Below are positions 1 to 34,153 of a stretch of DNA of 34,153 nucleotides, piece by piece (the stretch's first letter is position 1; the number at the start of each line of letters is the position of its first letter). The position numbers and the translations under genes are program-made. The DNA is from Planctomycetota bacterium (GTDB lineage: Bacteria; Planctomycetota; JADGBV01), in NCBI GenBank assembly GCA_015231345.1, contig JADGBV010000005.1, forward strand, positions 1 to 34,153. Direction: 5' to 3'. The notes under the pieces were generated by a model. It had not been told where the DNA came from. It did no database searches and saw nothing but the letters and a program-made list of their open reading frames with translations.

Positions 1-219
1 TTTAGGGTTAGGAGAAGTAAACCCAGCACCATTACTTTCCTTCATGACCCTTTGTACGGAAACAAGGCTAAACCCAGTAGCTTGAGCAGCTAGAGCACTG
101 GCGCTGTTTGAAGATATTGCCTCGTCACTTTTGGATTTCTTTAATTGCTCGAAGTAACTCTTGCAGTTAACGATAACTTCCTTTACAGGAACTGTGAGTG
201 CTTTTCCTTTGCCAGCCAT
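1..219 (-). CDS. N-terminal part of a probable transposase (runs off the left edge)
   Basis: Edge ORF not in the supplied track. Reverse-strand translation from ATG at 219: MAGKGKALTVPVKEVIVNCKSYFEQLKKSKSDEAISSNSASALAAQATGFSLVSVQRVMKESNGAGFTSPNPK, open to base 1. It lies just outside the point where the GH2 gene loses its frame. Basic, HTH-like N-terminus; family assignment (IS630/Tc1-like) is inference. Confidence 0.45.
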   Translation of the reverse strand, partial: MAGKGKALTVPVKEVIVNCKSYFEQLKKSKSDEAISSNSASALAAQATGFSLVSVQRVMKESNGAGFTSPNPK

Positions 220-275
220 TGATGATAATCAAAAATACAATCATTATACATTCTATTTAACCGGGTCAAGCCATA
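1..275. mobile_element. Right end of an insertion element interrupting the GH2 gene; boundary probably at the TA at 274-275
   Basis: GH2 homology runs to ...ENEILVSV and then becomes LWLDPVK-stop instead of the expected VWDPTD-type continuation. The junction has a TA dinucleotide (ccaTAgcac), the usual IS630/Tc1 target. Confidence 0.45.
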
Positions 276-804
276 GCACAGAGACAAGGATCTCATTTTC
301 TCCCTCGACAAGCAGCTCTGTGATATCAAAAGAAAAGGCATCGTAGCCACCTTTATGGGAGCCGGCTTCTTTTCCATTAATCCATACCTTGGACTCATAG
401 TCCACACCTCCAAAGTGCAGAATCACTTTTTTTCCATTGAGATTCGCCGGGGATTTAAAATGACGTGAATACCACAATTTATCTTTAGGTGTAAATATTT
501 TTCTCACTCCTGATAAAGCAGATTCGATGGGGTAAGGGACTAATATTTTAGCGGAAAAATCTCCTGATTTATTAGCTGTGGAAGCCGTCATAGAATAACT
601 CCATAAGCCATTTAGGTTTATCCATTGATCCCGCACTAGTTGGGGACGAGGGTATTCTGGCAGTGGATTTGATGCGCTAACATCCTCTGCCCACTTTGTC
701 ATGATTCGCCCTTTGACTGGTTGCCACTCACATAAAGCGCTGGAGCCAAAACAAAGGAGCGTAAGGCATACGCTTATCAATAAATGTCGTTTCTGTAAAT
801 TCAT
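253..804 (-). pseudogene. Truncated GH2 (beta-galactosidase/beta-glucuronidase-like) protein, sugar-binding domain only
   Basis: Signal peptide, then PLPEYPRPQLVRDQWINLNGLWSYS...LWYSRHFKSPANLNGKKVILHFGGVDYESKVWINGKEAGSHKGGYDAFSFDITELL, typical of the GH2 sugar-binding domain. Stops after 183 aa with no immunoglobulin-like or TIM-barrel domain. Confidence 0.85.
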
Positions 805-830
805 AATTCCTTCCCTTTTATATACCTTTC

Positions 831-2588
831 CTATTTACGGGTGACCTTGACATAAATTGCACTGCCAAGCACCTTGCCATGTTCATCAAAGAACCTTGTT
901 TCTAACTTCGTCTGACCTTTCTTTAGACGCACCGTGAATTGAGCATGGGTATCTTCAGCGTTTATGGCCACGGCCTTCTCAAAGTCAGCAACTTTCAAGC
1001 TTGCCTTTGCGATGGGCCTTGCTGTTTTAGGTTTATTCGGTGCCCAAGCTTCTACTAGAGTCTTTTGCGATTCTTCAGGCCAGCGCCTTAGCTCTATTTC
1101 ATACTCGCCTTCTCGCTCAACTTGAATATGCCAAAAACCTTTGGCTTTGGCTTGGCCTAAATTACCTGCGTGATCACAATAGTCACCTATCCAATCGTTA
1201 GAGTATAGATTTAATGGATTCTGATATTCTGAACCAATAATGATATAGCGAGGATCGTGCCATGCTTTGGCAGTTCCTTTATACCAAAGATCGTAATGAG
1301 AACTTAACTCTTTAACCACTTCTGGAAATTGATCATATACATTCTGATCCTGATGAGGGTCAAGGCTAATGTCGTAAAGTTCATTTCCTCCCTTATGTCT
1401 CATTAGTCGCCACTTATCTTTCATTACCAATGCGTGGCTCCATTTCTTGGCATTATTAAATGCTTGGATAACGGATATTCTTTCTTCTAATGATTCCTTC
1501 TTGCCTTTGAGGAGTTCGGCAAAACTTCTGCCATCATGTTGATTTTTTTTATCTTTTAAACCACATAACTCAACCAATGTCGGTAAGATATCTTGAACGA
1601 TCGTAAGATCGGAAATATCTTTGCCATGAGAAAGTTGACCATCGATCCAACGCACAAATAAGTGAACACGATGCCCTCCTTCATAGATTGAGCCTTTATG
1701 GGATTTCATACCCGCATTGTATAATTTCGCAGCTTTAACACTTTGACTGCCATTATCTGAAAGGAAAAGAAGAATTGTATTATCCCGTAAATCCTTTTCT
1801 TTTAAAAAGTTCTCAAGACGCCCCATATTCTCATCAATATTGCTAATCATTCCGTAAAACTCAGCATGCGCCAACAGACCTTTATGCTTTTTGCCTTTAT
1901 ACGGGTCTGAAAATTTCTTAGGGCAAACATTAGGGTAGTGAGGGGTATTTGTGGGCAAATAGACAAAGAAAGGCTTGCCCTGATCCTTACATGAACTCAT
2001 CCATTTCATGGCTTCATCAAAAAATATATCCGTGCAGTAGCCTTCATACTTTTCATCGACCCCATTATGCATTAACATGGGGTTAAAATAAGTATTCCCC
2101 CAATAATCTGCCAATGAAGTAATCCCCCAAGCTCTAAAGGAAAGAACCTCTTGGAAGCCCCTAAAACGTGGTTGATGAGGGTAGCTATCGCCTAGATGCC
2201 ATTTACCAAAAAGACCCGTCGCATAGCCTGATTCGGCAAAGTACTGAGGCATTATTTTCACTTCTCGGTTCATCATGGATAGACCTTGGCATACATGCGT
2301 GGCCCCATTACGCATGGGGTCCAAGCCAGTCATAAGTGAGCCACGTGTTGGTGTGCATTTTGGAGACACATGAAAATCCGTAAAGCGCACGGATTGAGCG
2401 TGTATTTTATCCATTTCTGGGGTTTTAAGAATGGGGTTTCCATGGGCAGACATATCGCCATAGCCTTGGTCATCAGTCATGATAACGATCACATTTGGGC
2501 CTTGTACTGGTGAATCAGCCCATAGCTTTGCTCCAAGTAAAGCTAGAAGCAAAATGAATATAAGTGGATATTTTAGCAGATGACACAT
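831..2588 (-). CDS. Secreted type I (formylglycine-dependent) sulfatase
   Basis: Signal peptide; PNVIVIMTDDQGYGDMSAHGNP; CTPTRGSLMTG matches the CxPxR formylglycine motif; GKWHLGD; FLSDNGSQ. Confidence 0.95.
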   Translation of the reverse strand: MCHLLKYPLIFILLLALLGAKLWADSPVQGPNVIVIMTDDQGYGDMSAHGNPILKTPEMDKIHAQSVRFTDFHVSPKCTPTRGSLMTGLDPMRNGATHVCQGLSMMNREVKIMPQYFAESGYATGLFGKWHLGDSYPHQPRFRGFQEVLSFRAWGITSLADYWGNTYFNPMLMHNGVDEKYEGYCTDIFFDEAMKWMSSCKDQGKPFFVYLPTNTPHYPNVCPKKFSDPYKGKKHKGLLAHAEFYGMISNIDENMGRLENFLKEKDLRDNTILLFLSDNGSQSVKAAKLYNAGMKSHKGSIYEGGHRVHLFVRWIDGQLSHGKDISDLTIVQDILPTLVELCGLKDKKNQHDGRSFAELLKGKKESLEERISVIQAFNNAKKWSHALVMKDKWRLMRHKGGNELYDISLDPHQDQNVYDQFPEVVKELSSHYDLWYKGTAKAWHDPRYIIIGSEYQNPLNLYSNDWIGDYCDHAGNLGQAKAKGFWHIQVEREGEYEIELRRWPEESQKTLVEAWAPNKPKTARPIAKASLKVADFEKAVAINAEDTHAQFTVRLKKGQTKLETRFFDEHGKVLGSAIYVKVTRK

Positions 2589-2628
2589 AAGCTTCTTCTA
2601 TTCTCTTAAAATATATTGTTCATTTCCA

Positions 2629-2658
2629 CACTTATTCGTCGGCAGAGCAAAACCTGCC
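2629..2658 (-). promoter_or_regulatory. Bipartite promoter-like motif upstream of the sulfatase: GGCAGGTTT-N14-ATAAGTG
   Basis: Minus strand reads GGCAGGTTT TGCTCTGCCGACGA ATAAGTG. Same two boxes and same 14-nt spacer as at 4562-4591 upstream of the sigma factor. Confidence 0.5.
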
Positions 2659-2690
2659 AAAAAAAATATTTCTTTTATTGAAAGGAATGA

Positions 2691-4046
2691 TTATTCACCT
2701 TCACCATGCAAAATAAGCTGGGGGCCAATAAAGGTTGGGTGTGCGCTGCTGGCAAAACCATGAACGAGACTACCCCCTGAGGTATCACAGACCAATAAGA
2801 AAGTAATCAGTCCACTGCTGTCTTGCTGGAGGACATCCAATAAAGCGCTGTTCTTTATGCTTATATTCTTCTGCAACTCATTTTGCGCTAGATCAAAACT
2901 GGCAATCATTTGAGCCATGGATTCTGCAGGCGCTTCATCCCACTTCAGGTCCTTTTTAAAACGTGTCTCTTGGCTTTCATTGATAACATAAAGACTGAAA
3001 GTGCTATAGCGAGGCATATTTTCACTTGAACCGAGGCGCGTTGGCACAGCATTTAATTGAAGTTCTGCTTGGCGAACTTGAGAGAAGTCTACGCCCTCTA
3101 AGTTAAATGAAAAATATGATTTTCGATCAAGCGCTTTATTTTGCTCTTGATGCTTCACCATTAAATAGCGAGCATCCAAACGAGAGCGGCGTTCGTCATT
3201 TGCGACAATTGAAACCTCCATACCTTCAGAAGAAAGCACATTCGCATTATTATAGCCGAATTGACCTGTCTCATTTATAATCCCCCTCACCTTTCCTATG
3301 CCACTCGTTGAGATAGCAGTGCTTTGTTGGTCGACTAGGTAGAGAAATTCACCGGAATGGTGATGCACAGAAATTTTCCCTTCATTTACGCCGAAATGTG
3401 ATTCTTGCTTCATAGGGTCCACATGCACACTGAAAGCGGTTCCGTGATCAATGGCGTAACCAAAAGGAGTCTCGAGGCGAAAACCCTTAGCTCCCTTTGG
3501 GATATCTACGCGAACAAAGCCACGTGAAACCTCAATATTCATACCATTATTCAATGTCACAAAAGATGGCCCCCGCATGAGCAAGTGGACACCAGAATTG
3601 AACTGCAATGTGGCAATTCCTGCACTGAGCTTTAAATCCCCCGGAGATAAATGTGCACCGGGGTACATGCCTAGCTCATCTTCCCATACGGCTGAGTCGC
3701 TTTTCACCAGTATGGCAATCCCTTTTTGGTTGCTCTGGAAATAGTATAATGAGAAAGAAAGAAGTAGGCAAGCTGCAACTGCCATGGCATACTTTAAGTA
3801 ATGATTCCTCGCCATGGCTTTACGCCTAGGCTTTTCTTTCTCTTCTTCTGAGTAGGCGGATAGTTCATTTAGGCCTGTATCCAGCATGGCTAGTTGGATA
3901 TGACGCTTACGCAATGATTCGTCTTCTTCCAATGCTAGCTCCAAAGCTTCCATTTCTTCATCTGAGAGTTCACCCAGAAAGAAACGATGTTGAAGTTGGC
4001 GAAAGTCATCCATCAGCTGGGCAGCTCCACTTTGCCCCGAATGCAT
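2691..4046 (-). CDS. FecR-domain membrane protein (putative anti-sigma/sigma regulator)
   Basis: N-terminal helical segment, one TM (YAMAVAACLLLSFSLYYF), then FecR-like GAHLSPGDLKLSAGIATLQFNSGVHLLMRGPSFVTL...GFRLETPFGYAIDHGTAFSVHV. Likely start is the ATG at 4013, overlapping the sigma stop as TGATG. Confidence 0.85.
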   Translation of the reverse strand: MHSGQSGAAQLMDDFRQLQHRFFLGELSDEEMEALELALEEDESLRKRHIQLAMLDTGLNELSAYSEEEKEKPRRKAMARNHYLKYAMAVAACLLLSFSLYYFQSNQKGIAILVKSDSAVWEDELGMYPGAHLSPGDLKLSAGIATLQFNSGVHLLMRGPSFVTLNNGMNIEVSRGFVRVDIPKGAKGFRLETPFGYAIDHGTAFSVHVDPMKQESHFGVNEGKISVHHHSGEFLYLVDQQSTAISTSGIGKVRGIINETGQFGYNNANVLSSEGMEVSIVANDERRSRLDARYLMVKHQEQNKALDRKSYFSFNLEGVDFSQVRQAELQLNAVPTRLGSSENMPRYSTFSLYVINESQETRFKKDLKWDEAPAESMAQMIASFDLAQNELQKNISIKNSALLDVLQQDSSGLITFLLVCDTSGGSLVHGFASSAHPTFIGPQLILHGEGE

Positions 4047-4564
4047 AGAGCTAGTGATTCTCGAAGGCGTCCCATTTTCTTATAAAGGGCGTTTTCGGTT
4101 TTCTGGAGTATTTTTGCAATATGCTTGATCCCTCCTCTATTCCGGTAAGGGGCAAAAACAAGCTCCTTATCTTTAGGAGAAAAGTCTTCTAGGCATTGCT
4201 CTAAAGCATCGCGGTGTTCGCTCATGCCCTGGTCAGATATCATAGTAGCCTCATCAGCTAGAAGGTCCAAGAGCTTAGAACCAAAAACTTTCTTATGGGA
4301 TTTGAGTTTCTGTAAGTAATTCATGCTTTTAAAGCGAACAATAACCTTTCCCCATGGCAAAAAACCATCTTCAGAATGAAGCTGATCTAGCTTTTCCCAC
4401 ATAACCAAGCTAGATTCTTGCAAGACATCGTCAACACTGGACCAATCTGGCAGCAGACTTCGGGCAAAGGCCCTTAAAGCATTTTCATGTTTGAGAAATA
4501 GCTTTAAGAAGTCTCCTTCTTTGTATTCATCTTGGGATTCATTTTTCACCCGGTTCATACCCAC
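4013..4564 (-). CDS. ECF-type RNA polymerase sigma factor
   Basis: Sigma region 2-like ALRAFARSLLPDWSSVDDVLQESSLVMWEKLDQ and region 4-like HIAKILQKTENALYKKMGRLRESLALCIRG; directly upstream of FecR. Confidence 0.88.
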   Translation of the reverse strand: MGMNRVKNESQDEYKEGDFLKLFLKHENALRAFARSLLPDWSSVDDVLQESSLVMWEKLDQLHSEDGFLPWGKVIVRFKSMNYLQKLKSHKKVFGSKLLDLLADEATMISDQGMSEHRDALEQCLEDFSPKDKELVFAPYRNRGGIKHIAKILQKTENALYKKMGRLRESLALCIRGKVELPS

Positions 4565-4591
4565 TTATCTGAGAAGGGTGGCAAACCTGCC
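4562..4591 (-). promoter_or_regulatory. Second copy of the bipartite motif at the 5' end of the sigma gene: GGCAGGTTT-N14-ATAAGTG
   Basis: Minus strand reads GGCAGGTTT GCCACCCTTCTCAG ATAAGTG. This copy also contains the dyad TGGCA-GGTT-TGCCA. Confidence 0.5.
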
Positions 4592-4701
4592 ATAATATTT
4601 CCAATCTTAGCAAAATCGGAATATAATCAATTGAAAAATGATGATTAAATGGGGAGTGTGGTAACATGACTCTAAGAAAATTTCCAATAAAAGTCATATC
4701 C

Positions 4702-7065
4702 ATGAAATTCAATTTAAGCTTATGGACCCTCCCCTTACTTCTTCTGGGCGTTATCCCCAATTATGGAGAGCAAAAAGTCCAGAGTTTGGCCGTAATATCG
4801 AGTCCGAATCAGCAATTAAAGGCTAGGCTCTACATCAATCATAAAGACCGAGTTTGCTATACCCTCAATATCGATGGCAATATAATTATAGAAGAAAGCC
4901 CTATAGGTCTCACTGTTGATAATATCGATTTGGGAATAGGCAGTCGCCTAGAAAAAATAAAAGAAGAGATCATACATGAGTCATATGCCAAATCCAAAAA
5001 TACTTCAGGGACAAAAAACCATTGCTTAGAGGCAACTATTAAGTTCATTCACAAAAAAAGTCAGCAAGAATGGATACTCACTTGCCGCGCTTACAACGAC
5101 GGTTTTGCTTACCGCTACGACATCCCTGGAAAAAATGAACGATTGCTAAACGAAGAAAGAAGTTCTTGGAGTCTCCCAGAGAAGACAACTCTATGGACTA
5201 CCATAGATGGCAAAGAGGATAAGGGAGGCATTCAAAAGTTTCAGGCAAGCAAAAGCTCCTTATTGACTGATCATAAAGAAGCAATTCTAAGCCTGCCAGT
5301 CTTGCTCAAATACCCAAATGGTCGCTATGCCGCCATCAATGAAGTGGGAGTGATTGATTACAGCGGAGCATCACTGCTACCCAATAAACCCAGAAATCTG
5401 CAATGCATTTTCACAGAAGACAAACAAGGCTGGCACTTAAACGGAAATATTCGCTCACCTTGGCGAATCACCATGATAGGCCCCGACCTCAATTCTCTCA
5501 TCAATTGTGATATGAATAGGCGTTTAAGTGAAATGCCCGATGATGAATTTTTCCCCAATGGATGCAATAGCGATTGGATTCAGCCTGGCCGGGCCTATTC
5601 AAACCATTTATCTTCGGGAGAGGCTGGACTTGTTTGGCTGGATCAAAAAAACATAATCGATGAAATCGCCGAAATGAAATTTGAGTACTATTTAGTTTCC
5701 GCAGGTTGGGAAGACCCAGCCTTTGGTTGGCGTGAAAAAGGAGAGAACCCGTGGCTGAAGATTAAAGAATTATGCCATTATGCCAAAACAAAAGGCGTGG
5801 GCATTTGGTTAAGCAAAAGTCGCTTTCATAATGCTCATATCCATGGATTGGAGTCTGAAAATTTCAGAGAGACCTTTTTCCGCCATTGCCAATCATCAGG
5901 TGTAAGTGGCATACATATCGATAGCATAAAGCGGAATGGGCATGAAACCCAAGACTTTATTTTGGATTGTCTGCTTATGGGGGCTAAGTATAAAATCATG
6001 GTCAGTTTTGCTAATGCAGGGTCCTTAAGTGGTCTCTCCAAAACTTGGCCTCATCTTATGAACTGGGGAGGGGTTAGGCACCCAATGCATAATGAGAATA
6101 CAAATCGACCAGTACACCAATACGCTCTTTCACCCTTCACTAGGTGCTTAACTGAAAGAACTGACTATGCGCCTTTACTGATGCAAAGGGCAAATTCTCG
6201 AGGAGCAACCTTGCCCTTACAAATGGCAAACTCTATCATCATGACATCACCATTAATGACTATGGCAGGTGATACAAAGAACTCTTTAGATAGTTCACTC
6301 ACTCCATTTCTCAATGAACTTCCAGTTGTTTGGGACAAAACATTAGTTTTGCCCGGAAACCAAATAGGGGAACTGGTCGCAATGGCAAAGCAAAAAGGTG
6401 ACGATTGGTATGTCGCACTCATTAATGGTGAGATGAAAACTAAGACCTATCAATTGGACTTATCATTTCTATCATCGAAACAATATGAGGCGACATATTA
6501 CCAAGACCCGAAAGAGCTGCCTAATGTTGTGTATGGTGGAGCAGACCCATATCATGTCGTCGTGGATGTGGATGGGTGGGATAAGTTAATCCTGGGAGCA
6601 AAAGGGCTGAATCAGAAAAGTGATATCTTTCATCTCGTATGGGCAGATGGGAAACTCATACGCAAAGATGGAAAATTCCAACACCTGTCTGATTTAGAGC
6701 CCAAAATAATCACCGGAGAAGCAGACATAATTCTTAGTAAGACGAAAAAAGACGGAAGGGCGGAGGCTCCCATTGGCAGAAAAAACTACAGTAACTATAC
6801 TCGATTTACAGGCAATCATCTGGTTGAATATCAACTCAAACAGGAGTTCGTAAGATTTGAGACTTATATTGGCATGCCAAATTATCGTCAAAGGAATTAC
6901 GGTTCAGCTCAATATCACATAGGCCCAAACTCTCTTGCTGAATTTTCACTCAATACAAACCCGGAAATTGTCGTTAGAAAAGATCGAGTCAATCAGCATG
7001 ACCAAATAAAAATTAAGATGCTTCCCGGAGGAGGTTTTGTTGGTATATTTAATGTTTTAAGATGA
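4702..7065 (+). CDS. GH97-like glycoside hydrolase (SusB/alpha-glucosidase clan) with a long C-terminal extension
   Basis: SPNQQLKARLYINHKDRVCYTLNIDGNIIIEESPIGLTVDN; YAKTKGVGIWLSKSRF; GVSGIHIDSIKRNGHE; YKIMVSFANAGSLSGLSKTWPHLMNWGGVR; LPVVWDKTLVLPGNQIGELVAMAKQKGDDWYVALINGE match the GH97 layout. The second Met (4702) begins a good signal peptide, so it is preferred over 4666. Confidence 0.82.
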   Translation: MKFNLSLWTLPLLLLGVIPNYGEQKVQSLAVISSPNQQLKARLYINHKDRVCYTLNIDGNIIIEESPIGLTVDNIDLGIGSRLEKIKEEIIHESYAKSKNTSGTKNHCLEATIKFIHKKSQQEWILTCRAYNDGFAYRYDIPGKNERLLNEERSSWSLPEKTTLWTTIDGKEDKGGIQKFQASKSSLLTDHKEAILSLPVLLKYPNGRYAAINEVGVIDYSGASLLPNKPRNLQCIFTEDKQGWHLNGNIRSPWRITMIGPDLNSLINCDMNRRLSEMPDDEFFPNGCNSDWIQPGRAYSNHLSSGEAGLVWLDQKNIIDEIAEMKFEYYLVSAGWEDPAFGWREKGENPWLKIKELCHYAKTKGVGIWLSKSRFHNAHIHGLESENFRETFFRHCQSSGVSGIHIDSIKRNGHETQDFILDCLLMGAKYKIMVSFANAGSLSGLSKTWPHLMNWGGVRHPMHNENTNRPVHQYALSPFTRCLTERTDYAPLLMQRANSRGATLPLQMANSIIMTSPLMTMAGDTKNSLDSSLTPFLNELPVVWDKTLVLPGNQIGELVAMAKQKGDDWYVALINGEMKTKTYQLDLSFLSSKQYEATYYQDPKELPNVVYGGADPYHVVVDVDGWDKLILGAKGLNQKSDIFHLVWADGKLIRKDGKFQHLSDLEPKIITGEADIILSKTKKDGRAEAPIGRKNYSNYTRFTGNHLVEYQLKQEFVRFETYIGMPNYRQRNYGSAQYHIGPNSLAEFSLNTNPEIVVRKDRVNQHDQIKIKMLPGGGFVGIFNVLR

Positions 7066-7073
7066 AGAAGTAT

Positions 7074-8807
7074 CTACTTTTTCCAGTTAATTTTTATCCT
7101 TCTCAGCACAGGTTCACTTTGATATACCCACATATGATCTTTATCCTCTATATTGAATACGGAATAATATAAGTTCCGACCTTCCGGAGCCTGCTTGATA
7201 ATTTCACCTGAATCAGAATCATGCATCGTTAAGAAATTATGCGCACCTAATTTATACATGCCTATAATGATATCATCTTTTTGATCTAAGGAAATCCTGA
7301 GGTCGTGTCTTGATGGAAATTCCCACTTCATATCTCCAAGCTCACCACCCGCTTGGTAAGCCTTTTGCATGTCTTGCTTTGACATAAATCGCGTAGCACC
7401 TAGGATGCATGCATCCTCACCTAATTTTAGTGGTGAGACTTCTTCAGCAAAGGAATGATTCTCTGGAAACTTATGAACTTGAAGGCTTGATAGATTCACT
7501 TGATAGGAGTAAGCGTCAATTATTTCTTTTCTTGCTAGGAGGTCGCCATGATAATAACTTAAACCTGAGATTTGATCATCTAGCGCTATATACCTGTCGA
7601 TGTAGCCCGAAGCAATATTGATACGGATTAACGATGGCGAACGATCTCGAAAAGCAAACCATATGCCCCCTAAACGATCATGCACAATTTCCGAAGCTCT
7701 AGGAAGGCCTATTATATCATATTCCTCTAAGACGTCATAAGCTTCTTTTCCTAATTGCACAGGAGTTCTCGGAACTAAAACTCTTTCTGAGGTTCGAATA
7801 TCTGGAGGAATCACATCAGGGAGTCTATATCTCTCAGGTGCACGATCTCCTCTAATATCAGCTCGATCTCCAGCATTGAGAATTTCCTGGCCGTATCGAT
7901 TACCATAGGCAACTCTTCCTTCAACAACTTCTAGGAATGAAGATTCTCCAAGGCCAGACTCTGACGAAACACCAAAAACAAAGTAAGTACCAAGCACTTG
8001 AGCTTTTGTTCCCTTGGGAGAGTGCAAAGCCCAATCACCTTGGCCTTTCTCGACTTGAGCAGAGACATCACCTGACATGAGCAGCCAGCCTTCTGGGATT
8101 TTTCTGATCTTGGATTTCTTAATTGCTGTTATGGTTGCACGAGGGGTTCTTAAATGCGCTCCCGATAGTAAAGTATATTCCACTTCATTTCTTAGATCAT
8201 CAATACTTTCAAGCACCTTACTCTCTGGTATCACAGAGCTTTCCACAATTGCAACTTGATTTACTGCTGCTTTCTGTGGGGCCTTAAATAAATATAACGC
8301 AACGCATACAGTAGCTAAAGCGGCAGCACTTATGGCATAACTTATATACGAATGACGTTTTTGTTTATCGATGTCTAAACAGCGCTTGAGTGCAGCGCCA
8401 ATTCTCTTTCTTTTCTTCTCAGGTACGGCTAACTCTTCACTCGATTCTTTGAGTTGATTTAACTCAACCATTCGGAATGCACCTGAAGGCCGCTGAACCT
8501 CACTATCAAGATCTTTAAAGCCATCTGCATCGAGCTCACCAGTCAGGTAAGAACAGATCAAGTCATCACGCTTTTCATGCCGAGTATGATCAGCCAAATC
8601 ATTCTTAAATTCAGGAATTTTCTCTAATGCAGCACCTGAGCGAGAGAAATGAGTATACAACTTTTTATCTAGACTCATTCTCTCTGCAAAGCGATGAGCG
8701 ACTTCTTGATTCTTTTCTAAAAGGCCATTAAGTTCCCTAAACTCTTCAGGGCTTATGTTTTTATCAAACCACTTATCGAGAAGTTGCTCTACTAGCTCAT
8801 TATTCAC
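7074..8807 (-). CDS. FecR-domain protein with a duplicated N-terminal anti-sigma-like segment and an extra C-terminal domain
   Basis: TM (YISYAISAAALATVCVALYLF), then GAHLRTPRATITAIKKSKIRKIPEGWLLMSGDVSAQVEKGQGDWALHSPKGTKAQVLGTYFVFGV...SFLEVVEGRVAYGNRYGQEILNAGDRADI. GTGA overlap with the upstream sigma gene. Confidence 0.8.
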   Translation of the reverse strand: MNNELVEQLLDKWFDKNISPEEFRELNGLLEKNQEVAHRFAERMSLDKKLYTHFSRSGAALEKIPEFKNDLADHTRHEKRDDLICSYLTGELDADGFKDLDSEVQRPSGAFRMVELNQLKESSEELAVPEKKRKRIGAALKRCLDIDKQKRHSYISYAISAAALATVCVALYLFKAPQKAAVNQVAIVESSVIPESKVLESIDDLRNEVEYTLLSGAHLRTPRATITAIKKSKIRKIPEGWLLMSGDVSAQVEKGQGDWALHSPKGTKAQVLGTYFVFGVSSESGLGESSFLEVVEGRVAYGNRYGQEILNAGDRADIRGDRAPERYRLPDVIPPDIRTSERVLVPRTPVQLGKEAYDVLEEYDIIGLPRASEIVHDRLGGIWFAFRDRSPSLIRINIASGYIDRYIALDDQISGLSYYHGDLLARKEIIDAYSYQVNLSSLQVHKFPENHSFAEEVSPLKLGEDACILGATRFMSKQDMQKAYQAGGELGDMKWEFPSRHDLRISLDQKDDIIIGMYKLGAHNFLTMHDSDSGEIIKQAPEGRNLYYSVFNIEDKDHMWVYQSEPVLRRIKINWKK

Positions 8808-9370
8808 TGCAAAGAAGCCTCTTTTTCACGGACACACTCTAAAAGGGATTTCCTTAATCTGCTAATAACTTTCGAGATGGCATCTATTTTCTTATCGTAC
8901 ATTTCCGCTAACTTTTTGAGACTACAGCCTTTCTCGTATTTCCATCTCAAAAGAGATCGTCTCTCTTCGGGCAATCGCTCTAGGCACTGGTTAAGAAAAT
9001 CCTGCCTGGCAGAGTCCCCTTCAAGAAGATGATCCTTTTTCTTATAAGCCTCATCAACCGCCTCTATGGCAGCAGATGAAAACATCATGTGCTTGCGATC
9101 ACTTTTAATTTTTGACCAGCGCTGCATCAATTTGAATTTTGCGATTCCCCTAGCCCATGCTCCAAAAGAAAACTCAGGATTGTAAGTCGCATATTTTTGC
9201 CACATTGTAACAACAACCTCCTGAAAAACATCTTCCCGCGCTGAAGCTTCATACTCAAGACTTCCTATATATGACATTAAATCATATTCAATAGAAACGA
9301 GTAACTCCATAAATTCTGATCGACTATCCACTTCAGAATCACTTTCCGCTGAGTTTTCACAATTGGACAT
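8804..9370 (-). CDS. ECF-type RNA polymerase sigma factor (second copy)
   Basis: LMSYIGSLEYEASAREDVFQEVVVTMWQKYATYNPEFSFGAWARGIAKFKLMQ...CLERLPEERRSLLRWKYEKGCSLKKLAEMYDKKIDAISKVISRLRKSLLECV; typical regions 2 and 4. Confidence 0.9.
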   Translation of the reverse strand: MSNCENSAESDSEVDSRSEFMELLVSIEYDLMSYIGSLEYEASAREDVFQEVVVTMWQKYATYNPEFSFGAWARGIAKFKLMQRWSKIKSDRKHMMFSSAAIEAVDEAYKKKDHLLEGDSARQDFLNQCLERLPEERRSLLRWKYEKGCSLKKLAEMYDKKIDAISKVISRLRKSLLECVREKEASLQ

Positions 9371-9462
9371 TTTTTTTAGATTCCCCCCTGATTTATTGCA
9401 AAAAAAATCTACAATAAAGTCATTCTATAAAGAATTCTATCGTTAACTCCATAACCAAATCA

Positions 9463-10662
9463 CTATTTCAGAAACGCAGGAAGTACTTTTTTATTGGCTA
9501 AATATAGCATCTTACCCATGCCTTTATTGTGAGCGGTCATGACTATTATCAGCTCTAGTTCGGGGTAAATAAAGATAAACTGACCACCTGCGCCACGCCC
9601 TTGCTTACAAAGATAGGTTTTATTGCCGACTTTCACATTTTCCACCCACCAGTAATACCCATATTGAGGGCCCGTCGAGGTAACTTTCACAGGGTTTGTT
9701 GCGCGCTCGCAAAAATCCTCAGGCAACAACTGTTCACCCTGCCATTTCCCCTTATCTAAGACGAGAAGGCCCATTTTGAGCATATCACGTGAGCGCACGC
9801 TGCAGCCAGCGGCGGCTTTAGGAAAGCCACTCACATCATCTTGCCAGTGATAATTCGTAATACCCATTTTGCCCCAAAACTGATTTTCGATAAATTCACG
9901 GGCGCCACCGGGCACACATGTTTCCAGGACCTGCATGGCAATAGAAGGGTCTGAAGGCTGGTACTTAAATTCACGAGGAGCAGGTGGGACGGAAGCGCTA
10001 CTCTCTAAGTAGGCCTGAATCTGCCCCTGCCCTTTTAAAGCATTTCGTTTCTGCCTGAATGCTCTGACTTTTGCATCATCTAGTCTAAGTCCTGAGCCCA
10101 TACACATGGCTTGTTCGAGAGTAATATTCTCTGCACCTGAAGCAATCTTGCTTGCATCAATATCTTTAAGAAAATGTAAAATGGGCTTATTCAGGTCCTC
10201 ATTGCTCATATGCCCAAGTTGTATGGCCCGCCCTATTGCCATGGCCGTATAGGCTTTAGCGATGGACATTTGATAATGCGGATAATTTGCGCGACCACGG
10301 CGATAATACGATTCAAAAATAAGCTTGCGCTTATAACTAATCAGAAGACTATCCGTATTAAGAGATTTAGGGTCTTTAGCTGGCTGAGCAATAAAATCGG
10401 CAAAAGCCAATATTTTATCTTTATTCCCGCCGTCTACGCCGAGCTTCCCGACAGTAATACCATCTTTCATATTTTTAGGGGAAGTGCTTATATAAGGCTC
10501 TTCAAGATATGGAAGTTTGTGCTCTAGCGCATAGGAAACATCTTTAGCATTAAGGTCCACAACCTCAGGAGCCAGGCCATTGCTCACTTGCTCCGCGACA
10601 CAAGAATTCAGGAACAGTAGAGCTGCAAAGCCAAATGTTTTATTAGATATATTACGATTCAC
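9463..10662 (-). CDS. Serine hydrolase of the beta-lactamase (class C/PBP-like) family, probable lipoprotein
   Basis: Lipobox-like FLNSC near the N-terminus; SLLISYKRKLIFESYYRRGRANYPHYQMSIAKAYTAMAIGRAIQLG has an SxxK motif (SIAK); later YGYYWWVENVKVGNKTYLCKQGRGAGGQFIFIYPELELIIVMTAHN. Confidence 0.88.
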   Translation of the reverse strand: MNRNISNKTFGFAALLFLNSCVAEQVSNGLAPEVVDLNAKDVSYALEHKLPYLEEPYISTSPKNMKDGITVGKLGVDGGNKDKILAFADFIAQPAKDPKSLNTDSLLISYKRKLIFESYYRRGRANYPHYQMSIAKAYTAMAIGRAIQLGHMSNEDLNKPILHFLKDIDASKIASGAENITLEQAMCMGSGLRLDDAKVRAFRQKRNALKGQGQIQAYLESSASVPPAPREFKYQPSDPSIAMQVLETCVPGGAREFIENQFWGKMGITNYHWQDDVSGFPKAAAGCSVRSRDMLKMGLLVLDKGKWQGEQLLPEDFCERATNPVKVTSTGPQYGYYWWVENVKVGNKTYLCKQGRGAGGQFIFIYPELELIIVMTAHNKGMGKMLYLANKKVLPAFLK

Positions 10663-10835
10663 AATCCATCCTTTACGACAATCTATAATAAACTCTCTTT
10701 TTCACAAATTCATCGTGAAAAGATTCATCTCATAATTATTATACTCAGTGAAATAGCAAAATCACTCACTTCTTTGTCTCCTGACCTGAATAATAGTAAG
10801 TTCCAAGTAAGAAAAGTCAGGGATGCGCAGAGTCT

Positions 10836-12095
10836 CTAAGGTGAACCTTCCAATTTAATCGCCTGCATAAGAGTTGCGCTTAGTGCTCTGGTATAAAAGC
10901 GCACATCATCATAAATCACATTGCCACCATAAAAATGACCGGGATGAAGAGCAGTAAAACTCGTCCCTCCAGACCAATCTGAGGCTGAACTACTGGTTGA
11001 AGCGACCCCATCAACATAAAGCTGAAGGTCAGTGCCATCCCAGGTAACGCCTAAATGATACCACGTATTTGCGCTGAGAGTAGAACCATGTTGAGTCGTA
11101 ATCAAAGAGCCATCACTCAAACGGTGGTATGCCGCTCTCCTCAAGGAAGTATCATGATGCCCATAAACAAAACCCGCATTGCCTATGATTTCAGGCGGAA
11201 GATCGACGGCATCATCTGAACCTTCACTTGCTTTCACCCACATGGCATAAGTGTAGCCAATCGCTGGAGAAATCTGATTGCCACTAAATTCAATAGCGGC
11301 ATCAATATCATCAAAAAGAAGCGCATTATTCTGCGGCCCACTCACACTATTTCCTGAAAACTGATAGTTAGCTTGCAAGGTTCCTGAGCGGCCCCATCCA
11401 GAATCATCCTGGGCAGTATTTCCACTGCTTTCCTCAAGATCCCAGTTCATATACATATGTTCCGAAACATTTTCGATATCTTTTCCGCCCATAATCAACC
11501 AGTTACTTCCGTTGCTTATCAATGAAAGAGTGTTCATATTTCCTGAGCTAAACATAACAATGGCATAGGAATCCATCAGGTTTCCCGAAGCAGAAAGGTA
11601 CAAGTTATTGAGATCACTTGTACGCTTAATGGTAATCATATTCCCTAAATTATCTATGGCTGAAGGAAGGTAGAGAGCGACATCACCAGCTGAAGTGTCA
11701 GCAAGTACCAATGATTGATCAGTGATATATGACAAACCTGTGCTAAATACATTGGGCGCATAAGCAATTGTCCCATTCACATGGAGGTTCGAGCCACTAC
11801 TATTCTCTCCTCCTCCAACGGTTAAACTTTTCGTTATGATTGCATTTCCTTGAACATGAAGGTTGGCTGCTGGAGTGAGCGTGCCAATTCCTAAATTCCC
11901 TCCAGAAAGAATCATCTCTGCATTTGAATCAGAGTTGACATCAAAGCGAATCTCCCCAGTGAGTCCCTTTACAGCTGAAGAGGCAGGGGTATTACAAAAG
12001 AGCAAAATAGCAAGACAAGAAAATCCCTGAAAGAGATACTCTATGAGGCGATTGTAGTGCCCACATCTCTCGTCAGAGTGACGCATAAAGGTCAT
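10836..12095 (-). CDS. LamG/concanavalin-A-like surface protein with a tail-fibre-like N-terminal segment
   Basis: GNLGIGTLTPAANLHVQGNAIITKSLTVGG is typical of tail-fibre/surface-exposed modules; C-terminal half YTYAMWVKASEGSDD...NTWYHLGVTWDGTDLQLYVDGVASTSSSA...IYDDVRFYTRALSA is LamG-like. Confidence 0.85.
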   Translation of the reverse strand: MTFMRHSDERCGHYNRLIEYLFQGFSCLAILLFCNTPASSAVKGLTGEIRFDVNSDSNAEMILSGGNLGIGTLTPAANLHVQGNAIITKSLTVGGGENSSGSNLHVNGTIAYAPNVFSTGLSYITDQSLVLADTSAGDVALYLPSAIDNLGNMITIKRTSDLNNLYLSASGNLMDSYAIVMFSSGNMNTLSLISNGSNWLIMGGKDIENVSEHMYMNWDLEESSGNTAQDDSGWGRSGTLQANYQFSGNSVSGPQNNALLFDDIDAAIEFSGNQISPAIGYTYAMWVKASEGSDDAVDLPPEIIGNAGFVYGHHDTSLRRAAYHRLSDGSLITTQHGSTLSANTWYHLGVTWDGTDLQLYVDGVASTSSSASDWSGGTSFTALHPGHFYGGNVIYDDVRFYTRALSATLMQAIKLEGSP

Positions 12096-12319
12096 TTTAC
12101 CTGAATATTAGTAAATTAATACGTATTTTACCTAGGAGCGATCCAAATCAACTCATTTAATTCGCTACAAGCAAATGTATTTTTGCTATATAATCGGTTA
12201 AAGTGAGTTTTGCCAGCTCTCATTCCAGTATCATATTCACTTCAAGGCTTTAAGAGCAAAGAGACTCTAACGAAAATTAGGTTGATTTGCATTGATCATG
12301 CGTATATTCAGGTTCAGAT

Positions 12320-13297
12320 ATGACAATAAAGTGCTACAAAAAAATGTTGGCTGACAGGGCACAAAATGCTTACCTGAAAGAGCGAAAAAGCAGACAAGGT
12401 GATTCACGCTCTCTAAATACCTTTTCCCTTATAGAACTCCTTATAGTCACTGCTATTCTAGCTATTTTATTTAGTCTACTCAGCGGCACCTTATCATCTG
12501 CGGTAGAAAACGCGAAGCGTTTAAAATGTGCTTCAAATCAACAAAACCTTTATACAGCGACAGCATTATACAGTTCTGATGAAAGCGGAGCCTTCCCTGC
12601 GACAATGAATTCTGGAGTCTCAAGAAACTGGGATATTTTGCTTTCAACGTACCTAGGGTATAATTTTCCTGATAAGGTCCAGGGTTTTGTAAATGGAGAT
12701 GAATTCCCCGTATTCATCTGCCCCTCAAACCCGAGAGAACATATTTACGAAGAGACAATGTTCAATGGAAACATGGGCTATTATAGAAGAAAAAGCTATG
12801 CTGCTTCTGTTTCAAATGGAAGCAACCCTGTTGTGAGTAATCTTGCCTCAAGTCTGGGTGTCATAGCACAAAGCAACACCCCACCGGTTCAAATCAGCGA
12901 TGTTTACGCTCCATCAGAAACAATTATATATCAAGATTGCTGGACAAAGTACAATCTACTCAGCAAACACGATTGGCACAAAGGAGACGCTGGGCTCGGG
13001 GCTTTAAGCGCTAGGCAGTTATTTGAAGTCTTCCGCAAAGGAAGCATAAAAATAGTCAATCTTGGAGCTGGCGTCTCGAATGAAGATAGTATCGAAGTTG
13101 ATGATTTTTACTGCCATGAATTATCGGGCTTCGATAATAACTACACCTTTGTTGATGGAAGCGTAAGAACGATGCTTGGACTCGAAATCTTCCCTTATTG
13201 CGAAAATCCAATAAATGAAAATAACTTTAGGGAAATAGAGAGAAAAAGTCGCCTTAATCATTTTCCTCACCGCGCTGGGGAAGAATTAAACTACTAA
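12320..13297 (+). CDS. Type II secretion/pseudopilin-like protein with prepilin N-methylation motif
   Basis: NTFSLIELLIVTAILAILFSLLSGTLSSAVENAKRLKCASNQQNL (prepilin-type N-terminus); FVDGSVRTM near the C-terminus. Confidence 0.88.
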   Translation: MTIKCYKKMLADRAQNAYLKERKSRQGDSRSLNTFSLIELLIVTAILAILFSLLSGTLSSAVENAKRLKCASNQQNLYTATALYSSDESGAFPATMNSGVSRNWDILLSTYLGYNFPDKVQGFVNGDEFPVFICPSNPREHIYEETMFNGNMGYYRRKSYAASVSNGSNPVVSNLASSLGVIAQSNTPPVQISDVYAPSETIIYQDCWTKYNLLSKHDWHKGDAGLGALSARQLFEVFRKGSIKIVNLGAGVSNEDSIEVDDFYCHELSGFDNNYTFVDGSVRTMLGLEIFPYCENPINENNFREIERKSRLNHFPHRAGEELNY

Positions 13298-13343
13298 GGC
13301 GCAGAAATTAGATAACTTGCAGGGGCATGGCAAACCACCTCAA

Positions 13344-15308
13344 TTAATCAGTATAGAAAAACGAGCCTCCAACCCTGGGGCAAACCATAACCTTATCAAC
13401 AGTGGCATAATTGACTCCAGTTGCTATATCGCGAAAATCAAAGATCACATAGCCAGTGCCATTAACTAAGTCAGAAGCAGAAACTTTAAACAATAGATCA
13501 TAAGTACTAAATGTGGTTGTTTCTGCCTCATAACCAGCCTCCGTTAATTTATTAATAACATTTGTGGCACTGCCACTAGCAAGTTGAAGCAGTACATTTA
13601 AACCATTTCTCTGCAGAGAACTATCAACATTTGCAACGGGCGCCCAACCCGCCGCAACACTACTAACAGTCGTGCTCATTGTCCCTAGGGCTGATAAATC
13701 AAGACTGCCAATCTGATTAGCCGAAGAAAGCACTGTGCTGATTGCGTCCTTAGTAGTGCCCTCAATATCTGTGTCCACAGCAGGGGCATCGTACATAGTT
13801 GAAGGAAGAGGGGTTTCATAGCTCAGTGTTCCAGTTCCAGTTCCGACCTGCATGTAAAAGGTATTACTACTAGTAAAAACAGCGCCGCCCCTCACACCCA
13901 TTTTAACATAACCGGTTCCTTGATATACAGTGCCCGTAAATTCAGCCGCCCCCATATGACCCCATGGCCCTAGGTTCTTATCTATCATATGTTCCCATAC
14001 ATGAGATGTAGAAACGATCACTTTATTATCCATATTCAAATTTGCTGAGCCACCACCTAATCTAACTCGGCCCCCGTTGTCAATTCTCAATTGACCACCA
14101 ATATTGATATTTCCACTATTCAATATGAGGTTTGCTGAACTACCCGCCACATCAGTCAAATGCAAATAACTCGGGGTATTAAGAGTACTCTCATTCACTG
14201 TCAGGTTTCCAGCTCCATTATAGCCTAGAAAGCAATTATTCCCTAAGTTAACTGTCGATCCATTATTGAGCGTAAGAGTCCCTTCACCTGCACTCTCTTT
14301 ACCCAAGAATAACCAGCGAGCCACATTCCATACACTATTATCCATGGTCACTTGCCCATTACCGGATAGACCAATATTTGAATCATTAAATCCTCCGTCT
14401 TCGTCCCACAGGTATGAGTCTGTCATATTTAGGACCCCAAGGGTATTAGCAGAATAACCTATGTTAGTTATATTTCTAATAGAACTCATATTCGCCCCAC
14501 TTGTCATATTGAGCGTCGCATTACCTGAATAGGCAATATGATACTGCCGGTAGCCAGAAACTCGAGCATTAGAGCTGAGGGTCATATACCCATGGCTATC
14601 AGAGGCATTACCGACAATAAAATCGACTGCTGTTGATGATGACTGCATATTTGAACTTGCAATGGTGAGGTGACCCACACCTGAGTCTCCAACATAAACA
14701 GTACTATCTGTACTTAATGTAGACCCGTTAGTCAGGTCAAGATGGCCTTCGCTGCCAGTATTTTTACCAATATAATGACCTTTAAAACCTGTCATGGTAC
14801 TATTCTCAAGAGAGAGAAATCCATTACCAGAGCCACCAATATTGGGATGAGGATTTAACCCCCCAATATAAGCACAGGCTGAATCCGTCAGAGCCAGATT
14901 CCCAGAGGATCCATTATTAATTCCCAAAGAAAACACTCCTCCTGTGAGATTTATATAAGAAGAATTCGCAATCAAGTCACCCACTCCAGATTCACCAAAA
15001 TGAAGTCTGTCAAAGGTTAAATTTGCACTACTCATGCGCAGCACCGAGTTGGTACTAGCTGTGTACCCTAGGTAAAGCCAACTAGTGGACGTAAAAGTGT
15101 TGCCGGTAGTTAAATAAATGGTCCCCGTATCAACCCGAGCCTGGTCTGCCGTCCCTATCGTTGTTGGCGTCGCTCCATCTAGCCATGCCAGGGGAGTCAA
15201 CCAGTGTCCAGTGTCACCCGAGGGCCACGTTAGTGTGGCGGCAAAAGATGGCAATGCAGCACAAATATGAAAACTTAATACGACTGTGAATAACTTTAAC
15301 TTGCCCAT
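13344..15308 (-). CDS. Secreted repetitive beta-rich protein (autotransporter-like passenger repeats)
   Basis: Signal peptide MGKLKLFTVVLSFHICAALPSFAATLTW; repeated Ser/Thr/Asn/Gly-rich units such as LDLTNGSTLSTDSTVYVGDSGVGHLTIASSN and LTLNNGSTVNLGNNCFLGYNGAGNLTVNEST. Confidence 0.75.
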   Translation of the reverse strand: MGKLKLFTVVLSFHICAALPSFAATLTWPSGDTGHWLTPLAWLDGATPTTIGTADQARVDTGTIYLTTGNTFTSTSWLYLGYTASTNSVLRMSSANLTFDRLHFGESGVGDLIANSSYINLTGGVFSLGINNGSSGNLALTDSACAYIGGLNPHPNIGGSGNGFLSLENSTMTGFKGHYIGKNTGSEGHLDLTNGSTLSTDSTVYVGDSGVGHLTIASSNMQSSSTAVDFIVGNASDSHGYMTLSSNARVSGYRQYHIAYSGNATLNMTSGANMSSIRNITNIGYSANTLGVLNMTDSYLWDEDGGFNDSNIGLSGNGQVTMDNSVWNVARWLFLGKESAGEGTLTLNNGSTVNLGNNCFLGYNGAGNLTVNESTLNTPSYLHLTDVAGSSANLILNSGNINIGGQLRIDNGGRVRLGGGSANLNMDNKVIVSTSHVWEHMIDKNLGPWGHMGAAEFTGTVYQGTGYVKMGVRGGAVFTSSNTFYMQVGTGTGTLSYETPLPSTMYDAPAVDTDIEGTTKDAISTVLSSANQIGSLDLSALGTMSTTVSSVAAGWAPVANVDSSLQRNGLNVLLQLASGSATNVINKLTEAGYEAETTTFSTYDLLFKVSASDLVNGTGYVIFDFRDIATGVNYATVDKVMVCPRVGGSFFYTD

Positions 15309-15529
15309 TAGGGACTTCCCTCGCTATAAATCATTTGAATTTTAAAAGAATGCTACCCGTATCACTATTAATATCTTGAGCGTATGACCCTATGCTCAAT
15401 AATAATATCGAAGCATAGATCAGATAGATTCTGATAAAAACCATCTCTGAATGGAATATTCCCCAAGAAGGATAAACGGCACCATTTTACCTTAAAGAGT
15501 TGTGTTGCAATGCATTTATACCCCCCTAG

Positions 15530-15545
15530 CAAGAATATATTCTTG
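15530..15545. repeat. Perfect 16-bp palindrome CAAGAATATATTCTTG
   Basis: Sequence equals its own reverse complement. Lies between the divergent repetitive secreted protein and the GH32 pair. Confidence 0.6.
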
Positions 15546-15767
15546 TATTAATTATTACTTTCTGAGTTAGAACTTAACCACCTTGAGTAATATGTAGAGG
15601 GCGACTTATCTTTACTCCTAAGGAATGTGTATCATCGAAATATTCATCACTCATCTCAGCAAAAATAACTTGGATTTTACTCGCTGTTTATTATGCTTAT
15701 CACCTAGGTGAGTTAATTTCCTCCCAGCTCGAGTATCTATATATGAAAGTTCTAACGGAGTAAAAAG

Positions 15768-17324
15768 GTGAAAAAAATACTCATATTTCTTATATTGGCC
15801 CAGGTGGGATTGCTTAGCCATTCTAGTCTCTTTGGAAAAGCTGATAAAAGGTTCAATCAAGCCCATCTTAATTTCGAGTCTTACCTAGATATCGGGTACG
15901 ACCAGGCCTACCGTCCCCAATTTCACTTCACATCTCGAAAAAATTGGCTCAATGACCCCAATGGACTTATTTATTATGATGGTGAATATCATCTTTTTTT
16001 TCAACATCATGCCTTAAAAAATGGCAATGGCACAAAATCATGGGGCCATGCAGTTAGCACAGACATGATTCACTGGCAACAACTCCAACAAGCCATCGTT
16101 CCTTATAAAGTCCCTAGCGAACTTATCGCAGAGGAATGGAAAAAACGCTGGAATGGAGAAGTCGCCATTTGGTCAGGCACTACAGTGATGGATCATAAAA
16201 ATATCCTTGGCAAACAAAAAGGAGACACCAAAACGATGGTCGCCTATTATACAGCAACAGCCAAGCCCCATTTTTTCCAAGCAGCTGCCTATAGCACAGA
16301 TAAAGGCAGAACATTTACATTACTTAAAGACGGAGGCGTTGTTTTACCCAACCAAGGTCTTCTCAAAGGTGAGCGAGACCCAAAAGTCTTTTGGCATGAA
16401 GCAACCCAGAAATATGTAATGCTCATCTGGGTCAAAGAAGCCAAATGGGGCAAAGAGGCCTGCGATGCAGCAGTACGGTTTTTCACATCAGATAACCTTT
16501 TGGACTGGAAAAAAGAAAGCACCATGGAACGAAAATGGTTTGCCGAATGTATGGATGTTGTCGAGTTGCCTGTGGATGGAGATTCTTCTAACAAAAAATG
16601 GCTCATGTATGATGCAAGCTTTGACTATGAAATCGGAACCTTCGATGGACGTGCATTTACTTCTGAGTCCAAAAAACTCTGTGGCGACTACGGCTTCCAT
16701 TACTATGCCGCTCAAACATTTAATGATAGCCCTGATGAAAGAAAAGTCATGATAGGCTGGATGAACGAGCGCAAGCATTCGCCTTTTGTTGAGACAAAAA
16801 TGCCATTCGACCAGCAAATGTCTATCCCCACGGAACTTAGCCTCAAAACTACAAGTGAGGGCATCCGCTTATTCCGCTGGCCTGTTCGAGAAATCAAGAG
16901 TCTTCACGCCAAGACAAAATCCATAGCCAAGACTTCGCTTAAAGATCTCAATGTCACTATGAGTAAGATAAACTCCTCTCTTTTTGATTGCAGTATGGAA
17001 ATCATTCCACAAGGGGACCTGGTTTTTGATTTTTGCGGCATAGAAATCAAATACTATCATGACAAGCAATTCTTGCAGCCGACTATTATAAAACAAGGTT
17101 ACTACAAGCACAAAAAACTACCAGCTCTCTTAAAAAATGGCGTACTTAAAATGCGTGCATTAGTTGATGTTGCCTCCGTAGAGTTATTTATGGCTGATGG
17201 AGAAGCTGTCGGGTCCTATTTAGGAATCACAAATAAAAACAAACCTAACATACAGATTAAAGGCAAAGAAAACACTCAAGTGCTACGTGCACAAATGAAT
17301 ACTTTAAAGTCAATATGGCCATAA
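15768..17324 (+). CDS. GH32 family glycosidase (fructan/sucrose hydrolase-like), paralogue A
   Basis: GTG start with upstream ggag; FTSRKNWLNDPNGLIYYDGEYHLFFQ (nucleophile D in NDPNG), GERDPKVFWHE (RDP), FAECMDVVEL (EC). Confidence 0.93.
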   Translation: MKKILIFLILAQVGLLSHSSLFGKADKRFNQAHLNFESYLDIGYDQAYRPQFHFTSRKNWLNDPNGLIYYDGEYHLFFQHHALKNGNGTKSWGHAVSTDMIHWQQLQQAIVPYKVPSELIAEEWKKRWNGEVAIWSGTTVMDHKNILGKQKGDTKTMVAYYTATAKPHFFQAAAYSTDKGRTFTLLKDGGVVLPNQGLLKGERDPKVFWHEATQKYVMLIWVKEAKWGKEACDAAVRFFTSDNLLDWKKESTMERKWFAECMDVVELPVDGDSSNKKWLMYDASFDYEIGTFDGRAFTSESKKLCGDYGFHYYAAQTFNDSPDERKVMIGWMNERKHSPFVETKMPFDQQMSIPTELSLKTTSEGIRLFRWPVREIKSLHAKTKSIAKTSLKDLNVTMSKINSSLFDCSMEIIPQGDLVFDFCGIEIKYYHDKQFLQPTIIKQGYYKHKKLPALLKNGVLKMRALVDVASVELFMADGEAVGSYLGITNKNKPNIQIKGKENTQVLRAQMNTLKSIWP

Positions 17325-18940
17325 GCATGAATAGTATTTCTCGACATACATCACGATGGTCATGCCTTTTAATTGCATTCTCATGCACATTGCTTCTTGT
17401 TCCTTTCCTCACGGCCTTAGAAAAAAGCCCATTCGACAATTACAGCTCCTACTTAGGAACTAACTACGACCAGGAGTATCGACCAAAGTTTCACTTTACT
17501 TCTCGCAAGAACTGGATCAATGACCCCAATGGCCTTCTCTATTACGATGGTGAATACCATCTTTTTTTTCAGCATAATCCCCTTGGAACTGGCTGGGGCA
17601 ATATGACATGGGGACATGCCATTAGCACAGATATGGTGCACTGGCAGCAAATGGAACATGCTATTCTTCCTTATGGTAATGGCTATGTTTTTTCTGGCAC
17701 AGGTGTGGTGGATCACAATAACTCTTTGGGAGTCCAAAAAGGAGACACTAAAACACTCGTACTACTCTACTCTTATGCCGTAGATATAAGAAAGAACTTT
17801 GGCATTCTCCCTCCCCCCGCTGAAACTTGCTATTATCAAGGCATTGCCTACAGCACCGATAAAGGCAGAACATTCACTTTACTCAACGATGGAGCTCCGG
17901 TTATCCCTAATCAAGGAAAGACGGTAGACCCCAAAGGCACTGAAAGGGACCCAAAACTATTTTGGCACGAAGAAAGCAAAAAATGGATTACCATCCTATG
18001 GCTGGGTGAAACCAGCAAAGGCAAGGTGCGTTTTTTCACATCGGATAACCTGCGAGATTGGGCATTTGCTTCTGACATGCAACGCCCTTGGGCCCATGAA
18101 TGCTTTGACCTGGTTCACTTGGATGTATACGATGATAAAGGCAAAAAGTCGGGCAATAAAAAATGGCTCATCTATGATGGCAACCTGGATTACGAAGTTG
18201 GAAATTTCGATGGCAAAGCATTCCATAGTCAGCAGAAAGTACGCAATCATAAAATAGGTCACTGGAATGCAGCCCAAACCTTCAATAACAGTCCTGATGA
18301 TCGCACAGTAATTATGGGCTGGTTAGTACAGGGGTGTTTTTATCGCAAGCGAATGCCTTTTGCAGAACAACTTTCATTCCCGACCACAATGCACCTCAGA
18401 AAACAAGGAGCAGACCACCTCCTCTGCCGTTGGCCAGTCGATGAGATCAAATCTCTCTACACGAAAACACATACACTACCCAAAAATATTAAAGTAGAGA
18501 AAGCAAACCAGAACCTAAAAGACATAAGCGCCGATGCCATGGATATCACCCTAAGCTTTGAGCCAAAAGCGAAAGATCTCGTTTTCCATATGCGCGGTAG
18601 CACTCTTACTTATCAAGCAAAAGACAATAAGTTGAGTTTTTTAAGTGCGAGTTATGCCCAGATTCAAAAACGCTTAGCTGAGATGAACGAAAAAGAAAGA
18701 AAAAGGCATCGAGGAAAAAAGAATTTCCTATTGCCTGATGCCGCAATTGATGGAGTCGTCAATGTGCGTATTCTTATTGACCGTGGCTCTTTTGAGATAT
18801 TTCTAAATGGAGGAGTTTCAGTCTTAACCCAGTCAGAAATATCCGAGCTGGATCAGCTCTCACTGTTCTTTTCTCATAATAATACTAATGCCATTATAAA
18901 CGAACTGATTATACATGAATTAGAGAGTTCATGGAAATAG
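17315..18940 (+). CDS. GH32 family glycosidase, paralogue B
   Basis: FTSRKNWINDPNGLLYYDGEYHLFFQHNPLGTGWGNMTWGHAISTDMVHW, ERDPKLFWHE, AHECFDLVHL, C-terminal DRGSFEIFLNGG. The start region overlaps the upstream gene stop. Confidence 0.95.
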   Translation: MAISMNSISRHTSRWSCLLIAFSCTLLLVPFLTALEKSPFDNYSSYLGTNYDQEYRPKFHFTSRKNWINDPNGLLYYDGEYHLFFQHNPLGTGWGNMTWGHAISTDMVHWQQMEHAILPYGNGYVFSGTGVVDHNNSLGVQKGDTKTLVLLYSYAVDIRKNFGILPPPAETCYYQGIAYSTDKGRTFTLLNDGAPVIPNQGKTVDPKGTERDPKLFWHEESKKWITILWLGETSKGKVRFFTSDNLRDWAFASDMQRPWAHECFDLVHLDVYDDKGKKSGNKKWLIYDGNLDYEVGNFDGKAFHSQQKVRNHKIGHWNAAQTFNNSPDDRTVIMGWLVQGCFYRKRMPFAEQLSFPTTMHLRKQGADHLLCRWPVDEIKSLYTKTHTLPKNIKVEKANQNLKDISADAMDITLSFEPKAKDLVFHMRGSTLTYQAKDNKLSFLSASYAQIQKRLAEMNEKERKRHRGKKNFLLPDAAIDGVVNVRILIDRGSFEIFLNGGVSVLTQSEISELDQLSLFFSHNNTNAIINELIIHELESSWK

Positions 18941-18989
18941 CTTCTTTTATCAAAGAACAAAATGCGAGAATAAGGGATCCGGAGTTGGC

Positions 18990-20300
18990 TTAGCTAAATT
19001 TCCTCGGAACCCTCATAAACAAACCAAGGACAAAGACACTCAGGGGCAAAATCGAAAGGATCTTGAATCCCAGAGAAAAATCGCCACTACCTTTGAGGGT
19101 TAGGGCTAAAAAAGAAGGGCCAAGGCTACTGCCGATCACCACGAGTGACATACAATGTCCAGAAATAGCACCAATATATTTTCTGCCAAAATAATTAGGA
19201 AGGGCAACAGAAGATAGAGGGCAAAATAACCCTCCACTAATCCCCAAACAAAAGACAAGGCTCCAATAACCCATGGGAGAAGCCAAATTGCTCGTCTGAA
19301 AACAGCCAATGCCAAGGCAAGTCATCATGAGCATCACTAACCAGTGAACAGGCCAATGATCACAGTACCAACCACCCAAAAAACCAACTAGAGTTGCGAT
19401 AATAGATATGGGAAAGAATATGGCAAAAGCCTCTTGCCCACTAAGCCCCTGACCCATGGCGAGAGCTTCTAGGTGAAAAGTCAAAGCCGTAATCACCAGA
19501 GCCTGGCTGAACAAGGCTAAACACACACCCCAAAAAGCTGAGGCTTTCTTCGCTTGAGACCAGTCGAAGGACTCAATGCCTTCATCCACGCTATCTTCAT
19601 CGTCACCCAATTGAGTTCTAGCTGGAGCGCCATCCATTCTTAAATCGCAGGATTCAGGGGTGCTTCTATAGAGAAGCCAACAAAGAAAACTCATAATCAT
19701 GCTAGCAAATAAGCCGAGGCCAACCCAAGAGTTCCTCCAGCCATATTGACTGACACAATAAAACAGAAATTGGGGCGCTAAGCCAAAGGCAAAACTCACA
19801 AAAAGGCCAGAGCACCCATTCACAAGTCCACGCCGACGCTGAAACCATTTGGATATCATGGTGCGACTGACCATTGTGAGAATTCCTTGGCCGCTAAAGC
19901 GTAACATAAAGAAAAGCAAGAGTAAGAGAAAGAAGGTGCCAATCATTTCGCCACCCAGCAAAGTAGCCAAATCATCAACTTGGCTAAAAACTAAAAGAGT
20001 GACCCCAAGGCAAAAACTGGCCAAAATTCCCATAAGGCGATCGCCGAGTCGGTCGTAGATTTTTCCCGCATAAGGCAACAAAAGCCCGCTGGCCAAAGTG
20101 CCACCCAGATAGGCATGGCTCAACCAACTGCGTGAAATGGGCAGAACGGACAAGAGATCTTCGTTAAATGCGGAAACCCCCATGGTCTGCCCTGGAATAC
20201 TGGTAATCACCCCCAAAGTCCCGGCAAAAGCGATAACCCAGCCATAAAAAAGAGGAGATTTCTTAGGGCTAAAGGGGAAATGGGGAGAGAGGAGCTTCAT
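18990..20300 (-). CDS. MFS transporter
   Basis: FYGWVIAFAGTLGVITSIPGQTMGVSAFNEDL...LPYAGKIYDRLGDRLMG and about 12 hydrophobic segments. ATG at 20300 (MKLLSPHFPFSPKKSPLFYGW) is preferred; the track's start at 20441 adds residues encoded by a low-complexity pentamer repeat. Confidence 0.88.
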   Translation of the reverse strand: MKLLSPHFPFSPKKSPLFYGWVIAFAGTLGVITSIPGQTMGVSAFNEDLLSVLPISRSWLSHAYLGGTLASGLLLPYAGKIYDRLGDRLMGILASFCLGVTLLVFSQVDDLATLLGGEMIGTFFLLLLLFFMLRFSGQGILTMVSRTMISKWFQRRRGLVNGCSGLFVSFAFGLAPQFLFYCVSQYGWRNSWVGLGLFASMIMSFLCWLLYRSTPESCDLRMDGAPARTQLGDDEDSVDEGIESFDWSQAKKASAFWGVCLALFSQALVITALTFHLEALAMGQGLSGQEAFAIFFPISIIATLVGFLGGWYCDHWPVHWLVMLMMTCLGIGCFQTSNLASPMGYWSLVFCLGISGGLFCPLSSVALPNYFGRKYIGAISGHCMSLVVIGSSLGPSFLALTLKGSGDFSLGFKILSILPLSVFVLGLFMRVPRKFS

Positions 20301-20302
20301 AA

Positions 20303-20320
20303 TGAGCTGATAATAGCTCA
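20303..20320. repeat. Inverted repeat TGAGCT-gataat-AGCTCA just upstream of the MFS ATG
   Basis: 6-bp perfect arms separated by 6 nt, directly abutting the preferred MFS start. Confidence 0.4.
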
Positions 20321-20390
20321 AGTGCTCTTTTTGATAGGGAATCGAATAATAGCCCAGTGCATATTTCACGCCATACATAGCTGAGTTGAG

Positions 20391-20485
20391 TCGAATTGAG
20401 TTGAGCTGGACAGTACTAGATTGAGCGAATCTGAGCGACACTAAGTTAGGCTGAGCGGAGCTACGCTAAGCTAAGACAATTTGAA
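20391..20485. repeat. Degenerate pentanucleotide tandem repeat (consensus CTGAG/TTGAG, about 19 units)
   Basis: In register: ctgag ttgag tcgaa ttgag ttgag ctgga cagta ctaga ttgag cgaat ctgag cgaca ctaag ttagg ctgag cggag ctacg ctaag ctaag. Confidence 0.75.
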
Positions 20486-20530
20486 GAAGTGACGAGAGCC
20501 ATAGCCTAGCAGCAAAAAACGATTTCCCTA

Positions 20531-21049
20531 ATGACCCTAGAAGTCCTACTCCAAACACTCAACACTGAGTTCCTAAACAACTACCAAACTCAACTGCTAG
20601 GTGGATTCGCCGAGCCCTTCTACAAAGCACACCAAGGCAAAAAATGGGCTGAAATACAGTTTAGAGAAGATTTCTTTCGTTCTGCTCTTCATGAACTCGC
20701 TCATTGGTGCGTTGCTGGCAAGGAACGCCGTGGCAAAGACGACTTCGGTTACTGGTACGTGCCCGATGGCCGTAATGACGAAGATCAAGAATTATTTTAT
20801 AAAGTGGAAGTGAAGCCCCAAGCAATCGAGTGGGCTTTTTCCGTTATTTGCGATGTGCCCTTCGATTTGAGCTTAGATAATTTAGCTGGCCAACCAAAGG
20901 GGGTGGCACCATTTCGCAGGAATGTAAAGATTCAAGTTCAGCAATATCTAGAGGAAGGCTTTCCTGAGCGAACAGCCAAAATACTCGCCCTATTGGCCAC
21001 TCGGGGCCAACCACTAGAATCACTCCAGGCTACTCACCTCGACTTCTGA
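20531..21049 (+). CDS. epmC: Elongation factor P hydroxylase-like protein (EpmC/YfcM family)
   Basis: FREDFFRSALHELAHWCVAGKERRGKDDFGYWYVPDGRNDEDQELFYKVEVKPQAIEWAFSVICDVPFDLSLDNLAG closely follows the recalled EpmC/YfcM pattern (ALHEIAHWCIAG..RR...DFGYWYCPDGRD...VEVKPQA). Confidence 0.9.
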   Translation: MTLEVLLQTLNTEFLNNYQTQLLGGFAEPFYKAHQGKKWAEIQFREDFFRSALHELAHWCVAGKERRGKDDFGYWYVPDGRNDEDQELFYKVEVKPQAIEWAFSVICDVPFDLSLDNLAGQPKGVAPFRRNVKIQVQQYLEEGFPERTAKILALLATRGQPLESLQATHLDF

Positions 21050-21191
21050 AATCAATCAATATATAGCTCAAATAGGCTTTAATGTGAAAGTTCAAGAGTC
21101 AGGGCTCCATACGATGTAAAAGCTTAAGAGTCATTGACCGCTAGCTCAGGCGAATAAACTCAATATAGTTCGTAAAATAATTTTACATCAA

Positions 21192-24100
21192 ATGACTCAT
21201 CCCGAGCCCAATAGCCCTCAGAGGCTTAATCAGGAAATCCAAGAGATGATGCTTCAAGGCATCAGTCTGGACTCAACTCTGGCAGATCCTGTTATCGATT
21301 ATCTCCTTGCCGAGCAAAAAAAGAAGAGCGACTCGCCTGATTTAGAGGGACTTATCCCCTTATACGAGAATCTCTATGAGAAAGAACGGGCATTAGAAGA
21401 GAGCAATTCAGAGCCGCCACGGGGTAACCTTTCTCAGTTCAGAAATAAACTTAAGCTTCATAGCCTTAAGCTGATTCAGCAACAAAAAGACAAACTAACC
21501 TACTCCCATTTACCAACACCCAATAGTTTAGGCCAGGATTTCACCCTCCCATCAGTGGGTCTTCCTGAGGCTGTTCACTATGATGAGCTCACGGAAAATT
21601 ACCTGGAATGCGTAGCCGACTTGCGATTTCTGGCCCAAAACGAACATTTATGGACCCCTGAAATCGAAGACTCTCTAGAGAAGACTAGAAATTCGCTGAG
21701 CAAAGCTTTAGGGGAATGGCTCAACTTCAGAAAAGGCTTGCAAGAACTGGAGGATGGAGCGAAAAGCCCTGAAGTTGTCGATCAAATCAATTCTCTCGAA
21801 GTGCTTTTCAAAGAGAATTCACAATGGCAGCACAATGAATTACACCAGGCTGTTATGGAGAAGTTTCCGACAGACTCGGCTCTTACCTGGCTAGGCATTG
21901 CCGCTCTATGTGAAGACTATCCCAAAGAAAGCATAGCCTTAATGTCCAGGGCCAAGAACTGGATGGCCCTTCAACTCCTAACCCATAAGTCACCCAGTCA
22001 GCAGCACGAGCTTCGCTGGCAAGCCTCTCTCTGCTTAGGTTTAGGTGCACCGTGCCAAGCTGAACTCAAATTAACCCAACACTGGCTGAAAGAAAAGCTC
22101 AATAATCTATGTGGCTGGGACAAAGCCAATAATCTATGGGATGAAAACCAAGCAGAAATAGAAGGCTTAGTCAGCGCACAAGCTCTCGAAGTGAGTCAAG
22201 GAAAAGTCAGCGATGAGGCCGATTTTCGACGTAGAGTTCTGAGTAAAATCGATGACCAACCAAGCACTCCCTCCGATAAAGTGGTCGCAATGGAAAGCCT
22301 AGTGGAAATGGGTACGGAGGTGGCAATGGCCGAAGAAGGCCTAAGCGACCTACAGGAGCCTATCGCCCAAGCCATTATGGATAAAGGGCTCGGTAAAGTG
22401 AATATTCCCAAAAACATCAAACTGAAGGACCATGAAGGGCCCAAAAGCAAAACGAAACACAAGGTAAGAGAAGCAAGCCCCACTATTTGGACAACCACTA
22501 TTTGGCCTTTTATACAACAAAACCTTGTTCTGGTCCTGGCTCCAACCTTTATCTTTTTTGGCATTTTATTACTGCTCTTTTCCCTTTGGGACCAACAACC
22601 CGCCGTGCGCTATGCTTTGGCGCCAGCCACTTTAGTGGCAGCGGCTTGGGCGCTACATCGCATTGCCCTTTGGTTAAAAAATCAGAAATTGCCCTCTTCT
22701 GTCCCTGTGGCTCTCTTGCAGGGAGTGAGTGTATTATTAGCTCCCATGAGTTTCCTTATGGTGGCCCTCTTATCATCTGATTTTGAAATTAACACTTCAC
22801 TTAGAGTTGGAGGTTCAATAGCTCTCAGTGCGGCATTACTTGGTTCTTGGCGTTGGTTATTCAAAAGTATAGCACTAAGTTCTCATAAAGAATCCGCCTC
22901 CCGCTATTGTCGAAATCTACTTATCATCAATGCCCTTGTATTACTCCTCCCCCTGACCCGATTTGGAGGTCTAGAAGGAAGTGTCATTTCGGATTTTTGG
23001 ATGCGCTCCCTGCTGGTCTCTGGTTTCTACGGAGGCTTCGCCTGGCTACTGTTCGACCTACGCTCAGTCTTTTACAAAGTGATGGACGATAAAATCCTTC
23101 AACAAAAAGTCATTCCTCTGTTCTACACCTTAACAAGCTTAGGAACTTTCGCCTTAGTCTGGACTTTAACCCATATCCGACTTGAAGCCTTACCTGAGGT
23201 CCACACCTACGGCCCCTTGCTTATAATGCTGGCCGCCCTTCTAGGCATGCTGGAGCAGCGACTTAAAAGCCTGCAAGAATCGGCAAGCCAATTCAAAAGC
23301 ATGGCCTATATGGCCATATTCCTCATAATACTAGGTAATGCCCTGAGTTTATCCCAACCCTATGTGAGAAGCCTTGCTCTCTTCCTATCGGCTGGAGTCT
23401 GCCTACTTCAGGGCAAAAGGCGACAAGATAGCCTTCACAGCGAAATCGCCATGGCCTTATTTTCACTCGCTACAGCTTCGCTATCTTTATTACCCTGGTT
23501 CAGTCCAGTCACCTTCCCCTATTTAATGCTAGCCATTTCCCTTGTCTGGGGAGGGCTTTCCTGCCGCCAAAGTTCACTTCTACTAAAAGCTGCTGCTAGT
23601 AAAGTCTATTTCCCCATATTAACCTTATCCCTTCTCACTTCACTGATAGGGCAATACCACTTAGCTGACCCCACGTTGCCATGGGGAATTGCCTTTTTGG
23701 CAATGGGCCTACAAGCTGGTTATTTTGCCAGCAAAAAGGATAGCTTATTTCAGCTTCATGCAGCATTAAGTATGATATGCCTCTCTTTGCCCTACTTGGG
23801 CTTCGCTAATATAAATGCTCATTCACTGCAGGGCAATACCATGACTTTTGCTTTATCCTTAGTGGGATTAGTTTGGTTAGGCCTATGCACTAAAAGCCAA
23901 CAAAACCTCATTAAAGATTCTCGCTCAACGGTTTTATGGGCTTTGGGAATGATGGCTCTAAGTTTAATGATATCAAGTATATTCAGTGGCGATGGCAAGG
24001 GAGCCGAAGGGTTGCAACAGCAATTCATTATATTAGGCCCCCTTCTCATGAGCGCTATTATGCTAATGGCAGCATATTTTGCCCAGTCCTATTTACCCGT

Positions 24101-27100
24101 CATCGCATCACTCGTTATCATCATTTTGATATTTCCAGAAATCAAAGATCACTACAGCATTGTAATGAAAAGCGGATTGGGTTCGTCCTGCTCTGCACTG
24201 GGATTTTTGCTACTAACCACGTTCCTGTCCCGGTGGTCATTCCTAACTCGAGAACCTAAGGGGGATCTGATCTGGAGACAAAAGGAGTTCCCCTTAAGAG
24301 CTAAAGGTGCAGCTCTATTCGTAAAGCCTTTACTTGCTGCCGCTTTATTTTTAGTGCTTAGAGTCATATCATGGTCTTACCCCACAATTACAATAGCCAG
24401 TCCCATAGGAGAAGTGGGAGAAAAGACCTTATTGGCTTTAATGCTGGGAGGCTGCTCACTACACTGGTTAGCTCGAAGTTATTCCCGCCCCATCCTCATA
24501 CCTTTGGGTCAGATCGCTCTTTCAGTGGGAGCCATCCATGGATCAATACTCATGATCGGCTGGCACTCCCTAGCCTGGGCCTTACCATTAGTTTGGCTAC
24601 TTTGTGAAGCGCCTCTTAAGGCCTACTTAGTCTTGGGCAAAACTCAACCAGAAGAGAGAGGGAGTCATCTTCAATCCGGCTTACGATATGTCTATATTAC
24701 GGTGAGCCTTTTTGCAATATACCCCCTCTACAGCTTAGATTTATGGACAACACCCCTCTCCACTTGGGGATGTCTACTCTCTTTAACAATACCGTCATTA
24801 CTAGCACTAAAGATCGGCTGGAGAAAAACCAACAAAGTGCTACTTTACGCTGCATTTCTACTCCTATGGCAAGTCATGGCTCTTGCAGTTACGGGAGGCG
24901 ATCCTTGCTATTTATTACTAGAAGAGGAAAGCCTATTCCCCTTGGGAACAGCCCTTCTTATTGGTGGATTAAGCTTACTCAACTTTTATTGGGAGCGACG
25001 CTTTGAACTCACACGATACCGCTGGTTGACGAGTCTTTTACCATGCTTAGCACTTATTTGTCTCGTGGCATCCACTAGGAATATACTTAACCTTATCAAT
25101 ATAAGCAGCATTTATAGCACTATCCATTCGGTAGAATTGGCGCTCTGGGCATTCTCTTTATTCATTATAGGTCGCTTCCTAAACCTATCAGCTCTTTGGC
25201 TGATTTCCCTTGGCATTCTAAGTATACTTATATACGGTTTGCCTGATTCTCTCAAGGCATTGCCTCTGGCCAGTTTAAGTGTCGCTTTGGCAGGGCTATC
25301 GTCTCTTATCAGTAAATACCCAATCTTATCACAACCTCGCTACCCTTTCCTGGGCGAAAAGACCTCAAGCGTACGTCCTCTCTTCCTACTACCAGCTTCT
25401 TCCTTAGCACTTTCTATTGTAGTGATCCTATTATCTTTTCGCCAAGTCCCTGAGGTCATGACCATAGAGTCCTGCTTGGCACTACTTCCCCTGCTCATCT
25501 CCGCTTACTTTGCTGCACCTTGCCTGACAATGAATCGTGCAACAACAGTGGCCTTAGCCTGGCTTGTCCTTTTATTAGGAGTCTTTTTCTCTCTGAATGA
25601 CTACTACCCAGTAAGTGTTTGGTTTGGCAGCATTAAGACCCCTCATGTTATTATGGTAGCTCTCAGTTCATTCCTTTTGAGCACAGCTCTATTCAATCGC
25701 TTCATCTCAATCAAAAGTCCTTCTTTCCACCTATTACGCTCTCTTTCTGCTTTCCTTATTATCCTCCTCGCAGTGCTTACCTATTTGGCCACTCGCCAAG
25801 TTGAAGGGCTTCCCTGGCCTCGTTTATTAACAACAGGAACAGTTTGCTTATTGGCAGCATTACATTTTCGCTTTATGGTGCCCGATGAAAAGAAATCGCA
25901 AACTTATGCTTTATTTACTTGTGGCATCACCATGAGCATGATGAGTTTTGCCTTTTTATTTCTGGAATACATCTTGGGAAAAGAGGCTTCTCCTGAAACG
26001 GCCTTTAGACTATTAGCGATTCCTCCCGCTTTTTTCTTTCTTCGGAGTGAGAAAAATCATTTTCAAAATCAGATTGTTCAATCTTCCCGCAATTCAGCCT
26101 TAGTCCTTTTATTGATACTTCTTGGCTTTTATGTCTATCAGCCCCTTTTAAAGTTTATGATGTTTCCCGATCTGGACTTAAGCATTCTTCATTATAGCAT
26201 TCATGCCCTCGTTCCCCTATTGGTAGGTTTTGCCCTATTGCGCCTTCATGCCCTAGGCACAGACCTCAATTGGTGTATTCCCGGCTTAATCAGTGTGAAT
26301 GCAGGGTTATTCTTCCTGATTAGCAGAGCCCTTAATTGGTCTTTTCTCCAAGATACCGGAAAGATAAGTTTACTCGCAAGTGGGTTTAGTCTGCTTTTAC
26401 TTCTACTCCTACACCTCCCATCACCAGTGCGCAAAGGCTTACAGGCCCTGGGACGTTTTAATAATGATCAGTGGGCAGTTTTACTCAGAGTGAATGATTT
26501 ATTTTGTGCATTGGCTTGCCATATTCTATTTCTCCAATCTCTACTAAAAGACAGCCCACATTATCAATATAACCTAATTTCCCTTGCTCTTTTTTGTTTT
26601 GTCGTAGGTCATTTCCGCAAACGCACTTTCTTTTTTCACTTAGCCCTTATTGAAATCGCTATAGTGGTGACCACTATCACAGGAACCCTATGGCCGAGCT
26701 TGCTCTTTTATCTTGCCCTTTTTGTGGCAGAACGATTCTATTGGCATAAATTCTTTCCTAAAAGAGAAGGTTTCTTTCAATTATGGATACTTATTGCTAC
26801 CGTCTTAGTCTTAGGCGTGCTATGGGGAGAGAGTTACAGTAAAAGCATAAGAGGATTCACCATGGGTTTGTTATGGTTAGGCGCTCTAGCTGTACCTCTA
26901 GGGGTCAAAGAAAGCTTAGGACGAATGGTACGAATATTAGGCAGTCTAATCTTATATCTCCCCTCTTTAATGTTTTTCCTCATAGGAGGCCTTAGTCAGT
27001 GGGGTAATATTCCTCGATCCTTACTAATAATAGCCGCGACCACTGCTTTTATTCAGTTTAAAGGTCAAGAAGCTGCCAGTTGGTTTACATGGAGAAGCAA

Positions 27101-28187
27101 GAAACGCCTACACTTACTCGATGCTGCTTTATCCTTCTTAAATGGGAAATATGCTCGATCCTTATTGACCTTGCAGCTTATTGTTAGCCTGGCTGTTCTC
27201 GCCTTTCAGGTGGCAATGATCCAAGAAGTCTTTGGCATACCTAGTTATGCTTTTCGCAGTTTATACATACTGCATATTGGTTTAATTGCCTATTGGGGTT
27301 TCATGGCTCGTAAAAGCGGCCAGATAATGCCCACTCTAATCACTCAAACCCTTTTAGGAGTTTTAGTCGAAGCCCTTCTTCATCATAGCATTACTCACTT
27401 TGCCTTTGAGCAAAGTGATGCTTTGCGTATGTTCACCTGGACTGCCATTGCATTTGGAGCCACTGCCATGGAGCCCTTTATGCAAAAATCTGAACGTGGA
27501 GTCCTTCTACCCATCAGGTTTTCCTTAATCGCCCTCCCACTCATTACTGCTGGCTATGCCTTTGCGTACCCTGGAGCTAGGGAGCATTTACCACTCGTCA
27601 TCATGCTCTACTCGGTGCTTTTTAGCTGGAAAGCAGCCAGTACAAAGGACCGCTTCTCATTAGGTTATGCCTTTATTGGTTATACCGCCTGCCTACTTAT
27701 GTACTTCTCCCGTCATCAAATTTTTAATATCCAAGCCTACTTAACACCCTGCTGTATCACCCTATTGATTCTTGTTCAGGTTTTTCGCGATCGGACTTCT
27801 CAGTTCACAGCCAACCTTGTGCGCGGAGCAGTGCTTTTTGCCTTAATGGGACATGCTCTTTACGAGGCCATCATCCATAACATCCACTCTCCACTACCAC
27901 ACTTGATTGTATTAGGAGTGAGTTGCCTATTACTCGCCGTTGCTGCTGGGTTTAGAATCCGTATTTTCGCTTTCACCGGACTTCTTTGCCTACTCAGCGA
28001 CTTATTAGCTCTTTTGGTATTAGTGATTAGCAATATGGACGAATCAGGACTTCGCTTAATTCTAGGCCTAGTGCTCACCTTAGGAGGAGGTTTGCTGTTG
28101 AGCTCTTATATATTATACCGAAAACATAAAGATTTTGTAGATAAATTGACCTTATCTCTCAAAACTCGTTTTAAATCTTGGGAGTAG
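21192..28187 (+). CDS. Giant polytopic membrane protein of unknown function (2331 aa)
   Basis: Single uninterrupted ORF. About 430-residue charged N-terminal region, then about 1900 residues of near-continuous hydrophobic segments. First TM block (LVLAPTFIFFGILLLLFSLWDQQPAVRYALAPATLVAAAWALHRIALWLKNQ) resembles DUF2157/DUF2339-type membrane proteins. Confidence 0.85.
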   Translation: MTHPEPNSPQRLNQEIQEMMLQGISLDSTLADPVIDYLLAEQKKKSDSPDLEGLIPLYENLYEKERALEESNSEPPRGNLSQFRNKLKLHSLKLIQQQKDKLTYSHLPTPNSLGQDFTLPSVGLPEAVHYDELTENYLECVADLRFLAQNEHLWTPEIEDSLEKTRNSLSKALGEWLNFRKGLQELEDGAKSPEVVDQINSLEVLFKENSQWQHNELHQAVMEKFPTDSALTWLGIAALCEDYPKESIALMSRAKNWMALQLLTHKSPSQQHELRWQASLCLGLGAPCQAELKLTQHWLKEKLNNLCGWDKANNLWDENQAEIEGLVSAQALEVSQGKVSDEADFRRRVLSKIDDQPSTPSDKVVAMESLVEMGTEVAMAEEGLSDLQEPIAQAIMDKGLGKVNIPKNIKLKDHEGPKSKTKHKVREASPTIWTTTIWPFIQQNLVLVLAPTFIFFGILLLLFSLWDQQPAVRYALAPATLVAAAWALHRIALWLKNQKLPSSVPVALLQGVSVLLAPMSFLMVALLSSDFEINTSLRVGGSIALSAALLGSWRWLFKSIALSSHKESASRYCRNLLIINALVLLLPLTRFGGLEGSVISDFWMRSLLVSGFYGGFAWLLFDLRSVFYKVMDDKILQQKVIPLFYTLTSLGTFALVWTLTHIRLEALPEVHTYGPLLIMLAALLGMLEQRLKSLQESASQFKSMAYMAIFLIILGNALSLSQPYVRSLALFLSAGVCLLQGKRRQDSLHSEIAMALFSLATASLSLLPWFSPVTFPYLMLAISLVWGGLSCRQSSLLLKAAASKVYFPILTLSLLTSLIGQYHLADPTLPWGIAFLAMGLQAGYFASKKDSLFQLHAALSMICLSLPYLGFANINAHSLQGNTMTFALSLVGLVWLGLCTKSQQNLIKDSRSTVLWALGMMALSLMISSIFSGDGKGAEGLQQQFIILGPLLMSAIMLMAAYFAQSYLPVIASLVIIILIFPEIKDHYSIVMKSGLGSSCSALGFLLLTTFLSRWSFLTREPKGDLIWRQKEFPLRAKGAALFVKPLLAAALFLVLRVISWSYPTITIASPIGEVGEKTLLALMLGGCSLHWLARSYSRPILIPLGQIALSVGAIHGSILMIGWHSLAWALPLVWLLCEAPLKAYLVLGKTQPEERGSHLQSGLRYVYITVSLFAIYPLYSLDLWTTPLSTWGCLLSLTIPSLLALKIGWRKTNKVLLYAAFLLLWQVMALAVTGGDPCYLLLEEESLFPLGTALLIGGLSLLNFYWERRFELTRYRWLTSLLPCLALICLVASTRNILNLINISSIYSTIHSVELALWAFSLFIIGRFLNLSALWLISLGILSILIYGLPDSLKALPLASLSVALAGLSSLISKYPILSQPRYPFLGEKTSSVRPLFLLPASSLALSIVVILLSFRQVPEVMTIESCLALLPLLISAYFAAPCLTMNRATTVALAWLVLLLGVFFSLNDYYPVSVWFGSIKTPHVIMVALSSFLLSTALFNRFISIKSPSFHLLRSLSAFLIILLAVLTYLATRQVEGLPWPRLLTTGTVCLLAALHFRFMVPDEKKSQTYALFTCGITMSMMSFAFLFLEYILGKEASPETAFRLLAIPPAFFFLRSEKNHFQNQIVQSSRNSALVLLLILLGFYVYQPLLKFMMFPDLDLSILHYSIHALVPLLVGFALLRLHALGTDLNWCIPGLISVNAGLFFLISRALNWSFLQDTGKISLLASGFSLLLLLLLHLPSPVRKGLQALGRFNNDQWAVLLRVNDLFCALACHILFLQSLLKDSPHYQYNLISLALFCFVVGHFRKRTFFFHLALIEIAIVVTTITGTLWPSLLFYLALFVAERFYWHKFFPKREGFFQLWILIATVLVLGVLWGESYSKSIRGFTMGLLWLGALAVPLGVKESLGRMVRILGSLILYLPSLMFFLIGGLSQWGNIPRSLLIIAATTAFIQFKGQEAASWFTWRSKKRLHLLDAALSFLNGKYARSLLTLQLIVSLAVLAFQVAMIQEVFGIPSYAFRSLYILHIGLIAYWGFMARKSGQIMPTLITQTLLGVLVEALLHHSITHFAFEQSDALRMFTWTAIAFGATAMEPFMQKSERGVLLPIRFSLIALPLITAGYAFAYPGAREHLPLVIMLYSVLFSWKAASTKDRFSLGYAFIGYTACLLMYFSRHQIFNIQAYLTPCCITLLILVQVFRDRTSQFTANLVRGAVLFALMGHALYEAIIHNIHSPLPHLIVLGVSCLLLAVAAGFRIRIFAFTGLLCLLSDLLALLVLVISNMDESGLRLILGLVLTLGGGLLLSSYILYRKHKDFVDKLTLSLKTRFKSWE

Positions 28188-28283
28188 AAAATCTGGTTCT
28201 GGTGCAAAAATATGGTTTCCTGGACTTACCAAATGTGCGCAATCCCTAAAACCAAATTCAATTTGATTATACCTATATCACCT

Positions 28284-29708
28284 TTATGAATGCAAAATAT
28301 CGTCTAGAGTAACTATGTAATCAAAATACTCTGCATTCAGAAGACTTTTGTCTGGACCATACAGACTAATGAGTGCTTTTTCCAGGCTGTAGCCTTGAGG
28401 AATAGTGAGTTTTTCAATTTTTTTATTCATTTCAGGTATAACAGAGGTGGTGACCTTATGTTTGTGAAATTTAATTTCACAAACAGTAACAACATTATCG
28501 CTTCTTTGATAGAGAAGGTCAATTTGAAAAGCCTTGTCTCCACGCTCGAAGTAGGGACTTGCTAATAATACACTTTCCTCAAATCCCATTAGCTTGGAAA
28601 GCATGGATGCGTTTTTTAGGCAAAAACGCTCAAAGGCAAATCCAAGCCAAGATTCAAAACTCTTTGAAGAAACATTTTCAAAAAGTTGAGTCCCCTGCTG
28701 ATTTTCAATGAGCATAATGCTGGGTTCTACGTACTTGTAATAGAAAATGAGAAATTCATCAGCAAGGGCATATTTTTTTAATTTGCTTCTAACGCCTTTT
28801 CCAAAAGGAATATGAGAGGTTATAAATCCCGCCATTTCAAGGTTTTCTAAGTAAGACGTGAGCCCTCCTCCCGAGGCGATAGATAATTGCTTTGAAATAT
28901 CACTTGGGGTACACAGTTTCTCTTTCAAAAGTTTGACAATGCGTAAATAATTATTGGCTTCTTTAAATTGACTATAGAAAATGCGATGAATTTCATCTTT
29001 CAGTAAGCCGTGCGGAGTAAAAAACAAGCGATTAATATTTTTGTTGAAAGATTGGTTGAGTTTTACCTCCTCTAAGTATTTGGGGACGTTGCCTAAAACA
29101 AGTAAATAGCGTAATACCTCCTCTTTATTACGTTTTCCATTAAAAAGCCTTAATGCATCTACAGGAGGCAAACCTTGAAGACGCATTTCCAAAGTCAGCC
29201 TACCATAAAGTGCTTTTGACCGAATAACTCGCATGACCATAAATGAGGCAACCGAACCACAGAGAATGAGCATCACGTTCTTTTTTTTCCAGTAATTATC
29301 CCAGAAAAACTTTATGAGGCTAATGAGTTTTCCTTGCCCTGCTGCTAGCCATTGAATTTCGTCAATAAATAGAATAGGTTTTTGGTCGGAAAAGTGATTG
29401 AGATATTGCTCGGTAAGGTAGTTTAAAAAGTCTTCCCAATTAGAGAACTGCAAATGACCCATCAGAGGGTCTTTTTTCTGTAGTCCTAAATGTTTTTGAC
29501 AATGCTTGATCTGGTTGACTGTTGAGGTATCTTCAAGTCCTTCGAGTAATAATGTATTATATTTGTTCTGCAAAAATTGCTCAACGAGAGAACTTTTCCC
29601 TATCCTTCTTCTGCCATAGAGAGCAACGAGTTCTCCTCTTGGGGAGTTCCAAGATTGCTCCAATAATTGAAGTTCTGTTTTTCGACCTACAAACATTGCC
29701 TTGCTCAA
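28284..29708 (-). CDS. AAA/STAND-like ATPase with DUF234-like C-terminal domain
   Basis: FVGRKTELQLLEQSW...LVALYGRRRIGKSSLVEQFL (Walker A), PILFIDEIQWLA (Walker B), wHTH-like middle, C-terminal FERGDKAFQIDLLYQRSDNVVTVCEIKFHKHKV (D...ExK pattern). Start is TTG at 29708 or ATG at 29696. Confidence 0.88.
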   Translation of the reverse strand: MSKAMFVGRKTELQLLEQSWNSPRGELVALYGRRRIGKSSLVEQFLQNKYNTLLLEGLEDTSTVNQIKHCQKHLGLQKKDPLMGHLQFSNWEDFLNYLTEQYLNHFSDQKPILFIDEIQWLAAGQGKLISLIKFFWDNYWKKKNVMLILCGSVASFMVMRVIRSKALYGRLTLEMRLQGLPPVDALRLFNGKRNKEEVLRYLLVLGNVPKYLEEVKLNQSFNKNINRLFFTPHGLLKDEIHRIFYSQFKEANNYLRIVKLLKEKLCTPSDISKQLSIASGGGLTSYLENLEMAGFITSHIPFGKGVRSKLKKYALADEFLIFYYKYVEPSIMLIENQQGTQLFENVSSKSFESWLGFAFERFCLKNASMLSKLMGFEESVLLASPYFERGDKAFQIDLLYQRSDNVVTVCEIKFHKHKVTTSVIPEMNKKIEKLTIPQGYSLEKALISLYGPDKSLLNAEYFDYIVTLDDILHS

Positions 29709-29746
29709 ATCCGCAAAGAGAAAGGTTATCTTCGTATTTGCGGATT
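29708..29746. repeat. Inverted repeat AATCCGCAAA ... TTTGCGGATT at the ATPase start
   Basis: 10-bp perfect arms (29708-29717 and 29737-29746). Confidence 0.7.
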
Positions 29747-29763
29747 GTCAAATTTAAAACACA

Positions 29764-29804
29764 AAATCCGCAAAGATAGTTAGCTAAACTATCTTTGCGG
29801 ATTT
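29764..29804. repeat. Perfect 18-bp-arm hairpin AAATCCGCAAAGATAGTT-AGCTA-AACTATCTTTGCGGATTT
   Basis: Arms 29764-29781 and 29787-29804 are exact reverse complements; the outer arm sequence AATCCGCAAA matches the adjacent palindrome. Confidence 0.85.
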
Positions 29805-29969
29805 CCCTTCCGAGGTCGTCCACCAGGAAGAATTGATTTGCAGGGCCAGTAGAGTGTTGCGGTAAATGAGGCCGAAGCTCATTCCTGCAGTGATTTTCGC
29901 TATGTTATAGATCCATACGGTTTATGACAATCTTAGAGTCCGTTAGGAAGTGAAAATAACGATAGAGAG

Positions 29970-30230
29970 GTGCCTTTGCTTAATTCTTCTTTAAGCGCTT
30001 CGGGTAAAGCATATCAAGGCGATCACATCATTGACCCTCGAAACAAAAAGCGAGAATACAAGCATATGAGAGTATGGATCCATCACGAACAAGCTTCCTA
30101 CAGTGACGCTTTAGCCACTGCAGGCATGACTATGGATATAAACGAATTGAGGAAACTCAAAAATAATTGTGAGGGATTGATCGCTATTTGGATTTTAGGC
30201 TTAGAAAGCCAACTGGAGGAGATAAAATGA
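29970..30230 (+). CDS. Small uncharacterised protein (86 aa), coupled to the downstream cytochrome/ankyrin gene
   Basis: Ends in TGA overlapping the downstream ATG as ATGA; GTG start uncertain. No family recognised. Confidence 0.45.
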   Translation: MPLLNSSLSASGKAYQGDHIIDPRNKKREYKHMRVWIHHEQASYSDALATAGMTMDINELRKLKNNCEGLIAIWILGLESQLEEIK

Positions 30231-31231
30231 GAGCATGTCGAGTAATAGTATTATTTATTCTTTTGACCCATATCGGGCTAAAAACCCATGCTGGTTTTTT
30301 TGCTCAAAAGGTTTGGCCTATCTTAAAAAATCATTGTGTTAAGTGTCATGGCCCAGACAAGAAAGGGCTTAATGGGCGGACAAAAATAGCCAAAGGGATT
30401 TTGCGTTTACATCATGCAGAGGGCATACTCAAAGGTGGATTGAGTGGTCAGTGTGTCATTCCTGGCAAACCTGAGCTAAGCACATTGTACACCACCACTA
30501 TTCTTCCTGCCGATCATCAAGATAGAATGCCAGCGAGGGGGCCCAAAATTTCTGCAGAACAATCTAAAACCCTTAAAAAATGGATCGCTGATGGCGCAAA
30601 GTTTGATGGTTGGGAAGATGAGCAAAGCTCTGCTCCCAAAACGTCTGCTCAACCTTACATACCTAAGACAAAAAGCCTGCGGGAGGCTATCGCTAAAAAA
30701 GATTTACAAGGCCTTGAAAGTCATATTCGCCAACAAAAACAAGTTGACCTTCAAGCAAAAGGCGGCTTTACCGCCTTACATTATGCTGTGATGAAGAATT
30801 TTGAAGAAGCCGTGGACATGTTGCTAAAAATGGGAGCCAACCCCAATACCCTCTCCTCAAGTAAATTAAGCCCTTTTCATTATGCCATCAAAAGGGCTCC
30901 CCTCTCTATTATTAAAAAGTTGCTCAAAAATGGAGCAGATTTAAAGCTAGCCAATGCTGATGGCTGGTCTCCTTTGCATATTGCAAGTGCTCATGACCGC
31001 GTTGAAGTGGTTGATTTTTTACTGGCTCAAGGCGCTGATGTCAAAGCCTTAAGCAATGCTGGAGGCACAGCCCTCCATGAAGCCTCTGTTAGTGGTAGTC
31101 GCGAGTTAATTCTCTTGTTGCTCAAAAATGGGGTGAACCCTAAGGCCCTTTCTCATGATGGCAAAAAAGCATTAGACCATGCTAAAGAATACAAGAATAA
31201 GGATGCCATAGAGCTTTTGCAGAAAAAATAA
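30227..31231 (+). CDS. Planctomycete-type cytochrome c (PSCyt1-like) fused to ankyrin repeats
   Basis: RBS ggagg then ATG at 30227; FFAQKVWPILKNHCVKCHGPDKKG has CxxCH; VIPGKPELSTLYTTTILPADHQDRMPARGPKISAEQSKTLKKWIADGA is PSCyt1-like; then repeats such as GGFTALHYAVMKNFEEAVDMLLKMGANPNTL and DGWSPLHIASAHDRVEVVDFLLAQGADVKAL. Confidence 0.92.
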   Translation: MRACRVIVLFILLTHIGLKTHAGFFAQKVWPILKNHCVKCHGPDKKGLNGRTKIAKGILRLHHAEGILKGGLSGQCVIPGKPELSTLYTTTILPADHQDRMPARGPKISAEQSKTLKKWIADGAKFDGWEDEQSSAPKTSAQPYIPKTKSLREAIAKKDLQGLESHIRQQKQVDLQAKGGFTALHYAVMKNFEEAVDMLLKMGANPNTLSSSKLSPFHYAIKRAPLSIIKKLLKNGADLKLANADGWSPLHIASAHDRVEVVDFLLAQGADVKALSNAGGTALHEASVSGSRELILLLLKNGVNPKALSHDGKKALDHAKEYKNKDAIELLQKK

Positions 31232-31409
31232 ATGATTATTTGTCAATAAAATAGGCAAAAAAAAGCAAAGTTAAGAAATATAGTTTGCTTTATTTCCTAT
31301 GATCCCACACCCCCCCTTATCGATCATAACATATTCTAATATTTAACTAGAATCTTAGTGCTAGAGTTTAAAGTACATAATCATTTCAATTCAGATCTAT
31401 ATACAATTC

Positions 31410-31997
31410 GTGGCAAATTCTAGCCAAAACTACCTCCAAGAAAAAAGTGAACATACTGTTAAAGACGCTTTAGAATTATTTTCTAAAAAATCAGAGAAGA
31501 AGTATAAAGTTCAGTTAATAAGACCCTCTATCACTGCAGCCAAGAGCAATATTATAATCCCCATTTCTCTTCCTTTAGGACCAGCATACTTAGCGTCTTT
31601 TTTACTACAAGCTGGATACGATGTATCTATAGTAGATGGAATTGGCGAGGGAGTTGATAATGTAACCCTAGATGGTGAGAATAAAATATTCGGATTAACA
31701 AATAATCAAATTGTTGATTTAATAGACGAAGATGTTGATTTTGTAGGTTTATCTTGCATGTTTTCTGTACATTGGTGTTTTAATCGCGATTTGATAGAAA
31801 AAATTAAAATGAAAGTTCCTCATGCTAAAATTTGTGTAGGAGGAGAGCATGCAAGTGCTCTTCCCGAATATATATTGAATGATTGCAAGGCTGTAGATTA
31901 TGTTGTGGCAGGTGAAGGGGAATTAACTTTACTTAAACTCCTGTCTTTGCTCTGTGAGGAAAAAGAACCTATACCCTCTGGAGTTCATTATTTAGAC
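31410..31997 (+). pseudogene. 5' part of a B12-binding-domain radical SAM gene, split by the IS
   Basis: KVQLIRPSITAAKSNIIIPISLPLGPAYLASFLLQAGYDVSIVDGIGEG...DFVGLSCMFSVHW...AKICVGGEHASALPEYILNDCKAVDYVVAGEGELTLLKL. 196 codons from GTG 31410 to the IS edge; the ORF tail beyond 31997 is antisense IS sequence. Confidence 0.88.
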
Positions 31998-33620
31998 GAT
32001 TGGTGTCGTAAAATTCCTTTCAAAACACTGCACAACACCGCCATAGCTGCTCCACAGAATCCACCCAAGAGGCCCGAATTTTTACAAACTCTCGAAGCCA
32101 TCGATAGAAGACCACGGGCAATTCAGCCAGTCTATGTTCTCTTAGCAGCAACTCTCCTACATGGCGACCCTTTTTTTGAGTTTTTTCCAGAAGAGATTTC
32201 TGTCGCTTCTTTCTTCGTTTGATATGTTTATCGTTTATATTAATACCTTTTTCTTGTCTCTGAGAATTATCGTTTGATGGAGGGGTTTCCCGCTGAATTT
32301 TTCTGTTCAATATTAGTGATAAATTATGTGCTAGGCATAGAAAGTGAGCTTGTGCTTTTTCTGCTTCTGGTTTAGTAGCCCATGCTTTTTTTTCATTAAA
32401 TTTATGCTTAAATGTATTGTATGTTTTTTCAATATTCCATCTACATTTATATAGATATGCTATAACTCCTGGTCTTATTGTATGATTGAGGTTGGTTACA
32501 AAGTGGTATACAACTTCTGTATCTGGGCATTTATATGTGACTCTCCTCATTTGTGATCCACAAGAACTCCCGGTTACCATCTCGTCTTTCAGTACTCCGT
32601 GGTTAATAGGGTCGTTGCTGTCAAATGGGGGTTTACCAATTATCTGCAAATTATTTAGTTTCTTCTCTTTGGTAAGAAAGTATATTCCAGAATTCATTTT
32701 CCACTTAAACCATTGCATGAAGTCCATGCACGCTGAGTCCCATACCCAGAGAACCTTTCGGCCAACTTCAGCTGCTTGCCTGAGCTTTTCAATGTCTTGA
32801 CGCCTCAACATTCTTATATCACTTTCTTTTTTTCTCCAACCTCCGTATTCGGCTACATCGAGCTGAAATACCATATGGTTTCTCATGTTCCTACCGTAAA
32901 AATGTTGAGTTCCATATTTTTTACCTTTCACCATTTTTTCATGAACAGGTGCACCATGATAATGACCATCACCAGAGTAGATATCAAAATTATCTAAGTC
33001 TGAACAATCAGCAAATGGATCATCACAATAATCCCATGCATTTTTAGTTCGAGAAAGCTGTGTGCTTAACTCCTCAACGAATTTAAGCCGGCGTTTAGAC
33101 TTTAATGATGCAAAATAGTGTCCAACATGTGTAAAGGACTCTTGAGTAAGTGTTAAGTGTTGCAGGTGCCCTCTGCCACTTGCTTCTAATGACAATGCCC
33201 TCAATATACCTCCTCTTGCCCAATCCTCATCCGTAAGAGAACGACACTTCCTATGGTGAGAGTTCTTTTTGATTAATACACCAAGAGGCTCACAAAGCTT
33301 CTCTAAAGTGCCGGATAGATTATTACTCATAACTTTTGTTTCCTATAACATTAAAAAATCACTATGTGAAACAAATCTCGTTTTATGTTATTGGTCAAGC
33401 GGGTCCCAGTAAAAATATCGTCATTTTTTTGAGCAACACTTCTGTTTATACAGTAGTTCTACTAATGCCCTCGAGTTGATACGCCACACAACTATCCTCA
33501 GCAATACCTAGGAGGAAGTGGCAAATTTCACAAGAGAAAAGCAGTGCTCTAGTATTCCTCCAGACTCCCTTATATCAATGCTTTAGGGGGCATATTGCTT
33601 GTAAATTTACGACACCAATC
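31998..33620. mobile_element. Complete IS4-superfamily insertion sequence, 1623 bp, flanked by 8-bp TSD ATTTAGAC
   Basis: TIRs GATTGGTGTCGTAAAaTT (left) and GATTGGTGTCGTAAAtTT (reverse complement of right end); direct repeats ATTTAGAC at 31990-31997 and 33621-33628. Confidence 0.93.
32020..33330 (-). CDS. IS4-superfamily DDE transposase
   Basis: YKCRWNIEKTYNTFK matches Y-(2)-R-(3)-E-(6)-K; candidate catalytic Asp in YSGDGHYHG and VWVWDSACMDF-type contexts; contained within the TIRs. Confidence 0.92.
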   Translation of the reverse strand: MSNNLSGTLEKLCEPLGVLIKKNSHHRKCRSLTDEDWARGGILRALSLEASGRGHLQHLTLTQESFTHVGHYFASLKSKRRLKFVEELSTQLSRTKNAWDYCDDPFADCSDLDNFDIYSGDGHYHGAPVHEKMVKGKKYGTQHFYGRNMRNHMVFQLDVAEYGGWRKKESDIRMLRRQDIEKLRQAAEVGRKVLWVWDSACMDFMQWFKWKMNSGIYFLTKEKKLNNLQIIGKPPFDSNDPINHGVLKDEMVTGSSCGSQMRRVTYKCPDTEVVYHFVTNLNHTIRPGVIAYLYKCRWNIEKTYNTFKHKFNEKKAWATKPEAEKAQAHFLCLAHNLSLILNRKIQRETPPSNDNSQRQEKGININDKHIKRRKKRQKSLLEKTQKKGRHVGELLLREHRLAELPVVFYRWLREFVKIRASWVDSVEQLWRCCAVF

Positions 33621-33628
33621 ATTTAGAC

Positions 33629-34153
33629 ACAAAGGGACAGTATTACGATGGAGGATTAAGCCAAAGGGTGAGTGATTTTCAAAATCTTCCAAGACCTGCT
33701 TGGCATCTCGTTCCAATAGAAAATTATAGAAATTCACCTACAAGTCATGGTATCAATCGAGGCTTTAGCATGCCTATGCTAGCCTCAAGAGGATGCCCAT
33801 TCCAATGCACTTTTTGTTCTAGCCCCAAAATGTGGACAACAAGATATATCATGAGAGATTATATCGATGTCGTTGATGAAGTAGAAGAGTTAGTAAATAA
33901 GTATGGCATAGAAGGCGTTGACTTGTGTGACCTCACAGCATTCACGCAAAAAGCATGGGTTGCCTCGTTTTGTAAAGAAATTTTGAAACGAAATATTAGT
34001 GTGTATTGGCAATTACCTAGTGGAACAAGATCTGAAGCATTAGATGAAGAAACGCTAAATTATTTATATCAAATCAAATGCCACGATATGGTCTATGCAC
34101 CAGAAAGTGGCTCAGAAAAAACTTTGCAACAAATTAAAAAGAAAATCCACCTA
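33629..34153 (+). pseudogene. Downstream part of the split radical SAM gene (continues past the right edge)
   Basis: Not in the ORF track. Translation from 33629: TKGQYYDGGLSQRVSDFQNLPRPAWHLVPIENYRNSPTSHGINRGFSMPMLASRGCPFQCTFCSSPKMWTTRYIMRDYIDVVDEVEELVNKYGIEGVDLCDLTAFTQKAWVASFCKEILKRNISVYWQLPSGTRSEALDEETLNYLYQIKCHDMVYAPESGSEKTLQQIKKKIHL; CxxxCxxC at 33794-33817. Confidence 0.9.

Follow-up and report, generated by a model that had tools for sequence, protein, structure and literature searches.

The window analysed here, the whole contig C544 (34,153 nucleotides) of a Planctomycetota metagenome-assembled genome (bin of 588 contigs, 69% complete), very probably carries a class-1-type B12-binding radical SAM gene that was interrupted by an insertion sequence (IS) of the IS4 family. 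The insertion, the reading frame across it and the homology of the two gene parts are demonstrated below. Transposon interruption of a gene is an ordinary kind of event, and the more useful outcome of the analysis is that intact homologues define an unnamed family of B12-type radical SAM enzymes tied to sugar/glycan loci.

Results

An IS4-family element separates the two domains of the gene

The element lies between the B12-binding and radical SAM domains of the gene (Table 1). It is flanked exactly by a perfect repeat of ATTTAGAC and carries GATTGGTGTCGTAAA at either side, the two ends being identical at 15/15 positions and at 17 of the first 18, in full agreement with the IS and 8-bp target-site duplication described in the earlier note. 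Two given positions would show such a perfect 8-bp match by chance with a probability of about 1.5e-5, even when the inverted ends and the homology are left aside. Most of the length of the element is occupied by one intact transposase ORF.

Table 1. Features of the interrupted gene and of the inserted element (positions in the window).
Feature	Position	Strand	Basis
5' part of the gene: N-terminus and B12-binding domain, 196 aa, GTG start	31410..31997	+	PF02310, E 1.3e-17; 10/10 family-invariant residues kept
Misleading ORF, 270 aa (196 gene codons and 74 antisense IS codons)	31410..32222	+	ORF list
Target-site duplication ATTTAGAC, 8 bp, left copy	31990..31997	.	sequence repeat
IS4-family insertion sequence, 1,623 bp	31998..33620	- (transposase strand)	ends and duplication; transposase family
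Left inverted end GATTGGTGTCGTAAAATT	31998..32015	+	end comparison
Transposase, 436 aa, DDE with D121, D198 and YREK motif Y294-R297-E301-K308	32020..33330	-	PF01609, E 2.3e-8; motif scan
Right inverted end GATTGGTGTCGTAAATTT	33603..33620	-	end comparison
Target-site duplication ATTTAGAC, 8 bp, right copy	33621..33628	.	sequence repeat
3' part of the gene: radical SAM core with CPFQCTFC and MWTTR, 175 codons, ends at contig edge	33629..34153	+	PF04055, E 2.7e-8; 28/28 family-invariant residues kept

Members of the IS4 family have been defined by a single-ORF transposase with a Y(2)R(3)E(6)K motif and a D(60-110)D(100-150)E spacing; they duplicate about one helix turn of target (7-13 bp) and fall into seven subgroups, each with its own terminal consensus (PMC2266710). 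The window element shares the YREK motif, found by motif scan as YKCRWNIEKTYNTFK at transposase residues 294-308, and the DDE spacing, with spacers of 76 and 102 between D121, D198 and E301 (both D residues being assigned by motif only), as well as the single ORF of 436 aa and the 8-bp duplication. In contrast, its ends (GATTGG...) match none of the seven subgroup consensuses of 2008 (Table 1 in PMC2266710). No close relatives were found among 392 genomes of the phylum, a search of plasmids returned one weak match only (29%), and the bin contains no further copies apart from a 46%-identical partial transposase on contig C97. Because its ends fit no subgroup consensus and these genomes and plasmids yielded no close relative, the element looks, from its sequence, like a new IS4-family member outside the named subgroups. 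The C97 sequence (2253-2945, L122) has no recognisable ends and is a remnant of a related IS.

The gene can be read through the empty site

Once the element and one copy of the duplication are left out, the frame is continuous from ...GVHYLD to TKGQYY... and stays open for 196 + 175 = 371 codons up to the contig end, with no frameshift in the downstream half, exactly as had been proposed. The description of the element as cleanly excisable stands insofar as the ancestral reading is recoverable from the empty site, and is limited to this readability. The two parts were searched separately throughout, and were combined only as a single alignment row for the tree; their Pfam matches confirm the predicted order of a B12-binding domain followed by a radical SAM domain.

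The 270-aa ORF is indeed a chimera of gene and antisense IS codons, and automated annotation would yield this chimera plus a start-less fragment, so that one enzyme would be lost. The earlier note had added that annotation would miss the catalytic half. The radical SAM core does lie in the right part, but the catalytic half is itself incomplete on the contig, whose end truncates the gene: about two thirds are present and the C-terminal third is absent. Extension by overlap was attempted with the last 120 bases, which have no match elsewhere in the bin. As assembled, the gene can yield only the B12 domain followed by 74 nonsense residues, and the enzyme is therefore inactivated.

Uninterrupted homologues span the junction

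Homologues aligning continuously across residue 196, as the proposed reconstruction demands, are numerous: 104 uninterrupted homologues from many phyla contain both parts in a single ORF, many of them with zero net indel at the junction. In two of these (L031 and L037), the left alignment reaches residue 196 and the right one begins at residue 2. The homologue loci come from Planctomycetota, Rhodospirillales and other Alphaproteobacteria, Elusimicrobia, Omnitrophota, Rokubacteria, Polyangiaceae, Nitrospina and others; Magnetospirillum moscoviense (L039) and Minicystis rosea are cultured carriers. When placed alone on the tree, each part joined the same subclade (L031, L037, L038 and L039), with a support of 1.0 for the left part and 0.89 for the right part.

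Of the residues that 45 homologues have without exception, 38 fall within the two parts, and the window gene retains every one of them (10 in the left part and 28 in the right). The insertion therefore looks recent; at the sequence level, neither part gives any sign of later decay. For the closest homologue, L038, the AlphaFold model has a mean pLDDT of 89 and a pTM of 0.90. In this model the junction corresponds to a turn between strands 192-196 and 199-202, which form a short beta-hairpin linking both domains.

The bin also encodes an intact paralogue on contig C377 (11423-13021; L123, L022), with 37% identity to the left part and 44% to the right; a family-2 glycosyltransferase-cluster gene and a gene for a CitMHS-type transporter lie nearby. 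On contig C577 (24109-26544, L124), three B12-binding radical SAM-related frames are adjacent, two of which look like separate parts of one gene.

The homologues form an unnamed family of class-1 architecture

PF02310 followed by PF04055 on the two parts is the class-1 architecture, with which the predicted fold of L038 agrees. The cluster motif CxxxCxxC is present as CPFQCTFC and is invariant in the 45 homologues. The His of the DxHxxG motif is absent: the window gene has DGIG at this place, where His is not a common residue among the homologues either. In class-1 cobalamin radical SAM enzymes the cofactor is bound base-off and has no His ligand (PMC13331322), and the missing His is as expected for this class.

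Neither part of the gene, nor any of five intact homologues, reached a curated NCBIfam cut-off, and membership of the Sden_1168, BchE, HpnJ and AprD4 families was rejected on scores far under the cut-offs. The Sden_1168 family of B12-binding radical SAM P-methyltransferases (NF038361) has the same domain order and ranks first or close to first among the models, both for the two parts and for most of the intact homologues tested, but the latter score 126-175 bits against a cut-off of 575 and are thus non-members. The anaerobic Mg-protoporphyrin ester cyclase BchE (TIGR02026), of the same architecture, is also among the top models; however, homologues score 124-154 bits against a cut-off of 481, and no bacteriochlorophyll context is seen in the neighbourhoods examined.

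The nearest solved folds to the L038 model are MgmA, TsrM, AprD4, OxsB, CysS and TokK. The top fold matches, MgmA (9ccb) and TsrM (6wte), are cobalamin-dependent radical SAM methyltransferases, but their identity is only 16-21% and their substrates are a peptide or an amino acid. AprD4 (PDB 6fd2), a radical SAM 1,2-diol dehydratase whose substrate is the aminoglycoside precursor paromamine, is the top sequence match among solved structures and has high fold similarity and a sugar-type substrate, yet identity is about 20%, and scores are 53-90 bits against the NF033070 cut-off of 500. This diol dehydratase is not known to use B12, and it serves as a caution that a B12-binding fold alone is no proof of cobalamin binding. 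The intact homologues, with the hallmark TRGCPYQCTFCSNPxMWTTR, define a widespread, unnamed family of B12-binding radical SAM proteins.

The homologues lie near sugar and glycan genes

Within 10 kb, family-2 glycosyltransferase (GT2) genes are present at 22 of 33 homologue loci versus 5 of 40 control stretches; at a distance of up to 5 kb, the figures are 23/40 loci versus 5/80 controls. A weaker enrichment within 10 kb was seen for sugar nucleotidyltransferases, CMP-sugar-synthetase-like genes and DegT aminotransferases. The p-values of these comparisons are indicative, as all controls were taken from planctomycete genomes although the homologues span many phyla, and as homologue loci supplied the seeds for the HMMs. 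L038 is followed by genes for glucose-1-phosphate cytidylyltransferase and CDP-glucose 4,6-dehydratase, both over curated cut-offs, and genes for NeuB and a NeuC-NeuD fusion precede L035; CDP-glucose pathway genes beside one member and nonulosonic-acid genes beside another suggest concrete substrates. The left neighbours of the interrupted gene on the window contig include no glycan-synthesis genes. With the terms used, no literature on this radical SAM family in glycan loci was found.

The assembly gives no view past the right edge, where the earlier note thought that a pathway might continue; the surroundings of the homologues suggest sugar/glycan biosynthesis rather than a free-standing natural-product cluster. 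A role in sugar or glycan modification is favoured because the homologue loci are richer in glycan and nucleotide-sugar genes than the controls, and because of the specific neighbours of L038, L035 and the C377 paralogue; we consider the chances about even that the uninterrupted enzyme modifies a sugar, a nucleotide sugar or a surface-glycan precursor.

Discussion

Origin and extent of the interruption

Very probably, a cut-and-paste IS4-family element entered the gene at the short beta-hairpin between its B12-binding and radical SAM domains and duplicated 8 bp of target on entry. The uninterrupted enzyme would have held base-off cobalamin without a His ligand and a SAM-cleaving 4Fe-4S cluster, and may have modified, probably by methylation or rearrangement, a nucleotide sugar or surface-glycan precursor. 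We give somewhat less than even weight to a broader reading: the unnamed family would modify nucleotide sugars or surface glycans in a way that has not been described, for instance by methylating a deoxy- or nonulosonic sugar at carbon or by rearranging its ring, and one copy in this planctomycete would have been knocked out, possibly by two different transposons.

The second transposon concerns contig C466, where positions ~303-680 (L121, C466:1-680) encode an orphan C-terminus of the same family, directly adjoining the end of an IS that matches IS4/Tn5-type models and differs from the window element. This second element is multi-copy, as 77-bp copies of its end close three other contigs. The gene could thus be a doubly broken pseudogene, cut again about 45 codons past the contig end, with its C-terminus on C466. 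Placed alone, the C466 fragment joins the same subclade as the window parts (support 0.88), whereas the intact C377 paralogue falls outside it. However, a joint tree including the non-overlapping fragments placed the C466 fragment elsewhere, and rank correlations of bit scores over 103 homologues do not discriminate a link between C466 and the window. The window contig stops short of the C466 element and has no end in common with another contig of the bin, about 45 codons (by alignment to L022) are unseen between the two, and a third family member from the same subclade is an equally possible source of the fragment. On balance, a second break comes close to an even chance while falling just short of it.

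The insertion might also be polymorphic, some cells carrying the uninterrupted gene and the assembly representing only the occupied form. The perfect duplication, intact transposase and undecayed flanks indicate a recent insertion, and the source genome is a metagenome bin, but the assembly contains one form only, and we regard polymorphism as rather unlikely. Far less probable is that the two parts retain a use, for example in a split or regulated enzyme, or that the IS acts as a programmed switch. The invariant residues kept in both parts would fit such a function, but the right part lacks a start codon where the family alignment would place one, the earliest candidate (GTG at 33668) lies inside the conserved region, promoter-like sites for it are no commoner than in shuffled sequences, and no homologue was seen split like the window gene.

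Other genes of the window

At the left edge of the window, a 183-aa ORF (253-804) corresponds to the N-terminal part only of a GH2 glycosidase and ends at a stop before the contig edge, indicating a truncated or frameshifted gene. A 2,331-aa ORF (21192-28187) matches no Pfam or NCBIfam model. Positions 30188-31231, just before the interrupted gene, encode a planctomycete cytochrome-C-like domain (PSCyt1) fused with ankyrin repeats. Between 831 and 18940, a sulfatase, GH97, two adjacent GH32 enzymes, two sigma-70-type regulators and a FecR-like protein make up a polysaccharide-use region.
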